Position numbers and translations under genes: made by a program. The notes beneath the pieces were generated by a model. That model searched no databases. It saw nothing but the letters and a program-made list of their open reading frames with translations, and had not been told where the DNA came from. Below, piece by piece: positions 1-64,000 of a stretch of 64,000 nucleotides of DNA; positions within the stretch are counted from its first letter, which is position 1; each line of letters opens with the position of its first letter. Source of the stretch: Geminicoccaceae bacterium (GTDB lineage Bacteria; Pseudomonadota; Alphaproteobacteria; Geminicoccales; Geminicoccaceae); NCBI GenBank assembly GCA_028279345.1, contig JANQNY010000056.1, positions 1 through 64,000 of the forward strand, written 5' to 3'.

Positions 1-51
1 CGGAGCCGGAAGCTGCGGAACCGATATGAGAAGTGATTTGAAGGGGTTAGA

Positions 52-127
<76 letters not shown>

Positions 128-179
128 CTGGGGCCGGGTGTCTAGCGGTGGCGTGGGCGGCGGTCAAGCCGCGGGCAGA

Positions 180-551
180 TCAGAAGGCGAACTTCCAGCC
201 TTCGCCCGGGACCTCGCAGCCGCGCACGTCGATGCGGCTGACGTCGGGGCGCACCGCGTCGCCGTCGACCAGATCTTCGAAGACGTGGCGGAGCTCGCCG
301 CAGCGCATGCCGTCTTGGCTGTAGACCTCGGTGAGCTCGGCCACGCCGCCGAAGCTGCCGTCGGTGCTCGCCCAGTCCGCCGTCGTGCCAACCTCCTGGC
401 TCTCGAGCACCTCGATCATGGCCCCGTACATCAGCTGCCGATCGGCGTCGGCGAAGCGTTGCGGGTTGTTGCCGAACGGGTTGATCTGCGCGAGCGTCGG
501 CGCGCTCGCGAGCAGGAAGGCGATGGCGACGAAGGCGAGCTTGCGTGACAT
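180..551 (-). CDS. small exported protein, surface-antigen-like (RT0821/Lpp0805-type)
   Basis: A 123-residue product. I start it at the ATG whose product opens MSRKLAFVAIAFLLASAPTL, a good Sec signal peptide ending near ALA/Q; the upstream in-frame starts would place polar sequence before it. The mature part has the pattern AL..QEVGTTADW..tdgsfGG followed by a late Cys (GMRCGEL). That resembles the C-terminal domain of small alphaproteobacterial surface antigens with conserved W, G and C. The two mature Cys residues could form a disulfide. The family call is recognition from memory, not a search. Confidence 0.6.
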   Translation of the reverse strand: MSRKLAFVAIAFLLASAPTLAQINPFGNNPQRFADADRQLMYGAMIEVLESQEVGTTADWASTDGSFGGVAELTEVYSQDGMRCGELRHVFEDLVDGDAVRPDVSRIDVRGCEVPGEGWKFAF

Positions 552-658
552 TGGCGGCGGTCCCAGCGACATGTCGGAGGAACCTAGTCCAGTCCGCGAG
601 TGCTTGAAAGTCGCCATGCGACGTGCTCAGAGGCGGCCTCTGTATCTCGGAGATCGTC

Positions 659-2059
659 ATGCCGCAGCCATCGCGCGACGCGCTCAACGCTTGGATCGAT
701 GCCAATCGCGACGCGTCGCTCGAGCGACTATTCGCCGTCTTGCGGTTCCCGTCGATCGGCACGGACCCAGCCCACGCTCGAGACACGCGTGCCTGCGCCG
801 ATTGGCTCGTGGCCGAGCTCGCTGCAATGGGTTTTGCGGCACGCGTCGTGCCCACAGGCGGCCAGCCGATGGTCTTGGCGCACCATCCGGGTGACGGCAG
901 CGACGGGCCGCACCTGCTCTACTATGGGCATTACGACGTGCAACCTGCCGACCCGATCGAGCTCTGGGAAACGCCGCCGTTCGAGCCACGCTTGGTCGAG
1001 GGGCCGCACGGTGATCGGATCGTTGCCCGCGGCGCGGTGGACGACAAGGGTCAGCTCACCACCTTTCTCGAGGCCTTCCGGGCTTGGATCGCCACGACGG
1101 GCAGCTTGCCGTGCCCGGTAACCGTGTTCCTTGAAGGTGAGGAGGAGAGCGGCAGCCCCTCACTCGAGCCGTTTCTCGAAGCGCACGCCGAGGAACTCCG
1201 GGCCGACGTCTGCGTGGTGAGCGACACCGGCATGTGGGATATCGCGACGCCGGCCCTGACCACGCGGCTGCGCGGCCTCGTCTATCTCCAGCTCGATCTC
1301 GAGGGACCCTCGCGCGACTTGCACTCAGGGATGTACGGGGGAGCGGTCCTGAACCCGCTCAACACCCTGGCGCGGCTGATCGCCGAGCTGCATGACGACG
1401 AGGGCCGAGTCGCTGTGCCCGGTTTCTACGACGCCGTGCGGGATCTCGACACGGCGACCCGACAGCAGTGGCGTAGCCTAGGCTTTGATGGCGCCGCGTT
1501 CGTCGCCGATGTCGGCCTGAACGCCGAGCGCGGCGAGCCCGGCTGGTCGACGCTCGAACGCACCTGGGGGCGCCCGACGCTCGACCTCAATGGCCTTTGG
1601 GGCGGCTACAGCGGCGACGGTTCGAAGACGGTGATCCCGTCGATCGCCCACGCGAAGCTCTCTTGCCGGTTGGTTGCCGACCAGCAGCCTGACGCCGTCA
1701 TCGATGCGATCCAAGACTTCGTGGCGGAGCGTGCGCCAGCGGACGCGAAGCTGACCTGGCACGTGTTCGGTGCAGAACCGGCGATGAGCGTTCCGGCGGA
1801 GCAACCCTTCGCTCAAGCGGCGTCGCGCGCGCTCGAGCACGTCTTCGGCAAGCCAGCGCTGATGATCGGCAGTGGCGGGTCCATCCCCGCGGTCGCAGCG
1901 ATCAAGCGCCATCTCGGCTGCGACAGCGTGCTGATGGGCTTCGGCCTCGCCGACGACCGCGTGCACTCGCCCAATGAGAAGTTCGAACGCCGCTGCTTCG
2001 AGAACGGTATTCGCGCACACACTGCCCTGCTTGCGGAGGTCACGACGCTCGCGCGATGA
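659..2059 (+). CDS. M20 family dipeptidase / metallo-hydrolase
   Basis: A 466-residue zinc exopeptidase of the cytosolic non-specific dipeptidase type. Metal-site motifs are in order: YYGHYDVQP (His ligand and catalytic Asp), GAVDDKGQ (bridging Asp), EGEEESGSP (catalytic Glu and ligand Glu) and a late DRVHSPNEKF (His ligand). The central lid domain (about residues 190-340) is present, so length and domain order match the family. The start is set at the ATG preceded by CGGAGA; an in-frame ATG 36 bases upstream adds only an unconserved tail. No signal peptide is visible, so it is probably cytoplasmic. It hydrolyses dipeptides or related amides; the substrate is not determinable. Confidence 0.88.
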   Translation: MPQPSRDALNAWIDANRDASLERLFAVLRFPSIGTDPAHARDTRACADWLVAELAAMGFAARVVPTGGQPMVLAHHPGDGSDGPHLLYYGHYDVQPADPIELWETPPFEPRLVEGPHGDRIVARGAVDDKGQLTTFLEAFRAWIATTGSLPCPVTVFLEGEEESGSPSLEPFLEAHAEELRADVCVVSDTGMWDIATPALTTRLRGLVYLQLDLEGPSRDLHSGMYGGAVLNPLNTLARLIAELHDDEGRVAVPGFYDAVRDLDTATRQQWRSLGFDGAAFVADVGLNAERGEPGWSTLERTWGRPTLDLNGLWGGYSGDGSKTVIPSIAHAKLSCRLVADQQPDAVIDAIQDFVAERAPADAKLTWHVFGAEPAMSVPAEQPFAQAASRALEHVFGKPALMIGSGGSIPAVAAIKRHLGCDSVLMGFGLADDRVHSPNEKFERRCFENGIRAHTALLAEVTTLAR

Positions 2060-2116
2060 GCCGCGAGCGCCTTGGTGTTCAGCCTGAGCCGCGCGCAGAG
2101 GCAACGGCCTAGTCGC

Positions 2117-2401
2117 TCAGCCGCGCGGACGATCCAGAAGGATCGGCAGGAAGAACGGCCGGCGGGCCTCCGCGCGCGCTGCTTCGGGATCGATGCCGGC
2201 GTCACGGAGCAGCGTGTCGTCCATGGTGCGCAGCTCGCGACGCACGCGGCGCCGCTCCACCCATTCGTTCAGCACATGCAAGGGCCTCGACGCGCTGCCC
2301 GGATGCCTGTCGCGGCGGTGCGGCAGGCGAGCTCCGAGAATCGCGCGGCTGACGTCGACTGGCGACGCGACGCCGAAGTTGAGGTCATGAATCTTGGCCA
2401 T
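2117..2401 (-). CDS. DUF1127 domain protein
   Basis: A 94-residue basic protein whose C-terminal half carries the DUF1127 signature: WVERRRVRRELRTMDDTLLRDAGID. This family of short arginine-rich proteins is common in Alphaproteobacteria; some members bind RNA and affect small-RNA or phosphate/carbon physiology. The N-terminal 45 residues are unconserved and Arg/His-rich. It is transcribed divergently from the LysR gene with about 100 bp between them, so the two may share a regulatory region. A second DUF1127-like gene lies at 34809-35096. Confidence 0.8.
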   Translation of the reverse strand: MAKIHDLNFGVASPVDVSRAILGARLPHRRDRHPGSASRPLHVLNEWVERRRVRRELRTMDDTLLRDAGIDPEAARAEARRPFFLPILLDRPRG

Positions 2402-2490
2402 GATCAGGTTTGCCCCCTAGATAATCGTATTGGTTGCTTAAAGGTCCTATTTCTCACGCGGCCCTTCAAACGATGTGTTGGAACCACTCA

Positions 2491-2507
2491 CATGAGCTGA
2501 ACTCATG
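2491..2507. promoter_or_regulatory. palindrome overlapping the LysR start codon
   Basis: CATGAG-CTGAA-CTCATG is a 17-bp inverted repeat with perfect 6-bp arms and a 5-bp spacer. Its right arm contains the ATG of the downstream LysR gene (2505). LysR proteins often bind interrupted palindromes in their own control region, so autoregulation is possible. This is inference from position only. Confidence 0.3.
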
Positions 2508-3389
2508 CAAAGATTGCCCCCGCTGAATGCGCTGAGGACCTTCGAGGTGGCGGCGCGCCTGGCGAGCTTCACCAAGGCCGCCGAAGAGCTGCACGTCACG
2601 CAGAGCGCCGTGAGCCGCCAGATCCGTGCGTTGGAGGCCGACCTCGGCGTCTCGCTGTTTCGCCGCAGCCATCGCAAGGTGCGGCTCACCAGCGACGGTG
2701 AGCGGCTGTTGCCTGTACTCAGCGAGGCATTCCGTGCGATCGAGAAGGGCGTCGACCGCCTCCGCCACGCCGAGCGGGACGTCCGCATCAAGGTCCCGCC
2801 GACCTTTGCGATCCGCTGGCTGATCCCGCGGCTAGACCGCTTTCAGGCGGAGCATCCCGAAGTGCCGGTGCGGCTGACGGCGAGCGTGCGCGAACCGAAG
2901 CTTGGCAAGGAACCGTTCGATGCCGGGGTGCGCTATCTCCGCGTCGGCAGCCCCATGTCGCGGGGCGATGTGCTGCTGGTGGATCGCGCGATCGTGGTCG
3001 CGGCACCGCGCTACTTGGCCCACGCCCCGCCGCTGGTCGAGGCCGGTGATCTGGCAGCGCATCAGCTGCTGTTCGGCAATCGGGGTGGTTGGGACTGGCG
3101 ACGGTGGGGTCGCGCGTTCGAGGTCGACGATTTGCCGCTCGACGCCGCGCTCGAGCTCGAGCCGATGGAGGCGGCGATCGAGGCGGCCAAGAGCGGCCAG
3201 GGCGTGGCCCTGGTGACTGCCGACTTCGTCAAAGGCGAGCTCGAGAACGGCCGCTTGGTGGCGCCGCTGGAGCTCCCGTCCCTCGAAGTGGGTGCTTGGC
3301 TCGCCGTTTATGCTCGTGGCGTGCTCGAAGAGGATGCGGTCGCCACGTTTCGAGACTGGCTCTTGAGCGAAGCCGCCGCACCGGAGTGA
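2505..3389 (+). CDS. LysR family transcriptional regulator, GcvA-like
   Basis: A 294-residue protein with an N-terminal winged helix (residues 1-65, including FTKAAEELHVTQSAVSRQI) and a periplasmic-binding-like effector domain (about 90-285). The opening MQRLPPLNALRTFEVAARL is typical of the GcvA/AmpR branch. It faces the divergent DUF1127 gene and is followed by a small hairpin, so it looks monocistronic. Its target is not evident; the M20 dipeptidase and DUF1127 genes are the nearest candidates. Confidence 0.88.
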   Translation: MQRLPPLNALRTFEVAARLASFTKAAEELHVTQSAVSRQIRALEADLGVSLFRRSHRKVRLTSDGERLLPVLSEAFRAIEKGVDRLRHAERDVRIKVPPTFAIRWLIPRLDRFQAEHPEVPVRLTASVREPKLGKEPFDAGVRYLRVGSPMSRGDVLLVDRAIVVAAPRYLAHAPPLVEAGDLAAHQLLFGNRGGWDWRRWGRAFEVDDLPLDAALELEPMEAAIEAAKSGQGVALVTADFVKGELENGRLVAPLELPSLEVGAWLAVYARGVLEEDAVATFRDWLLSEAAAPE

Positions 3390-3403
3390 GGTCGGCCCCC
3401 AGG

Positions 3404-3423
3404 CGTCGGTTGATCGACCGACG
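3404..3423 (+). terminator. hairpin after the LysR gene, possible terminator
   Basis: CGTCGGT-TGATCG-ACCGACG forms a perfect 7-bp stem 14 bases after the LysR stop, followed by TTCCT. The T-run is poor, so intrinsic termination would be weak. Confidence 0.35.
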
Positions 3424-3473
3424 TTCCTAGCCCATATACAGATAGTAACGTTTCTCCGTGGAGACACGATCCG

Positions 3474-4199
3474 ATGGCCTACAACCCTAATCAGCGTGCT
3501 GCCGACGCCCGTCCCGGCGTTGCCACTCCGCACGTCGACGAGGGCCTGCGCAGCTACATGCTGCAGGTCTACAACTATATGGGGCTGGGGCTGGTGATCA
3601 CCGGCCTGGTGGCGTTCATCGTCGCCTCGACGCCCGCGATCTACCAACCGATCTTCGGCTCGCCGCTCAAGTGGGTGGTGATGCTGGCACCGCTCGGCTT
3701 CGTGATGGCGTTGAGCTTTGGCATCCAGCGCTTCAGCGCCGGGACAGCCCAGCTGCTGTTCTGGACGTTCGCTGCGGTGATGGGGCTTTCGATGGCCTCC
3801 ATCTTCCTCGTGTTCACCGGGGAGAGCATCGCTCGGACGTTCTTCATCGCGGCTGCCGCCTTCGGCGCCTTGAGCCTCTACGGCTACACCACCAAACGCG
3901 ACCTGTCCGCGATGGGCACCTTCTTGATGATGGGCCTGTTCGGCCTCATCATCGCGATGGTGGTGAATATCTTCCTCGGCAGCTCGGCGCTGCAATTCGC
4001 CATCAGCGTCATCGGCGTCGGCATCTTCGCTGGCCTGACCGCCTGGGACACCCAGCGCATCAAGTCAATGTACTTCATGGTGCAGGGGGATGCGACGGCG
4101 ACGGCGAAATCGGCCATTATGGGCGCTTTGGCGCTCTACCTCGACTTCATCAACCTGTTCATGTTCCTGCTGCAGTTCATGGGCCAGCAGCGGAACTGA
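3474..4199 (+). CDS. Bax inhibitor-1/YccA family membrane protein
   Basis: A 241-residue integral membrane protein with seven hydrophobic segments beginning near residue 37 and a hydrophilic N-terminus. The sequence around GLRSYMLQVYNYMGLGLVI, the late TAWDTQRIK and the closing LYLDFINLFMFLLQ are signatures of the Bax inhibitor-1 (UPF0005) family, conserved in Alphaproteobacteria. Members are associated with stress tolerance and calcium leak, with no agreed bacterial function. GGAGA lies upstream of the ATG. The gene is flanked by hairpins and probably transcribed alone. Confidence 0.92.
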   Translation: MAYNPNQRAADARPGVATPHVDEGLRSYMLQVYNYMGLGLVITGLVAFIVASTPAIYQPIFGSPLKWVVMLAPLGFVMALSFGIQRFSAGTAQLLFWTFAAVMGLSMASIFLVFTGESIARTFFIAAAAFGALSLYGYTTKRDLSAMGTFLMMGLFGLIIAMVVNIFLGSSALQFAISVIGVGIFAGLTAWDTQRIKSMYFMVQGDATATAKSAIMGALALYLDFINLFMFLLQFMGQQRN

Positions 4200-4220
4200 T
4201 CGGACGGGACCGTCCGATCA
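4197..4220. repeat. palindrome at the stop codon of the Bax inhibitor gene
   Basis: TGATCGGACG-GGAC-CGTCCGATCA is a perfect 10-bp stem that includes the TGA stop codon (4197-4199). It precedes the intrinsic terminator at 4235 and could stabilise the mRNA 3' end. Confidence 0.5.
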
Positions 4221-4234
4221 ACGCGACGAGCAAG

Positions 4235-4257
4235 CGGCGCCTTCGGGCGCCGTTTTT
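4235..4257 (+). terminator. Rho-independent terminator of the Bax inhibitor gene
   Basis: CGGCGCC-TTCG-GGCGCCG followed by TTTTT: a perfect 7-bp GC stem with a stable TTCG tetraloop and a five-T tract on the plus strand. This is the clearest intrinsic terminator in the window. On the minus strand it could also limit read-through from the class II aldolase gene. Confidence 0.85.
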
Positions 4258-4296
4258 GCGTCCTGAGGCTGGTGGCCGGCCGCCCGGCACCCAACG

Positions 4297-4989
4297 TCAG
4301 GCACGCCGCGCCGATGGCTGCCTCATGTCGTCGGCGAGGTCGGGCGCCTCGCCATAGCTCATCCGTCGCATCCGCTCGATGACGCGGTCCATCTCCTGCT
4401 CCGAGAGATGCGGTGGCTCACCGATGGCGAGCGCATGCATATACATCTTGGCCAGGGCCTCGACCTCGACCGCCAGCCCGAGCGCCTTGTCGAGCGTCTT
4501 GGCGGCGGCGATCAGGCCATGATGCGCCATGAGGCACGCATAGCGACCGTCGAGCGCCGCCAGCACGGCATCTGACAGCTCTTGGGTACCGAAGCACGCA
4601 TAGCTAGCAACGCGGATGTCGCGGCCGCCTGCAACGGCGGTCATGTAGTGGAAGGGGGGAATCCCGCGCTCATGGCAGGCGAGTGCAGTCGCGTAGGTTG
4701 CATGGTTGTGGAGGACCACATCGACGTCCGGGCGTGCTTGGAGGATGTCGCGGTGGAAGCGCCATTCCGAGGAGGGCCTGTGCCGGCCTTCCCACGTACC
4801 GTCATCGTGCAGCACGACGAGATCCTCTGGCACCATGCTCTCATAAGGAACGCCGGACGGCGTGACTAGAAGCCGGTCCTTTCGCCGATGCGACAGGTTG
4901 CCGGATGTCCCCTGGTTTAGGCCACTGGTGTTCATTCGGCGGCAAAGGTCGATCATCGCTTGGCGAATCGCCCGTTCGGCTCTTTTCAT
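4297..4989 (-). CDS. class II aldolase/adducin family protein (FucA/AraD type)
   Basis: A 230-residue protein carrying the family metal site: HNHATYATALA (two zinc His) and a later AHHGLIAAA (third His). Glycine-rich NTSGLNQGTSGNLSHR near residue 20 binds the substrate phosphate, and SSEWRFHRDI supplies the acidic residue before the HNH pair. The size matches L-fuculose-phosphate aldolase and L-ribulose-5-phosphate 4-epimerase; sequence alone does not separate these. GAGGAAT precedes the ATG. No other sugar-phosphate gene is adjacent, so the substrate is open. Confidence 0.85.
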   Translation of the reverse strand: MKRAERAIRQAMIDLCRRMNTSGLNQGTSGNLSHRRKDRLLVTPSGVPYESMVPEDLVVLHDDGTWEGRHRPSSEWRFHRDILQARPDVDVVLHNHATYATALACHERGIPPFHYMTAVAGGRDIRVASYACFGTQELSDAVLAALDGRYACLMAHHGLIAAAKTLDKALGLAVEVEALAKMYMHALAIGEPPHLSEQEMDRVIERMRRMSYGEAPDLADDMRQPSARRA

Positions 4990-5136
4990 TGCGATTCCTC
5001 AGCATGGCCCGCCGAGGGCTTACACCGTGTGGCTCAAGCGTGCGAGCCGCTCCGGGTCGCGCCCCGTTTGGCTTCACCGCTGTGCTCCGTCGGCGCGCTG
5101 CCGTCGGGGTGCGTTGACGGTGTACGATCTGGAATG

Positions 5137-5886
5137 TCAGCCCCGTCCGGCGCGCACCGTTTTGGGGCCGCTGGTCGTGCCGCCGTTTGGGCGCGATGGG
5201 GCGCGCCGCCATGAGCCGGCGGCATCGCGCACCTGCCATGAGCCGGCGCCCGCCCGGTAGGTGCGGGGCCCGCTCGTCGTCACCCGCTCGCCGATCGAGG
5301 AGGGCGGCGCGGCGCGGCCCCATGCCCGATAGACCCGGTGGGCATAGGGGAGGCCGTGACGCTCGGTTCGGCTGTGGTAATGGGCGACGGCTCGGAACAG
5401 CGTCGGCGCCTCAGTTTTGAGCGATCTTAGGAACTTGGCTGCGTAGGCAACGTTACGGCTCGGTGTAAACGCGTCGGCCAGAGAGTTAAATGCATGTGGA
5501 TGATGTAACAGATTGATCTGCATACAGCCGACGTCGATATTTCGTATCCCCGTGCGACGTAGTTCATGCACTTTGGCGACCGCCTGATCCTGAGTGTCCA
5601 AATAGAATGAGCCTGAGGGTGAATTGATCGTCCAGGGCCAGGGCACCGCTGCCCGTGCTTTTCCGACGCGTCGGCCGCTCTCGACCAGGGCGATGGCCCG
5701 CAAGAGTCCGTCCGGCAAGTCATAAGCCGCCTCTTCGACTGATTTGATGGATGATAGGCAGGCAGCTTCTGAGCCCGACTGCGGTGTCGACCAGGCGATG
5801 TTGCCGAGTGGAAGCAGAAAGAGGGGCAGAGCTGCGGCGAGCCAAAACATCGGGGGTCTCGTTAGGGTAGTGTACGGGGGCCACAC
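5137..5886 (-). CDS. exported lytic transglycosylase (SLT-like)
   Basis: A 249-residue murein hydrolase. A hydrophobic signal (MFWLAAALPLFLLPLG) is followed by a catalytic domain with LLRAIALVESGRR (catalytic Glu in the ES motif), NIDVGCMQINLLHH and AVAHYHSRTERHG. The last 65 residues are Ser/Gly/Arg-rich and look disordered. I use the GTG at 5884-5886 because GGAAAG sits just upstream; an ATG 36 bases downstream would also leave a signal peptide. The central part is visibly poorer in GC than its neighbours. It is divergent from the Tad pilus locus, so it may open peptidoglycan for the pilus machine, which is inference from position. Confidence 0.82.
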   Translation of the reverse strand: MWPPYTTLTRPPMFWLAAALPLFLLPLGNIAWSTPQSGSEAACLSSIKSVEEAAYDLPDGLLRAIALVESGRRVGKARAAVPWPWTINSPSGSFYLDTQDQAVAKVHELRRTGIRNIDVGCMQINLLHHPHAFNSLADAFTPSRNVAYAAKFLRSLKTEAPTLFRAVAHYHSRTERHGLPYAHRVYRAWGRAAPPSSIGERVTTSGPRTYRAGAGSWQVRDAAGSWRRAPSRPNGGTTSGPKTVRAGRG

Positions 5887-5992
5887 ATGCTTTCCATAAT
5901 CATCTCAGACGCAAACAATCTATCGACAACAAACACTTTAGGGTTGATAGGAGCCTGAGCGCAGCTCCAGTGATGGTGTAAGGCAGACGCGC

Positions 5993-6877
5993 ATGTACCT
6001 GAAAAGCTTGACCGCTTTTGTCGCCCTTTCGTTGCTCTCCGCCTGTGCGGCGTTGCCCTTTGGCGGGGGACTACTCGAGGCGCCGGCGCCGGCGCCGGAG
6101 GTGGACCGTGACGTCACCACGTTCGAGGTGGCGATCGACGAAGGCCGATATGCGGAGGCCGTGGCAGGCCTCAGGCCGGTGGTCAAGGCGCACCCGGACC
6201 ACACCGAGGCGAAGCTGCTGCTGGCGACCGCCCACCTTGCGCAGGCCGACATCGCGCCCGCCTACCAGCTGTTCACCGAGGTGAACGAAGAGACCGGTTC
6301 TCCGACGGACCAGCTGGCAGCGCTGAACGGCATGGGCATCGCCGAGCTCTATCAGGGTGACATCGTCACCGCCGAGGCCACCTTCCGTGAGGCGCTGACT
6401 TATGACGAGGGTTCGTCGGCGGCCTGGAACGGGCTCGCCCAGAGCCTCGATCGGCAGAACCGGCGCGACGAAGCCGAGGCAGCAGCCCGCGAGGCTGTGG
6501 CACTAGCACCTGAGTGGCAGGCGGCGCAGAACAATCTCGGCCTGATCCTCCTGCACGGCGGCAAGTTCGAGGAAGCGGAGCAGACGCTGGGCGCGGCCTA
6601 CGCGCTGGACGACGCGTCCCAGGTCATCGCCAACAATCTTCGGCTCACCATCGCCATGCAGGGCCGCTACCAGGAGGCGCTTGCCGGCATCGAGCCGGCT
6701 GCCGAGCCCGACGCGCTGAACAATGTGGGCTATGCGGCGCTCGTCCGCGGCGACCTGGGTGCCGCCGACCAGTTCCTGCGCCAGGCGGTCGAGACCAGTC
6801 CGCGCTACCACGAGCGCGCCCACGACAATCTGCGCTTTCTCGCGAGCCTCAAGCAGCAAGCAGGTAACAGCATTTGA
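5993..6877 (+). CDS. TPR lipoprotein, TadD-like
   Basis: A 294-residue protein with a lipoprotein signal: hydrophobic ALSLLSAC, lipobox Cys at residue 18. Tandem tetratricopeptide repeats follow from about residue 45 to 285 (for example AKLLLATAHLAQADIAPA, AWNGLAQSLDRQNRRDEA and AQNNLGLILLHGGKFEEAE). TadD-type TPR lipoproteins help localise or stabilise the Tad secretin, and this gene ends one base before cpaA starts, so they are very likely co-transcribed. AAGG upstream of the ATG may be the ribosome site. A second TadD-like gene closes the locus at 15799. Confidence 0.85.
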   Translation: MYLKSLTAFVALSLLSACAALPFGGGLLEAPAPAPEVDRDVTTFEVAIDEGRYAEAVAGLRPVVKAHPDHTEAKLLLATAHLAQADIAPAYQLFTEVNEETGSPTDQLAALNGMGIAELYQGDIVTAEATFREALTYDEGSSAAWNGLAQSLDRQNRRDEAEAAAREAVALAPEWQAAQNNLGLILLHGGKFEEAEQTLGAAYALDDASQVIANNLRLTIAMQGRYQEALAGIEPAAEPDALNNVGYAALVRGDLGAADQFLRQAVETSPRYHERAHDNLRFLASLKQQAGNSI

Positions 6878-6878
6878 G

Positions 6879-7334
6879 ATGAGCGTCGTCGCGCCATGGG
6901 CGTTCATGGCGTTCCTGCTGGTGGCGACCTTCACCGATCTGCGGGCGCTTCGCATCCCGAACTGGCTCATCCTGGTGGGGCTTGCTATCGCGGGCCTACG
7001 CCTGGCGGCAGCACCCGCGCTGCTCGGACCGCACCTCTTGGTCGGCGTTGTGGTTTTTGCCCTGAGCTTCGGTCTCTTCGCGCTCAATCTCATCGGTGGC
7101 GGTGACGCGAAGCTCTTCCCGGTGGCGGGCTTGTGGTTCGGGCCGTCGGCTACGCCCGACTTTTTCCTCCTGATGTCCCTGGTTGCGGCCCCGTTCGCGC
7201 TCGCGCTGTTCGGGCTGCGGGTCTTGCTGGCGCGGGTCGACGCGCGCCGTGAGCGATGGCCCCTGATCCTGCGGCGCGGTGCTGGCGTGCCGCTGGCGGT
7301 CCCCAGCTTCGCCGCCGCCGCCATGCTCCAATGA
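6879..7334 (+). CDS. cpaA: prepilin peptidase CpaA/TadV
   Basis: A 151-residue polytopic aspartic peptidase of the A24 family that cleaves and may methylate Flp prepilin at the inner membrane. The two catalytic aspartates are visible: FTDLRALRIPN (first Asp) and LIGGGDAKL (GxGD motif). It is the short form lacking the methylase domain, as usual for Tad systems. The ATG lies two bases after the TGA of the TPR gene. Membrane segments cover nearly the whole chain. Confidence 0.92.
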   Translation: MSVVAPWAFMAFLLVATFTDLRALRIPNWLILVGLAIAGLRLAAAPALLGPHLLVGVVVFALSFGLFALNLIGGGDAKLFPVAGLWFGPSATPDFFLLMSLVAAPFALALFGLRVLLARVDARRERWPLILRRGAGVPLAVPSFAAAAMLQ

Positions 7335-7503
7335 GCGTCGTAAACCGTCGGCTGTCTCGATAGAGTAGAAAATGCTGGTCGGTAATGATCTATTAATGGT
7401 TTTGCTTCAGGATCGGCTTGCTGCCATGACCTGATACTCTCTTCGGGCTGGTGGCGACCGTGGACATGTCGTTCGCGGACACCCTGCCGGTAGGGAGTCG
7501 AGA

Positions 7504-7692
7504 ATGTTGAAGCTTTTGCGTAAGTTCCTTCAGAACGAAGACGGTGCCTCCATGGTCGAGTACACCGTCCTCCTCGGCCTGATGCTTGCCGTGACCATTG
7601 GTGTATTGACCACGGTTGGCGGCAATCTTGATACGATTTGGGACGCGGTCGACGCCGGCGTCCAGGGCACGGTTGACGCTCTGCCTGAGTAA
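7504..7692 (+). CDS. flp: Flp family type IVb pilin
   Basis: A 62-residue pilin precursor. A short basic leader (MLKLLRKFLQNEDG) is followed by ASMVEYTVLLGLMLAVTIGV, the class IVb hydrophobic helix with the conserved Glu and Tyr after the prepilin cleavage site at G/A. Processing by the CpaA encoded just upstream is expected. This is the only pilin gene in the window. About 170 bp separate it from cpaA, and a hairpin follows it, consistent with its own promoter and higher expression than the assembly genes. Confidence 0.94.
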   Translation: MLKLLRKFLQNEDGASMVEYTVLLGLMLAVTIGVLTTVGGNLDTIWDAVDAGVQGTVDALPE

Positions 7693-7708
7693 TGGTCGGC
7701 GATGCCGA

Positions 7709-7738
7709 CACCGTCTCGATCGCAGGATCGGGACGGTG
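7709..7738 (+). terminator. hairpin between flp and cpaB (attenuator or mRNA-stabilising)
   Basis: CACCGTCTCGATC-GCAG-GATCGGGACGGTG gives a 13-bp stem with one T-G pair, 16 bases after the flp stop. No T-run follows, so partial termination or 3'-end protection is likelier than full termination. That would favour excess pilin transcript over the downstream assembly genes. Confidence 0.5.
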
Positions 7739-7770
7739 CCGGTGACCGCTGAGATAAAGGAAGCGTCATC

Positions 7771-8574
7771 ATGCTGCTCCGCGCCCTCTTGATCATCGCC
7801 TCGGGCTTGGGCCTCGCGGGTGGTGGCGTTTTCACCGCTCTCCAGCTCGGCCAGAGCGAGGCACCCGTCGTGGCGGCCGAGATCCAGACCACGCCTGTGA
7901 TCGTGGCGGACGGAGCGATCGACTTTGCAGCACCCATCACGGGCGGCGTAGTGCGCGTCCAGGACTGGCCGACCCAGCTGGTTCCGCAAGGCGCCTTCAC
8001 CTCGCTCGATCAGGTCGTCGGCGACGACGAGCGCGGGTTCCGTCGGGCCAAAAGGCCCTTCGTCGAAGGTGAGCCGATCATCGCCGGCAAGCTCGCGGGC
8101 TTCGGCGAGAAGGTCACGATCGCGCAGGTCATCGACCCAGGCAAGCGCGCGCTCTCGATTCGCGTGGACGACGTCAGTGGGGTCGGCGGCTTCGTCACGC
8201 CAGGCGATCGCGTGGACATCGTGCTGACGCGCTCGCGTGACGACGATCAAACCGCCACCACGATCCTCCAGGACGTGCTGGTCCGGGGCGTCGATCAGAT
8301 CGCCGATCAGGATCGCGATCAGCCGGTCGTGGTGCGGACCGTCACGGTCGAGGTTCGACCAGACGAAGCACAGAAGCTCGTCTTGGCTCAACAAGCAGGT
8401 CGGTTGAGTCTCACGCTCCGCCCGGTGGGCATGCGCGATGCAACCGTTACTTCAACTATTACGACAAACTCCTTGACATCAAACGCGTTTGGGTCGCAAG
8501 GAGAAGGCGGCGCTGATCTGAGCGTCACGATCCGGCGCGGTGCCGAGCAAGAGGTCGTCACCGTCGTCCGGTAG
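7771..8574 (+). CDS. cpaB: Flp pilus assembly protein CpaB (RcpC)
   Basis: A 267-residue protein with an N-terminal membrane anchor (residues 3-25) followed by a SAF-like domain (about 38-110) and the RcpC/CpaB C-terminal domain (about 115-215, with KRALSIRVDDVSGVGGFVTP and GDRVDIVLT). It acts in the periplasm with the CpaC secretin. The last 68 residues recur, ungapped, at the end of the next gene product (43 of 68 identical by hand count), because a tandem duplication starts inside this gene near base 8368. Confidence 0.93.
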   Translation: MLLRALLIIASGLGLAGGGVFTALQLGQSEAPVVAAEIQTTPVIVADGAIDFAAPITGGVVRVQDWPTQLVPQGAFTSLDQVVGDDERGFRRAKRPFVEGEPIIAGKLAGFGEKVTIAQVIDPGKRALSIRVDDVSGVGGFVTPGDRVDIVLTRSRDDDQTATTILQDVLVRGVDQIADQDRDQPVVVRTVTVEVRPDEAQKLVLAQQAGRLSLTLRPVGMRDATVTSTITTNSLTSNAFGSQGEGGADLSVTIRRGAEQEVVTVVR

Positions 8575-9797
8575 GTTGCCAGTCGACGGGGAAAGCATGC
8601 GCCGACTATTGCAAGCGACCAAAGCTCTCACCCTTTCGCTCCTTACTCTCTTCGCGACGGACAGCCGCAGTATGGCGCAAGAGTTCATGGCGCCGCTACG
8701 CGGTGATGGTTATGCCGGCGAAGTCGAAGTGCCGTTCAACAAGTCTCGCCTGATCCAGCTCGATCGAGCCTTCGGCGGTGTGACGGTTGCGGACGGCGAC
8801 ATCGCCGAGATCGTGTCGCTGTCCGGCCGCTCGGTCTACGTGTTCGGCAAGGAGTTCGGCAGCACGACGCTCACCTTCAACGCGCCGGACGGTGAGGTCC
8901 TGGCGGTGGCTGACGTCGACGTCGTGTACGACGTCGACCGGCTGCAAGAGCATTTCGAGCGGGTGTTCCCGGACGAGAACATCTCCATCTATCCGGGGAC
9001 GACCGGGATCGTCCTGGACAGCGAGATCTCCACGGCGACGCGCGTCGCCGACGTGCTCGCCGTCGCGGAACGCTACGCCGCCGCCCAGGAACTCGTGCTG
9101 GCGCAGAAGAGCGGACGTTTGAGCCTCACGCTCCGCCCGTTGGCCATGCAGCGTGAACGTGATGCTTCAACTCCAACGCAAAACTCCTTGACAAACCTCG
9201 CGTTCGAGTCGCAAAGACACAATGACGCTGACATAAGCGTCATTATCCGGCGAGGTGCGCTTCAAGAACGTGTCCTCGTCGTCAGATGAGTAGGCAGTCG
9301 ACGAGGATAACATGCGCCCTCTACTGCAAATGCTCGCCACGCTAGCGATCGCATTAGCTGCGCTCGTCGCACTGCAAGCACCTCTAGCCGCTCAGGAAAC
9401 CACCATATCAATCCGTGGTGGCGGCTATGCCGGCGAGATTCTGGTTCCACTCAATAAGTCCAAGGTGATCGAGCTCGACCGTGCTTTCGATAGCGCGTCG
9501 ATCGCCAATCCCGAGATTGCCGACATTGTTCCGTTAACCTCGCGGTCTGTGTATGCGTTTGGCAAGAGTCTCGGCGGCACATCGCTGACCTTCACTGGGC
9601 CGAACGGCCGGGTTATCGCCGTGGCCGATATCGCCGTGAGCTACGACATCGATCGGCTGAAGCGGCACCTTTTCCAGGTCTTCCCCGACGAGCGGATCGC
9701 CATCTACCCGGCGGATACGGGGATTGTGCTCGACGGGCAGGTCTCGAACTCGGCTAGGCTCGCCGACATTCTAGCGATCGCGGACCGCTACGCCCCG
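8368..9797 (+). repeat. 715-bp tandem duplication spanning cpaB 3' end and cpaC 5' part
   Basis: Two adjacent units, about 8368-9082 and 9083-9797, have the same order: the last 68 codons of cpaB, the short intergenic segment with CAGTCGACG, then the first 161 codons of cpaC. The period is 715 in both coding parts: the cpaC-type starts are at 8597 and 9312, and the AQ-LVLAQ codons begin at 8368 and 9083. The two protein-coding parts align without gaps but are well diverged, so the duplication is old. Confidence 0.88.
8597..9289 (+). CDS. CpaC N-terminal domain / CpaB C-terminal domain chimera
   Basis: A 230-residue exported protein. Residues 1-161 (signal peptide ending near SMA/QEF, then the secretin N-terminal pilus-type domain) align ungapped with CpaC residues 1-161, about 54% identical by hand count. 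Residues 163-230 align ungapped with the last 68 residues of CpaB, about 63% identical. The junction is at RYA-AAQELVLAQ. It lacks the secretin barrel and the CpaB anchor and SAF domain. The frame is open with no indel, suggesting selection. The ATG aligns with that of cpaC. It may bridge or cap the CpaB-CpaC contact in the periplasm; that role is inference. Confidence 0.88.
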   Translation: MRRLLQATKALTLSLLTLFATDSRSMAQEFMAPLRGDGYAGEVEVPFNKSRLIQLDRAFGGVTVADGDIAEIVSLSGRSVYVFGKEFGSTTLTFNAPDGEVLAVADVDVVYDVDRLQEHFERVFPDENISIYPGTTGIVLDSEISTATRVADVLAVAERYAAAQELVLAQKSGRLSLTLRPLAMQRERDASTPTQNSLTNLAFESQRHNDADISVIIRRGALQERVLVVR

Positions 9798-10718
9798 GAG
9801 GCGGTCACCAATCTGCTCGCCGTCACGAAGAACGAGCAGGTGATGCTGCACGTGCGTTTCGCCGAGATGCAGCGGGAGCTGGTGAAGCAGCTCGGGGTCA
9901 ATCTGGACGTGTTGTTCGATGATGGGACGACGGCCTTCCTGTTTGCCTCGGGCAACGGTCTATCGGTCGATCCGCTGTCGTTCATCGCGGCTGGGTACGG
10001 CCTCACCGAGGGCTTTTGGAACGTCGATGCCCTGATCGATGCGCTCGAGCAGAAAGGCGTCGTGCGCCTCTTGGCCGAGCCGAACCTGATCTCCCGTTCA
10101 GGCGATACGGCGAGCTTTCTTGCCGGCGGCGAGTTCCCGGTGCCGATTTCGAGCGAGAACAACGCCGGCTTCTCCGAGGTCACGGTCGAGTTCAAGGAGT
10201 TCGGTATCAGCCTCTCGTTCACGCCCACGGTCATCGGCGAGGACCTGGTCAATCTCGAGCTCTTCACCGAGGTTAGCGACCTCGACGAACGGAACAGTGT
10301 CAGCACGGGCCTGGGCCTCGAAATCCCCGGGCTGTCGGTGCGGCGCGCCAACACGACCGTCGAACTCAGAAACGGTCAGAGCTTCGCCATCGCGGGTCTG
10401 CTCTCGGACGAGTTCCGCGACCGTGTCCGGCAGGTGCCGGGCGTTGGCGACATTCCAGTGCTGGGCGCCCTGTTCCGCAGTGCGGACTATCGCTCCAACC
10501 AGACGGAGCTCGTGATCATCGTCACCCCCTATCTGGTCCGGCCGACGACGGCCGCGCAGCTCAAGACCCCGCTCGAGAACTATCTGCCGCCCAGCGAGGT
10601 CGATCTCTTCCTACTGGGCCGGGTAGGCGATCAGACGCGCACGTCGCGGCCCGCAGGCGACCTGGGCGCAGCGGCGGCCGGGGGGATCGCCGGCCCACAC
10701 GGCTACATCCTTCGATGA
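9312..10718 (+). CDS. cpaC: Tad secretin CpaC (RcpA)
   Basis: A 468-residue outer-membrane secretin. A signal peptide (to about residue 27, AAQ) is followed by the pilus-type N-terminal domain (30-110), a BON-like segment (110-165) and the secretin barrel domain (about 200-420), ending with the conserved VPGVGDIPVLGALFRS and ELVIIVTPYLVRP. It forms the pore for Flp pilus export. Its first 161 codons are the second unit of the tandem duplication. The stop overlaps the next start (ATGA at 10715). Confidence 0.94.
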   Translation: MRPLLQMLATLAIALAALVALQAPLAAQETTISIRGGGYAGEILVPLNKSKVIELDRAFDSASIANPEIADIVPLTSRSVYAFGKSLGGTSLTFTGPNGRVIAVADIAVSYDIDRLKRHLFQVFPDERIAIYPADTGIVLDGQVSNSARLADILAIADRYAPEAVTNLLAVTKNEQVMLHVRFAEMQRELVKQLGVNLDVLFDDGTTAFLFASGNGLSVDPLSFIAAGYGLTEGFWNVDALIDALEQKGVVRLLAEPNLISRSGDTASFLAGGEFPVPISSENNAGFSEVTVEFKEFGISLSFTPTVIGEDLVNLELFTEVSDLDERNSVSTGLGLEIPGLSVRRANTTVELRNGQSFAIAGLLSDEFRDRVRQVPGVGDIPVLGALFRSADYRSNQTELVIIVTPYLVRPTTAAQLKTPLENYLPPSEVDLFLLGRVGDQTRTSRPAGDLGAAAAGGIAGPHGYILR

Positions 10719-11002
10719 GGTTCGCCATGCTCCGGACTTTCGCTGCGGCCGTGACCGCGTGTTTCGGTCTGGCCGCCTGCCAGAGTGCCACCTATCCGCC
10801 GGGCAGCACCGACACCTTTGGTGACGCGGTACGTCACAACATGGCGGCGCAAATCGTCACGCCGAAGGTTGCCGACCCCCAGCTCGAAACACCGGCTGAC
10901 GGTTCGCGCGCGGCCGTCACGATCGACCGCTACCGGACCGACACGGTGGAGCCACCGGCGACGACGTCGTTGAGCGGCGTTGCCGGTTCGAGCTCGCAAT
11001 AG
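10715..11002 (+). CDS. short CpaD-like pilus lipoprotein
   Basis: A 95-residue lipoprotein: signal MLRTFAAAVTACFGLAAC with lipobox Cys, then a short region with FGDAVRHNMAAQIVTPKVA and DGSRAAVTIDRYRTD. These match the end of CpaD proteins (G..a..NlaaqV..P ... DG.R....i.rYR.g), and the gene sits in the usual cpaD slot between cpaC and cpaE. Typical CpaD is over 200 residues, so this is a reduced form without the N-terminal domain. The start overlaps the cpaC stop; an in-frame ATG 12 bases later is an alternative. Confidence 0.65.
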   Translation: MRFAMLRTFAAAVTACFGLAACQSATYPPGSTDTFGDAVRHNMAAQIVTPKVADPQLETPADGSRAAVTIDRYRTDTVEPPATTSLSGVAGSSSQ

Positions 11003-11231
11003 GGCAGTGGTCGCTGGTCGGCGGAGGTGCCATCGACGGGTTCCGGGCCGTCCATTGCCGTCAACCAGAACTTAACCAGCCGCGTGCAGAGTGGAAGCAC
11101 GGCGAGTTGGACGTTCGGGCATTGCTGCCAGAAGGGTCCCTCGGCGGTTCCGGTGCCGCGGGCTCCGTGCGGCGCCTCCTTCAACTCGATCGCAAGTCCA
11201 ACGATCGACGACGGCGTAGGGGAAGGCGAGG

Positions 11232-12455
11232 ATGGCAGCAAACGCACCCGTGACCGGCGTAGCGATTGTCGGCTCGCACGAGCTCCAAGTGGCGGTCAAC
11301 GAAGCGGCGGCGGCCATTCCGGCGCTTGTCCTTCACGTCGAGACGGCCCGTCCGGAGGCCGCTTTGACGCAGGTCGGTGAGCGCGCCGAGAGCGCCGACA
11401 TCCTGCTCATCGACGTGCCCAACGATGCGACGTCAGGCCAGGGCCCGCTAGCGGAGCTCTGCACCCGACGTGCCGGCAGCAAGGTCACCATCGTCAGCGC
11501 TGCCGAACTGGACTTGAATGACGCACGCCGCCTGCACCGATTGGGCGTGTTCGACGTTCTCCCACAACCCGTCTATGCCGACGACGTCCGGGCGACCTTC
11601 GCCGCTGCAGTGCGCTCCTTCCAGGCAGGTCGCCGACACACGGGGGCGCTCGCGCCGGTGATCGCCTTTACACGGGCAAAGGGCGGGATGGGCGCGACGA
11701 CGCTTGCGACGCACGCCATGCTGAGCCTCGCCGGGGTGGGTCGCCGTGGGTTCGCCGGCCATCGTGTGGGCTTTCTGGACCTCGACATTCAGTTCGGCGA
11801 TGCGGGCATCAATCTCGACATCCCTGCATCGTCCGGCTTGCTCGATCTGCTGAACGATCCGGCGCGCCTTGATGCCGCACTCTTGAAGACCTCGATGGCC
11901 GAGCGACCCGAGGGCGTTTCGATCCTGCCGGCGCCCTGCGACCTGTTGCCTTTCGAGGTCCTCGATCCCGAAGTCGTCGGCCGCATGATCGACGTCGCGC
12001 GCGAGGAGTTCGACGTCGTCGTGCTCGATCTTCCGCTGGCGATCACTGCTTGGACTCGAGCGGTGCTGGAGCGAGTCCACGAGCTGGTCATCGTGACGGC
12101 GCTCTCCGTCTGCGGGATCAGGCGATCTCGGCGGCTTTCCGAGCTGCTCGATCAGGAAGGCATCTCGTCCCTCAGGATGTCGTTCGCGCTCAACCGCTTC
12201 GCCAACACCTTCAGCGAGCGCGGCCTCGTCAAGCAGAGCGAGAAAGCGCTGGGCCGCGGCTTCGACTACCGCATTGCCAACGACTATCCGCTGGTCGCGC
12301 AGTCGCAAGACCGCGGCGTTCCCGTCTTCGCCCTGAAGCCCAGGTCACGGCTCGCGCGGAGCCTCCACGAGATGGCCGACGGCTGCGTCGCGCGCGCCCG
12401 CGAACAGATGACCAGCCTCGAGCAGGCCGACGCCCAGCTCCAGGCGGCCGAATGA
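11232..12455 (+). CDS. cpaE: pilus localisation ATPase-like protein CpaE (TadZ)
   Basis: A 407-residue protein with an N-terminal receiver-like domain (about 8-130) and a ParA/MinD-like domain (about 145-390). The deviant Walker A reads RAKGGMGATTLATHA, and LDLDIQFGDAG follows as switch/Walker B. The lysine of the KGG signature is present. TadZ/CpaE proteins place the Tad machine at the cell pole. GGAAGGCGAGG precedes the ATG. A 229-bp gap separates it from the cpaD-like gene; I see no gene or clear terminator there. Confidence 0.93.
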   Translation: MAANAPVTGVAIVGSHELQVAVNEAAAAIPALVLHVETARPEAALTQVGERAESADILLIDVPNDATSGQGPLAELCTRRAGSKVTIVSAAELDLNDARRLHRLGVFDVLPQPVYADDVRATFAAAVRSFQAGRRHTGALAPVIAFTRAKGGMGATTLATHAMLSLAGVGRRGFAGHRVGFLDLDIQFGDAGINLDIPASSGLLDLLNDPARLDAALLKTSMAERPEGVSILPAPCDLLPFEVLDPEVVGRMIDVAREEFDVVVLDLPLAITAWTRAVLERVHELVIVTALSVCGIRRSRRLSELLDQEGISSLRMSFALNRFANTFSERGLVKQSEKALGRGFDYRIANDYPLVAQSQDRGVPVFALKPRSRLARSLHEMADGCVARAREQMTSLEQADAQLQAAE

Positions 12456-12465
12456 CCGGAAGCGT

Positions 12466-13845
12466 ATGATGTTCAAGCACTTCCAGCCGGCCAGCAACGT
12501 CCGTCCGCCCGTAGCCGAGGTTCCGGCCGCCGCGGCACCGCGCAAGGCCGGCGGGCCGACCGCCGGCACTTGGAACGAGACCAAGACGCATCTGCACAAG
12601 CGCCTGCTCGAAGAGCTGAACCTAGCGGCGCTCGACAAGGTGGGCGCCGAGCAACTGCGCCACGAGGTGACGGCGATCGTCACCGAGATCGTCCAGTCCG
12701 ATCAGCTCTCTTTGAACGCCAAGGAGTTCGGCCAGATCGTCGACGAGCTACTGCACGAGGTGCTGGGGCTCGGACCGTTGGAGCCCTTGTTGCAGGACCC
12801 GACGATCAACGACATCCTGGTCAACACGCACGAGCAGGTCTTTGTCGAGCGCAAGGGCATGCTGGAACTCACCGAGGCGCGCTTCCAGAGTGAATCGCAC
12901 CTTCTGCGGATCATCGAGAAGATCGTCTCCAATGTCGGTCGGCGCGTCGATGAATCGCAACCCTATGTGGACGCCCGTCTCGCCGACGGCTCGCGCGTCA
13001 ATGCCATCATCAGGCCTTGCGCCCTCGACGGACCGCTGGTCTCGATCCGGAAGTTCTCGGCGACCCCCTTGACGGTCGACCGGCTGATCCAGTTCGGCGC
13101 GATTACCGAAAGCATGGCCGCCTACTTCCGAGGCGTCGTCAACGCCCGGCTGAACGTCATCATCTCGGGCGGCACAGGTTCCGGTAAGACCACGATGCTG
13201 AACGCGCTCTCAAGCTATATCGGCTCGCGCGAGCGCATCATCACCATCGAGGATGCCGCGGAGCTGCAGCTCCAGCAGATCCATGTGGTGCGCATGGAGA
13301 CCCGCCCGCAGAACATCGAGGGCAAGGGCGAGGTCAGCATGCGCGACTTGGTCCGCAACGCTCTCCGAATGCGACCCGACCGTATCGTCGTGGGCGAGGT
13401 GCGCGGCGCCGAGGTCATGGACATGCTGCAGGCGATGAACACCGGCCACGATGGCTCGATGACCACGATCCACGCCAATACGCCGCGCGACTGTCTCGCC
13501 CGCCTAGAGCACATGCTGATGATGACCGGCATCGACTTTCCCGCGCGAGCAATGCGCGGCCAGATCGCTTCCGCCGTGCACGTCGTGCTGCAGCTCAACC
13601 GGCTCAGCGATGGTAGTCGCAGGGTTACCGCTGTCGAGGAGCTCGTCGGCATGGAAGGCGAGGTCATCACCACGCAGTCGATCTTCAAGTTCGAGCAGAC
13701 CGGTGTCGATGCCAACGGCAAGGTCATCGGCCAGCTCGAAGCCACCGGCATTCGCTCGAAGTTCTACGAGCTGATGTGCGCGCACGGCGTAGACCTGCCT
13801 CCGTCCGTGTTCGGGGCGTCCCAGAAGCGCTTCGGTGCCATGTAG
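12466..13845 (+). CDS. cpaF: pilus assembly ATPase CpaF (TadA)
   Basis: A 459-residue secretion ATPase that powers Flp pilus extension and, in TadA systems, retraction. After a variable 70 residues comes the N-terminal hexamerisation region, then Walker [18 protein letters not shown] (about 225), the Asp box [11 protein letters not shown], Walker [17 protein letters not shown] and the His box [16 protein letters not shown]. All motifs are intact. It starts 11 bases after the cpaE stop. Confidence 0.96.
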
Positions 13846-13847
13846 CC

Positions 13848-14810
13848 ATGGAGCCGCTGCTGCTGATCATCTACGGGTTGTTGTTCGTCGCCGCGATCAT
13901 GCTGATTGAAGGCGCCTTGCAGCTCAAATCCGTTGTCCACAACCCGCAGAAGCGGGCTATCAACCGCCGTCTCCGCTTGCTCGATTCCGGCTATGATCCG
14001 GACGAAATCTATCGCCTGCTGCGCCGCAAGCGCGACGACGGTGGCTGGGCGAAGTTCAGCTTGCTGCGCCTGGCGAACACCTTCCTCCAACAAGCCGGCA
14101 TCACCGCCTCCGTGCCGGTCGTCGTCGTCGTCATGCTTGCCGCGGCCGCGTTGCTAAGCGGCGCCGCTGTCATCTTCTTGCGCCTGCCCATACCGCTAGC
14201 CGTCGGCGGTGCCAGCCTCGGCATCGTGGCACTGGCCTATCTCTACGTCTCGATGAAGCGCAAGGCCCGGCTCGACGCCCTCGAAGCGCAGCTGCCGGAG
14301 ATGCTCGATCTCGTCGTGCGCAGCGTCCGTTCGGGGCACCCGCTCAACACCGCCTTGCGTCTGGCGGCCAATGAGTTGCCGGAGCCTCTGGGCAGCGAAG
14401 TCGGGCTCCTGGTTGACGAGACGACCTACGGCACGTCCTTGATCGACGCCGTCGACAATCTCGCCGAACGTGTAGGCCTCAGCGACTACAACTATTTCGC
14501 AGTAGTTTCCAAGATTACCAGCAAGACCGGTGGCAATCTTGCCGACATCCTTGGCAACCTCGCGAGCGTGATGCGCGATCGCAACCGTATGAAGCGCAAG
14601 ATTAAGGCGATCTCCGCCGAAGGTCGTGCATCTGGCCTGGTCATGTCGCTGGCGCCGCCGGGCATCGCGGGCATGATCCTGCTCATTTCTCCCAGCTTTT
14701 TCATGGACGTCGCGGACGACGTGCTGTTTCCCTACCTGATCGGTCTTGTGGGTTTTCTTTGTCTCGCCAACTTCCTGGCACTGCGCAAACTCGTGAGCTT
14801 TGAGTTCTGA
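13848..14810 (+). CDS. tadB: pilus assembly inner-membrane protein TadB
   Basis: A 320-residue platform protein: two N-terminal membrane segments, a cytoplasmic T2SSF domain (about 145-270, with LEAQLPEMLDLVVRSVRSGH and KITSKTGGNLADILGNLA), and two C-terminal membrane segments. It pairs with TadC to form the assembly platform acted on by CpaF. The ATG at 13848 is two bases after the cpaF stop; a longer reading into cpaF is possible but would overlap it by 70 bases. Confidence 0.93.
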   Translation: MEPLLLIIYGLLFVAAIMLIEGALQLKSVVHNPQKRAINRRLRLLDSGYDPDEIYRLLRRKRDDGGWAKFSLLRLANTFLQQAGITASVPVVVVVMLAAAALLSGAAVIFLRLPIPLAVGGASLGIVALAYLYVSMKRKARLDALEAQLPEMLDLVVRSVRSGHPLNTALRLAANELPEPLGSEVGLLVDETTYGTSLIDAVDNLAERVGLSDYNYFAVVSKITSKTGGNLADILGNLASVMRDRNRMKRKIKAISAEGRASGLVMSLAPPGIAGMILLISPSFFMDVADDVLFPYLIGLVGFLCLANFLALRKLVSFEF

Positions 14811-14811
14811 C

Positions 14812-15789
14812 ATGTTAAGCGAACTCGACCACGCCTTGCAGAATATCGGCGGACTGTGGGTCGGCGCCGCTGCGGCGACCTGCATGCTGGCCGTCTTCGC
14901 CACGGCGGTCTGGGGTCTGGTGGCGAACCCACGCTCGTCCTCGCGCTACGCCCAGGAGCAACCGAGCGGCCAGGCGCCGGTCGCGAGCCTCCGCGCCAAC
15001 ACGCGCGAGAACGATGAGGGTCTGGAGCGATACCTGATACCGCAGGCCAAGGCCGAGCGGTCGCAGGCGCGACAGTTGCTGCAGCGTGCCGGTTTTCGTC
15101 ACCCGGACGCCTTGCGCAACTTCTACTTGGTGCGCGTCGGACTGGCGCTCGCGATGATGGCTTTGGCCCTGTTGGTGACGCCGCTGGTCCTGCCGAGTGT
15201 GTCAGAGGGAGGTCTGTTCGGCGGCCGTCTGAACGGCATCCTGATTGGTGTCGGGATGGCTATCGCGGCCGGGTTCTACGCGCCCCTCTATCTTGTCCGC
15301 TGGCGTGCAGAGCAGCGTCAGCAACTGATCCGCCGGTCCTTTCCCGACGCTCTCGATCTGCTGCAAGTCACCATCCAGGCAGGGCTTGGCCTCGATGCGG
15401 CGCTGCAGCGCGTGGGCGACGAGATGCTGCGCGCGTGCCCACCTCTTGCCGACGAGATCAATCTCATGGTGTTGGAGTTGCGCGCCGGTAAGACGCGCGA
15501 GCAGGCGCTGCAAGACTTCTCAGAGCGCCTTGATCTCGACTACGTCCGCGCTTTCACGACCGTCCTCAGCCAATCACTGCGTTTCGGCACGAGCATCAGC
15601 GACGCGCTCGAGGTGTTCTCGACCGATATGCGGAATGCGCGAATGATGGCGGCCGAGGAGAAGGCGAACAAGTTGCCGGTCCAGATGTCCATGGTGCTGG
15701 TTCTCTGCATGCTGCCGGCGGTGCTGGTCGTGGCGCTGGGGCCGGTCGCGATCAGAGCGATCCGGGTGATCATGCCAGGTTTGGGATAG
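14812..15789 (+). CDS. tadC: pilus assembly inner-membrane protein TadC
   Basis: A 325-residue partner of TadB with the same architecture: N-terminal membrane segment, a linker, two central membrane segments, a T2SSF domain (FPDALDLLQVTIQAGLGLDA and SQSLRFGTSISDALEVFS) and a C-terminal hydrophobic hairpin. The ATG at 14812 follows the tadB stop directly; a TTG four codons upstream inside tadB is the alternative. It is translationally coupled to tadB by position. Confidence 0.93.
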   Translation: MLSELDHALQNIGGLWVGAAAATCMLAVFATAVWGLVANPRSSSRYAQEQPSGQAPVASLRANTRENDEGLERYLIPQAKAERSQARQLLQRAGFRHPDALRNFYLVRVGLALAMMALALLVTPLVLPSVSEGGLFGGRLNGILIGVGMAIAAGFYAPLYLVRWRAEQRQQLIRRSFPDALDLLQVTIQAGLGLDAALQRVGDEMLRACPPLADEINLMVLELRAGKTREQALQDFSERLDLDYVRAFTTVLSQSLRFGTSISDALEVFSTDMRNARMMAAEEKANKLPVQMSMVLVLCMLPAVLVVALGPVAIRAIRVIMPGLG

Positions 15790-15798
15790 GGAGAGCCC

Positions 15799-16293
15799 AT
15801 GTCTTCACGCTGGGTTACAGCGCCAATGGTTGGTTTGGCCGTCACGCTGATCGCCGCCTGCCAGCCTTACGTGGATCGTGGCGTGCGCCTCAACGTCGAT
15901 CCCGTAAGCGTCAGTCCCTTCGAAACACCGCCGACGCTCGCGGATGCCGCCTGGGATCATTTGGTCGAGAAGCGCTACGGCTCGGCCATCCAGCTCTTTC
16001 ATCGCCAGCGCGCGGTAGAGCCCGATTCCCTGGAGCCGATCTACGGCCTTGCACTCGGTTACAACGCCATCGGTCAGTCAGACATCAGCGATCAGTACTT
16101 CGCGGTCGCGCAGCAACTCGACCCGCGCCGTGCGCGGCTGCTGACCAACCTCTCGTATCGCGACCGTCAGAACCGGCGCTACGATCTCGCGTATGCGCGT
16201 GCGCTCGAAGCCTACAAGCTCGAGCCGGGCAATCCGGCCACCCGCGAGAACTACGAGCGCACCAAGCTGTTGAAGAGCTACGCCGACCTGTAG
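15799..16293 (+). CDS. TPR lipoprotein, TadD-like, last gene of the pilus locus
   Basis: A 164-residue lipoprotein (GLAVTLIAAC lipobox) with about two to three TPR units from residue 50 (ALGYNAIGQSDISDQYFAVA, LAYARALEAYKLEPGNPA). It begins nine bases after tadC, in the position typical of tadD. The pseudopilin genes tadE, tadF and tadG that often follow are absent here; a repeat element and a pseudogene come next instead. Confidence 0.85.
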   Translation: MSSRWVTAPMVGLAVTLIAACQPYVDRGVRLNVDPVSVSPFETPPTLADAAWDHLVEKRYGSAIQLFHRQRAVEPDSLEPIYGLALGYNAIGQSDISDQYFAVAQQLDPRRARLLTNLSYRDRQNRRYDLAYARALEAYKLEPGNPATRENYERTKLLKSYADL

Positions 16294-16318
16294 GTCGTCT
16301 TGGACCACGCGGCCGGGT

Positions 16319-16446
16319 GAGCGAGCATCGTCCGTTCATCTCGGACCAGCGCCACCCTCGCGCCCGCCCTACCGCGCGCGAGCGTTCGGTAGCATCGGGC
16401 GTTAGGGCGGGACGAGGGTGGTTCCAGCCAAAAAAACTGTTCTAGA
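16319..16446. repeat. palindromic intergenic element, copy 1
   Basis: About 128 bp, related to the element at 43852-43980. The inner stem pairs CCACCCTCG..CCCGCCCTA (16352-16371) with TAGGGCGGG.CGAGGGTGG (16403-16421), about 18 bp with a small bulge. The right flank GGTTCCAGCC-AAAAAA-CTGTTCTAGA matches GGTTCCAGTCG-AATTAAAA-CCGCTCTAGA of copy 2. The left flank TCCGTTCATCTCGG matches TCCGTCCACGTCGG. Its right end supplies the TAG stop of the adjacent minus-strand reading frame. The left boundary is approximate because the outer inverted repeat has decayed there. Confidence 0.7.
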
Positions 16447-16856
16447 CGCCGTGCATTCGCAGGAGCACCTGCATCCGCGACCGCGCCAAGTCTGAGTCGT
16501 CCGGCAAGCCCGCCTGCTCCCCATAGGCGGCGACTAAGGCGTCAAGCGTCGCCGGGGCCTCGTCCAGCTGATCGGTACTCCCCCGGTCTACGGTTGCCTG
16601 AGACGTCGCGCTTCCATTGTTGAAGGGTAGCTGGGAGATCGCGATGACGGACGAGATGGTGGCGAAAGCGCAGCGTCGCATCCCAGTCGAAGACCACGTC
16701 CGCTGGGCTTGTCGTGCGCCGCGGGTCGATAGTCACGTGGGCCGCGTAGACGCGGCGCGAAACTGGGGGTCCGGTGGTTCGAGGGAAGGGCGGCCGGCCG
16801 CTCAGCCGTTAGGGTTCCAGGCGCCCTGCCGCCGTCGGCAGATCAATCATCGTCAT
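16442..16856 (-). pseudogene. decayed DUF993 (dihydrodipicolinate-synthase-like) gene
   Basis: From an ATG at 16856 the minus strand reads MTMIDLPTAAGRLEP, hits TAA at codon 16 (16809-16811, where DUF993 proteins have Tyr), then continues in the same frame through RRVYAAHVTIDP and VVFDWDATLRFRHHL, as at a DUF993 N-terminus. The middle of the usual roughly 380-residue protein is missing. In another frame the last 40 codons read LDALVAAYGEQAGLP and DLARSRMQVLLRMHGV, resembling a DUF993 C-terminus, and end at a TAG inside the repeat element. So there is one nonsense mutation, a large deletion and a frame change. The family call is from memory of its conserved segments. Confidence 0.6.
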
Positions 16857-16986
16857 GTCCCCGATCTCTCAGGTGTTCTTGTCATCCGGTGATGGCTGTC
16901 GACAAGAACGGTCAGCACGCCCTAGGACAGCGAATAAAGGCTACACGCGCGACAAGCGGTACGAAACCGCGGTGGATCGGGGAAAG

Positions 16987-18582
16987 ATGGGGTTCGGCAA
17001 GGTGATCTCGGCCGCCGAGGCGGCGGCGCTCGTCAAGGACGGCGCGACCGTGACCGTCAGCTCGTCGAGCGGTCTCGGCTGTCCGGATGCGGTGCTCGAA
17101 GCGATCGGCTTGCTTTTCGAGGCCGAGGGACACCCGCAGGCGCTCACCACGCTGCACCCGATCGCCGCAGGCGACATGTGGGGGATCAAGGGCATCGATC
17201 ATCTGGCGCGCACCGGCTTGCTCCGCCGGGTCCTGGCCGGCTCCTACCCGTCGGGGCCGTCGAGCGCCCCCCCACCGCGCATCTGGCAGATGATCGAGGA
17301 GGACGCCGTCGAGGCGTTCAACCTTCCCTCGGGCGTGCTCTTCGATATGCATCGCGAAGCGGCGGCGCAGCGCCCCGGCGTCCTGACCCAGGTCGGCATG
17401 GACACCTTCGTCGATCCGCACCGCCAGGGTTGCGCGATGAACGCACGCGCGGCCGCCTCACCCCCGGTGGTCCGGCGGGAATCGTTCGCCGGGTCCGAGT
17501 GGCTCTTCTTTCCCGCCGTCGTACCCGATGTAGCCGTCATCCGTGCCACGTCGGCTGACGAGCGCGGCAATCTCTCCTACGAGCGTGAGGGTGCCTATCT
17601 GGGTGTGCTCGATCAGGCTCTAGCCGCCCGCAACAATGGTGGCGTCGTCGTCGCGCAGGTCCAGCGGCGGGTGCAGGCGGGCTCGATCAAGCCTCAGGCG
17701 GTGCACGTACCGGGCGTGCTGGTGGACTACGTCGTGGTCGCGCCCGAGCAGATGCAGACGACGCAGACGCACTATGACCCCGCCATCTCCGGTGAGATCT
17801 TCAGGCCGCTCGCAAGCTTCGAGACGCCGCCCTTCGATCCCGGCAAGGCGATCGCTCGGCGGGTCGCGATGGAGCTGCGTCCCGGCACCGCCGTCAACAT
17901 CGGCTTCGGCGTCTCGGCGAACGTGCCGCGCATCCTCCTGGAGGAGGGCCTGCACGGCGCGGTCACCTGGGTCATCGAGCAGGGCGCGGTCGGCGGCGTG
18001 CCGCTCTTGGATTTCGCCTTCGGCTGTTCCGCCAATGCCGATGCCATCGTTCCTGCGCCGCACCAGTTCACCTACTTTCAAGGCGGCGGGTTCGACACGG
18101 CGCTGTTGAGCTTCCTTCAGATCGATCGCGAAGGGTCGGTGAACGTCTCTCAGCTTGGCGCATGCCGGCACGTCACCGCCGGCGCCGGCGGCTTCGTCGA
18201 CATCACGGCCCGTGCGCCCAAGATCGTCTTCTCGGGCCTGTTCGGCGCCGGTGCGAAGGTTAGAGCCGGCGACGGTCGCCTGGCGATCGACGCGCCCAGC
18301 AGGGTTCGGAAACTGGTGCACGCGGTCGAGCACGTCTCGTTCTCTGGCAGCCGCGCGCAGGCGCAGGGCCAGCAGGTCACCTATGTTACCGAACGTTGCG
18401 TGATGCGCCTTCTGCCCGAGGGCGTCACCGTTACCGAGATCGCTCCCGGCGTTGATCTGGAGCGCGACATCCTCGACGAGGCCGCGTTTCCGCTTCGTGT
18501 CGCGGCGGGCCTGCGGCAGATGCCGGCAGCACTGTTCCGGCCGGAGCCGATCGGGCTCGACCTGGGCGAGCCCGCCCGATGA
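16987..18582 (+). CDS. acyl-CoA:acetate/3-ketoacid CoA-transferase (YdiF type)
   Basis: A 531-residue single-chain CoA-transferase in which alpha- and beta-type halves are fused. The catalytic glutamate is in VIEQGAVGGVP (about residue 331), the position expected for the family. The N-terminal CoA-binding glycine stretch (TVSSSSGLG) and the beta half (ELRPGTAVNIGFGVSANVP) are present. I start at the ATG matching the start of the paralogue at 32756; its GGGGAAAG is very close to the ATG, so an upstream GTG cannot be excluded. It opens a tightly overlapping operon to 23188 and would activate a carboxylate to its CoA ester. Confidence 0.88.
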   Translation: MGFGKVISAAEAAALVKDGATVTVSSSSGLGCPDAVLEAIGLLFEAEGHPQALTTLHPIAAGDMWGIKGIDHLARTGLLRRVLAGSYPSGPSSAPPPRIWQMIEEDAVEAFNLPSGVLFDMHREAAAQRPGVLTQVGMDTFVDPHRQGCAMNARAAASPPVVRRESFAGSEWLFFPAVVPDVAVIRATSADERGNLSYEREGAYLGVLDQALAARNNGGVVVAQVQRRVQAGSIKPQAVHVPGVLVDYVVVAPEQMQTTQTHYDPAISGEIFRPLASFETPPFDPGKAIARRVAMELRPGTAVNIGFGVSANVPRILLEEGLHGAVTWVIEQGAVGGVPLLDFAFGCSANADAIVPAPHQFTYFQGGGFDTALLSFLQIDREGSVNVSQLGACRHVTAGAGGFVDITARAPKIVFSGLFGAGAKVRAGDGRLAIDAPSRVRKLVHAVEHVSFSGSRAQAQGQQVTYVTERCVMRLLPEGVTVTEIAPGVDLERDILDEAAFPLRVAAGLRQMPAALFRPEPIGLDLGEPAR

Positions 18583-19019
18583 GCGCGGGCATCTTGCCCG
18601 TTGCCGTCGGCGACGGCGTCCAGCTCTCCAAGACGCTTACCGAAACCGACATTGCCTTGTTCACCGCGCTCAGCGGTGACTTCGACCCAATCCACCTCGA
18701 CGAGCACTACGCCCGGCGGAGCGCGTTCGGCCGGCGAATTGCGCACGGGCTTCTCGCGATGGCGCTGCTGTCGGGCACGGCCGCCAAGATGAGTGCCAAG
18801 GCGCGTGACAAAGGCTTTGCCGGCACCTCGCTGTCGCTCGGCTATGACCGCGTCCGCTTTGTCCATCCGGTGTTCATCGGTGATACGTTGACGGCGACCT
18901 ACGTTATCGAGGCGCTGGACGAGCCGAAGTGGCGCTCAATCGCCCATGCGGAGGTCAGGAACCATGACGGCACGCTGTGCGTCGTCAGCCAGCACCTGAT
19001 GACCTGGCGGCAGCCGTGA
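18579..19019 (+). CDS. MaoC-like (R)-specific enoyl-CoA hydratase
   Basis: A 146-residue single hot-dog domain. The hydratase signature is complete: LSGDFDPIHLDEHYA and FGRRIAHGLL, with the catalytic Asp and His of the (R)-hydratase motif. It starts by ATGA overlap with the CoA-transferase and overlaps the next MaoC gene by GTGA. The two MaoC genes may form a heteromeric hydratase, or each may act on a different intermediate. Confidence 0.88.
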   Translation: MSAGILPVAVGDGVQLSKTLTETDIALFTALSGDFDPIHLDEHYARRSAFGRRIAHGLLAMALLSGTAAKMSAKARDKGFAGTSLSLGYDRVRFVHPVFIGDTLTATYVIEALDEPKWRSIAHAEVRNHDGTLCVVSQHLMTWRQP

Positions 19020-19489
19020 CCAATGCCGGTCGCCGGCTCGAGCCCGGCTTCTACATGCATCAGGACCTCATGGTCGGTGATTGGTTCCAGACCGGCGGGA
19101 TCAAGGTCACGGAGGCGCATGTGGTGAATTTCGCGGGGCTTGCTGGTGACTTCTTCGATCTGCACATGGACGACGCGGCGGCTGAGGAACTGGGCTTCGC
19201 CGAGCGTTTGGCGCATGGGCTTCTAGTGCTCTCGCTCGTCGATGGCCTCAAGAACCGGGCGCCCGTGCGGCTCGACGCCGTGGCCTCGCTCGGCTGGGAC
19301 TGGCGTTTCAGCGCGCCCGTGCTCATCGGTGACAGGATCGCCGCCCGCGTCTGTGTGGCGGAGGCGCGAAGGACCCGACGGGCGGACAGGGGCGTCGTCA
19401 AGCTGGCGTTCGAGGTGACCAACCAGGCGGGAACCAAAGTGCAAGAGGGCACCAACACGTTGATGATGCGCCGACGCGTTGCGGGCTGA
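19016..19489 (+). CDS. second MaoC-like dehydratase
   Basis: A 157-residue hot-dog protein starting at a GTG that overlaps the previous TGA. It has the domain form but a degenerate active site: the motif reads LAGDFFDLHMDDAAAE, with Phe-Phe replacing the usual D-P/x pair, while FAERLAHGLL keeps the His. Loss of the Asp-Pro part suggests reduced catalysis and a structural partner role for the neighbouring MaoC, or a different substrate. It is followed by 106 bp without a gene before the dehydrogenase. Confidence 0.82.
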   Translation: MTNAGRRLEPGFYMHQDLMVGDWFQTGGIKVTEAHVVNFAGLAGDFFDLHMDDAAAEELGFAERLAHGLLVLSLVDGLKNRAPVRLDAVASLGWDWRFSAPVLIGDRIAARVCVAEARRTRRADRGVVKLAFEVTNQAGTKVQEGTNTLMMRRRVAG

Positions 19490-19595
19490 GGCGTGCCAAC
19501 GGCAATCGGCTTGACCGGGCGCGGTCATGCCCCCAATCGTTCGTGGATCAGGAGAGGCGGGTAGGAGCGGGCGCGCGCCCGTCCCGCGAGGCGCC

Positions 19596-20756
19596 ATGCT
19601 GCCGTTGCCGACGTACGACCAAGAGACCTACGCGCACGTCAAGGACACCGCCCGTCGGTTTGCCGAGCAGGCGATACGCCCGATCGTCGAAGATCTCGAC
19701 CGCGAGGCGCGGTTTCCGAGCGAGCTGTATCGCGAGATGGGCGGCCTGGGGCTGTTTGGGATCACCGCCGGCCCTGAGCACGGCGGCGCGGGCCTCGACG
19801 TGTTCGCCTATGCGGTCGTGATGGAGGAACTCGCGCGTGGCTACGCGTCGGTGGCGGACCAGTGCGGGCTGGTGGAACTCATCGCGACCCTGCTCTCGCG
19901 CTACGGCTCCGGCGCCCAGCAACGGCGTTACCTGGCGCCGGTGCTGCGTGCTGAGCTCAAGGTCGCCTACTGCATCACCGAGGCCGAAGCCGGCTCCGAC
20001 GTGGCGGGGATCAAAACGACGGCACGGCCCGACGGCGACGGCTGGCGGCTCGACGGCAGCAAGCTCTGGATCCACAACGCGCCCGTCGCCGACATCGGCT
20101 TCGTGCTCGCCCGCACCGATCGGGCCGCCGGCCACCGTGGCATGTCGATCTTCATCGTCGATCTGCACGCGCCGGGCGTGAGCCGTGGGCCCAAGGAGCA
20201 CAAGATGGGCCAGCGCGCGAGCCAGGTGGGGGCACTCACTTTTGCAGGCGTGCGGCTCGGGCCCGACAGTCTGTTGGGCGAGGCGGGACGCGGCTTCCAC
20301 ATCATGATGAGTGTGCTCGAGAAGGGCCGAGTCGGAATCGCGGCGCTCGCCACGGGCATCGCCCAGGCGGGCCTTGATGCAGCGCTTGCCTACGCCCAGA
20401 CGCGCCGGCAGTTCGACCGTCCGATCGCGGACAACCAGGGTATCCAGTGGATGCTCGCCGACATGGCGACCGACATCGAAGGCGCTCGCGCGCTGACCCA
20501 TCGCGCGGCACTGCTGCTGGACAACCATCAATCCGCCAACGCCGCATGCTCAATGGCGAAGCTGCGTGCCGGCGACGTGGCGGTCGCCCAGACGGCCAAT
20601 GCCGTGCAGATCTTCGGTGGAGTTGGTTACATCCAGGGGGTCGAGGTCGAGCGCCTCTACCGCGATGCCAAGATCACCCAGATCTACGAAGGCACGCAGC
20701 AGATCCAGCGGACGGTGATCGCCCGTGAGCTGCTAAAGGCCGGCAACCGGAGATGA
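19596..20756 (+). CDS. acyl-CoA dehydrogenase
   Basis: A 386-residue FAD enzyme with all three domains: N-terminal helical (1-110), a middle beta domain with YCITEAEAGSDVAGIKT (flavin and substrate contact) and C-terminal helices ending IYEGTQQIQRTVIARELL, where the Glu of YEGT is the catalytic base in the short-chain and glutaryl/isovaleryl-type enzymes. The ATG at 19596 gives the family N-terminus. It would oxidise the acyl-CoA made by the upstream CoA-transferase, passing electrons to ETF. Confidence 0.92.
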   Translation: MLPLPTYDQETYAHVKDTARRFAEQAIRPIVEDLDREARFPSELYREMGGLGLFGITAGPEHGGAGLDVFAYAVVMEELARGYASVADQCGLVELIATLLSRYGSGAQQRRYLAPVLRAELKVAYCITEAEAGSDVAGIKTTARPDGDGWRLDGSKLWIHNAPVADIGFVLARTDRAAGHRGMSIFIVDLHAPGVSRGPKEHKMGQRASQVGALTFAGVRLGPDSLLGEAGRGFHIMMSVLEKGRVGIAALATGIAQAGLDAALAYAQTRRQFDRPIADNQGIQWMLADMATDIEGARALTHRAALLLDNHQSANAACSMAKLRAGDVAVAQTANAVQIFGGVGYIQGVEVERLYRDAKITQIYEGTQQIQRTVIARELLKAGNRR

Positions 20757-21520
20757 GCGGTGCGGCGCTGGTCACTGGCGGACGCAGGGGGATCGGGCGC
20801 GGCGTAGCCCTGGCCCTGGCCGATGCCGGCTTCGCCGTCGCCGTCAATGCCGAGGTCGACGCTGCCGACCTGCAGGCGACCGTTCGCGATTTGGAGGCGC
20901 GGAGTGTCGCAGCGGTTCCGATCATCGCCGATGTCGCTGACCTCGGCACGCACGCGGCGATGCTGGATCAGGCGGAAGCGGCGCTTGGCCCGTTGACGAC
21001 GCTCGTCAACAACGCCGGCGTTAGCGCGCAGCACCGGGGTGATCCGCTCGACGTCACGCCCGTTAGCTTCGATCGTTGCTTGGCGGTCAACGCGCGTGCG
21101 GTGTTCTTCTTGAGCCAGGCATTCGCGCGGCGGCTGCTCGAACGCCCGCGGGCCGACGACGCGCACCATTGCATCATCAACGTCACCTCTGCGAACGCGC
21201 ACACCGTGGCGACGAACCGCGCCGAATACGCAGTCTCGAAGGCGGCAGCCTCAATGGTGACCAAGGCCTTTGCGGTCAGGCTCGGCGCTGTCGGCATCAA
21301 CGTCTACGAGGTCCAGCCGGGCGTGATACGGACGGACATGACGGCGCCGGCGCTCGCGCGCTACGCGGCGATGATCGACGAGGGCTTCACGCTGACGCCG
21401 CGCCTCGGCGAGGTCGAGGACGTGGGTGAGGTCGCAGTGGCCTTGGCGGCGGGGCGCCTCGCCTATTGCACGGGACAGGCGATCCAGGTGGATGGCGGAC
21501 TTTCCGTCGCGCGCTTCTGA
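20753..21520 (+). CDS. short-chain dehydrogenase/reductase
   Basis: A 255-residue SDR: cofactor glycine motif VTGGRRGIGRG near residue 8, NNAGVSA, catalytic Ser in INVTSANAH and the YAVSK pair, then PGVIRTDM. It resembles FabG-like 3-oxoacyl reductases and YdfG-like enzymes annotated as 3-ketoacyl-ACP reductase. ATGA overlap with the dehydrogenase places it in the same operon, where oxidation of a 3-hydroxyacyl intermediate is plausible. Confidence 0.88.
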   Translation: MSGAALVTGGRRGIGRGVALALADAGFAVAVNAEVDAADLQATVRDLEARSVAAVPIIADVADLGTHAAMLDQAEAALGPLTTLVNNAGVSAQHRGDPLDVTPVSFDRCLAVNARAVFFLSQAFARRLLERPRADDAHHCIINVTSANAHTVATNRAEYAVSKAAASMVTKAFAVRLGAVGINVYEVQPGVIRTDMTAPALARYAAMIDEGFTLTPRLGEVEDVGEVAVALAAGRLAYCTGQAIQVDGGLSVARF

Positions 21521-22401
21521 TGGCCCCTTTAGGCGCGCTCGCGCCAACCTCGCTCCAAGGCAGGCTTGACCGCTGTGCGATCAACACGGCCACGCTCGGT
21601 TTCCAACAGCCGATTGGGGCCACGATCGACGCCGTTGCGCGCGCCGGCTTCCGTGGCATCGGCCCCTGGCGGCGCGAGCTGGAGGGCGAGCCCGTCGCCC
21701 GCGTGGCACGTCATATCCGCGACGCCGGGCTCGCCGTGACCGGCTATTGCCGCTCCACCTATCTGCCGGCTGGCGACGCGGCGGCGCGGGCCGCGGCCAT
21801 AGACGACAACCGCCGGGCCATCGACGAGGCGGTCGCGCTCGGCGCGGGCTGCTTCGTCGTGGTTGTCGGCTCGCTGCCGGCCGGCTCAAAGGATCTTGGC
21901 CGCGCCCGCGCCGAAGTCGCTGACGGTGTCGCCCGGCTCTTGGAGCACGCGTGTGACGTCGGCGTGCACCTGGGCCTCGAACCGCTGCACCCGATGTATG
22001 CCGGCGATCGCGCGTGCCTCAACACACTGGCGCAGGCGCTCGACCTCGCGGACGTCCTCGAACCCGAACCGGCGAGTGCGCCCATGCTCGGTCTCGTCGT
22101 CGACGCCTATCACGTGTGGTGGGACCCTGATGTGGCGGCCCAGATCATGCGCGCAGGCGCCCAAAGCCGCATCTTCGCCTATCACGTGTCGGATTGGCGC
22201 GTGCCCACCCGCGATCTGCTGAACGACCGCGCGATGATGGGCGACGGCGTCATCGACCTGCCGGCGTTGCGCGGTCAGGTGGAGGCCGCCGGCTATCGAG
22301 GGCCTATTGAGGTCGAGGTCTTTTCGGCGTCGGACTGGTGGCGGCGGCCGGTCGCCGCCACGCTGGCGGCGTGCGCCGAGCGCTTGCAGACCGTGACGTG
22401 A
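21520..22401 (+). CDS. sugar phosphate isomerase/epimerase family TIM-barrel protein
   Basis: A 293-residue xylose-isomerase-like TIM barrel (AP endonuclease 2 fold). Metal-ligand regions are visible: VHLGLEPLHPMYAGD (Glu), LVVDAYHVWWDPDV (Asp and His), AYHVSDWRVP (His) and the late GPIEVEVFSASDWW (Glu). It starts at a TGATG overlap with the SDR and is followed 13 bases later by an enoyl-CoA hydratase. A sugar isomerase among acyl-CoA genes is unexpected; DUF993 remnants lie just outside the operon, and that family often accompanies such isomerases, so this may be a relic of an older sugar pathway. Confidence 0.85.
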   Translation: MAPLGALAPTSLQGRLDRCAINTATLGFQQPIGATIDAVARAGFRGIGPWRRELEGEPVARVARHIRDAGLAVTGYCRSTYLPAGDAAARAAAIDDNRRAIDEAVALGAGCFVVVVGSLPAGSKDLGRARAEVADGVARLLEHACDVGVHLGLEPLHPMYAGDRACLNTLAQALDLADVLEPEPASAPMLGLVVDAYHVWWDPDVAAQIMRAGAQSRIFAYHVSDWRVPTRDLLNDRAMMGDGVIDLPALRGQVEAAGYRGPIEVEVFSASDWWRRPVAATLAACAERLQTVT

Positions 22402-22414
22402 AGCGAGGATAGTC

Positions 22415-23188
22415 ATGAACCCGCACGTAAAGATCGAGCGCGACGGCACCGTCGCCATCTTGCGGCTCGATCGGACCGCGAAGGCGAACGCGCTCGATGC
22501 GGACATCGTGGCGGCGCTGCACGCGGCATGCCTTGCGCTCGACCGAGACGAGGCCGTGCGCTGCGTCATTCTCACCGGCAGTGGCGGCGCCTTCTGCGCC
22601 GGCGGCGACATCGAGGCGTGGAGTGGGCTCGATCCTCGCGACTTCGCCCTACGCTGGGTCCGCGACGGCCACGCGGCGTTCGATGCGCTCGCGCGCCTGC
22701 GCCAACCGCTCATCGCCGCGATCAACGGGCATGCGCTCGGCGGTGGCCTCGAGCTTGCCGCCTGCGCGGACCTGCGCGTCGCCGAGGCGCACGCCAAGTT
22801 CGGCCAGCCGGAACCCGGCCTGGGCGTGGTCGCGGGCTGGTCGGGCACCCAACGCGCCGCCCGCCGGTTCGGCGCAAGCGTCATCCGACGCATGACCCTC
22901 TTCGGCGAGGTCTACACCGCGGATCAGGCGCAAGCGCTCGGTCTCGTCGATCACGTGGTGGCTGAGGGCGAGGGGCTGGCGGTGGCACGCAAGCTCGCGG
23001 CCCGAGCGGCAACCCGCGCGCCGCTCGCGGTGCAGCTCAGCAAGCTTGCCATCAACGCGGCCGAGGGCGAGGAGGGCGCCCGCCCGCTCGACGTGCTCGC
23101 GGGCGGCTTCGTCGCGCACAGCTCTGACCTAAGGGCAGGCGTCGAAGCCTTCCGCGGGAAGCGCAAGCCCGAGTTCGAGGGCCGTTGA
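22415..23188 (+). CDS. enoyl-CoA hydratase/isomerase
   Basis: A 257-residue crotonase-fold enzyme. The first oxyanion segment is FCAGGDIEAW and the second is INGHALGGGLELAACADLRV. The Glu normally in the first catalytic position is within GLELAACADLR, and the second (usually E in PE.GLG) is present in GQPEPGLGVV. The C-terminal helices are complete. GAGG lies upstream of the ATG. It is the last gene of the acyl-CoA operon. Confidence 0.9.
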   Translation: MNPHVKIERDGTVAILRLDRTAKANALDADIVAALHAACLALDRDEAVRCVILTGSGGAFCAGGDIEAWSGLDPRDFALRWVRDGHAAFDALARLRQPLIAAINGHALGGGLELAACADLRVAEAHAKFGQPEPGLGVVAGWSGTQRAARRFGASVIRRMTLFGEVYTADQAQALGLVDHVVAEGEGLAVARKLAARAATRAPLAVQLSKLAINAAEGEEGARPLDVLAGGFVAHSSDLRAGVEAFRGKRKPEFEGR

Positions 23189-23358
23189 GGCCGCGCCGAA
23201 GCGTAGTGAACAGAAATAGTACAGAACAAGACATGGTGAGAACGACGGTGCAGGTGCACATTTCGGAAGATCAACGTCTTGATGCAGAACCGATGGCAGA
23301 CGGCCGAATGTCGGTGCGCTACTCAAATCGGCGCGGCCGCGCTGGGGTCACGGCTCGG

Positions 23359-24483
23359 ATGCGTCCGTTGCTGGTCGCCCTGGCGCTGCTGTTACCGACC
23401 GCGACTTCAGCGGATGAGGCGTTGCCAGCGATGCTCGATGCCGTCGTCGGCACGCTTAAGGTGGACGTCTTTGCTTCCGGGCTCAGCTATCCGTGGAGTG
23501 CGGTGGTGCTGCCGGAAGGGGACCTACTCGTATCCGAGAAGTACCCTGGAGGCCTTCGCCGCGTCGGTTCGGATGGCACGATCTCAGAGCCACTGGCGGG
23601 TCTGCCACCCATCTATGCGGCGGGCAATGGCGGGATGTTGGGCTTGGCCCTCGATCCGGCCTTCCCCGACAACCGGCTGCTGTACTTCGCGTTCTCGGAG
23701 CCCGGCGGCGATGACCTGGCGGGCCTCAGCGTCGCGCGAGCCGCATTGGGGCCTGGTGGCCTCAGTGGCCTCGAGGTGGTTTTCCGCCAGACGCCCAAGG
23801 TGGACGACATCCGCAACTCGGGTGGCAGGCTCGTCTTCGCGACCGACGGCACGTTGTTCGTGACGACCGGCGATCGCTTCGCCCAGGATCTCGTGCAGCC
23901 GCTCGACAACACCATTGGCGTCGTCGCCCGGATTGCGCCCGATGGCAGCATTCCGGCGGACAACCCATTCGTGGATCAGGATGGTGTCGATCCGGCGATC
24001 TGGTCTTCGGGGCACCGCAACGTCGCGGGCGCTGCGCTGCACCCCGTGACGGGTCAGCTTTGGATCCACGAGCTGGGACCTTGGGGCGGCGACGAACTGA
24101 ACATCGTCGAGCCAGGTCGCAACTATGGTTGGCCGCTGGTCAGCTGGGGACATCACTACACCGGCGAGTTGATCCCCAAGCCGTCGTCGCGGCCGGAGCT
24201 GGCGCCTTCGATCTATCATTGGAACCCGGTGATCTCTCCATCCGGCATGGTGTTTTACACCGGCAGCGCCATCCCCGACTGGTCCGGCAATCTCCTCATC
24301 GGCGGGCTGTCGTCCCAGGCGCTGGTGCGGCTGACGCTGCGTGACGATCGGGTGATCGCCGAGGAGCGTTTCGATCTCGGCACCCGCATCCGCGACGTGC
24401 TGGTCGGCCCGGAGGGCGGGGTACTGCTGCTGACCGACGAGGAGGATGGCAAGGTCCTGCGGCTGACGCTCGCCGAGGACTGA
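23359..24483 (+). CDS. PQQ-dependent aldose sugar dehydrogenase-like beta-propeller
   Basis: A 374-residue secreted protein: signal peptide MRPLLVALALLLPTATSADE, then a six-bladed propeller of the soluble glucose dehydrogenase/YliI family. Diagnostic segments are LSYPWSAVVLPEGDLLVSEK, the catalytic His region NGGMLGLALDP, IWSSGHRNVAGAALHP, HELGPWGGDELNIV and RNYGWPLVSWGHHY. It would oxidise aldoses in the periplasm with PQQ. Longer in-frame starts exist up to 23185 but place charged sequence before the signal peptide. Confidence 0.87.
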   Translation: MRPLLVALALLLPTATSADEALPAMLDAVVGTLKVDVFASGLSYPWSAVVLPEGDLLVSEKYPGGLRRVGSDGTISEPLAGLPPIYAAGNGGMLGLALDPAFPDNRLLYFAFSEPGGDDLAGLSVARAALGPGGLSGLEVVFRQTPKVDDIRNSGGRLVFATDGTLFVTTGDRFAQDLVQPLDNTIGVVARIAPDGSIPADNPFVDQDGVDPAIWSSGHRNVAGAALHPVTGQLWIHELGPWGGDELNIVEPGRNYGWPLVSWGHHYTGELIPKPSSRPELAPSIYHWNPVISPSGMVFYTGSAIPDWSGNLLIGGLSSQALVRLTLRDDRVIAEERFDLGTRIRDVLVGPEGGVLLLTDEEDGKVLRLTLAED

Positions 24484-24563
24484 CGAGTAGAGCCGACGGC
24501 GTGGGTCTCCTTGTGTGGCCGCCGACGCCTCGAACCGCACGACGGACCAGCCATCGCCGCCTG

Positions 24564-25724
24564 CTATTTCGGACCGTCTAGAGGCCGGAGCGACTGCTTC
24601 GCGGGCTCTGACGGCTGGCGCGTGAAGCCCTCCAGATCGGCGACCAGCTTGTCGTCCCGGGCGATCTCGACGTCGCTCAAGGCGAAGCTCGTCAGCAGCT
24701 CCGAAAGCGAGCGGAGCGCGTGGAGATGGATCCGCTCATGGCCGTGCGAGGCGTCGACGCCAAAGGTGATGAGAGCCGTGCGCACATCTGCACCCGCTTC
24801 GAGCGCCGAGGCGCTGTCCGAGCGGTAATGGCGAAACACGTCCTTTTGGTAGCGGATGTCGTTGGCGCGGCACAGGTCGACGAGCTTACGGGTCAGGTGG
24901 TAGTCGAACGGGCCCGTTTGATCCGCCATCGAGATCGTAACGCCGAACTCAGAGGAGTTCTGACCCGGTGCCGAGGTGCCGTTGTCTACGGCCACCATCG
25001 AGGCGATGTCCGGCAGCAGGATCGAGGCGGCACCGTGCCCAACCTCTTCGGCGATGGTGAACAGCCAGAAGACGTCGACCGGCGGCACCGGCCCGGCGGT
25101 CAGCGCCTTCAACGCTGCCAACATCACCGCGACGCCCGCCTTGTCGTCCAGATGGCGTGCGACGATGAACCCGTTCGGCAGGAATTCCGGCTGCGGGTCG
25201 ATGGCGACGATGTCGCCGACGTCGATGCCGTGGCGCACCAGGTCGTCGTGGCTATTCGCGAGCGCATCAATGCGCAGTTCGACGAAGGGCCAACCGACGG
25301 GCAACGTATCGACGTCGTCGCCATAGGTATGGCCGGATGCCTTGATCGGCAGAACCGTGGCGCGGAACGCGCCTCTCTCTGAAAAGAGTGTGGCGCGCGC
25401 GCCCTCGGCGAAGCGCGCCGACCACGTGCCGATGGGCACGAGCTCGAGCCGACCGTTGGGCTTGAGCGCCTTCACCTGCGCCCCCAGCGTGTCGACGTGC
25501 GAAACGATGGCGCGGGCGCCGGCCGACTGGCGCCCCTTGATGAGGCCGCGGACAGCACCCCGTCGGGTGAGCGCGAAGGCGACGCCAAGCCTCTCCAACT
25601 CCTCGCACAGGTAGCGAACGACGCTGTCGGTGTAGCCGGTCGGGCTCGGGATACCGAGGAGAGCGCGCAACTGTTCCTTGAGATAGACCGTGTCGATCTC
25701 CAGGCGGATGGCGTCGGTGGTCAT
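24564..25724 (-). CDS. NAGGN-associated M42 family aminopeptidase-like protein
   Basis: A 386-residue M42 metallopeptidase relative. Metal and catalytic segments: IVSHVDTLGAQV (His-x-Asp), VARHLDDKAGVAVMLAAL (bridging Asp), WLFTIAEEVGHGAAS (Glu pair) and MVAVDNGT. It is the third gene of the asnO-synthetase operon, starting by ATGA overlap with the synthetase, as in other bacteria that make N-acetylglutaminylglutamine amide. Its role there is presumed breakdown or processing of the osmolyte; that is not demonstrated by sequence. Confidence 0.88.
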   Translation of the reverse strand: MTTDAIRLEIDTVYLKEQLRALLGIPSPTGYTDSVVRYLCEELERLGVAFALTRRGAVRGLIKGRQSAGARAIVSHVDTLGAQVKALKPNGRLELVPIGTWSARFAEGARATLFSERGAFRATVLPIKASGHTYGDDVDTLPVGWPFVELRIDALANSHDDLVRHGIDVGDIVAIDPQPEFLPNGFIVARHLDDKAGVAVMLAALKALTAGPVPPVDVFWLFTIAEEVGHGAASILLPDIASMVAVDNGTSAPGQNSSEFGVTISMADQTGPFDYHLTRKLVDLCRANDIRYQKDVFRHYRSDSASALEAGADVRTALITFGVDASHGHERIHLHALRSLSELLTSFALSDVEIARDDKLVADLEGFTRQPSEPAKQSLRPLDGPK

Positions 25725-27505
25725 GCCGAGACTGTGCGCGCGGCGGCGCGCGCCACCTGCGGTCGCGACAGCGGAAACAGGAGATCGACGAACCGCTCTG
25801 CGGTGGGTTGCGGCTCATGGTTGGCGAGCCCAGGCCGCTCGTTCGCCTCGATGAAGACGTAGTCGGGTCGGGTCGGACTCTTGACCAGCAGGTCGACGCC
25901 GACCACCGGGATGTCGATCGCGCGCGCGACCTTGATCGCTGCACTGATCAGCACCGGATGGGTCGCGGCGGTGACGTCGTGGATCGTGCCGCCGGTGTGC
26001 AGGTTCGCCGTCTTGCGCACGACGAGCGTGGCGCCACGTTCCGGCACGGTCTCGTAGTTGATGCCTAGCGCCGCGAGGCAGCGCTCAGTCTCAGCGTCGA
26101 GCGGGATTGAACTCTCACCGCCGGTCGCGGCCATGCGCCGCCGGCTCTGCGCCTCGAGCAGCGCGCGGACGTTGGACACCCCGTCACCGACAACGCGTGC
26201 CGGCCGGCGGAGCGCGACGGCAACGACCTTGTAGTCGATCACCACGAGCCGCATGTCCTGGCCTTCGACGCACTCCTCGACCACGACCTCGGGGCAGAGG
26301 ACGCGGGCGCGCTCGACCGCCGCCTCGACCTCGCTCAACTGGTCGAGACCGACCGCGACGCCGCGGCCCTGCTCGCCCCGCGCCGGCTTGACGACGACCG
26401 AGCCGGCCTCGCGGAGCAGGTGTGCGCGGGCCTCGCGGTCGTCCGCGTCGCACTGGGTCGGGACGCGAACGCCCGCCCGCTCGACGAAGCGTCGCGTCAC
26501 CCGCTTGTCGTCGCAGATCGACAAAGCCACGGCGGTGGTCAGCTCGCTCAGCGATTCCCGGCAACGAATCGACGTTCCCCCGGAGGTCAGGCGGAAGAAA
26601 CCGCCTTCGCCATCGATCACCTGAACGAAAATCCCGCGCCGCCGCGCCTCGTCGACGATGAGCCTGGCGTAGGGGTTGAGCCCCTCGTCGTCCGCGGGAC
26701 CCGCATAGAGCTTCTCGTTGATCGGGTTCTTCCGCTTGAGCGCGAACACGGTGACCCGCCTGAGGCCGAGCTTCTCGTAGAGCGTGATCGCCTCCGCGTT
26801 GTCGTGCAAGACGGAGAGATCCATGAAGCTCAGGCCGCGTGCCTGGAACTGCTCGGCTAAGCGACGGACCAGCGCCTCGCCGATGCCTGCGTGCGGCGCT
26901 TGGGGGGAGACGGCGAGGCACCAGAGCGAGCAGCCGGCCTCCGCATCGCCGAAGGCGCGCACGTGGTCGACGCCCATGACCGAGCCAAGGATCTCGCCCG
27001 TGCGGTCGTCTTCGGCGACGAGTACGGTCAGCGCCCGCGCATCGCGCCGGGACCAGAAGAAGTCCGGTGAGACCCGCACCATGCCGCGCGCCGCGTAGAT
27101 CGTGTTGAGCGCCTCGGCGTCCTGACGTGTCGAGAGCCGGCGCACGGTGAAGCCGCGCTGACGCCTGGCGGCAGCGCGATAGCTGGCGAGGTCGAGCCGA
27201 TAGGTGTGCGACGGGTCGAGGAAGAGCTCCTGCGGCGCCACTGCGAGGACGACCTGCGGATCGTAGGCGTAGAGCGCGATGTCGCGCCGGTCCGGTCCTT
27301 CTGCGCGCAGCGCGTCGGCCACCGCCTCGGGCGTCTTGAACGTGTGCGCGAAGATCAGCCGACCCCACCCGCAGTCGATGCTCGCGTCGGGTTGGGCCGC
27401 CTGCTCGGGTGTGGGCTGTGCACGCTGGGCCTCCCGCCGCATGCGACGCACCGGTTGCGCCTGTGCGCGTCGACGGTTGGCACGCTCGCGGTTCCTCATC
27501 GTCAT
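25721..27505 (-). CDS. ngg: N-acetylglutaminylglutamine synthetase (GNAT + ATP-grasp)
   Basis: A 594-residue bifunctional enzyme. A basic Arg/Gln-rich leader (1-40) is followed by a GNAT acetyltransferase domain (about 100-280, LWCLAVSPQAPHAGIGEALV binds acetyl-CoA) and an ATP-grasp ligase (about 315-590, VVKPARGEQGRGVAVG and VVGVDLLVKSPTRPDYVFIEANERPG). It makes N-acetylglutaminylglutamine, the precursor amidated by AsnO. The ATG at 27505 overlaps the asnO stop (ATGA); an upstream GTG at 27526 would add seven residues. The enzyme is cytoplasmic and belongs to an osmotic-stress pathway. Confidence 0.92.
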   Translation of the reverse strand: MTMRNRERANRRRAQAQPVRRMRREAQRAQPTPEQAAQPDASIDCGWGRLIFAHTFKTPEAVADALRAEGPDRRDIALYAYDPQVVLAVAPQELFLDPSHTYRLDLASYRAAARRQRGFTVRRLSTRQDAEALNTIYAARGMVRVSPDFFWSRRDARALTVLVAEDDRTGEILGSVMGVDHVRAFGDAEAGCSLWCLAVSPQAPHAGIGEALVRRLAEQFQARGLSFMDLSVLHDNAEAITLYEKLGLRRVTVFALKRKNPINEKLYAGPADDEGLNPYARLIVDEARRRGIFVQVIDGEGGFFRLTSGGTSIRCRESLSELTTAVALSICDDKRVTRRFVERAGVRVPTQCDADDREARAHLLREAGSVVVKPARGEQGRGVAVGLDQLSEVEAAVERARVLCPEVVVEECVEGQDMRLVVIDYKVVAVALRRPARVVGDGVSNVRALLEAQSRRRMAATGGESSIPLDAETERCLAALGINYETVPERGATLVVRKTANLHTGGTIHDVTAATHPVLISAAIKVARAIDIPVVGVDLLVKSPTRPDYVFIEANERPGLANHEPQPTAERFVDLLFPLSRPQVARAAARTVSA

Positions 27506-29277
27506 ACTCCGCGCGTCTGTAGCCACATCTCCAAGAGCGCCACCTGCCAGAGCTCCGAGCCGCGCAGCTTGGTGATGTGCTCGGCCGGGGCGGCCATGAG
27601 CTGCTCCAGGTAGGCCGGCTGAAAGAGGCTCCGCTCCCGCGCCGCCTGGGAAGAAAGCGCGTCGCCGACCATTTCGAGATATGGCCCCTCGATGTACTTC
27701 AGAGCCGGGACCGGGAAATAGCCTTTCGGACGGTCGATCACCGCCGCTGGCACCACCTCGCGCGCCACCTGCTTCAAGACGCCCTTGCCGCCGTCAGCCA
27801 GCTTGTGGGTCGCCGGAATGCGCCCCGCCAGCTCCACCAGCTCGTGATCGAGGAACGGCACGCGCGCCTCGAGTCCCCACGCCATCGTCATGTTGTCGAC
27901 GCGCTTCACTGGATCGTCGACCAGCATGACGCCGGTGTCGAGGCGCAACGCCTTGTCGACGGGGTCGTCGGCGCCGGGAAGCGCGAAATGCGCCTGGACG
28001 AACGCGCGACTCTCGTCCCGCTCCGCTAGGTAGTCGGGGTTGAGATGCTGGGCCAGACGTGTGTGGTCGCGGTCGAAGAACGCATCCGCGTAGGTGTCGA
28101 GCGGGTCGTTGGCTGCGGCGAGCGGTGGATACCAGTGATAGCCGCCGAAGACCTCGTCGGCGCCCTGGCCCGACTGCACGACCTTGATCGTCTTCGCCAC
28201 CTCGCGCGAGAGCAGGAAGAACCCAATGTTGTCGTAGGAAACCATGGGCTCCGACATGGCGGCGATGGCTGCGGGCAGATTGGCGCGCATCTCGCTCGAC
28301 GGCACGACGATCTTGTGGTGGTTCGTGCCGTAGTGCTCGGCGATCAGATCCGAGTAGACGAACTCGTCGCCCGATTCACCGTGGGCCGCCTCGAAACCGA
28401 TCGAGTAGGTGGCGAGGTCGCGTTGGCCCTCTTCGGCGAGCAGGCCCACGATCAGCGAGCTGTCGACGCCGCCCGAAAGAAGCACGCCCACAGGCACGTC
28501 GGCGACCATGCGTCGGCGCACTGCCACGCGCAGCGTTTCGAGGATCAGATCGCGCCACGCGTCCGCGGGTCGCTCCATGTCCTCGACGGTGCGCTCGAAG
28601 TCCTGGCGCCAATAGGTTTCGTCCGTGCTGCTGCCGTCCGCCTCGACGATCCGCAGCGTGGCGGGCGGCAGCTTGCGCACACCCTCTAGGATCGTTCGTG
28701 GCGCCGGCACGACGGCGTGCCAGCTCATGTAGTGATGTAGCGCCACACGATCGATCGTCGTGTCGATACCGCCCGCGGCCAGCAACGCCGGCAGGCTCGA
28801 GGCGAACCGGAGGCAGCGACCATCTTGCGCGAGATAGAGCGGCTTGATGCCGAAACGGTCGCGGACGAGCACGGTGCGGCCGCTGTCGCGCTCGTGGAGC
28901 ACGAAGGCGAACATGCCGAGCAGCCGGGGAACCGCGGCCGGTCCCCAAGCGTGCCAAGCCTTCAAGATCACCTCGGTGTCGCCGTGCGAGGCGAAACTGT
29001 AGCCCAGGCGCTCCAGTTCAGCACGCAGCTCGGCATAGTTGTAGATGCAACCGTTGAAGACGAGCGTGAGGCCCAACGCCGTGTCGACGAACGGTTGCGC
29101 GGAACTCTCGGACAGATCGATGATCTTGAGGCGGCGATGACCAAAGCCGACATGGCCGCGCACCACGACGCCGGCCCCATCCGGCCCGCGTGAGGCCATC
29201 ACGTCGGCCATGCGTTCGACCCGTGCGGCTGCGACGCGCTCGCCGTCGAACCTGATCTCGCCACAGATTCCGCACAC
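27502..29277 (-). CDS. asnO: N-acetylglutaminylglutamine amidotransferase AsnO
   Basis: A 591-residue asparagine-synthetase-B-like enzyme starting at GTG so that Cys2 (MCGICGE) is the glutaminase nucleophile. The N-terminal Ntn domain spans 1-210 (RGPDGAG, FNGCIYNY) and the synthetase domain carries the ATP pyrophosphatase loop VLLSGGVDSSLI and QSGQGADEVFGGYHWY. Together with the downstream synthetase and M42 peptidase it identifies the NAGGN osmoprotectant operon, where it converts NAGG to its C-terminal amide. The promoter must lie in the 231-bp divergent gap with the TRAP genes. Confidence 0.93.
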   Translation of the reverse strand: MCGICGEIRFDGERVAAARVERMADVMASRGPDGAGVVVRGHVGFGHRRLKIIDLSESSAQPFVDTALGLTLVFNGCIYNYAELRAELERLGYSFASHGDTEVILKAWHAWGPAAVPRLLGMFAFVLHERDSGRTVLVRDRFGIKPLYLAQDGRCLRFASSLPALLAAGGIDTTIDRVALHHYMSWHAVVPAPRTILEGVRKLPPATLRIVEADGSSTDETYWRQDFERTVEDMERPADAWRDLILETLRVAVRRRMVADVPVGVLLSGGVDSSLIVGLLAEEGQRDLATYSIGFEAAHGESGDEFVYSDLIAEHYGTNHHKIVVPSSEMRANLPAAIAAMSEPMVSYDNIGFFLLSREVAKTIKVVQSGQGADEVFGGYHWYPPLAAANDPLDTYADAFFDRDHTRLAQHLNPDYLAERDESRAFVQAHFALPGADDPVDKALRLDTGVMLVDDPVKRVDNMTMAWGLEARVPFLDHELVELAGRIPATHKLADGGKGVLKQVAREVVPAAVIDRPKGYFPVPALKYIEGPYLEMVGDALSSQAARERSLFQPAYLEQLMAAPAEHITKLRGSELWQVALLEMWLQTRGV

Positions 29278-29508
29278 GTGGACTGTCGCTCCGTTGCGTT
29301 ACAAGTTGTTGGGGAAGGGCCTCGGCTCGTTCTTGTCTAACGACCTTGTAGCGAGCGGTCCACGCCGGCGCGGGCAACCGTGGCGCGCGCGTCCGCCGTA
29401 GTGGCGCGACAAATCGCACCATAGGCGCATATCGACGAACAAGCCCCTTGTGGCACTTCGGCTCTGCCGGCTCATTCGCGCCGATGTAACGCCTTGGGAG
29501 GCTCCGAC

Positions 29509-30591
29509 GTGACTACCCTATATCTCGACACGCTTGTCTGGCGTGGCGGCGCTGCCGCCGCTGCCCTTGCTCTTGCCCTGACGGCGACGGCAAGCTCACC
29601 GGCCGATGCGCAAGAGCGGGTTCGTTGGCGCGTGCCGATCGCTTTCCCCTCATCCCTTCCGGCTCTCGGCGACAACATGCCGTGGGTGGCGGAGCAGGTT
29701 GCGGCAGCCACCGACGGCCGCATCGAGATGCGGGTCATCGAGCCTGGTGAGATGGTGCCGGCCTTGGAGCTTTCCGAGGCGGTGGGGCAGGGCCAGGTAA
29801 CCGCCGGCTACAACTGGCTCGGCTACGACCAGGGCCGCATCGCGTCTTCGCCCCTCTTTTCGGCGGTGCCGTTCGGCATGGAGCCGGTGGAGTACATCGC
29901 CTGGTGGCGGCACGGCGGTGGCCGTGAGCTCGGCGAGGAGATCTACGGCGAGATCAACGTCATGCCGATTCTCTGCGGCATGACGGGGCCGGAGACGGCC
30001 GGCTGGTTCAAGGAGCCGATCGAGGGCGTGGCCGACATCAATGGCTTGAAGATCCGCTTCGCCGGCCTCGGCGGTCAGGTCCTCGAATCGCTAGGCGCTT
30101 CGGTTTCGCTCATCCCCGGCGGCGAGATCTACCAGTCGCTCGAGCGCGGCGTGATCGACGCCAGCGAGTTCTCCCAACCTGTGGTCGACCAGCGCCTGGG
30201 TTTTCATCAGATCGCGCCCTTTAACTATTTCCCCGGCTGGCACCAGCCCTTCACCGCGTTCCATCTCGTCGTGAACCTCGACGAGTGGAACGGTCTCAGC
30301 GCCTCAGACCAAGCGCTCCTCCGGCTCATCTGCACGGCGGGCACGATCGACAATTACGCCAAGTCGGAGGCGCTCCAGGGCGAGATCATCGCCGGTTTCG
30401 AGGACCAGGGCGTAACGGCGACCGCGCTCTCGGAGGAGGTGCTGCGCGAGCTTGAGACAGCGACGACTGCGGTTCTCGAACAGCAGGCGGCTGCCGACGC
30501 GAATTTCAAGAAGGTCTACGACAGCCAGACCGCGTTCAGCGACAACTACCAGTATTGGAAGGGTCTCGCCTACCTACCGCGGAACTTCTGA
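29509..30591 (+). CDS. TRAP transporter substrate-binding protein (DctP family)
   Basis: A 360-residue periplasmic binding protein. I choose the GTG at 29509 because GGGAGG lies seven bases upstream; a TTG five codons earlier overlaps that site. A signal peptide (AAAAALALALTATASSPADA) is followed by the DctP fold with IPGGEIYQSLERGVIDASEF, the region that holds the conserved carboxylate-binding Arg in family relatives, and a Trp-rich segment NYFPGWHQPFTAFH. It resembles the subgroup annotated for mannitol/chloroaromatic or 2-oxo acids, so the ligand is probably an organic acid. Confidence 0.9.
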   Translation: MTTLYLDTLVWRGGAAAAALALALTATASSPADAQERVRWRVPIAFPSSLPALGDNMPWVAEQVAAATDGRIEMRVIEPGEMVPALELSEAVGQGQVTAGYNWLGYDQGRIASSPLFSAVPFGMEPVEYIAWWRHGGGRELGEEIYGEINVMPILCGMTGPETAGWFKEPIEGVADINGLKIRFAGLGGQVLESLGASVSLIPGGEIYQSLERGVIDASEFSQPVVDQRLGFHQIAPFNYFPGWHQPFTAFHLVVNLDEWNGLSASDQALLRLICTAGTIDNYAKSEALQGEIIAGFEDQGVTATALSEEVLRELETATTAVLEQQAAADANFKKVYDSQTAFSDNYQYWKGLAYLPRNF

Positions 30592-30685
30592 CGCGCTTGG
30601 CGTCCGGGGCGCCGAGCGCGCCCTGGGCGCAACGCGCCGCCAGCAAGCCGGACGCGTGTCCAACGAGAAGAAGGGGGGAGATCGC

Positions 30686-31258
30686 ATGGCTGCGGACAGC
30701 TCGCCGAGCGGCGCCGTCGAGGTGCTGCCGCATACGCGGCTCTCCGCCGCGATCGACCGCGTCATCAATGCCTTCGGCGCGGTCGCCTCGTGGCTTTGGG
30801 TGATGATCATCGCGGCGATCGTGATCAACGTCGTCTACAGGTACGCGCTGCGCAACAACATCGGCCAGTTGGAAGAGCTGCAGTGGCATCTCTATGCAGT
30901 TGCCTTCCTGGTCGGCCTCTCGTTTGCAGTCGTCTCCGACCAGCATGTACGCGTCGACATCATCTACGGCGGCCGCTCGCTCAGATCGAAGGCTTGGATC
31001 GACCTGTTCGGCATTCTGATCTTCGCCCTGCCGTTCGTGCTCTTGGTGATCTGGTACGGTGTCCCGTTCGTCGAAGCCGCGTACGTCGCAGGTGAGCGCT
31101 CGGACCAGCCGAGCGGCCTGCCGCACCGCTTTCTGATCAAGGCGGCGCTGCCCCTGTCGTTCGTGCTGCTGCTCTTTGCGTTCCTCTCCCGACTGTCGCG
31201 GGTCACGGCGCTGCTCTTCGGCTTTCCGCGGCCGATCGACTATGTCGGGAGGTCGTGA
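30686..31258 (+). CDS. TRAP transporter small permease (DctQ)
   Basis: A 190-residue membrane protein with four helices (from about residue 27: FGAVASWLWVMIIAAIVINV) and the family segment LQWHLYAVAFLVGLSFAVVSDQHVRVDI. AAGGGGGGAG precedes the ATG at 30686. It lies between the binding protein and the large permease (3-bp gap) in standard order. Confidence 0.92.
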   Translation: MAADSSPSGAVEVLPHTRLSAAIDRVINAFGAVASWLWVMIIAAIVINVVYRYALRNNIGQLEELQWHLYAVAFLVGLSFAVVSDQHVRVDIIYGGRSLRSKAWIDLFGILIFALPFVLLVIWYGVPFVEAAYVAGERSDQPSGLPHRFLIKAALPLSFVLLLFAFLSRLSRVTALLFGFPRPIDYVGRS

Positions 31259-31261
31259 GCC

Positions 31262-32701
31262 ATGGAATTCAATGACATCCTGAGCATTGTGCTCTTCGGC
31301 ACGTTCATTCTCCTGTTGTTCACGGGCTTTCCCATCGCCTGGCTCCTGGGTGGGCTTTCGCTCATCGTCGCCTGCGTCGCGATCTTCGTCGACACGTTCA
31401 TGCAGGATTGGCTGGTCGAGAACTTCCCCGACACGTGGATGGACATGACCTGGCCCTATGTTTCGGCGATCGTCCGCAACATTTGGGACCAGGCGATGGC
31501 CAACGAGGTGCTCGTGGCCCTGCCCATGTTTATCTTCATGGGCTTCATGCTGGACCGTTCGGGCATCGCCGAAGTGCTGATGACCAGCTTCGCGCAAATC
31601 TTCGGGCGGTTGCGCGGTGGCTATGCCATCACCGTGGTGATGATCGGCGTCCTGCTGGCCGCGTCGACCGGCGTCGTCGGAGCGTCAGTCGTGCTGCTGG
31701 CGCTACTCGGCCTGCCGGTCATGCTCAACAACAACTACGACAAGGAGATCGCCGTCGGCACGGTGACCGCCGTGGGCACGCTTGGAATCCTGATCCCGCC
31801 GTCGATCATGCTCGTGCTGATGGCCGACAAGCTGGCGATCTCGCCCGGCGGTCTGTTCTTGGGCGCGTTGTTCCCGGGGCTAATGCTCGGTCTGCTCTAT
31901 ATCACCTACATCATTCTCACCGGCCTGCTGCGCCCTTCGGCCACGCCGGCGCCGGAAACGGCGGGCGAGCCGGTGACATTCCGCATGGTGCTGGGCCTAG
32001 TTTGGGCCGTGGTGCCGCCGGTTCTGCTGATCCTCGCCGTTCTCGGGTCGATCTTTTTCGGCATCGCCACGCCGACCGAGGCATCGGGCGTCGGCGCGCT
32101 CGGCGCGACGCTGCTCGCCGCGGCCAATCGCAAGGTTAACCTAGCAGTGCTGAGCGAGGTCTCGCAGGCGACGACCAAGACCAGCGCGTTCATCCTGGCG
32201 ATTGTGCTCGGAGCCATCGCGTTCGCCCACATTCTCCGGGGTCTCGAGGGCGATCTGTTGATCGAGAATGCGATTCTCGGCCTGGAACTCGGCGAGACCG
32301 GCACGCTGCTCTTGATCCTGGGCATCGTCTTTATGCTCGGCTTCGTCCTCGACTGGATTCAGATCGTCCTGATCATCCTCCCGCTCGCCGGTGCCCTGAT
32401 CGGCGATCCGTCGCTACCGTCGAGCGGCATGTGGCAGGAACTCGGCTTTGCGTCGCCAGAGGAAGCGCTCACTTGGTTCACGGTGCTGTTCGCCATCGTG
32501 CTGCAGACGTCGTTCCTGACGCCACCGGTTGGCTATGCGTTGTTCTACGTCAAGGGCGTGGCACCGGAAGGCGTCACGCTCATGAACATCTACCGCGGCG
32601 TCGTGCCTTTCATCATCGTTCAGGCGGTGGCTGCGCTGATCGTCTTCAACTGGCGCGATCTCGTCTTGTGGCTGCCCAATCTGGCGCTCACACCATCCTA
32701 G
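31262..32701 (+). CDS. TRAP transporter large permease (DctM)
   Basis: A 479-residue Na+-coupled permease with about 12-13 hydrophobic segments. Family landmarks: LFTGFPIAWLLGGLSL, ALPMFIFMGFMLDRSG, AVGTLGILIPPSIMLVLMAD and TSFLTPPVGYALFYVKGVAP. It is longer than classical DctM (about 425), with an inserted loop near residues 40-85 and another near 215-240, as in the mannitol/chloroaromatic-type subgroup that matches the DctP here. Confidence 0.93.
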   Translation: MEFNDILSIVLFGTFILLLFTGFPIAWLLGGLSLIVACVAIFVDTFMQDWLVENFPDTWMDMTWPYVSAIVRNIWDQAMANEVLVALPMFIFMGFMLDRSGIAEVLMTSFAQIFGRLRGGYAITVVMIGVLLAASTGVVGASVVLLALLGLPVMLNNNYDKEIAVGTVTAVGTLGILIPPSIMLVLMADKLAISPGGLFLGALFPGLMLGLLYITYIILTGLLRPSATPAPETAGEPVTFRMVLGLVWAVVPPVLLILAVLGSIFFGIATPTEASGVGALGATLLAAANRKVNLAVLSEVSQATTKTSAFILAIVLGAIAFAHILRGLEGDLLIENAILGLELGETGTLLLILGIVFMLGFVLDWIQIVLIILPLAGALIGDPSLPSSGMWQELGFASPEEALTWFTVLFAIVLQTSFLTPPVGYALFYVKGVAPEGVTLMNIYRGVVPFIIVQAVAALIVFNWRDLVLWLPNLALTPS

Positions 32702-32755
32702 CAGGACGGCGCGAGGGGCACCGCGCGGACGTCTTCTGATCAGGGAACCGCCACG

Positions 32756-34690
32756 ATGCGCGACAAGACCGTTTCCGCCGAAGAGGCCGCCGCCCTCGTG
32801 CAGGACGGCGACGTCATTGCGACCTCCGGTTTCATCGGCATCGGCACCCCGGACGCGCTGCTCACCGCGATCGAGAACCGCTTTCTGGCGGACGGTCATC
32901 CGCGCGACCTGACGCTGCTGTTCGCCGGTGGGCAGGGCGATGCCGCCGATCGCGGCCTCAACCATCTGGGCCATGACGGCCTGCTGAAGCGTGTCGTCGG
33001 CGGGCATTTCGGCCTAGCGCCGAAGGTGGGGCGCCTGGCCGTCGAGAACCGCATCGAGGCCTACAACATTCCGCAGGGCTGCGTGTCGCACCTCTACCGC
33101 GACATCGCCGCCGGCAAGCCCGGCACCATCTCCAAGGTGGGCCTGGATACCTTCGTCGACCCGAACCTCGAGGGCGGCAAGGTCAATGCGGTCAGCACCG
33201 AGGATATGGTCGAGCGGATCGAGATCAACGGCGAGCCGTTCCTGCTCTACAAGGCGATGCCACTCAAAGTGGCGCTCCTGCGTGGCACGACCGCAGACCC
33301 GCACGGCAACATCACGATGGAGCGCGAGGCGCTCGTGCTGGACGCGTTGGCGATGGCTATGGCCGCGAAGAACTCGCACGGGATCGTGGTGGTACAGGTC
33401 GAGCGTCTCGCTGCCGCCAACAGCCTCAGCTCGCGGGCCGTGGTGATCCCCGGCGCGCTCGTGGATTGCGTTGTCGTCGCACCACCCGAGCTGCACCCGC
33501 AGACCTACGTGACACCTTACCACCCCGCTTTCTCGGGTGAGCTGCGGGTGCCGCTGGAGGGCCTGCCACCCTTGAAGCTCAACGCGCGCAAGGTGATCGC
33601 CAGACGCTGCGCCTTCGAGTTGCCCGTGAACGGCATCGTCAATCTCGGCATCGGCATGCCGGAGGGCATCGCGAGCGTGGCCAACGAGGAGCGCTTGCTG
33701 GACTACCTGACGCTCACGGCCGAACCCGGCGTGATGGGTGGCATGCCCGCGTCTGGCCTCGACTTCGGCGCGGCAGTGAACACCCAGGCCATCATCCACC
33801 AGAATCAGATGTTCGACTTCTACGACGGCGGTGGGCTCGACATGGCCTGCCTCGGGATGGGTGAGGCCGATCGTTTCGGCAACGTCAATGTGAGCCGGCT
33901 GGGACCGAAGCTCGTGGGCGCGGGCGGTTTCATCAACATCTCGCAAACGGCGAAGAAGCTCGTCTTCGCCGGTACCTTTACCGCCGGTGGCCTCCAGGTC
34001 GGGTTCAAGGACGGCCAGGTACGGATCGTGCAGGAGGGCCGCGCCCGCAAGTTCATCGACGACGTGCTGCAGGTGACGTTCTCGGGCGATCGGGCGGCGC
34101 GCCTCGGTCAGCCGGTGCTCTACGTAACCGAGCGCTGTGTCTTCAAGCTCACCCCCGACGGCCTCGAGATCATCGAGGTCGCACCTGGCGTCGATCTGGA
34201 ACGCGATATCCTGGCGCTGATGAGCTTCAAGCCCAAGGTCGTCAACCCGCAGCCGATGGATGCGTCGATCTTCCTGGACCAGCCGATGGAGCTCAAGACG
34301 CGGCTCCTCGACCTCGACCTCTCGAGCCGTGTCTCCTTCGACGCCGAGCATGAACGCCTGTTCCTCAACTTCGAGGGTCTGGAGATCACCACGCAGGAGG
34401 ACGTCGAGCGCGTGCGCGATGCCGTCGTGGGCGCATGCGAGCGCATCGGTCGGCGCGTCCCGGTGGTCGTCAACTACGAGGGCTTCTACCTCGGTGCCAG
34501 TGTCGCCGACGACTACGCGGCGCTCGTGCGCATGCTCGAGGATCGCTACTACACCGAAGTGTCGCGCTACACGACCAGCGCCTTCATGCGGCTCAAGCTG
34601 GGCCAGACCCTCTCGCGCGTCGTGGCTCCGCACATCTTCGAGCGCCGTGAGGACGCCCAGGCGTTCCACGAGCACCACGGCCGTCCGTGA
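32756..34690 (+). CDS. long acyl-CoA:acetate/3-ketoacid CoA-transferase with C-terminal extension
   Basis: A 644-residue enzyme. Residues 1-495 are the fused CoA-transferase, with the catalytic Glu in LTAEPGVMGGMP (about 323) and glycine stretch SGFIGIGTP. A further 140 residues (about 505-644: LFLNFEGLEITTQEDVERV, VVVNYEGFYLGASVADDY, YYTEVSRYTTSAFMRLKLG) form an extra alpha/beta domain that I suspect is STAS-like and is absent from the 531-residue paralogue at 16987. It lies 54 bp after the TRAP permease, so it probably activates the imported acid to its CoA ester. Confidence 0.88.
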   Translation: MRDKTVSAEEAAALVQDGDVIATSGFIGIGTPDALLTAIENRFLADGHPRDLTLLFAGGQGDAADRGLNHLGHDGLLKRVVGGHFGLAPKVGRLAVENRIEAYNIPQGCVSHLYRDIAAGKPGTISKVGLDTFVDPNLEGGKVNAVSTEDMVERIEINGEPFLLYKAMPLKVALLRGTTADPHGNITMEREALVLDALAMAMAAKNSHGIVVVQVERLAAANSLSSRAVVIPGALVDCVVVAPPELHPQTYVTPYHPAFSGELRVPLEGLPPLKLNARKVIARRCAFELPVNGIVNLGIGMPEGIASVANEERLLDYLTLTAEPGVMGGMPASGLDFGAAVNTQAIIHQNQMFDFYDGGGLDMACLGMGEADRFGNVNVSRLGPKLVGAGGFINISQTAKKLVFAGTFTAGGLQVGFKDGQVRIVQEGRARKFIDDVLQVTFSGDRAARLGQPVLYVTERCVFKLTPDGLEIIEVAPGVDLERDILALMSFKPKVVNPQPMDASIFLDQPMELKTRLLDLDLSSRVSFDAEHERLFLNFEGLEITTQEDVERVRDAVVGACERIGRRVPVVVNYEGFYLGASVADDYAALVRMLEDRYYTEVSRYTTSAFMRLKLGQTLSRVVAPHIFERREDAQAFHEHHGRP

Positions 34691-34808
34691 GGGCGCCTTC
34701 CGCGGGTCGAATGCTCTTGGTACACGCGGCTGGAGCTTGGGCTGTGGCTCCCTAAGCCGCCTCGCACCGGCCCCGTGGGAGAAGCCCAGGGGCGCCCGTC
34801 ATGCGCAC

Positions 34809-35096
34809 TCACTTCCCGTGGGTGAGGCCTCGGACGTAGTCGGGGATCTGGGCGCGGGTAATGCCGATGGCAGCGAGCTGCTTGTCCGACAGCTCGTGCA
34901 TCACGGTGGTCATTTTCGCGTGCTGGTACCGCCGGAGGAGGCTCAAGCACTTCCGTCCCACGATCGAGAAGAGGCGCGTCACGCCATTCGAAGAGGGGCG
35001 GCCAGCCTTACGCACCGGGGCCGGCCTAACAGGAATCTGCGGCCGCATCTGTCGTGCGTCAGTTTGGATCGGCTCGAGTAGGGACAGGTCGGACAT
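34809..35096 (-). CDS. DUF1127-like small protein
   Basis: A 95-residue basic protein. The C-terminal half (HAKMTTVMHELSDKQLAAIG then ITRAQIPDYVRGL) is the DUF1127 form in which the helix is followed by LAD/LGI-type residues; the N-terminal half is Pro-rich. GAGGAG lies upstream of the ATG at 35096. It is unrelated in detail to the DUF1127 gene at 2117 beyond the shared domain. It converges with the CoA-transferase gene. Confidence 0.72.
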   Translation of the reverse strand: MSDLSLLEPIQTDARQMRPQIPVRPAPVRKAGRPSSNGVTRLFSIVGRKCLSLLRRYQHAKMTTVMHELSDKQLAAIGITRAQIPDYVRGLTHGK

Positions 35097-35571
35097 GCTG
35101 TGGCGTGGCTCCTCGCCTTGATTGCCGCGCCCCGTACGTCGGTGGGCGGTCAATCGTGTTGCAGTCTGGATCGGCGCGCTTCGCATCGCCGATCAGCCCC
35201 CCTGACCATCGCTAGCTTGAACGGCGCCAGAGCAGGACCGGCGCGCGTTGGACGCTCTGTTGCAGTGCAGCATGTACGCTCCGCCCTCGCCGTTGCGAAC
35301 CCCAAGCTCACTCATGCCCGCCCTGCGGCTGGCGCATGGGCGGGAGGAGTGGCGGCGCGATCGAGTACGATCCCGCTGAGCGTTCGGCGACTGCTATAGG
35401 TGGCTGGCGGGGTCGCCAGATGACGTGCAAGTTGATCGCCGGACCGCTTTCGCCGGCACGCTGAATAGGGACCATTGCATCTCGGCGTTGGAGATTTCCG
35501 TAGCGACTGCGAGAGCCTCTTGAAGCCCACGACGCCGGGTGCCGATCACCATCCGTCGAGGAGAAACGGAA
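35097..35571. other. 475-bp stretch without a convincing gene
   Basis: This lies between the start of the DUF1127-like gene and the start of the triheme cytochrome, so it should hold both promoters. Short open frames exist on both strands but have no ribosome site or recognisable sequence. I see a small palindrome GATCG-AGTA-CGATC and a loose CCCGCC/GGCGGG pair, nothing stronger. GAGGAG just before 35572 serves the cytochrome gene. Confidence 0.5.
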
Positions 35572-37152
35572 ATGCAGTTCAGAGGATTGGCCGTAGCGCG
35601 CGTTGCCCTAGGAGCGGCCGCGCTCATCGCGTCTTCCGCGCTCGTCACCGATGCGGCTTGGGCGCAGGACCCGCCCGCGGGTGCGGCGGACGAGATGGTA
35701 AGTCGTGGCGCTTACCTGGCGCGGATCGGGCTTTGCTATGAGTGCCACACCCGCGAGGGTGGGGCAGACCTCGCCGGTGGTCGCGCCATCGCGTCGCCGT
35801 TCGGCGACATCTACAGCGCCAACATCACCCCAGACCCCGAACATGGGATCGGCTCTTGGTCCCAGGACGACTTCACCAGAGCGCTGCGTCAGGGGCTGCT
35901 TCCCGGTGGGAACCATCTCTACCCGGCGATGCCCTATGTCAGCTTCACGAAGATGGCCGACGAGGACGTGGCGGCGCTTTGGGCGTTTCTGCGGACGGTT
36001 GACCCGGTCGCCTATGCTCCGCCGACGACCGAGTTGGCATTTCCGTTCAACATCCGCACCGGAATAGCGGCCTGGAACGCGCTCTACTTCAAGGATGGAC
36101 GGTACGTCCACGACGCGAGCCAGTCGGACGAGTGGAACCGTGGCGCCTACGTGGTCGACGCTGTCGCGCATTGCGGCGCCTGCCACACGCCGCGCAACCT
36201 CCTCATGGGGCGTGAAGAGGACCGCCATCTACAGGGTGCCGTCATCGACTATTGGTACGCGCCCGATATCAGCGGCGACGACTATTCGGCGATCGCCGAC
36301 TGGACCGTCGAAGACATCGCCTCCTACCTCCGGACCGGTCACAACCCGGACAACGTCGCTGCCGTAGGCAGCATGTTCGAAGCCGTCGAGGGCGGGCTCG
36401 ACCGTTTGACCGACGCGGACGCTCAGGCGATCGCCGTCTACCTGAAGGCTCAGACGTCTGAGCCGCCGGAGACGGTCGGCACGACCTTGACGATGTCGAC
36501 GACGCAGATGGAGGCGGCCGGCACACTCTATGAGGTCAACTGTCAGGGCTGCCACGAGGCAGATGGCGAAGGTGTGGCCGGTCTCGCGCCCACGCTGGTG
36601 GGTACGTCTTCGGTCGACGGGCGGGAGCCCGACACGGTGATCCACGCAGTCCTGGAGGGGTTTCTGCCCCGCGACGACTGGGGCCCGATGCCGTCCTTCG
36701 CGCATGCGCTGAGCAATCAGCAGATCGCCGAGATCGCGAACTACGTCCGCACGAAGTGGGGCGACGGACTTCGGGCGGCCGCGACGGCGTCGCTGGTGGC
36801 GCAAATCCGCGCCCATGACCACATCGCAGAAGGCGATGCTCAGGCGATCGTCTGCCCCGGTGTGCCGTCGGCCCAGATGACGCCCGAGATCCGAGGCGAG
36901 GTCGCCGACCTGGCCGGCCAGGAACCGACGGCCGAAGCGCTGACGCCAGTCGTCAGCGCCTATCACCAGCAGTTTCCCGATGTCGGCAAGGGCGTTGCCG
37001 TGCAGCGGCTGACCGGGGTCTACTGCCAAGCGCTCCTGGACCAGGGCCGTCGCTCCTATGACGATGTCCTCGGCGCCTTCGTCGCGTTCATGGGCCGGGT
37101 GGCGGCCGCGGCCGAAGAGGTCTTCGGCGACGACGCCACGAGCCGCGGTTGA
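35572..37152 (+). CDS. triheme cytochrome c, alcohol/gluconate dehydrogenase subunit type
   Basis: A 526-residue exported cytochrome: signal peptide to about residue 31 (DAAWAQ), then three heme-binding motifs CYECH (55-59), CGACH (201-205) and CQGCH (324-328), spaced as in the membrane-associated triheme subunits of gluconate or alcohol dehydrogenases. Residues from about 420 to the end have no heme site but carry two further cysteines (AIVCPGVP and GVYCQALL), an extension not typical of the family. No dehydrogenase large subunit is adjacent, so the electron donor is encoded elsewhere. Confidence 0.88.
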   Translation: MQFRGLAVARVALGAAALIASSALVTDAAWAQDPPAGAADEMVSRGAYLARIGLCYECHTREGGADLAGGRAIASPFGDIYSANITPDPEHGIGSWSQDDFTRALRQGLLPGGNHLYPAMPYVSFTKMADEDVAALWAFLRTVDPVAYAPPTTELAFPFNIRTGIAAWNALYFKDGRYVHDASQSDEWNRGAYVVDAVAHCGACHTPRNLLMGREEDRHLQGAVIDYWYAPDISGDDYSAIADWTVEDIASYLRTGHNPDNVAAVGSMFEAVEGGLDRLTDADAQAIAVYLKAQTSEPPETVGTTLTMSTTQMEAAGTLYEVNCQGCHEADGEGVAGLAPTLVGTSSVDGREPDTVIHAVLEGFLPRDDWGPMPSFAHALSNQQIAEIANYVRTKWGDGLRAAATASLVAQIRAHDHIAEGDAQAIVCPGVPSAQMTPEIRGEVADLAGQEPTAEALTPVVSAYHQQFPDVGKGVAVQRLTGVYCQALLDQGRRSYDDVLGAFVAFMGRVAAAAEEVFGDDATSRG

Positions 37153-37344
37153 TCGAAGGGGCACCGGACGGTCAGAGGCTTTGGCGCGCGCTCTGCGGCC
37201 ACCAAGACATGGTGGTCTGGGTCTATCACGGCGGTTGGTGAGGGAGCCGGGCTGCCGACGCGCACGGCGGTCGCAGACCGCGCCCGCCTCGTTCGTATCG
37301 GGCGGAACCGCCCAGCGGGGAACTGGTGGCAGGTAGCATCAAAT

Positions 37345-37369
37345 TGCATAATATATGGGAGATCATATA
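37345..37369. promoter_or_regulatory. AT-rich palindrome upstream of the LysR gene
   Basis: TGCATAA precedes TATATG-GGAGAT-CATATA (arms 37352-37357 and 37364-37369), eight bases before the LysR ATG. An AT-rich interrupted palindrome in this place is a plausible LysR operator, and the leading TGCATAAT recurs at 38308 before the VOC gene. Confidence 0.4.
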
Positions 37370-37377
37370 GTGAACTC

Positions 37378-38283
37378 ATGAACCTGAATGACCTTCGCGC
37401 GTTTGTCGCCGTTGCGGAGACCGGTTCCGTCAGCCGAGCCGCGTCCAGGCTGCATCTGACCCAACCGGCGCTGACGCGACGCGTTCAGAACCTCGAGGCG
37501 CATTTGCGCGCGACGCTCCTCGATCGAACGACCAAGCCACCTACGCTGACGCCGACCGGTTACCGCGTTCTGGACCATGGCCGCCACGTGCTGCTCGCAC
37601 TGACGGAGCTCGAGGACACGTGCCGCGGCGTTGGCGACGTCGTGGGACCGCTGCGGCTCGGGGTCGCTCATGGCTTGGCTGAATGCGTGCTCGCGGAACC
37701 GTTGGCGGAGCTGCAGCGCACCTTCCCGAAGCTGGGTTTGTTCGTCAGGGCCGGCTGGACCAAGGAACTGCTGGAGGGTTTGGGACGCGCCTCGTTGGAC
37801 GGCGTGGTCGGTCTACTGCCGCCCGACCGTCCGGCGCTTTCCTTTCCGCTCGAAACGCTCGGCCAAGAAAAGGTCGTCGTGGTTGCGCCACGAAACTGGG
37901 CAGGATCCGACCATGCCGGACTGATGGATCTTCGAGACGCGTCATGGGTTTTGAATCCGAAGGGCTGCAGCTACCGAACCGCGCTGGAGGAGGCCTTCGA
38001 TCGTCAAGGCGTTGCCGTCCGCGTGTCGATGGAGGTCCTAGGTCGCGAGCTGCAACTCTCTCTCGTAGCACGTGGTGCTGGGCTCGGGTTTTGCCCGGTC
38101 AAGGGGCTGCGAGCGAGCCCGCAGGCAAGCGAGGTCCGCATCCTCAGGACCCCGGGGCTCAGCTTCCAAGTCGACATCGCCTGCATCCGCGCGCCAGGAA
38201 CGTCACACTTGGCGCGCGCGTTCACGGTGTTTTCGCAGCAGGTCGGACAGGCTCTCCAGGCCGGAGGCGCCGACGAGCACTGA
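37378..38283 (+). CDS. LysR family transcriptional regulator
   Basis: A 301-residue LysR protein: HTH within residues 1-60 (GSVSRAASRLHLTQPALTRRV) and an effector domain from about 88 (GPLRLGVAHGLAECVLAEPL). Palindromes at 37345 and 38308 flank the gene, so it may control itself and the downstream VOC/EamA pair. It could alternatively regulate the triheme cytochrome gene upstream, which is on the same strand 225 bp away. Confidence 0.87.
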   Translation: MNLNDLRAFVAVAETGSVSRAASRLHLTQPALTRRVQNLEAHLRATLLDRTTKPPTLTPTGYRVLDHGRHVLLALTELEDTCRGVGDVVGPLRLGVAHGLAECVLAEPLAELQRTFPKLGLFVRAGWTKELLEGLGRASLDGVVGLLPPDRPALSFPLETLGQEKVVVVAPRNWAGSDHAGLMDLRDASWVLNPKGCSYRTALEEAFDRQGVAVRVSMEVLGRELQLSLVARGAGLGFCPVKGLRASPQASEVRILRTPGLSFQVDIACIRAPGTSHLARAFTVFSQQVGQALQAGGADEH

Positions 38284-38307
38284 TGCACGAGAACCTGCGG
38301 CACACGC

Positions 38308-38333
38308 TGCATAATCGATATAGATACTATGCA
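38308..38333. promoter_or_regulatory. palindrome between the LysR and VOC genes
   Basis: TGCATA and TATGCA (38308-38313 and 38328-38333) are perfect inverted arms around an AT-rich 14-bp spacer beginning ATCGATA. The left half TGCATAAT is identical to the sequence at 37345. It is a candidate second operator of the LysR regulator for the VOC/EamA genes, about 90 bp before the VOC start. Confidence 0.4.
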
Positions 38334-38425
38334 TTTCACGGATCATTCTGCTGGCGCTACCGTGTAGCGGAGACGGTCAGTAGTGGCGCCGCAGCGAGCG
38401 AAGTTGGCGCTGAAGGTCGCGTTCC

Positions 38426-38812
38426 ATGATAGATCACGTCTCGATCGCGGTTTCCGACCTGCAGTCCAGTGCGGCGTACTACCGGAGCATTCTGGAACCA
38501 CTCGGTCTGAAGCAACTCGTCGAGCGCGACAGGACGGTCGGTTTCGGCAAGACCTACCCAGAACTCTGGTTGAACGCGCGTCCGGGCATGCCTCCTGCGC
38601 CGGCCGACACCGGCAACCACATCTGCCTGCGCGCGCCCAGCCGAGAAGCGGTCAGACGCTTCTACGAGGCGGCGCTCGCCCATGGCGGTACCGGCGATGG
38701 CGCGCCGGGTGACCGCGAAGCGACGCTCGGGACCTATTTCGGCGCGTTCATCCGCGACCTCGACGACAACAAGATCGAAGTCGCCACCTTCCTGCGTCCC
38801 GATCCCGCGTGA
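38426..38812 (+). CDS. VOC (glyoxalase/bleomycin-resistance fold) protein
   Basis: A 128-residue metal-site fold: MIDHVSIAVSDLQSSAAYY (His ligand), GNHICLRAPSREAVRRFY, and DLDDNKIEVATF near the end (Glu ligand). This resembles YcaE/YwkD-type VOC proteins of unknown substrate. It overlaps the EamA exporter by GTGA, so the two are translationally coupled, suggesting handling and export of one compound. Confidence 0.85.
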   Translation: MIDHVSIAVSDLQSSAAYYRSILEPLGLKQLVERDRTVGFGKTYPELWLNARPGMPPAPADTGNHICLRAPSREAVRRFYEAALAHGGTGDGAPGDREATLGTYFGAFIRDLDDNKIEVATFLRPDPA

Positions 38813-39699
38813 CCGCCAGCGTTCCCGACTGGCGCGACGGCGTTCTATACGGCGTGCTGGGCATGCTCGGTTTCAGCGGCACGCTCGTTGCCACGCGGGT
38901 CGCCGTGAGCGATTTCTCGCCCCTGAGCCTGACGACCGGACGGATCATCATCGCGGCGATGCTCGCCTTGCTGGCGCTTACCGCCACCGGCAAGTGGCGG
39001 TCGCTGGAGGTGCGTTTTCTGCCCGGTCTGCTCTGGATGGGGCTGGGTCTTGCGATCGGCTATCCGTTCTTCCTGGCCCTCGCCTTGGAGAGCGTTCCGG
39101 CCGTCCACGGTGCCGTGGTGACGGGGCTTGTCCCCGCGGCGACGGCCATCATCGCTGTCCTGCGCACGGGCGAACGTCCGCCGGTGACGTTCTGGATCGC
39201 CTGCTTCGTTGGCTTCTGCGGCGTCCTTTACTTCGCGTTGGACGCCGGTGGTGGGCAGGTCGGCGCCGCCGACGCTTGGCTGTTCCTTGCCATGCTGAGC
39301 CTCGGAATTGCCTACGTGGAAGGGGCGCGCGTTTCGGGCGAACTCGGTGGCACGATCGCGCTCAGCTGGGCGATGCTGCTCATGGCGCCGTTTGCTGCCG
39401 TCCCGTTTGTCCTGTCGCTGCGCGATGTCAGCTTCGGCACGGTTGCGTGGACCAGCTGGGCGGCGTTTGCCTATGTCGGCGCCATCAGCATGTTCCTGGC
39501 GTCCGTGTTCTGGTACCGGGGGTTGGCTGCGGGTGGCATCGCCCGCATCGGCCAGATCAACCTGCTTCTTCCCATGGTGGCGTTGGCCTGGTCGGCGCTT
39601 CTGCTTGGTGAGCAGATCACCCCCACCGCCATCGTGTGCGCGTTCGTCGTCTTCGCTTCGATGGTTGCCTGCCTGAGGTCACGCAGCCGGCCGTCGTGA
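38809..39699 (+). CDS. EamA/DMT family transporter
   Basis: A 296-residue protein with ten hydrophobic segments in two EamA repeats (about 10-140 and 150-290), including ALALESVPAVHGAVVTGLVP and GLAAGGIARIGQINLLLP. It starts at a GTG overlapping the VOC stop. DMT proteins of this type export metabolites or amino acids. A second, only distantly similar DMT protein is encoded at 47453. Confidence 0.88.
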   Translation: MTASVPDWRDGVLYGVLGMLGFSGTLVATRVAVSDFSPLSLTTGRIIIAAMLALLALTATGKWRSLEVRFLPGLLWMGLGLAIGYPFFLALALESVPAVHGAVVTGLVPAATAIIAVLRTGERPPVTFWIACFVGFCGVLYFALDAGGGQVGAADAWLFLAMLSLGIAYVEGARVSGELGGTIALSWAMLLMAPFAAVPFVLSLRDVSFGTVAWTSWAAFAYVGAISMFLASVFWYRGLAAGGIARIGQINLLLPMVALAWSALLLGEQITPTAIVCAFVVFASMVACLRSRSRPS

Positions 39700-39782
39700 A
39701 ACGTCGAACCTGCACGTCGGGGCCACCCAGTGCGCGTCCATCTATATTCGGCGAGCGGCTGCTGCCGTGCGGGCAAGGTGCT

Positions 39783-40712
39783 TCACGCATCCTCAACCTG
39801 GCCCGCGCGCTCGCGGCGGGTGCCGCCCATCTCGCGTGCTAGCTGTTCGAGGATCGTTTCCAGATCGAAGCGCTGCGCCCGAAACTGCTCGACCTTGAGC
39901 TGGCCCAGCGTGGTCGCAGCGACCGCTTCGAAGGTGCGGGCGGCTCCGGTGTAGCTGAGGCCGGTGATGCCGCTGGCCTCGAAGGTCTGGGCGATCTCCT
40001 CCATCTCGCCGGCCCAGCGGAAGGCCTTGGGCACCGCGCCTGGGATCGCCGCATCCATCCGTGCCCGAAGCTGCGGCTGGCTGAGCGCCAGCTCGGCGTC
40101 GAGCGCGCCGCGCACGTCCAGGCGCTCCGCTGCCACCATCAGCTGGACCATCAGCGCCGCGACGCCCTTATTGAGCGCGGCGTAGCACATCTTGAGGGCC
40201 GAAGCCTCGCCGATGCCGGCACCGATGGCGCGCACGTCGAGGCCGAAGCCGTTGAGCGCCCCCACGGCCTCGGTCGCAGCACCCGAGACGTAGAGGCGCG
40301 TCTGCGTGCTGTCAGGCACGGGCGGCGGGCCGACGATGCCGCCGTCGACGAACGCCGCCCCCGCCTGTTCGATCAGCGCACCGATGGCCCTGGTCGTCGC
40401 CGGCGCTACGGCATTGCACTCAACATAGACGGGTGGGCGGGCGGACGCGGCGAGCGCCGGCGCCAGCCGCTCGGCGAGTGCTACCGCCTGGTCGGGCACA
40501 ACGACTGCGAGGAGGAGGTCCGCCGCGTCGACGAGGGCGGCGTCACTGCCCAAATCATCGATAGCCGCCGCTTGTGCGAGCGCGCGCGTGCGCGAGCTGC
40601 GGCCAGCGAGACTGGTCACGACGCGAAGATCGTTCCCTGCGAGAAGCTTGCCGGTCGCCTGACCCATCTCGCCTGTCGACAGGATGGCGACGGTCGGTGC
40701 CGTGGCACTCAT
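39783..40712 (-). CDS. NAD(P)-binding dehydrogenase with DUF1932 C-terminal domain
   Basis: A 309-residue beta-hydroxyacid dehydrogenase relative. The N-terminal Rossmann fold has VAILSTGEMGQATGKLLA (G-E-M-G in place of the usual G-x-M-G), and VECNAVAPATTRAIG is the substrate segment. The C-terminal helical region with ALKMCYAALNKGVAALMV carries the catalytic-type Lys and is a DUF1932 domain. The start overlaps the aldolase stop (ATGA), so both belong to one transcript: the aldolase first, this enzyme second. Confidence 0.85.
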   Translation of the reverse strand: MSATAPTVAILSTGEMGQATGKLLAGNDLRVVTSLAGRSSRTRALAQAAAIDDLGSDAALVDAADLLLAVVVPDQAVALAERLAPALAASARPPVYVECNAVAPATTRAIGALIEQAGAAFVDGGIVGPPPVPDSTQTRLYVSGAATEAVGALNGFGLDVRAIGAGIGEASALKMCYAALNKGVAALMVQLMVAAERLDVRGALDAELALSQPQLRARMDAAIPGAVPKAFRWAGEMEEIAQTFEASGITGLSYTGAARTFEAVAATTLGQLKVEQFRAQRFDLETILEQLAREMGGTRRERAGQVEDA

Positions 40713-41491
40713 AGGAGCGCCTGCACGGCAGCCGCCCGCTCGGTCGCGGCCTCCATCAGAAGCGCGTGGTCGCTGCCGGCAAGCACCAGCCGTACGCCCA
40801 TTTCGACGTAGCGTGACATGACGGGCGGCCTGTAGACGCCGCCCATGCCGGCATACTTGCCATGCCGCGTACAGGCACCGACAACCGTCTCGTAGGCGCG
40901 GATGATGTCCGGGTGCTCGACCTGGCCGGGAATGCCCATCTCCAGGCAGAGATCATTCGTGCCGACGAGCAGGGCGTCCACGCCCGCGACCGCCGCGATC
41001 TCGTCCGCCTCGGCGATCGCGCGCGGGCTCTCCAGCATCATCACGACCAGCGTCGAGGCGTTCACCGCTGCCGCCGCCTCGCCGATCGGAACGGCCTCGA
41101 AATCAAGTTGCGGCAGTGTGCCCGTCATCGAGCGATGCCCGTCGGGCGGATAGCGCATGGCGGTTGCCAGGCGCTGGGCGGTGCTGGCGTCGTCGACATG
41201 CGGCACGACGATGCCTTGCGCGCCGCCGTCGAGCGCGCGGGTGGCGTGGTGGTGCGCGAAGCCGGGCACGCGCACCAGCGGCGCGATGCCGGCGTCCTGG
41301 GCTGCCACGGCGATCTGGCAGGCCACGTCCAGGCTCATCGTGTTGTGCTCTTGATCGATGAAGAGCCAGTCATAGCCGCAGGTCTTCATCGCCTTGGCGA
41401 TGTCGGCCGTCCGCGCGTTGCGAAGCCCGACGCCCACGGCGAGCCCGCCCGCTTCGAGCTTCTCTTTTGCCACGTTGCGGATGGTCGCCAT
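40709..41491 (-). CDS. HpcH/HpaI family aldolase
   Basis: A 260-residue class II pyruvate-dependent aldolase or citrate-lyase-like enzyme. Signatures: YDWLFIDQEHNTMSLD, LVRVPG, GGAQGIVVPHVDDAS, the metal ligand Glu in VMMLESPRAIAEADEI and the Asp in DALLVGTNDL. GGGAGAG lies upstream of the ATG at 41491. It probably cleaves a 2-keto-4-hydroxy acid to pyruvate or glyoxylate plus an aldehyde; the coupled dehydrogenase and the divergent aminotransferase suggest a small catabolic module. Confidence 0.88.
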   Translation of the reverse strand: MATIRNVAKEKLEAGGLAVGVGLRNARTADIAKAMKTCGYDWLFIDQEHNTMSLDVACQIAVAAQDAGIAPLVRVPGFAHHHATRALDGGAQGIVVPHVDDASTAQRLATAMRYPPDGHRSMTGTLPQLDFEAVPIGEAAAAVNASTLVVMMLESPRAIAEADEIAAVAGVDALLVGTNDLCLEMGIPGQVEHPDIIRAYETVVGACTRHGKYAGMGGVYRPPVMSRYVEMGVRLVLAGSDHALLMEAATERAAAVQALL

Positions 41492-41629
41492 GTGTCTCTC
41501 CCGTCGCGCGTGCCTCGCAATCCTAGGCACGGGCGACCGAGGCGTCATCCGTGGTGCGCCACGACGAGCTTGGTCCGGGCCCGACGATCGTGCTTCTGTG
41601 GCTGGGTCGATGCAGGAGGAGGCGCCGCC

Positions 41630-42997
41630 GTGGACGCTACGCCCACCAACTCGCCGATCATTGCCGCCTATTTGGAGCGCACACCCGGTTCGGCCGCGGC
41701 CTATGCGCGCGCGCTCAACGCGTTCCCGTCCGGGATCACCCACGACAACCGCTATTTGCGCCCGCACCCCTTGTCGGTCACGCACGCTCGCGGCGCCCGC
41801 AAGTGGGACGTCGATGGCCATGTCTATGTCGATTACGTCGGCGGCCACGGCGCCCTCCTGCTCGGCCATGCCCATCCGGCGGTGACCGCACGCGTCACCG
41901 AGCAGCTCGCCAAGGGTAGCCATTTCGGCGCGAACCACGAGCTGGAGGTGCGTTGGGCGGAACTCGTCCGGGAGCTGATGCCCTCGGCCGAGCTGGTGCG
42001 GTTCACTTCTTCGGGCACCGAGGCGACGCTGATGGCGCTCAGGCTCGCCCGCGCAGTGACGGGCCGCACCAAGATCCTGCGGGTGCGCGGCCACTTCCAC
42101 GGCTGGCACGACCACATGGCGATGGGCTTTCAGAGCCATTTCGACGGTAGCGCCACCCCAGGCGTGCTCGACGAGGTCGCCGCGCAGATCGTCCTGGTCG
42201 ATCCGAATGACGAGGCGGGCCTCATTGCGGCGTTGGACGCGAGCGACGGCACCATCGCTGCTGCGATCCTCGAGCCCACCGGCTCGGGCTATGGCCAGGT
42301 GCCGCTAGAGCCTGCGTTCGTCGCAACGCTCCGCCGCGAGACCGAGCGGCGGGGCATCGTCCTCGTCTTCGACGAGGTGGTGACCGGCTTCCGCGTCGCC
42401 CGCGGCGGTGCGCAGGCAGCGCTCGGCGTCACGCCCGATTTGACGACGCTCGCCAAGATCCTCGCGGGCGGGCTGCCCGGTGGCGCCGTGGTCGGCCGGC
42501 GCGATCTCTTGGAACGGCTCGACTTCGAGCGCGCGCGTGCGCTGGGTGTCGAGAAGATCGCGCATCAGGGCACCTACAACGCCAACCCGGTTTCTGCGGC
42601 CGCCGGCCTCGCCACGCTCGAGCTCGTGCGCGATACCGACGCGATCGAGCGCGCGCACGCTTATGCGGCACGTCTCCGCGAGGGTGCGCGTGCGGTGCTG
42701 CGCGAGGAGAGCGTGGGTTGGCTCGTCTATGGCCAGCACACCGGGCTCCATCTTTTCCTCGATGCCGATGGCCACGGTCGCCGGCCGACGGGCCTCCGAC
42801 CGTCGGAGGTGAAGGCTAGGGCCGCGACGGAGATTGCCCGCAAGCTGAGGCCCGCGATGCTGGCCCAGGGCGTCGACCTGGCCCCATGGCCTGGTGGGCC
42901 GGCTTCCGCCGCGCATGACGACGACGACCTGGACGTCACGCTCGTGGCGCTGCGCGCCGCCGTTCGCGCCCTCAAAGAGGAGGGTGAGCTGGGCTGA
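41630..42997 (+). CDS. class III aminotransferase, glutamate-1-semialdehyde aminomutase-like
   Basis: A 455-residue PLP enzyme starting at GTG with AGGAGGAG upstream. Landmarks: FPSGITHDNRYLRPHP, SSGTEATLMALRLARAVTGR (phosphate loop), KILRVRGHFHGWHDHMAMG, LVFDEVVTGFRVA (Asp to PLP nitrogen) and LAKILAGGLPGGAVVG (Schiff-base Lys). It resembles HemL, but the extended N-terminus and lack of heme genes nearby point to a catabolic aminotransferase. It is divergent from the aldolase/dehydrogenase pair across 138 bp. Confidence 0.87.
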   Translation: MDATPTNSPIIAAYLERTPGSAAAYARALNAFPSGITHDNRYLRPHPLSVTHARGARKWDVDGHVYVDYVGGHGALLLGHAHPAVTARVTEQLAKGSHFGANHELEVRWAELVRELMPSAELVRFTSSGTEATLMALRLARAVTGRTKILRVRGHFHGWHDHMAMGFQSHFDGSATPGVLDEVAAQIVLVDPNDEAGLIAALDASDGTIAAAILEPTGSGYGQVPLEPAFVATLRRETERRGIVLVFDEVVTGFRVARGGAQAALGVTPDLTTLAKILAGGLPGGAVVGRRDLLERLDFERARALGVEKIAHQGTYNANPVSAAAGLATLELVRDTDAIERAHAYAARLREGARAVLREESVGWLVYGQHTGLHLFLDADGHGRRPTGLRPSEVKARAATEIARKLRPAMLAQGVDLAPWPGGPASAAHDDDDLDVTLVALRAAVRALKEEGELG

Positions 42998-43039
42998 ACT
43001 GCAAGCCCGCCCGTCCGGCGTACCGCGCGCAACGGTTCC

Positions 43040-43063
43040 CACTGGGCCCGTTCGGGCCTAGTG
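43040..43063. terminator. hairpin after the aminotransferase gene
   Basis: CACTGGGCCC-GTTC-GGGCCTAGTG pairs over 10 bp with one G-T pair, 43 bases after the stop. No T-run follows, so any intrinsic termination would be weak. Confidence 0.35.
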
Positions 43064-43096
43064 TCCGGCCGCGGGGGCCCACAGGAGGACACATCA

Positions 43097-43855
43097 ATGA
43101 GCAGCGACCAGCCGGCGCTCCAGGCTTGGCTCTTCGATCTCGATGGCGTGGTGACGGATACGGCAGCCATCCACGGCGTCGCCTGGAAGGCTTTGTTCGA
43201 CCGCTTTCTCGAGCACCGGGCCGGAGGCGGCGAATACGTGCCGCTGAAGCTGCCGGACGACTATCTCGAGCACATCGACGGCAAGCCGCGCTATGAGGGC
43301 GTGCGCGACTTCCTCGCCTCACGGGGCGTGACCCTTCCCTGGGGCACGTCCGACGACGGGCCGGGTTTCGAGACGTTCTGCTCGGTCGGCAACATGAAGA
43401 ACGACCTCTTCAACGAGATCCTCGATCGCGACGGTGTGCCGGTCTTCGAGGGTGCCGTGCGCCTGCTCGACCACCTCAAAGCCGCAGGCATCAAGACCGC
43501 GTGCGTCTCCTCCTCGCGCAACTGCCGGCCGGTCCTGAAGCGCTCCTCGCTCGACGACCGCTTCGACACCGTGATCGACGGCATCGACCTCGAGACGCGC
43601 AACATCCGGGGCAAGCCCGAGCCCGAGGCGTTCCTCACCGCCGCCAAGGAGCTGGGCGTTGCGGCGGAGAACGCGGTCGTCCTCGAGGATGCGCTCGCCG
43701 GCGTCGAAGCTGGTAAGCGCGGCGATTTCGGGCTTGTCGTCGGCATCGATCGCGGTGCAGGCCGGCAGGCGCTCTTGGATGGTGGCGCCGACGTCGTCGT
43801 CGAGGACGCGGGCGAACTGCTCGATCAGCCGGCGGTGATGGAGCGGGTCCGCTAG
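43097..43855 (+). CDS. HAD hydrolase, beta-phosphoglucomutase-like
   Basis: A 252-residue haloacid dehalogenase family protein. Motif I FDLDGVVTDTA (nucleophile Asp and acid Asp), motif II ACVSSSRN, motif III KPEPEAF (Lys) and motif IV LEDALAGVEA are all present; the cap region is residues 20-110. It resembles the beta-phosphoglucomutase family often found with trehalose or maltose phosphorylases, absent here. CAGGAGG precedes the ATG. The TAG stop lies within the first bases of the palindromic element. Confidence 0.88.
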   Translation: MSSDQPALQAWLFDLDGVVTDTAAIHGVAWKALFDRFLEHRAGGGEYVPLKLPDDYLEHIDGKPRYEGVRDFLASRGVTLPWGTSDDGPGFETFCSVGNMKNDLFNEILDRDGVPVFEGAVRLLDHLKAAGIKTACVSSSRNCRPVLKRSSLDDRFDTVIDGIDLETRNIRGKPEPEAFLTAAKELGVAAENAVVLEDALAGVEAGKRGDFGLVVGIDRGAGRQALLDGGADVVVEDAGELLDQPAVMERVR

Positions 43856-43980
43856 AGCGGTTTCCGTCCACGTCGGTGCAGCACCACCCACGCCCCCGCC
43901 CTTCCGCCCGATGGCATCTTGAGCTCGCGGGCGGAAGGGCGGGGGCGTGGGTGGTTCCAGTCGAATTAAAACCGCTCTAG
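43852..43980. repeat. palindromic intergenic element, copy 2 (intact)
   Basis: A 129-bp element. The outer inverted repeat CTAGAGCGGTTT (43852-43863) matches AAACCGCTCTAG (43969-43980). The inner stem is perfect over 28 bp (43883-43910 against 43928-43955) with a 17-base loop. The TAG in each outer end is the stop codon of the flanking gene: the HAD gene on the plus strand (43853-43855) and the DUF4336 gene on the minus strand (43977-43979). It can act as a bidirectional transcription barrier between the convergent genes. It has no coding capacity, so it is a MITE or REP-like sequence. Confidence 0.85.
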
Positions 43981-44660
43981 ATCCAAGCCAACGCGTCGGC
44001 GATGACCTTGGTGGCGCCGGTCTCCACGCAGGTTCCGTGCGCGATGAGCAGGCGGTCCGCGTTCCATCCCAGGATCTTGGCGCGCGCCTCTCGGGCGGCG
44101 TGGTGGCTGAGGAAGCTCAGGCGCCAATCCAGCGGTGTGGTCCCGTGCTCGCCGACGACGCCGCCGAGGCGCATCACGGCGCCCTTCCAGCCGGCGAACT
44201 GCTCGGCGGGATTCCGCTCGATCAGGTCGCCCATGATCACCGTCCGAGAGGGGCGGTGAAAGAACACGACCTCTTCTAAGAGGACCGAGCCGCGGAAGAC
44301 GACTTGGTCGATTTCGCCCGCCCACGCGGGGGCAGGCTCGTCGCCGAGTTCCGCGTCGACCCGGAGTTTGGGCTTCTTCGCAGCAAGCCCGGGCGGCAGG
44401 TAGACACGGGCGTCCGGCCACCGGTCCGCCCACTCGGCCAGGAAAAGGTAGTGGATCTTGTTGGGCGAGACGAGGTGCCCAACGGGTCCGATGCTCTCGA
44501 CCTCGCGAGCCAGCTCGTCGCTGAGCGCTACGGGCGACCAAACCCACACGCTACGGTCGGCGAGGTGCGCCACGGCCATCCGTGTCTGGAGGGGGAGGCC
44601 GTAGAATGAGACGGTCGGCCCGTCGGCGAAATAGAGCGAGGATCCGAACGGCTGCAACAT
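43977..44660 (-). CDS. DUF4336 family protein
   Basis: A 227-residue protein resembling the metallo-beta-lactamase-like DUF4336 family: SVWVWSPVALSDEL, HLVSPNKIHYLFLAEW, DARVYLPPGLAAKKP, EIDQVVFRGSVLLEEVVFFH and TVIMGDLIERN. It probably acts as a hydrolase-fold protein of unknown substrate. The ATG at 44660 is preferred; a GTG immediately upstream would add one residue. Its TAG stop is supplied by the palindromic element, so the last codon before it abuts the insertion. Confidence 0.8.
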   Translation of the reverse strand: MLQPFGSSLYFADGPTVSFYGLPLQTRMAVAHLADRSVWVWSPVALSDELAREVESIGPVGHLVSPNKIHYLFLAEWADRWPDARVYLPPGLAAKKPKLRVDAELGDEPAPAWAGEIDQVVFRGSVLLEEVVFFHRPSRTVIMGDLIERNPAEQFAGWKGAVMRLGGVVGEHGTTPLDWRLSFLSHHAAREARAKILGWNADRLLIAHGTCVETGATKVIADALAWI

Positions 44661-44719
44661 CACCGAAGTGTAGCATCGCTGCGCCTGGGCCGTAACCGTC
44701 GGCGATCACCGGCGGCGGC

Positions 44720-45178
44720 CTAGTCGGCGCCGTTAGGGGCGGTGCGAAAGAGATGGGTCACGCGGTAGGTCATCACGGTCGCTTGCGCTTGGTTCTTAAC
44801 CGCGTAGGCGATGATGACTGTGCCGCGGTCGGGCTTGGAGCGCGACGGCCGCACCTCGATCACCTCCGCCTCGACGTGCAGCGTGTCGCCGGGTCTGACG
44901 GGCGCGCTCCAACGCAGCTCGTCCATCCCCGGCGAGCCCAGCGACGCCGCGTTGATGACGCCTTCGGCGTACCAGAGTCGGAACGAGATCAGGAGCGTTT
45001 GGAAGCCACTGGCAATGAGTCCACCATAGGGCCAGTCCTCGGCCGCGAGCTTGTCCAAATGAAAGGGCTGTGGGTCGTAGTGAAAGGCGAAGTCGAGGAT
45101 TTGCGCCTCACTGATCGTGCAGCCGCGGGTGGTGAAGCGCTCGCCCAGCGCGAAGTCCTCGAAATAGCGCGCGCTCAA
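44720..45178 (-). CDS. MaoC family hydratase
   Basis: A 152-residue hot-dog domain protein with YDPQPFHLDKLAAED and GLIASGFQTLL in place of the usual D-P-x-H and H-G motif. The Asp and first His are kept, but the second signature has Ser-Gly where His-Gly is expected. It starts at a TTG that overlaps the flavin reductase stop (TTGA), so the two are coupled. Catalytic hydration of an enoyl-CoA is likely but not certain given the altered second motif. Confidence 0.82.
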   Translation of the reverse strand: MSARYFEDFALGERFTTRGCTISEAQILDFAFHYDPQPFHLDKLAAEDWPYGGLIASGFQTLLISFRLWYAEGVINAASLGSPGMDELRWSAPVRPGDTLHVEAEVIEVRPSRSKPDRGTVIIAYAVKNQAQATVMTYRVTHLFRTAPNGAD

Positions 45179-45813
45179 CGGGCGGCCCCGTCGATGGGCC
45201 AGTCCGGCCGCTGCATCGTGAAGACGTCCAGCACGGGCGCGTAGTCCATGTAGCCGAGCCGCGACACGGGCCTCAGCTTGGCCATGTCGACATGACCTTC
45301 GGTCAGCAACAGGTCGTCGATGTGGATGCCCACGACGCGGCCGACGACCATTCGGTTGGGTGCGTTCACGGGGTCAACGGTGGCGAGGTCGACGATCTGC
45401 TCGAGCTCACATTCGAGGTGCACCGGACTCTCGGCAACGCGTGGCGGTTTGACGAGATGGCTCGGCGCCTTGGTCAGCCCTGCCAGGGCGAACTCATCGC
45501 TATCGCGCGGCGCCGCCGCGGAGGTCAGGTTCATTGCTTCAGAGAGTGCGACGGTCACCAGGTTGCAGACGAACTGCCCCGTCTGCTCGATGTTGTGGAT
45601 GCTGTCCTTGAACCCGCCCTCCGCGTGCGGGCCGGTGCCCGAGAACATGACCTGTGGTGGCGTGTAGGCGACCGCGTTGAAGAACGAGTAGGGCGCCAGA
45701 TTGGAGCGGCCCTGCGCGTCCAGGCTCGAGATCCAGCCGATCGGCCGCGGCACGACGAGCGCATTGAAGGGGTTGCGTGGCAGGCCGTGCGGCTCGTCGG
45801 TGCGGTAGAACAT
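45175..45813 (-). CDS. flavin reductase family protein (FMN-binding split barrel)
   Basis: A 212-residue protein with the flavin-reductase-like fold: FNALVVPRPIGWISSLDAQG, NLAPYSFFNAVAYTPPQVMF and FVCNLVTVALSEAMNLTSA. GAGGGG precedes the ATG at 45813. It would reduce free FMN or carry bound FMN. Coupling with the following MaoC gene suggests a shared catabolic role, though no monooxygenase partner is in the window. Confidence 0.86.
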   Translation of the reverse strand: MFYRTDEPHGLPRNPFNALVVPRPIGWISSLDAQGRSNLAPYSFFNAVAYTPPQVMFSGTGPHAEGGFKDSIHNIEQTGQFVCNLVTVALSEAMNLTSAAAPRDSDEFALAGLTKAPSHLVKPPRVAESPVHLECELEQIVDLATVDPVNAPNRMVVGRVVGIHIDDLLLTEGHVDMAKLRPVSRLGYMDYAPVLDVFTMQRPDWPIDGAAR

Positions 45814-45961
45814 GGCCCCTCGATGAAGCTGATCGGTGCGATGAGCTTTAGGCGGCACCGCGCTGGGCGTCACCCGCTGTCCGCGTGTGCGATGCGCTTG
45901 ACCCTTGCACTGCAACGCGCTGCGCGCGACGGTTTGGCGATTCGCTCGGGAGGAACGGTCC

Positions 45962-46516
45962 ATGGCCACTAAGGATACCAAACGCGAGGCGGTGGCCGTC
46001 TTCGAGGACGCGGAGGACCTAGACGAGGCGGTGCGCGGGCTCCTGGAGGCGGGCTTCGTCGAGGCCGATCTGAGCCTGCTGGCCGGCCGTCGGACGGTCC
46101 AGCGCAAGCTTGGGCACGCCTATGACGCCGTCGAGGAGCTGGAGGACCGCCCGGGCGTGCCGCGCGTCGCCTATCGCCGTATGGCCGATCCGGCCGCCAG
46201 CGAAGGCGGCTTCATCGGCGCCATAGGCTGGGCACCGCCTTTGCTCGCCGCTGGGGCGGTGGTGGCCTCGACGGGCCTGGTCACCGGCCTGATCATCGGG
46301 GCCGCGGTGGCCGGCACGCTCGCCACCAACGTTCTCGCACACGTCTTCGATCGGCGTCATGCGGACTGGCTCCAGGAACAGCTCGACGCCGGCGGCATTC
46401 TCCTCTGGGTGCGGCTCGAGGACGAGGCGGCGGGCGAGGTCGCGCTCCGCATCCTCACCCGCTACGCCGTGCACGATGTGCACATCCACGACGTGCCATC
46501 TGCCGAGGGAAGCTGA
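45962..46516 (+). CDS. stress-protein-like membrane protein with glycine zipper
   Basis: A 184-residue protein. Residues 8-55 (AVAVFEDAEDLDEAVRGLLE) resemble the N-terminal domain of general-stress YflT/DUF1269-like proteins. Residues 95-130 form two hydrophobic segments with a glycine zipper (GLVTGLIIGAAVAGTLA), and the C-terminus repeats an alpha/beta unit (GGILLWVRLEDEAAGEVALR). GGGAGGAACGG precedes the ATG. It is unrecognised at gene level. Confidence 0.7.
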   Translation: MATKDTKREAVAVFEDAEDLDEAVRGLLEAGFVEADLSLLAGRRTVQRKLGHAYDAVEELEDRPGVPRVAYRRMADPAASEGGFIGAIGWAPPLLAAGAVVASTGLVTGLIIGAAVAGTLATNVLAHVFDRRHADWLQEQLDAGGILLWVRLEDEAAGEVALRILTRYAVHDVHIHDVPSAEGS

Positions 46517-46640
46517 CGCACGACCTCCGTCAAGGTTCTAGACCGTCCCGCGACCCTGCACTGCGCCGCGCGACGTGGCGCCGCTTTCTCGCCTTCGCTA
46601 GGCTTGTTTCGACAAGTAAGAGGCGATCGAGGAGGCAGGC

Positions 46641-47453
46641 ATGGAAACGCTAGAAGCCGGCGGTCACCGGCTGGGCTATCGGCACGAGGCCGGTGCTACG
46701 GGCATCACGTTCGTCTTCATCAACGCACTGACGGGGGCGGCGGCCCAGTGGGAGCAGGCGATCGCGCCCGCCCTCCGCGGCCGCGGTCATGGCACGCTGA
46801 GCTTCGACTTGCCGGGCCAGGCTTGGAGTCCGCTCCAGGCCGAGCAGCAGCTGACGCCCGCCGATCTCAGCGCCGCGGTCGTCGGCGTCGTCCGAGCGCT
46901 CGGCCCCTCGCAGCCGGTCTATGTGGGGCTCTCGATCGGCGGCCTCTTCGCCCTGCAGGCGCATTTGACGCACGGCTCACCGGCAGCAGGCTTCGTGCTC
47001 GTCAACACCCTGCGGAAACCGAGCGCGCGGCTCGCTTGGATCAACGATGCGGTCCTGCGCCTCGCCGAGCTGGGCGGCACGCGCCTCCTAAAGGATGTCT
47101 ACGGTCCGCTCCTGCTCGGTCGCAGCGGGGCCGAAGGGGCGCGCGCCGAGGCCTTGACCTCGGCACCCTACGAAGCGCTGCCGGCGACGGCAGCCGAGTG
47201 CAAGCTTCTTGCGGCCGGCGCCAAGGCCGACTGGAGCTTCGCCTACGAGGACGTGCGGGTGCCCGTGGTCGTGCTCAGCGGCCTCGACGATCACGTCTTC
47301 TTCGACGCCGCGGACGTTGCCGAGCTGGCCGTTCGCCTGCCCGACGCCGTGCGCATCGATCTGCCCCGCGGTGGACACCTGCTGCCGGCAGAGGCGCCTG
47401 ACGCGGTGGTCCGCGCGTGTCTGTCGGTGGTCGGCCGTATTGGAGAGGCCTGA
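46641..47453 (+). CDS. alpha/beta hydrolase
   Basis: A 270-residue hydrolase fold: FINALTGAAAQWEQ (oxyanion region, with N-A-L-T replacing H-G), nucleophile in VGLSIGGLFALQ, acid in VVVLSGLDDHVFFD and His in PRGGHLLPAEAP. The Asn-Ala at the usual His-Gly turn is unusual. GGAGGCAGG precedes the ATG. It overlaps the EamA transporter by TGATG and is probably co-transcribed with it. Confidence 0.88.
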   Translation: METLEAGGHRLGYRHEAGATGITFVFINALTGAAAQWEQAIAPALRGRGHGTLSFDLPGQAWSPLQAEQQLTPADLSAAVVGVVRALGPSQPVYVGLSIGGLFALQAHLTHGSPAAGFVLVNTLRKPSARLAWINDAVLRLAELGGTRLLKDVYGPLLLGRSGAEGARAEALTSAPYEALPATAAECKLLAAGAKADWSFAYEDVRVPVVVLSGLDDHVFFDAADVAELAVRLPDAVRIDLPRGGHLLPAEAPDAVVRACLSVVGRIGEA

Positions 47454-48412
47454 TGGCGGAGGGCCTCTGGCAACGCTATGGCTGGGTCGCCTACGCGGCT
47501 GTGTTCCTCGGCGTGATCGGCCATGCCACCACCGAGTTCGTGGCGGTCCTGTCCGGCGTGAGCGGCCCCGAGCTGTCGGTCTGGCGCTTCACGCTGGGCG
47601 GCGTCGGGCTCGTTGTGCTCGCCCTCGCGCTGCCGGGCTCGCGCAATCTGCTGGAGCCGTTGCGGCAGGATTTCTGGCCTATCGTAACGCTGTCGCTGAT
47701 TGGCTTCGGGGTAGCCTACCTACTGTTCCACTGGTCACTCGACTTCGCGACTGTGCCGCAGGTTGCGACGACCGTGACCTGCATCCCGATCTTCATCGCT
47801 TTGGTGAATCTCTGGCGGAATGGCGAGCCGATCACACTGGCCAAGTGGATGAGCGGGGTCGCTGCTGTACTGGGCATCGGCATTCTGGTCACCGACGGGG
47901 CCTTGAGCCAGCTCGCCGGCAGTGGGCGTGAACTCATCGGTATGTTGCTGGCCCTGGCCTCGGCCTTCTTCATCGGCGCCTTCATGATCCTCGCCAAGCC
48001 CTACTTCGCCAAGTACGGCGCGCTCCGCATGACCACGCTGGCGATCGTCATCGCCGCGCTCGGCCTCTATGTGGGCGTCGGCCTCTTCTTCGGCGTGTGG
48101 ACGGACTTCAGCTCCTTGTGGGAGCGGCCGTCCGCGCAGGTAGCGGCACTGCTGACCATCGGCCTCTACAACACGACGCTGACGCAATGGCTCTGGCTCG
48201 GCGGGCTCGCCGCAGCGCCGGACATCACGCGGGCGTCTTACCTGTTCTTTTTGAAGCCGGTGATCGCGGCGCTCCTGGCGCTGTTCTTCCTCGCGCAGAA
48301 CCCGACGCCGATCGAATGGCTCGCGATCCTCATCATCTGCGGTGCCGTGGCGGCCGAAGCGCTCGTCAATGAGCGGTCCAAGCGCCGCGCGGCGGCGCGT
48401 GCCACAGCCTGA
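47453..48412 (+). CDS. EamA/DMT family transporter
   Basis: A 319-residue protein with ten hydrophobic segments in two EamA repeats (VAYAAVFLGVIGHATTEFVA onward; second repeat from about ELIGMLLALASAFFIGAFM). The start codon overlaps the hydrolase stop. The pairing of hydrolase and exporter mirrors the VOC/EamA pair at 38426. Substrate unknown. Confidence 0.87.
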   Translation: MAEGLWQRYGWVAYAAVFLGVIGHATTEFVAVLSGVSGPELSVWRFTLGGVGLVVLALALPGSRNLLEPLRQDFWPIVTLSLIGFGVAYLLFHWSLDFATVPQVATTVTCIPIFIALVNLWRNGEPITLAKWMSGVAAVLGIGILVTDGALSQLAGSGRELIGMLLALASAFFIGAFMILAKPYFAKYGALRMTTLAIVIAALGLYVGVGLFFGVWTDFSSLWERPSAQVAALLTIGLYNTTLTQWLWLGGLAAAPDITRASYLFFLKPVIAALLALFFLAQNPTPIEWLAILIICGAVAAEALVNERSKRRAAARATA

Positions 48413-48428
48413 GCGAGTGTCGTCCGCG

Positions 48429-48875
48429 TCAGCGTCCGATCTGGGCTAGCCAGCTCTCGACGCGCCTGCGGTTGGCGCCGAAGTCCGAGTAGCCGTAGAC
48501 CGAGCGGCTGTAGAGGCAGAGCGTCGAGGTCTCGTCCGTGACCTCGTAAACCTCGAGCTGAACCACGTCGGGAAAGCGCAGGAAAGGCGTTCGCTGGACG
48601 ACGAGGAGGCGCCGTCCCGGGTCGTCGCGTGCGAGCGTCGCGACGCGTGGTTCCTCGGGCACGGCGGTGCTCCAGCGCTGCCAGAGTGCCGCCGCGTCGA
48701 CCGGATAGAGCGGCGGCTCCTGGTCGATCTTCGCGGTTGTGCGGTCCGCCGGGCAGACGAGGTAGGTGTTCGGGCTCGACGGTCGCTCGAGATTGGCAAG
48801 GTCCGTGAAGCCGGGGTTGCCGGCGCTGCAGCCAGCGAGCCAGACGAGCATGAGCAGCACTCCGAGACGGCGCAC
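48429..48875 (-). CDS. DUF1499 lipoprotein
   Basis: A 148-residue protein with lipoprotein signal LLMLVWLAGC and a DUF1499 domain (residues 35-145): NTYLVCPADRTT, VQRTPFLRFPDVVQLEVYEV, and LCLYSRSVYGYSDFGANRRR with the conserved SR(S)-x-G-x-x-D-x-G-x-N-R pattern near the end. It is presumably anchored in the outer or inner membrane. It lies one base beyond the YmdB-like gene and probably follows it in the same transcript. Confidence 0.82.
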   Translation of the reverse strand: MRRLGVLLMLVWLAGCSAGNPGFTDLANLERPSSPNTYLVCPADRTTAKIDQEPPLYPVDAAALWQRWSTAVPEEPRVATLARDDPGRRLLVVQRTPFLRFPDVVQLEVYEVTDETSTLCLYSRSVYGYSDFGANRRRVESWLAQIGR

Positions 48876-48876
48876 G

Positions 48877-49662
48877 TCAGGTCCCCACGTGGAGTTGGTC
48901 GATGGCGCTGGCGAGGCCCGTCGCAGGGTCGACCTCCACGACGACGCCCCAGAGCTCCGCCGGCCCGTTTGCCGGCTCGAGCCTGGGCCCGGGCAGCTCG
49001 CTCGTGAAACGCCCGACCGAGGCCGCCTTGTCCATGCCGATCACGCTGTCATAGGCGCCACACATGCCGAGGTCGGTGATGTAGGCGGTCCCGCCGGGCA
49101 GGAGCCGCGCGTCGGCGGTAGGGCAATGGGTGTGGGTGCCGGCGACCAGGGTCGCGCGGCCATCGAGATAGTGCCCGAGCGCCTGCTTTTCCGCGGTGAT
49201 CTCCGCGTGCACGTCGACGACGACGGCGAGCCTGGGGCCGAGCGGAAAGCGGCGCAGCACGTCGTCGACGACGCGGAACGGATCATCGCAGGGCTTCATG
49301 TGGATGCGGCCGAGCACCTGGACCACGACGACACGCGCGCCGGTGGGGGTCTCCACGAGCGTCCAGCCTCGACCGGGCGTCGCGGGCGCCATGTTGGCGG
49401 GGCGGACGAGGCGTGCATCGCTGTCGATATATGCGATCAGCTCCCGCTGGTCCCAGACGTGGTTGCCGGTGGTGATGACGTCGATGCCGACACGATAGAA
49501 CTCCTGGCAGATCTTCGGCGAGATGCCGAAGCCGCCTGCGGCGTTCTCGCCGTTGACGACGACCACGTCACAGCCATGGTCGCGGCGCAGGTCCGCGATG
49601 TGCTCGAGCAGCAATTGGCGGCCACTGCGGCCCACGACGTCGCCGAGGTGCAGGATCCTCAA
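48877..49662 (-). CDS. YmdB-family metallophosphoesterase (TIGR00282)
   Basis: A 261-residue calcineurin-type phosphoesterase. Metal motifs: LHLGDVVGRSGR, VVNGENAAGGFG, TGNHVWDQRE, VVDVHAEITAEK and VAGTHTHCPTAD. The family acts on 2',3'- or 3',5'-cyclic nucleotides. The start is a TTG overlapping the cyclo-ligase stop (TTGA at 49659-49662), which restores the family N-terminus MRILHLGD; the longer reading upstream would run antisense to the cyclo-ligase frame. Confidence 0.9.
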   Translation of the reverse strand: MRILHLGDVVGRSGRQLLLEHIADLRRDHGCDVVVVNGENAAGGFGISPKICQEFYRVGIDVITTGNHVWDQRELIAYIDSDARLVRPANMAPATPGRGWTLVETPTGARVVVVQVLGRIHMKPCDDPFRVVDDVLRRFPLGPRLAVVVDVHAEITAEKQALGHYLDGRATLVAGTHTHCPTADARLLPGGTAYITDLGMCGAYDSVIGMDKAASVGRFTSELPGPRLEPANGPAELWGVVVEVDPATGLASAIDQLHVGT

Positions 49663-50249
49663 ATCGGATCGTTGCGGTTGAAGGTCACGATGCCGCTCTC
49701 CGTCGCCAGATGGGTCAGCGGCAGATCGTGGTGCCCCCGAGGCACGGCGTCGACCCGCTGCGTGTCGAAGCCGACGCCCACCGCAGGGACGCGATGCAGG
49801 GCTGCCAAGGTCCGGTCGTAGAAGCCGCCTCCATAGCCGAGCCGATAGCCCAGGCGATCGACCGCCAGGAACGGCACCAGCACGACCTCCGGAAGGTGCT
49901 CGGGCGCGGTCATGGTCGGTTCTTCCACGCCGAGCGCGCTGCGGTCGAGGCGCGTCGTTGGCGTCCAACGATGGAAGCGTAGTGGCTGATCCGGGCCAAC
50001 GACGCGTGGAAGCAGCGCCGTACGGCGCCGATCGTGCCAGTCACGCAAGAGGGGGCGGAGGTCGACTTCACCGCCGAGCGGCCAGAACCCGGCGACCGCC
50101 TCGGCGCGTTGTTGATCGAGCCAGGTCAGCAAGTGAGCGCGCAGCCGCTCGCTGGCTTCGGCATAGGTCTGTGGCGAGACCGCGGCGCGCCGGACGCGGG
50201 CTCGGCGCCGTGCGAGGCATTTCTCCTGGTGAAGCCTGGTCTCGTCCAT
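49659..50249 (-). CDS. 5-formyltetrahydrofolate cyclo-ligase
   Basis: A 196-residue enzyme converting 5-formyl-THF to 5,10-methenyl-THF with ATP. The signature is LGYRLGYGGGFYDRTLA, preceded by FLAVDRLGYR, and the N-terminal RRRARVRRAA basic stretch is typical. Its position, immediately after the 6S RNA and zapA on the same strand, matches the conserved bacterial arrangement. The ATG at 50249 lacks a strong ribosome site. Confidence 0.93.
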   Translation of the reverse strand: MDETRLHQEKCLARRRARVRRAAVSPQTYAEASERLRAHLLTWLDQQRAEAVAGFWPLGGEVDLRPLLRDWHDRRRTALLPRVVGPDQPLRFHRWTPTTRLDRSALGVEEPTMTAPEHLPEVVLVPFLAVDRLGYRLGYGGGFYDRTLAALHRVPAVGVGFDTQRVDAVPRGHHDLPLTHLATESGIVTFNRNDPI

Positions 50250-50260
50250 GGAGGGCAAGC

Positions 50261-50427
50261 GCGACGGTAGCCACCTCGGCCGTTGGTCAACAATCGTCCC
50301 TGGGACCTGCTGCGCAGGTGGGCGCCGTAATACCGTGGCCAGGGCCGCGGCAGGGACAGCTCCCGTGGGAACGACTTAGGCCCAGGTGCATGATCAGCGA
50401 CCTGACGTACCAGCCAGCCACCGCCGC
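50261..50427 (-). ncRNA. ssrS: 6S RNA (ssrS)
   Basis: About 167 nt on the minus strand between zapA and the cyclo-ligase gene, the conserved 6S locus. The ends pair as a closing stem: GCGGCGGUGGC with GCUACCGUCGC, 11 bp with two G-U pairs. Inside, CCUGGGCC pairs with GGUCCCAGG, and ACCUGC-GCA-GCAGGU forms a hairpin, leaving an open internal region as expected for RNA polymerase binding. The boundaries come from the closing stem and are not mapped. Confidence 0.72.
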
Positions 50428-50437
50428 TCACGACGAG

Positions 50438-50755
50438 TTAGGTCGCTTCGATCCGGTGCGCAAGGTCCTCGATCCGGTGTGCCACCCTATCGAGCGCCGT
50501 CGACGCGCGTTCCTCCACCTCGTCCACCCGTCGTTTCAGGGCGTCAATCTCGTCCCGCGCATCGGCCAGCTCATCGCAGACCACGAGGCTCGTGAGCACG
50601 AGGAGCCGCGCGTCGTTTGTGCCGCCGGCCGCACGCGACGCTTCTTGCAGGCGACGATCGAGATACTGGGCCACTTGGCGCAGGCGATGCTCTTCGCCTT
50701 CGTTGCACGTCAGCGCGTGCGTCCGCCCCTGAAGGCGCACCTCGATGGTTGGCAT
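50438..50755 (-). CDS. zapA: cell division protein ZapA
   Basis: A 105-residue FtsZ-ring-associated protein: N-terminal domain PTIEVRLQGRTHALTC with EEHRLRQVAQYLDRRL, then NDARLLVLTSLVVCDEL and a C-terminal coiled coil rich in heptads (residues 62-105). Synteny with 6S RNA and the DUF4164-like gene upstream supports the call. It promotes bundling of FtsZ filaments. Confidence 0.9.
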   Translation of the reverse strand: MPTIEVRLQGRTHALTCNEGEEHRLRQVAQYLDRRLQEASRAAGGTNDARLLVLTSLVVCDELADARDEIDALKRRVDEVEERASTALDRVAHRIEDLAHRIEAT

Positions 50756-50762
50756 CGCTGGC

Positions 50763-51020
50763 TCAATCCTCCAACAGCAGGTCGATCTGCGCGATGGCGT
50801 CGTCGAGTCGCGTCGCTGCATCACGCGAGAGCTCACGCAGCTCGTCGTTGCGACGCCGAACCTCCGACAATGCATCGCCTAGACGGACGCACTCGTCCTT
50901 CAGCGCGGAGCCGGCGTCAGCGCTGACCAGCACATCGCGCCCGCCGGCCTTGGCGAGCGCGGTTTCGAACCGCGCGATCGCGTCGTCCAGACGGCGCTCC
51001 GCTGCTTCTAATCGTGACAT
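50763..51020 (-). CDS. coiled-coil protein upstream of zapA (DUF4164-like)
   Basis: An 85-residue, almost wholly helical protein with heptad pattern (LEAAERRLDDAIARFETALA, then DALSEVRRRNDELRELS). Genes of this type precede zapA in many Alphaproteobacteria. It lies seven bases from zapA, so it shares the transcript. The function is unknown; a link with division is inferred from position only. Confidence 0.75.
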   Translation of the reverse strand: MSRLEAAERRLDDAIARFETALAKAGGRDVLVSADAGSALKDECVRLGDALSEVRRRNDELRELSRDAATRLDDAIAQIDLLLED

Positions 51021-51060
51021 GAACGTGAGACGAACCCGGGCGCATCACAGCGAACGCACA

Positions 51061-51088
51061 GTTGACACAAGGGCTTGAAGCCGTCAAC
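51061..51088. promoter_or_regulatory. nested inverted repeat upstream of tkt
   Basis: GTTGAC (51061-51066) and GTCAAC (51083-51088) are inverted arms around a smaller palindrome GGCTT-G-AAGCC. The left arm reads on into TTGACA, a consensus -35 hexamer, in the divergent gap between the DUF4164-like gene and tkt. This is a candidate operator or promoter for tkt-gap; I see no matching -10 at 17 bp. Confidence 0.3.
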
Positions 51089-51154
51089 CGAACCCCGTCA
51101 CGGCGTCTTCTGCAGAGCTATTGGCGCCGGCCACCGCACGGTCGAGGTCGCTTA

Positions 51155-53134
51155 ATGCCGACATCCGCGTTCCCGCGCATGGCCAACGCTTTGCGTATGC
51201 TAGCTGCCGACGCGGTCGAGGCGGCACGCTCTGGGCATCCCGGCATGCCGATGGGAATGGCCGACGTCGCGACGGTGCTGTTCCAGGAGTTCGTGAAGCT
51301 CGACCCGGAAGCGCCGGACTGGGCGGATCGCGATCGCTTCGTGCTCTCGGCCGGGCACGGCTCGATGCTTCTCTACGGCGTGCTGCACCTCTTGGGCTAC
51401 GCCGACATGACGCTCGAGGAGCTGAAGAGCTTCCGTCAGCTCGGTGCGCGCACGGCAGGGCATCCGGAACACGGGCACGCGGGCGGGATCGAGACGACGA
51501 CGGGCCCCTTGGCGCAGGGGCTCGCCAACGCCGTCGGCATGGCGCTCGCAGAGCGGCTCATGCGCGAACGCTTCGGCGTCGAGCTGGTGGATCACCGCAC
51601 CTGGGTCATCGCCGGTGACGGGTGCATGATGGAGGGCCTGAGCCACGAGGCGGCCTCACTCGCCGGGCATCTGCGGCTCGACCGGCTCGTTGTCCTCTAC
51701 GACGACAACGGCATCTCGATCGACGGCGCCGTCGACCTCGCCTTCTCGGACGACACGTTGGCGCGCTTTACGGCCTATGGTTGGCGCACCCGCCGCATCG
51801 ACGGCCACGACCCGGAGACCATTCGCGAGGCATTGCGCTGGGCCGAAGGCGGAACGGCGCCCACGTTGATTGCGTGTCGCACCGTCATCGGTCATGGCGC
51901 GCCGACCAAGGCGGGCACGGCTGCAACCCATGGCGCCCCACTCGGCAGCGCCGAGGTGGAAGGCGTGCGAACCGCTCTGGATTGGCCCCATCCACCCTTC
52001 GAGGTACCGGACGAGGTCGTCGCCGCATGGCGTGCGGCGGGTCGGCGGAGCCAGACTGCGCGGGAAGCCTGGCAGGCGCGGCTCGAGGCCTCGCCGGCCA
52101 GGACCGCATTCGAAGCGGCGATCGGTGGACGGTTGCCCAGCGGTTGGGACATGGAGCTCGCAGCGCACAAGGCGAAGCTCGTCGAGACGCGGCCGACGAT
52201 CGCCACACGGGTTGCGAGCCAGCAGGCGCTCACCGCGTTGACCGGCGCCATTCCCGAGCTGCTGGGCGGGTCGGCCGATCTGACCGGCTCGAACAATACC
52301 AAGACGGAACGGCTGGTGCCGATCAGCGGCACGGGCGGTGGCCGCTATGTCTATTGGGGCGTGCGCGAGCACGCGATGGCGGCGGCGATGAACGGCCTGG
52401 CGCTCCACGGTGGGTTCATCCCCTATGGCGGCACATTTCTGGTGTTCAGCGACTACAGCCGTCCTGCCATTCGGCTTGCCGCCCTGATGGGCATCCGCGT
52501 CATCCATGTGCTGACCCACGATTCCATCGGCCTCGGCGAGGATGGGCCTACCCACCAGCCGATCGAGCATCTGGCGGCGCTCAGGGCTATTCCCAATCTC
52601 TGGGTGTTTCGTCCGGCAGATGCGATCGAGACGGCGGAGTGCTGGGAGCTGGCGGTCGCGCGTGACGACGGTCCTTCGGCCATCGCTTTGAGCCGTCAAA
52701 ACCTGCCGAGCGTGCGCACCAGCGTCGAGGAGAACCTTGCGGCCAGGGGCGCCTATGTGCTCGCCGACACCACCGCCAGCCGGGCGCTGACGCTTCTCGC
52801 CACCGGCTCGGAGGTCGCACTCGCGCTCGCGGCCAAGGAAGAGCTCGACGCCGATGGCATCCCCGTCGCCGTGGTCTCGATGCCGTGCTGGGAGCTTTTC
52901 GAGCAGCAGCCCATCAACTGGCGGCACGCGGTGCTGGGTGCAGCACCACGCCTCGCCATCGAGGCGGCGTCACCGTTCGGCTGGACCCGCTATGTGGCGA
53001 GCGAGGAGGATGTGATGGGCATGCAAGGCTTCGGCGCGTCGGCGCCGGCCGCACACCTCTACGAGCATTTCGGGATCACGGTCGCAGCAATTGTCGATCG
53101 GGGCCGCGCGTTGGCCGCGCGCGGCGCCGCTTAG
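51155..53134 (+). CDS. tkt: transketolase
   Basis: A 659-residue thiamin-diphosphate enzyme of the pentose-phosphate and Calvin pathways. Landmarks: [76 protein letters not shown], then [11 protein letters not shown], and [17 protein letters not shown]. The ATG at 51155 gives the family N-terminus although it lacks a clear Shine-Dalgarno. It is followed by gap after 40 bases, the usual alphaproteobacterial tkt-gap order. Confidence 0.96.
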
Positions 53135-53174
53135 CAACACGCGCCCGAGAGGCGCCTTCGAGGAGGGAGAGACG

Positions 53175-54197
53175 ATGGCAGTCAAAGTAGCAATCAACGG
53201 GTTCGGGCGTATCGGCCGCAACGTTCTGCGTGCGATCGCCGAGCAGGGGCGTACCGACGTCGAGGTCGTGGCGATCAACGACCTGGCGCCGCCCGCCACC
53301 AACGCGCACCTGTTCCGATACGACAGCGTGCACGGTCGTTTTCCGGGCGAGATCAAGCTCGAGGGCGACACGATGCAGATCAGCACCGGCCAGGGCGCCA
53401 CGCTGCCGCCGGTCAAGGTCTTGGGTGAGCGCGACATGGCGAAGCTGCCTTGGGGATCGCTCGGCGTCGACATCGTGATGGAGTGCACGGGCATCTTCAC
53501 TAAGCGCGATGCCGCGGCGGGCCACCTCAACGCCGGCGCGAAGAAGGTCCTCATCTCGGCCCCGGGTGACGGCTCGGATCTGACGGTCGTCTATGGGGTG
53601 AACGACGACAAGCTCAAGCCATCGGACACCATCGTCTCCAACGCGTCCTGCACGACGAACTGCCTGGCGCCGGTGGCCAAGGTGCTCCACGAAACGGTCG
53701 GCATCGTCCGCGGGCACATGACGACGATCCACAGCTACACGAACGACCAGAATACGCTCGACGTGTTCCATTCGGACCTGCGTCGCGCCCGGGCTGCAGC
53801 GCTCTCGATGATCCCGACGTCGACGGGCGCCGCCAAGGCGGTCGGCCTCGTCCTGCCCGAGCTCAAGGGGAAGCTCGATGGTGTCGCGATCCGTGTCCCG
53901 ACACCCAACGTCTCGCTCGTCGACCTCACCTTCGTGCCGGCGCGCTCGACCTCTGTCGAAGAGATCAATGGCGCGTTGAAGGCGGCCGCGAGCGGTGCTC
54001 TCGCGGGCGTCCTCGCGGTCTCCGACGCGCCGCTCGTCTCGAGCGACTACAATCACGACCCAGCGAGTTCGACCGCCGATCTGACCGCGACCAAGGTCAT
54101 CGAAGGCGAACTGGTCCGCGTTGCGTCGTGGTACGACAACGAGTGGGGTTTCTCCTGCCGCATGTCCGACACGGCGGTGGCGATGGCCGCGCTCTAA
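53175..54197 (+). CDS. gap: glyceraldehyde-3-phosphate dehydrogenase, type I
   Basis: A 340-residue NAD(P)-dependent [22 protein letters not shown], the catalytic [39 protein letters not shown] and the closing [26 protein letters not shown] precedes the ATG. The Asp after the Rossmann fold ([10 protein letters not shown]) fits NAD use. The usual pgk gene that often follows is not present here; a strong hairpin follows instead. Confidence 0.97.
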
Positions 54198-54216
54198 GGC
54201 GCGCTTGACCTGCGGC

Positions 54217-54257
54217 CCCCAGGCGCGATGTCATGATCTTCGACATCGCGCCTGGGG
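54217..54257 (+). terminator. long hairpin after gap, probable terminator
   Basis: CCCCAGGCGCGATGTC and GACATCGCGCCTGGGG form a perfect 16-bp stem with a nine-base loop, 20 bases after the gap stop. Only a short CGTT follows, so it may act with Rho or as mRNA protection. Its 3' arm ends ten bases before the next start codon, so it could also hide that ribosome site. Confidence 0.55.
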
Positions 54258-54266
54258 CGTTCCGCC

Positions 54267-54521
54267 ATGTCTGGTCGACATGATCCGCGGCTGATCAGAT
54301 TCCTGGTGCACCATGCGCTCACGGGCGTCATGGTTGCAGCATCCTTGCTCTACGCCATTGTGAAGCTGGATCTCTTCGGCATCGGCACGCTGGCCGCCGC
54401 TTCGGAGAGCGGAGCTCTCACACTACTGCTGCTGTTCTGGGGTCTCGCCCTGACCTTCGCGTCGCTGACTATGGCGACGGCCATCTTTCTGTTGCCGAAA
54501 GACGAGGACCGCTGGCGCTGA
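54267..54521 (+). CDS. small membrane protein of unknown function
   Basis: An 84-residue protein with two hydrophobic segments (about 18-37 and 46-76) and a charged C-terminus PKDEDRWR. The arrangement is that of small inner-membrane proteins found widely in Alphaproteobacteria, but I do not recognise a family. The nearest purine run is weak and the strong hairpin precedes it. Coding is supported by the open frame and hydrophobic pattern only. Confidence 0.6.
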   Translation: MSGRHDPRLIRFLVHHALTGVMVAASLLYAIVKLDLFGIGTLAAASESGALTLLLLFWGLALTFASLTMATAIFLLPKDEDRWR

Positions 54522-54536
54522 CGCGCTCGGCCGCGG

Positions 54537-55010
54537 CTAGCCTTGGCGAACGATCCGGCGACCGTGCGGCCGGTAGTAGATGTGGTCGTCGATGCGGATC
54601 ACCCGCCGCATCTGGCTCGCCCAGTCGGGCTGCACATAGACCGCGTGGAAGTGCGTCGCACCGTTGGTCGGGTCTTGGAGCTCGCCGCCCATTGCCTCGA
54701 CCGAGATCTGCACGACCCGTTTCCACACCTGTCGCTCACGCGGGGTATTCAGCCTTATCCGGTCGGAGAGACCGTCATGGGTCCAGGAGAACTGCTTGGG
54801 CTGCCAGACGACCTCGCAGACGTCGTCTGGGTAGTGCTTGTTGGCGACGCGATTGAGGACGACATTGGCGATGCCGACCTGGTCCTTCGCCGAGCTGCCG
54901 CGGGCTTCGAACCAGAGGTTTTGCGCCAAGCACGTCACAGCCTCGGTCTTTTCCGGTGGCAGCGAGGTCGTCGACACCTGCGCGGCGACCACAGCCTGCA
55001 ACAGGCGCAT
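54537..55010 (-). CDS. cell wall hydrolase, SleB-like
   Basis: A 157-residue protein with a Hydrolase_2 domain: CLAQNLWFEARGSSAKDQVG (catalytic Glu), IANVVLNRVANKHYPDDVCE, VVWQPKQFSWTHDG and the closing GATHFHAVYVQPDWA. The family includes spore-cortex and cell-wall hydrolases. The N-terminal MRLLQAVVAAQVSTTS could be a short signal. ATG at 55010 is preferred over a GTG six codons upstream. A 241-bp gene-free gap with an AT-rich stretch follows, which must hold its promoter. Confidence 0.85.
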   Translation of the reverse strand: MRLLQAVVAAQVSTTSLPPEKTEAVTCLAQNLWFEARGSSAKDQVGIANVVLNRVANKHYPDDVCEVVWQPKQFSWTHDGLSDRIRLNTPRERQVWKRVVQISVEAMGGELQDPTNGATHFHAVYVQPDWASQMRRVIRIDDHIYYRPHGRRIVRQG

Positions 55011-55251
55011 AGCGAGATCACCGATCACGCGCGCTGTCTCCCAGGGTTTCTCGTGTCCGTCTTTATGAACGGGCGCCCTAGCAGGTTATTTCGAGCTTTG
55101 CAAAACCACGAGCATCCAACAGTAGGTACATTCCCAGCACGTTTTTCAAATCTCAGATCGGATTATCCCATTAACGCATTGTTATGGAAATGACACGACT
55201 CGGTGTTGCTGGAGCGCTACAGGTGCTTGGCGTTTGCCTCGTGACCTGAGT

Positions 55252-56868
55252 TCAGCCTGAGACGATGGGGAACGTTACGGCGATCGCCCAGGCAAAGGCG
55301 ACGGCGTTGGCGAGTGCGCCCACCAACGGCTGCCCCGTCCGCCGGTAAGCCCAGCCGGCGAACAACCCGTAGACGACGAAGCAGACCGCGATCAGGGGCG
55401 CGATCAGCAAGAGGAAGAATAGCCGTTCGATGTCGAGCGCCGTGGCGAGACCCAACGAGACGAGAAAGCAGAGCTTGGTGAAGGCGTATCGGCCGATCCT
55501 GTAGCGGCCGCCGCGGGTCAGCCACTCGTCGGCCAGGAAGTAGGGCAGGGTGCCCGCCAGCATCAGGCCCAAGTAGAGGGTTCGGTCGCCGGTGGGCATG
55601 TACGCGGTCACATAGCGGTCGAGCGGCAGGCCGAGTGCGAGCACGCTGTACGCACCGACTGCGACTGCTGCCGGTAGTGCTGCGAGCAGGAGTCCGCCCG
55701 AGAAGGGCCGCCGCGGCAGATGACCCGGAGGCGGCCACGCGAGCGTCAGGACGGTGAGGAGCCCGTAGAGCGCGAAGTGCGCGACGAGGTAGTCGGCCAC
55801 CAGGACAGGCAGGACCTGGAACGGCACGAGCCGCAGCAGGAGTGGCGTCAGGATCATGGGGATGAGCGCGCGCCAGATGAGCCCACGCCAGCCGAGGTCC
55901 GCGCCCAAGGGTTCGGACGATAGCTGCGGCAGGAGCCGCGCTAGTGGACGGGCCAGCAGGACGATGCCCAAGAGCGTGGCGACGATTGCCATGCCGCGGG
56001 TGTCGACCGAAGGGGTCGCCGAGCGATCGAAGACGAGGTTCAGCCAGTCGCGCGCCGCCTCGAGGCTGTCGCCGCTGTAAAGCACGGCGACGTGCTCGAC
56101 ATTGTCGGCGAAGACGACTCGTCGGCCGGTGCCTCCCTGCGGGTCGCCGTAGGTGACGCCGGCTTCCGCGGTACCAGGTGCCACCATCGCGGCGACGCGG
56201 AGCGCTTCTTCCTGGAGCCGCGGCTCCCACTCGCCGACCACGACGAGGAGGTTCCGGGGGCTCGTCGTGTCGACGGTCGGTGCGAACATCGCTACCGCGA
56301 TGGTGGCAGCGATCGTCGGGTCCTGCTGCGCGGCACGCACGATGATGTCGGACGCCATGGAGTGGCCCAGGAGTGCTACGCGCCCATCGCTGCCGGAAAG
56401 CGTCTTGGCGAAGGCGATCACCTCGGCGACCTGTTCGACGAGGCGGACGGTGGCGCCGGTCTCGGCGGTGATACTGCCGCCGAGCGGGTGCGGATGGCGG
56501 CCATGGCCGAGGAAGTCGAAGGTGACGGCGAGATACCCGGCGCGGGCGAGGCTCACGGCGAAAGGCTGCATGAGCTGTTGCGAGCCGGCGAAGCCATGGG
56601 CGATGACCACGGCCGGGGCGGGCGCCGCGTCTTGTGCCTGGTAGACCGTGACAGGCGTGGCGCCCGCGCTGAGCGTCCGAACGTCCAAGCCTCCCGTCGC
56701 ACCTTCGAGGTTCACGATCCCCCAAACCAGTGCCGTCAGCGCGAGCGCCGTGAGCCCCCAGTCCCAGGCACGCTTCAAGGCCTTGCTCGTAGACGAAATA
56801 GGAAAAAGAGCATATTGTTGGCCCGCATGGTCCTGGTTGAGGAGCTTCACGATGTGCGACAGCAACAT
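55252..56868 (-). CDS. alpha/beta hydrolase fused to a polytopic membrane domain
   Basis: A 538-residue protein. One membrane segment (about 36-52) is followed by an extracytoplasmic or cytoplasmic hydrolase domain (about 70-290: VIAHGFAGSQQLM, nucleophile in ALLGHSMASDI, FADNVEHVAVL for the late His) and then seven or so membrane segments (from about 296: MAIVATLLGIVLLARPLARL). The fusion is unusual; I do not know a characterised member. The ATG at 56868 overlaps the small plus-strand gene; a TTG at 56778 would avoid that overlap and still keep the first membrane segment. Confidence 0.8.
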   Translation of the reverse strand: MLLSHIVKLLNQDHAGQQYALFPISSTSKALKRAWDWGLTALALTALVWGIVNLEGATGGLDVRTLSAGATPVTVYQAQDAAPAPAVVIAHGFAGSQQLMQPFAVSLARAGYLAVTFDFLGHGRHPHPLGGSITAETGATVRLVEQVAEVIAFAKTLSGSDGRVALLGHSMASDIIVRAAQQDPTIAATIAVAMFAPTVDTTSPRNLLVVVGEWEPRLQEEALRVAAMVAPGTAEAGVTYGDPQGGTGRRVVFADNVEHVAVLYSGDSLEAARDWLNLVFDRSATPSVDTRGMAIVATLLGIVLLARPLARLLPQLSSEPLGADLGWRGLIWRALIPMILTPLLLRLVPFQVLPVLVADYLVAHFALYGLLTVLTLAWPPPGHLPRRPFSGGLLLAALPAAVAVGAYSVLALGLPLDRYVTAYMPTGDRTLYLGLMLAGTLPYFLADEWLTRGGRYRIGRYAFTKLCFLVSLGLATALDIERLFFLLLIAPLIAVCFVVYGLFAGWAYRRTGQPLVGALANAVAFAWAIAVTFPIVSG

Positions 56869-57058
56869 AGGTCGCGTCGGCGCGTCCGCCGAGCCAGCCG
56901 ACGTCGTTGCTCATCTCGCTACTCTCAAAGCGCGCCTGCAGGCGGCCGAGGCGGCGATCGCGATGCTCAACGATCGGCTCGCCTGGGCTGAAGCCGAACT
57001 CGCCGCGCAGCCCGTGTCGGCGGCGCACAGCACCCGGCAGATGGCCGTCGCCCGCTGA
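56852..57058 (+). CDS. short coiled-coil protein
   Basis: A 68-residue protein (MCDSNIGRVGASAEPAD, then HLATLKARLQAAEAAIAMLN) with a heptad-rich centre from about 19 to 52. GAGGAG is eight bases before the ATG, the strongest ribosome site nearby, which supports real translation despite the overlap with the divergent hydrolase start. It lies 46 bases before the Bcr/CflA gene. It is unrecognised; it could be a small helical scaffold or a SlyX-like protein. Confidence 0.5.
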   Translation: MCDSNIGRVGASAEPADVVAHLATLKARLQAAEAAIAMLNDRLAWAEAELAAQPVSAAHSTRQMAVAR

Positions 57059-57104
57059 CGCCACGGTCGAGACGGCCTGACCTCCGCGGTGCTATGAGCG
57101 GCGG

Positions 57105-58349
57105 ATGGATGCACCGAGCACGACCGCGAGGATCGAACCCCATCGCGATGCGCGCCCAGGCTTCGTCGAGTTCATCGCGCTCGTCGCCAGCCTGATGGCG
57201 CTCAATGCGCTGTCGATCGACGTGATGCTGGCCGGCCTGCCGGCGATCGGCGCCAGCTTCGACGTCGTCGGGGACAATCAGCCCCAGCTCGTTCTCGGCA
57301 GCTACTTGGTCGGTTTCGCCGCCGCGCAACTGGTTTGGGGGCCGCTCGCCGACAGCTTCGGCCGGCGTCCCACGCTGCTCGTGGGCCTCGCCTGTTTCGT
57401 GCTGGCATCGATCGCAGCCGGGTTCGCGCCCACCTTCGACGCGCTTTTGTTTGCCCGCTTCATGCAGGGGGTGACCGCGGCCTCTACCCGGGTGATCGCC
57501 GTGGCGCTCGTCCGCGACTGCTATAGCGGCCGCGAGATGGGGCGCGTGATGTCGCTCGCCATGATGGTCTTCATGGTCGTTCCGATCCTGGCGCCAGGCC
57601 TCGGCCAGCTGGTGTTGCTCGTGGCGTCGTGGCGCTGGATCTTCGGGCTGATCTTCTGCTTGAGCGCCGCGCTTTTGCTCTGGAGCGCGCTGCGCTTGCC
57701 CGAAACGCTGGGTCGCGAAGCGCGCCGCCCGTTGCAGCTCGGGCCGCTGCTCGAGGGCTATCGCGAAACGCTCACCAACCGCATCACCATGGGCTACACG
57801 CTGGCGCTCGGCGTCTTTTTCGGCTCGCTATTCGGTTTTCTCACATCGGCGCAGCAGGTGCTGCAGGAGGTCTATGGGCTCGGGCTCTGGTTCGCCGTGG
57901 CCTTTGCCGGGATCGCGCTCACGATGTCCGCGGCATCGCTCATCAACGCGTCGCTCGTTCGCAGTATCGGTATGCGGCCGCTCTCGCATGCAGCACTCAT
58001 CTGCTTTACCGTCGTGAGCCTCCTCCACCTCGGGCTGGCGCTGACCTTGCCGGTGCCGTTCTGGGTCTTCTTCGCGTTGTCGGCGGTCACGTTCATCCTC
58101 TTCGGATTCATCGGCGCCAACTTCAACGCCCTGGCGATGGAGCCGATGGGTCATATCGCAGGGACGGCCGCCTCGGTCATCGGCTTCGCCCAGACGTTCC
58201 TGGGCGCTGTGCTCGGCTCGATCATCGGGCAAGCCTATGCCGGCACGATCATTCCGCTCGTCGGCGGCTACGCGCTCCTTGGTGTCGCGAGCCTGGCGAT
58301 CGTGGCGGTCGCCGAACGCGGCAAGCTCATGCGGCCGCAGCCGCGCTGA
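57105..58349 (+). CDS. Bcr/CflA family multidrug efflux MFS transporter
   Basis: A 414-residue twelve-helix transporter. The N-terminal signature SLMALNALSIDVMLAGLPAI, GSYLVGFAAAQLVWGPLADS then FGRRP (MFS motif A) and RFMQGVTAASTRVIAVALVR (motif of drug:H+ antiporters) identify the Bcr/CflA group. The gene runs 23 bases past the stop of the convergent ada-like gene, so their 3' ends overlap. Confidence 0.92.
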   Translation: MDAPSTTARIEPHRDARPGFVEFIALVASLMALNALSIDVMLAGLPAIGASFDVVGDNQPQLVLGSYLVGFAAAQLVWGPLADSFGRRPTLLVGLACFVLASIAAGFAPTFDALLFARFMQGVTAASTRVIAVALVRDCYSGREMGRVMSLAMMVFMVVPILAPGLGQLVLLVASWRWIFGLIFCLSAALLLWSALRLPETLGREARRPLQLGPLLEGYRETLTNRITMGYTLALGVFFGSLFGFLTSAQQVLQEVYGLGLWFAVAFAGIALTMSAASLINASLVRSIGMRPLSHAALICFTVVSLLHLGLALTLPVPFWVFFALSAVTFILFGFIGANFNALAMEPMGHIAGTAASVIGFAQTFLGAVLGSIIGQAYAGTIIPLVGGYALLGVASLAIVAVAERGKLMRPQPR

Positions 58350-59151
58350 GCGCGTTCTCGGCGGCGAGCAGACGTCGCTTGCAGTCACCTCCCCAACGAT
58401 AGCCGCCCAGCGCCCCGCCCTCGCGGATCACCCGATGGCACGGGATCACGAGTGCGACCCGGTTGGCGCCGACGGCATTGGCAACGGCCCGCACGGCGCG
58501 CGGTTGATCGATCCGCTGTGCGACGTCGCCGTAGCTCACGGTCTTACCCATCGGCAAGGACAACAGCGCGCGCCAGACTTGGAGCTGAAAGCCCGTACCG
58601 CGCAGGTCCAGGCGCATGGGCTCCTCCGCGCCGCGTGCCCAGGCAAAGGCACGTGCGGCGGCCTCGCGGGTGCCCATGTCATCGCGCACGAGCTGCGCCA
58701 GCGGATAGTCCTCGGCGACCGCGTCGAGCGGGTCGGCCTCCGTGCCGAAGCCGAGCCAGGCGAGCCCGTTGGCGCTCAAGGCGATGACGACGGGGCCGAA
58801 CGGGCTCTGGTGCGCGCCCACCCGCAGCACGAGCCCGCCGCCCTTGGCCTTGAAGTCGCCCGGCGTCACCGCCTCGGCAGCGACGAACAGGTCGTGCAGG
58901 CGCGAGGGGCCGGAGAGCCCCACGTCGAGGGCCGCATCGAGCACGCTGGCGCCGTCCTCGAGTGCGCGGCGCGCCTGGTCAAGCGTTAGCGCCTGCAGAA
59001 AGCGCTTGGGCGACAGCCCGCACCGCGCCTTGAACCGCCGCTGAAAGTGATGCGGTGCAAGGCCTGCCTCACTCGCCAAGTCGTCGAGCGTCGGCTGCTC
59101 TTCCCAATGCGCATAGAGATGATCGATCGAGCGCGCGATCTGTTGGTCCAT
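58327..59151 (-). CDS. ada: Ada-type AraC/methylated-DNA-cysteine methyltransferase fusion
   Basis: A 274-residue protein: N-terminal AraC-type HTH (about 1-100, HLYAHWEEQPTLDDLASEAG and FKARCGLSPKRFLQAL), then the Ogt domain (about 110-265) with the active-site PCHRVIREGGALGGYRWG and LSLPMGKTVSYGDVAQRI. The Ada N-terminal methylphosphotriester Cys domain is missing, so this is the shorter variant without the activation switch. It repairs O6-alkylguanine. GAGGAG precedes the ATG at 59151. Confidence 0.92.
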   Translation of the reverse strand: MDQQIARSIDHLYAHWEEQPTLDDLASEAGLAPHHFQRRFKARCGLSPKRFLQALTLDQARRALEDGASVLDAALDVGLSGPSRLHDLFVAAEAVTPGDFKAKGGGLVLRVGAHQSPFGPVVIALSANGLAWLGFGTEADPLDAVAEDYPLAQLVRDDMGTREAAARAFAWARGAEEPMRLDLRGTGFQLQVWRALLSLPMGKTVSYGDVAQRIDQPRAVRAVANAVGANRVALVIPCHRVIREGGALGGYRWGGDCKRRLLAAENALSAAAAA

Positions 59152-59328
59152 GCCGCGTCTCCTCTGTGTGGCCACAAGATGGCGACGCGCGGGCACTTCG
59201 CCCACCCGCTTCTTGCGCTGTCGAGCGGCAGCACCATGCGGCGCCCCGGCGCGTTCGCATCGCTTGCCCGGCTGCAAGCCACGGCCTACCAACTCTTCCG
59301 GGGCCGCTGCGGCGCCAAAGGGGACAGC

Positions 59329-60498
59329 ATGGCCGTGCTCATCCGTATCGCCGACTTCCACGACGACATGATCGCTTGGCGCCGGCACCTGCACGCCAAT
59401 CCCGAGCTCGGCTTCGAAGAGACGGCGACCAGCGCGTTCGTCTGCGAGCGTCTCAGCGAGTTCGGCGTCGATGAGGTGCACGAGGGCATTGCGAAGACGG
59501 GCGTGGTCGCCGTGATCCGCGGGCGGGACGGTGGACGGCGCGTCGGCCTCCGCTGCGACATGGACGCGTTGCCGCTCACCGAGCAGACCGGCCTCGACTA
59601 CAGCTCCAAGGTGACCGGGCGCATGCACGCCTGTGGCCATGACGGCCATGTCGCGATGCTGCTGGGCGCGGCGCGCAGCTTGGCGGAGACCCGCGCCTTC
59701 AAGGGCGAAGTGGTGCTGATCTTCCAACCGGCCGAGGAGAATCTCGGCGGTGGCCAGGTGATGGTGCGGGAGGGGCTGTTCGAGCGATTTCCGGTGGACG
59801 CCGTCTTTGGCCTGCATAACTGGCCGGGGGCGGCCGTCGGTTCGTTCGCCATTTGCACGGGCCCGATCATGGCCGCGACCGACAGCTTCGTCGTGGGCGT
59901 CCGCGGCCAGGGCGGCCACGCGGCGCTGCCGCACACGACCTCCGATCCGTTGCTGGCCGCGGCGGCGACGGTTCAAGCACTGCAGGCGGTGGTCGCCCGT
60001 AGCGTCCCGCCGCGTGAGGCTGCGGTGGTGTCAGTGACCCGGATCAGCGGCGGCGACGCCTACAACGTCATTCCCGACGCGGTCGAACTGTGGGGCACCG
60101 TGCGCACCTACACGCCCGAGATGCGCAAGCTTTGCCGCGACCGCCTGGAGGCGATCTGCAACGGTGTCGCGGAGACGCATGGTTGCACGGCGATGGTCGA
60201 CTACCGGCGCGGCTACCCGCCTACCGTCAACAGCGACGTCGAGACCGATTTTGCCGCCTCCGTAGCGGCCGACATCGTCGGCGAGAGCCGCGTCAATCGC
60301 AACGCCACGCCGAGCATGGGCGGCGAGGACTTCGCCTATCTCCTCGAACAGCGACCAGGCGCCTACATTCTCATGGGCAACGGGCCCGGCGACGGTGGTC
60401 GCGTGCTGCACAGCCCCTTCTATGACTTCAACGACGAAGCGCTGCCGATCGGCGCCAGCTATTGGGTAAGGCTTGCCGAGCGTTTTCTCGCGAGCTGA
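59329..60498 (+). CDS. M20 family amidohydrolase (hippurate hydrolase-like)
   Basis: A 389-residue metal-dependent amidohydrolase: CGHDGHVAMLLGAARSL (metal Cys/His), FQPAEENLGGGQVMVREGLF (catalytic Glu), GQGGHAALPHTTSDPL (dimer domain His) and PSMGGEDFAYLLEQRPG (late Glu and metal ligand). It resembles N-acyl-L-amino acid and hippurate amidohydrolases, which release an amino acid from an acylated form. The start is set by AAAGGGGA upstream of ATG at 59329. It is cytoplasmic, with no signal peptide. Confidence 0.92.
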   Translation: MAVLIRIADFHDDMIAWRRHLHANPELGFEETATSAFVCERLSEFGVDEVHEGIAKTGVVAVIRGRDGGRRVGLRCDMDALPLTEQTGLDYSSKVTGRMHACGHDGHVAMLLGAARSLAETRAFKGEVVLIFQPAEENLGGGQVMVREGLFERFPVDAVFGLHNWPGAAVGSFAICTGPIMAATDSFVVGVRGQGGHAALPHTTSDPLLAAAATVQALQAVVARSVPPREAAVVSVTRISGGDAYNVIPDAVELWGTVRTYTPEMRKLCRDRLEAICNGVAETHGCTAMVDYRRGYPPTVNSDVETDFAASVAADIVGESRVNRNATPSMGGEDFAYLLEQRPGAYILMGNGPGDGGRVLHSPFYDFNDEALPIGASYWVRLAERFLAS

Positions 60499-60574
60499 GC
60501 GCCCGATCGCTTGGCCTGCCCCCGCCGGCTCACTATGCTGCGAGAGGGTGGAATAACACGGAGCTAAACCGTCG

Positions 60575-60922
60575 ATGGAGGAGCGCTATCCCGGTGAGCG
60601 CCGCGGGCTGCGGTTGTTCCTCGAAGGACTGATCGGCGCGGTCGAAGAGCATCTCGGGCGCGACGCGCTGCTCTACCACCGCATCCGCCTCGCCGTCGAA
60701 CGAGGCGACCTGGCTTCGCTGCGGGCGGCGCGGCAGATGTTCAACCACCAGGACACCGCCTTGAAGCGACGCCTGTCGCTCGCGCGGCAGGGCGACGGCG
60801 GCCGTCGCGCGGTGACAGTCCGGCACTTGGCGCTCGCCGGCTCGTCTGAACCTTCGGAGCGAGATCGACAGAGTGGCGGCGCCTCCGTGCTCGCGATGCC
60901 ACCGCGCGACCCGGCCAGCTAG
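60575..60922 (+). CDS. hypothetical protein
   Basis: A 115-residue protein that I do not recognise. Residues 1-70 are charged and helical (LRLFLEGLIGAVEEHLGRD, IRLAVERGDLASLRAARQMF); the last 35 residues are Ser/Arg/Gly-rich and probably disordered. The ATG has only a weak CGGAGC 15 bases upstream. Coding is supported by length and codon pattern alone. Confidence 0.45.
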   Translation: MEERYPGERRGLRLFLEGLIGAVEEHLGRDALLYHRIRLAVERGDLASLRAARQMFNHQDTALKRRLSLARQGDGGRRAVTVRHLALAGSSEPSERDRQSGGASVLAMPPRDPAS

Positions 60923-61090
60923 GCGAGGGCGCGTCCCGGCGCCACGCTTGGTGCGGGGTCCAAGGCTGAGCAGGGCCCACTCCAATCGAGCGTCATCATT
61001 GGCATCACGTTGTTCTCGTCTTCGACGGCTAAGCCAGAAGCGACGGTCGCTCTCCGTGCGGGCGCTCGTTTCTAGGAGGCGGCGACCGCC

Positions 61091-61522
61091 TCACGATCGC
61101 GACGCGATGTCCGCGTCCTGCGGGTCCCCCTGCGTGGCGCTGTTGAGATAGCCTCGCTCGATTTTGTCACCATTGAAGATGAACAACGCGATCGCGCGTG
61201 TTTGGAAGTTTTGCCCACTCAACAGCGATTTGCCTGACACGGTGTGCATAGTGAAGAGCTTATCGCCTTCCTCCATCATTTCGATAAACTCCTGTTTCTC
61301 CACGATTGCTTCCTGACGCATGCGATCAATTCGTTGCAGGAATACATTTCTGTTCAGCTCTACGCCATCGATGGTCGCTGAGAAATTCGGCGAAAAGTAC
61401 TTTTCAATAATATCCTCAGCACTCATTTCTCTGGAAAAGACCCAATTGTAAAAAAATTGCTGAAATATAGACTGTAATCGACCATCAAAATCATGAACTA
61501 TCTGCTTTGGATCTAAATTCAT
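61091..61522 (-). CDS. NTF2-like/SnoaL-fold protein, AT-rich and probably transferred
   Basis: A 143-residue protein with an alpha+beta pattern typical of NTF2/SnoaL folds: IFQQFFYNWVFSREMSAEDI, KYFSPNFSATIDGVELN, then FIEMMEEGDKLFTMHTV and AIALFIFNGDKIERGYL. Its DNA is strikingly AT-rich (runs such as AAAAAAATTGC), unlike every neighbour, and its codons use A/T at third positions. CCGGAGACTCACT precedes the ATG. A recent arrival from a lower-GC genome is the simplest reading; the function is unknown. Confidence 0.78.
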   Translation of the reverse strand: MNLDPKQIVHDFDGRLQSIFQQFFYNWVFSREMSAEDIIEKYFSPNFSATIDGVELNRNVFLQRIDRMRQEAIVEKQEFIEMMEEGDKLFTMHTVSGKSLLSGQNFQTRAIALFIFNGDKIERGYLNSATQGDPQDADIASRS

Positions 61523-61605
61523 AGTGAGTCTCCGGAAGAAGAGTCATGGTCATAGGCTTCGAGTGTTCATTGCTCGCACGTTCTGTGGCGCAGGGGCTTC
61601 GCTGA

Positions 61606-64000
61606 TCAGTCCTCAGGCTCGCCATAGCCGCCGCCCGCGGGCGTCCTTACGACCAGCGCATCGTCAGGCTCAACCCAGCGGCGATCGCGGCCGCCCATGA
61701 CGTCCACCGTACCATCGCGCCGCTCGATCCACTGCTCGCCGACGGCGCCCGGCGCGCCGCCCGCAAGACCGAACGGCGGCACGCTCCGGTGGTTCGCGAG
61801 GAGGATCGCCTCCATCGGCTCGTGGAAGACGAGCTTGCGTTCGGTGCCGTCGCCGCCCTTGTGGTGCCCCGCGCCACCCGAGCCGCGGTTGATCCGGTGA
61901 TAGGCGAGGGTGACGGGAAAGCGGTGCTCTAAGAGCTCAGGGTCGGTCAGCCGCGAGTTGGTCATGTGGGTGTGAACCGCACTGGTGCCGTCGAACTCCG
62001 CGCCCGCTCCTGAGCCGCCGCAGATGGTTTCGTAGTTCTGGTAGTTGGCGTTGCCGTAGGTGACGTTGTTCATCGTGCCCTGGGCTGCCGCCATGACGCC
62101 CAATGCGCCGAAGAGGGTGTCGGTGATCCATTGCGAGGTCTCGACATTCCCGGCGCAGCAGGCGGCAGGCCACGCGCAGTTGATCAAAGAGCCGTCCGGA
62201 ATGACCAGGTCGAGCGGTTGCAGGCAGCCCTCGTTGAGCGGGATGTCGGCGTCCACCAGCGTGCGGAAGACGTAGAGCACGGCGGCGCGCGTCACGGCCG
62301 CCGGGCAGTTGAAGTTGTTCGCCTGCTGCGGAGAGGTGCCGGTGAAGTCAACGGTCGCCCGACGCTGCTCGCGGTCAACACTCACCCGGACGCGGACCTC
62401 GTGGCCGAGATCGTTCGCGTAGGTGAAGGCGCCGTCCGAGAGTCGCTCAAGCACTTGCCGCACCTGCTCGGCAGCGTTGTCCTGGACATGGCCCATATAG
62501 GCTTGCACCACGTCCAGCCCGAACTGCTCCACCATCTCGAGGATGGCTTGGGCACCCTTGTGGCAGGCGGCGACCTGCGCCTGAAGATCGGCGATGTTCT
62601 GCTCGGGATTGCGCGCCGGATAGGGGCCGGAGGTGAGAAGCTCGCGCACGGCGGTCTCGCGTAGTTCGCCATTCTCCACCAGCGTGAAGTCGTCGAACAG
62701 GACGCCTTCCTGGTCGATGTGCACGCTGTCGGGCGGCATTGAGCCCGGCGTGATGCCGCCGATGTCGGCGTGATGTGCCCGAGCACCCGTAAGAAAGATG
62801 AGCGCGCCGTCTGCGCCGAAGACCGGCGTGATGACGGTGACGTCCGGTAGGTGCGTGCCGCCATTGTAAGGATTGTTGAGCGCGATCGCGTCGCCGGCGC
62901 GTAAGCGGTCGCCGCGGGCGCGCAGCACCGCGCGCACGCTCTCGCTCATCGAGCCCAGATGCACAGGCATGTGCGGCGCGTTCGCGACCAGGTCGCCCTT
63001 GGGATCGAACACGGCGCAGGAGAAGTCGAGGCGTTCCTTCACGTTCACCGAGAAGGCCGTCTTCTGCAGCGTGACGCCCATTTGCTCGGCGATGGTCATG
63101 AAGAGGTTGTTGAAGATCTCGAGCATGATCGGGTCGCTCGCGGTGCCGACCGCGGCCCGGCGCTCAGCGGGAAAGCGGCGCTCCAAAACAAGGTGGTCGC
63201 GGCCGTTGACGCCGGAGAGCCACTCGGGCTCGACGACCACCGTCGTCGTCTCTCCGGTGATCAGTGCCGGCCCCTCGATCTCGTCGCCGGGCGTGAGCTG
63301 GGCGCGATCGTAGACGGCAGCGGTGAACCGCTCGGCCGGAAGATGTGGAGCGGCTGCCGTAAAGAGCTCGACCTCGCGAAGGGGCGGGGCCTGCGCATCC
63401 GCAAGCGTGGGTACGAGCGCCTGCTCAGGCTCGTCGATCTGTTCGACGCTGCCGACAGCCTCGACGTCCAAGTGCTCGACCACCAGCGCGCGCCCTTGCA
63501 CGACAAAACCGTACCGTGCGCGGTGCTCGGCCTCGAATCCCCGCCGCATCGTCGTTGCCGCGCCCAACGGCACCTCGAGCGCCGTCACCGTGCCGTCGTA
63601 GCGGACATGCACCAGCGCCCGCGTCGTCATGCTGGCGACGGGAATGTCCTGCGCCCTGAGCTCGGCTTGGGCGTCCTCGGACAGCTCGCCCGCCAACCTG
63701 TCCAGGGTCGTCGCCAGCTCGTCGGTGAGCGGCTTCTCGATCGCGCGCTGCTTCAGCGCGCGGACGTCGGCGAGCCCGATGCCGTAGGCCGAGAGCACCG
63801 ACGCGAAGGGGTGGATCATCACGCGCGTCATGCCCAACGCGTCTGCGACCGCGCAGGCATGCTGACCGCCCGCCCCGCCGAAGCAGACCAGCGTGTAGCC
63901 CTGGACGTCGTAGCCTTTCTGGACGGAAATCTCCTTGATCGCGTTCGCCATGTTGGTGTTCGCGATCAGGAGCGCCCCGTGCGCCAGCTCCTCGATCGTG
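61606..64000 (-). CDS. 5-oxoprolinase/hydantoinase, single-chain type, 5' end outside the window
   Basis: The last 798 codons of a large enzyme; the frame stays open to base 64000 (the visible N-terminal residues read TIEELAHGALLIANTNMA), so the N-terminal hydantoinase A part is off the window. Present are the end of the HyuA half with TLVCFGGAGGQHACAVADAL, the acetone-carboxylase-type middle (SDPIMLEIFNNLFMTIAEQM) and the HyuB half with DIGGITPGSMPPDSVHI and the closing TPAGGGYGEPED. Fusion of A and B halves matches the ATP-dependent 5-oxoprolinase form of about 1200 residues. Confidence 0.9.
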   Translation of the reverse strand, partial: TIEELAHGALLIANTNMANAIKEISVQKGYDVQGYTLVCFGGAGGQHACAVADALGMTRVMIHPFASVLSAYGIGLADVRALKQRAIEKPLTDELATTLDRLAGELSEDAQAELRAQDIPVASMTTRALVHVRYDGTVTALEVPLGAATTMRRGFEAEHRARYGFVVQGRALVVEHLDVEAVGSVEQIDEPEQALVPTLADAQAPPLREVELFTAAAPHLPAERFTAAVYDRAQLTPGDEIEGPALITGETTTVVVEPEWLSGVNGRDHLVLERRFPAERRAAVGTASDPIMLEIFNNLFMTIAEQMGVTLQKTAFSVNVKERLDFSCAVFDPKGDLVANAPHMPVHLGSMSESVRAVLRARGDRLRAGDAIALNNPYNGGTHLPDVTVITPVFGADGALIFLTGARAHHADIGGITPGSMPPDSVHIDQEGVLFDDFTLVENGELRETAVRELLTSGPYPARNPEQNIADLQAQVAACHKGAQAILEMVEQFGLDVVQAYMGHVQDNAAEQVRQVLERLSDGAFTYANDLGHEVRVRVSVDREQRRATVDFTGTSPQQANNFNCPAAVTRAAVLYVFRTLVDADIPLNEGCLQPLDLVIPDGSLINCAWPAACCAGNVETSQWITDTLFGALGVMAAAQGTMNNVTYGNANYQNYETICGGSGAGAEFDGTSAVHTHMTNSRLTDPELLEHRFPVTLAYHRINRGSGGAGHHKGGDGTERKLVFHEPMEAILLANHRSVPPFGLAGGAPGAVGEQWIERRDGTVDVMGGRDRRWVEPDDALVVRTPAGGGYGEPED

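Follow-up and report, generated by a model that had tools for sequence, protein, structure and literature searches.

At one point of a 64,000-nucleotide stretch of DNA from a Geminicoccaceae-like alphaproteobacterium (hereafter the window), two convergent genes end within the two tips of a single palindrome. This arrangement raised the question of what kind of element the palindrome is, how it came to hold both stop codons and what it does to the genes that end in it. A sequence-only reading of the window had proposed a mobile or REP-like family whose CTAGA ends tolerate, and may favour, insertion at gene 3' ends, while providing a stop and a transcription barrier in both directions.

The structural part of that reading was confirmed. 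The element is 129 bp long, and both its 28-nt inner stem arms, separated by 17 nt, and its 12-nt outer arms (43852-43863 and 43969-43980) are 100% complementary. In each outer end, TAG is indeed a stop codon: that of the plus-strand HAD gene on the left and that of the minus-strand DUF4336 gene on the right (Table 1). The 129 bases folded as single-stranded DNA at -55.9 kcal/mol (z -10.9, equalled by 0 of 200 shuffles), and a z of about -11 versus shuffles was obtained for the element folded either as DNA or as RNA. The Rfam gathering scores were reached by no model for the element; the Rfam matches to the hairpin were hairpin-shaped models below their cut-offs and were set aside as noise. 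Elsewhere in the window, a 6S RNA (RF00013) was located at 50264-50423 and a tRNA gene (RF00005) at 55-127, both on the minus strand.

A second palindrome of the window had been taken for a related copy that likewise ends a minus-strand frame. It was found to be related, with 73% identity to the window copy and a stem with mismatches, and its right CTAG does terminate a 79-aa minus-strand ORF; this ORF is a putative gene only.

Table 1. Positions of the element, its parts and the adjoining genes in the window.
Feature	Position	Strand	Basis or remark
Complete element with flanking C-TA and TA-G	43852..43980	no strand	sequence, repeat analysis, family members
Left target duplication TA (putative)	43853..43854		sequence; flank combinations of G010 copies; with G43855 gives the TAG at which the HAD gene stops
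Right target duplication TA (putative)	43978..43979		with C43977 gives the minus-strand TAG at which the DUF4336 gene stops
Left terminal inverted repeat GAGCGGTTT	43855..43863	+	
Right terminal inverted repeat (minus-strand GAGCGGTTT)	43969..43977	-	
Left (C-rich) inner hairpin arm	43883..43910		
Loop, 17 nt	43911..43927		diverged; differs from the family loop ATGGCATCGTACGCTCG by 3 mismatches
Right (G-rich) inner hairpin arm	43928..43955		G-quadruplex-capable by pattern
HAD-like hydrolase gene (PF00702)	43061..43855	+	TAG 43853-43855 in the left end of the element
DUF4336 gene (PF14234)	43977..44663	-	TAG 43977-43979 in the right end of the element
Second, diverged copy	16319..16446		core 16351-16422; right CTAG 16442-16445
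79-aa ORF, putative gene	16442..16681	-	TAG stop 16442-16444 within the right CTAG of the second copy

Copies, ends and empty sites

The genome that contains the window (G000) holds about 30 copies of the element family. About 22 distinct places were found by BLAST of the element, and a covariance model (R1) made from 21 of these places recovered at least 30 places at E <= 2e-4 and at least 32 below 0.002, with 150 of 5777 candidates scored. The exact outer 12-mer CTAGAGCGGTTT, which the sequence-only reading had suggested as a probe, was present in the window copy alone. Therefore, an exact 12-mer search would miss the family, and the inner hairpin is the part by which the copies can be found. 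Most own-genome copies had ATGGCATCGTACGCTCG or a close variant as their loop. About ten own-genome copies formed a second subfamily resembling the copies of a genome of the same genus (G001). A third copy on the contig of the window was located just beyond the window end (G000:C28:65311-65377).

Further, R1 detected copies in at least 8 of the 115 genomes, a count that includes the own genome, with part of the candidates scored. Ninety-two copies in seven genomes were read together with their gene context (G000, 32; G001, 16; G010, 21; G058, 8; G031, 7; G089, 4; G112, 4); contig-end copies were mostly left out of this set, and only part of the R1 places in the other genomes was taken. The 127-bp copies at different places of G010 were up to 99.2% identical, indicating a recent spread. 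Plasmid and phage collections contained no match to the element. The exact loop pattern was found in five stretches of the genome_contigs collection; two were real, in the Geminicoccaceae MAG DLM2.Bin45, and the other three had no stem. When two mismatches were allowed in the loop, three matches appeared in G005 and G025 and were rejected as false. Some copies were accompanied by other small hairpins, one of which was inserted in the right arm of L035 (G010:C90, about 2000) as a repeat within a repeat, and extra ones stood beside the large hairpin at L218, L064, L071 and L134.

The element was about 127-129 bp in size, non-coding and bounded by terminal inverted repeats. The well-kept copies of G000, G001 and G010 had ends of the form Y-TA-GAGCG...CGCTC-TA-R, and the ends of some copies had decayed. 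The left and right flanking tetranucleotides varied in G010 (CTAG/CTAA, TTAG/CTAG, CTAC/CTAG and CTAG/CTAG, among others), TA alone being shared. The end pattern TAGAGCGTTTYCCG, with one mismatch allowed, was recorded in G010 at least 100 times in the forward and at least 100 times in the reverse orientation, versus 1 and 2 times for the reversed control. The G058 copies L066, L072 and L124-L126 had the same hairpin core with the ends GAGACCGTTTGAG and TNA-like flanks (TGA/TGA, TCA/TCA), hence a different transposase may be used there.

The expectation that relatives would hold empty sites was borne out at some loci. The joined flanks of eight own-genome sites were aligned to 30 genomes, the own genome included, and empty sites were found in relatives at three of them, namely L005 (DctQ/DctM), L016 (Maf/CoaE) and L025 (NusB/AIRS, ThiL-like). 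The alignment ran through the junction for L005 in G010 and for L016 and L025 in G001 and G010, plus further relatives. At L016 and L005, a gap of about 124 bp coincided with the upstream gene's stop codon; the alignment of L025 was looser near the gap. At the other five sites, the window copy included, the flanks matched only separately and never as one piece in any listed relative. The empty sites carried TGA stops or substitutions at the junction, which blurred the exact target, and the flank combinations of G010 agreed on TA.

Stop codons and genes around the element

The use of TAG was compared between the genes whose ends lie no more than 45 bp from the hairpin and the other predicted genes. 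The TAG shares were 23/42 versus 15/63 in G000 (Fisher p 0.0013), 9/11 versus 5/43 in G001 (p 1.7e-5) and 7/11 versus 4/43 in G010 (p 4.5e-4). A TAG stop was situated at an element end in 19 of 32 copies of G000, 8 of 16 of G001 and 7 of 21 of G010, and four G000 copies had one at both ends. Outside predicted gene interiors, stop codons made up 4 of the 17 CTAG sites of the window and 5 of the 21 from the flanking sequences of G001 and G010. Against a null of 0.24, which was small and rough (the 4/17 CTAG sites of the window, with gene calls from a simple codon-score script), copies at stops were in significant excess in G000 (2e-5), weakly so in G001 (0.02) and not in G010 (0.22). The proposed affinity for gene 3' ends thus stood as to the presence of CTAG-type ends there, with an excess that was clear in G000 alone. 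The preference holds mainly through the CTAG target and the survival of harmless insertions.

The protein ends of own-genome genes were then set against those of relatives. They lay at most 4 residues apart in 15 of 17 comparisons and at most 1 residue apart in 13 of 17, the exceptions being 10 residues (the HAD gene versus G012) and 7 residues (L115). The stop codons of the relatives in these comparisons were TGA in 12 and TAG in 5. Since the gene ends were unchanged, the element entered existing stops, and because the insertion requires TA, the ancestral stop of the own gene was probably TAG or TAA.

The neighbours of the 92 copies were in 39 cases convergent, in 41 on the same strand and in 7 divergent; the other 5 (3 copies in G010 and one each in G000 and G001) had neighbours lost to contig ends or undetermined calls. 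In the own genome, no copy of 31 was placed between divergent genes, and 15 of 31 stood between convergent ones versus 9 of 61 adjacent gene pairs in the window (p 0.0008). Copies were also found inside same-strand pairs, e.g., Maf/CoaE, NusB/ThiL-like and DctQ/DctM. At L016, L025, L005, L014, L020 and L120, the next gene on the same strand started at or near the far end of the element; where a gene begins at that end, its ribosome-binding region must be in the element or missing.

Two readings would give the palindrome a part in ending genes or transcripts. According to one, the element shortens (or lengthens) genes by giving a new stop codon, which would agree with the location of the stops in the element ends and with the G010 copy L097, where one predicted frame enters the element and stops inside. 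The closely kept protein ends, including exceptions of no more than 7 and 10 residues, make this explanation highly improbable. Hence, the claim that the element provides the stop was retained in that it carries stops on both strands, and revised in that it lands on existing stops and re-forms TAG rather than newly supplying it. According to the other reading, the palindrome is not mobile but a bidirectional transcription terminator or RNA hairpin of the host, favoured by selection where genes end, as the great stability of the hairpin and the convergent excess in the own genome might suggest. However, no intrinsic terminator (a hairpin and then a T-run) was seen in the window copy, relatives had empty sites, and the family showed terminal repeats and near-identical copies. 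Moreover, copies were inserted in same-strand pairs ahead of likely essential genes (CoaE, ThiL-like), and A.C mismatches in the own-genome stems outnumbered G.T ones (29 versus 13, the outermost pair contributing part of the A.C), so that no RNA wobble preference was apparent. We consider a terminator or RNA role of this kind unlikely. The suggested transcription barrier in both directions gained no support either: the same-strand insertions before CoaE and the ThiL-like gene speak against a full barrier, save for a possible internal promoter. No promoter was found in the AT-rich loop of the window copy.

Candidate transposase partner and proposed route of insertion

One PF13358 gene was detected in each of G010, G000 and G001. 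The one in G010 (contig C242) was a frame of an IS630-family transposase (NF033545, 148 bits at a cut-off of 100; also PF13358). It is a remnant, partial at its start and matching model positions 113-298 of 299. The last 24 bp of the frame, TAG included, matched the right end of the MITE in G010 at all positions (24/24), and the two differed elsewhere; no left element end was found at the remnant, the match being one locus and the right end only. The frame (L231, 381-1019) itself ends in a TAG formed at the element end. The single PF13358 hit of the own genome (97% complete, 87 contigs) was without matching ends, and the partner transposase may have been lost there or may be unassembled. The element works like an IS630-mobilised MITE, a likeness that stops short of a proven dependence in the own genome.

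Other transposases were weighed as well. The IS5 family targets YTAR or TNA, and a MITE mobilised by an IS5-family transposase would account for the YTAR-type ends, for the TNA-like flanks in G058, which fit IS630 poorly, and for the CTAG that flanks the IS5-type elements of G058. However, those G058 elements that could be delimited have other terminal repeats, G010 has no PF13340 gene despite the at least 100 forward and at least 100 reverse matches of the end pattern, and the matching end in G010 is carried by the IS630 gene, which makes an IS5 partner improbable. IS5 genes were found (PF13340, PF01609) and set aside as the mobiliser on the strength of the G058 elements whose ends were read. 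A REP/BIME-like palindrome propagated by a RAYT (TnpA-REP) transposase would share with the element the palindromic form, the many copies and the location at the 3' ends of genes and within convergent pairs, as passages of PMC3733652 describe for the CGTC-tagged alphaproteobacterial REPs, for which no dedicated transposase is known there. In contrast, these REPs are 20-40 bp in all and have a CGTC tag and a CCA tail (same passages), whereas the element has a stem of 27-28 bp with a 17-nt loop and terminal inverted repeats with TA-type flanks. At the stem base, CGTC was recorded in 0 and GTAG/GGAG in 4 of 92 copies, and no RAYT gene (PF01797) was found in the own genome, the control genomes being positive. 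Spread as a REP is scarcely credible; the mobile half of the original proposal was sustained by the copies and the empty sites, and the REP half was abandoned.

We proposed that the element is very probably a MITE of the IS630 (Tc1/mariner) type, mobilised in trans into the TA of CTAG/YTAR and surviving at stops and between genes. An IS630-family transposase would move it into TA, preferring CTAG/YTAR, and the TA would be duplicated. Since both ends of the element begin with G, an existing TAG or TAA stop entered at its TA would be restored as TAG, on either strand. CTAG is TAG on both strands, hence convergent genes overlapping in CTAG could accept the element without loss to either, and the window copy probably entered such an overlap. 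Selection would remove the insertions within genes, so that the surviving copies would be enriched at stop codons and between genes. The family, its ends, the TA-type flanks, the three empty sites, the unchanged gene ends and the 24-bp end on the IS630 remnant are directly supported.

Several known repeats resemble the element in part. To our knowledge, the ERIC and Correia (NEMIS) repeats are unrelated to it in sequence and are without its G/C-run pattern, a distinction made by description and not by alignment. Like the element, they are palindromic, MITE-like and intergenic, with lengths of roughly 100-155 bp (described partly in passages of PMC2229807). The same source mentions the CIR repeats of Caulobacter, likewise alphaproteobacterial intergenic repeats with stem-loops. 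The CIR repeats are tied to GANTC methylation sites; they were set apart by description, not by sequence. RUP of Streptococcus pneumoniae, an IS630-Spn1-dependent MITE, is similar in being a 107-bp non-coding element with IS630 ends at TA, and differs in belonging to another phylum and in that no long conserved hairpin of such kind is mentioned in the passages of PMC2229807. For the IS630/Tc1-mariner elements themselves, passages of PMC2170065 report insertion of IS630 and ISY100 into TA with TA duplication, and a title in its reference list (Tenzen and Ohtsubo 1991) names an IS630-associated composite transposon with preferential transposition to TA in 5'-CTAG-3'. The element agrees with them in its TA-type flanks, which would reflect a duplicated TA target, in the CTAG preference and in the 24-bp end of the G010 remnant; it differs in its size of about 127 bp, in being non-coding and in its long inner hairpin, which was not found in the IS630 remnant. 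A triplex-repeat family was dropped as a candidate, its motif requiring three blocks according to passages of PMC4666352.

The inner hairpin across the class

The pairing of the inner stem was examined in an alignment (A4) of 20 hand-picked copies from seven genomes. The 27 pairs were standard in 96.5% of cells, a value favoured by the choice of high-scoring copies, and nineteen of the pairs were C:G with few exceptions. Cells changed on both sides numbered 75 versus 22.5 in shuffles (sequences being counted, not events); 73 of the 75 fell at eight spacer positions (columns 4, 5, 9, 11, 17, 21, 22, 25), and G-U cells amounted to 3 of 540. The less selected set of BLAST-found own-genome copies (A2) contained 28 double-change cells versus 9.8, again counted as sequences and not events, and 27 of them were at the same eight positions. 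The stem mismatches in A2 were A.C in 29, G.T in 13 and others in 29 cases, the outermost pair accounting for part of A.C. The hairpin stem shows no wobble preference.

Four G-runs fitting the G-quadruplex pattern were present in 84 of 92 copies, as a raw pattern count that was not normalised for composition. In 6 of the 21 G010 copies, the loop lay in the opposite orientation to the arms, which suggests that it had flipped between the two halves of the 27-bp palindrome. Perfect arms together with inverted loops can arise through template switching on palindromes, and those seen here can be fitted to it.

A second model (R2) of the inner hairpin, with part of the candidates scored, detected it in at least 30 of 385 genomes of the class, the own genome included, in 20 families by family labels. 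Nineteen R2 loci were read with codon-score gene calls; most were near gene 3' ends and five were between divergent genes. TA-type terminal repeats were present at some of these loci and none were seen at others. It is possible, though doubtful, that the hairpin is an undescribed DNA module of the Alphaproteobacteria, a 27-bp palindrome whose arms read CCnnCCCnCnCCCCCnCCCnnCCnCCC around a loop that contains ATA, with perfect pairing maintained in the DNA itself and with fixed, G-quadruplex-capable G-runs. Such a module might be recognised by a protein or by the replication apparatus and be combined with different terminal repeats by lineage, and it would either make MITEs successful or be a captured host site.

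IS630-type MITEs are already known (RUP), as are palindromes located where convergent genes end (CGTC REPs). What is new here is the class-wide inner hairpin with its fixed G/C runs, compensated spacer pairs and no wobble preference; no description of this hairpin family was recognised among the titles and passages of the open-licence literature. A term search of a review of prokaryotic MITEs found 'stop codon' absent from its main text (PMC10969869).

A target that is a stop on both strands, together with ends that rebuild the stop, would offer a transposable element a simple route into compact genomes. The element may also be one cause of the fragmented assemblies in such genomes. The class-wide hairpin, with its fixed G-runs, compensated spacers and frequent loop inversion, would represent a testable constraint at the level of DNA, not RNA, or a product of template-switch repair.
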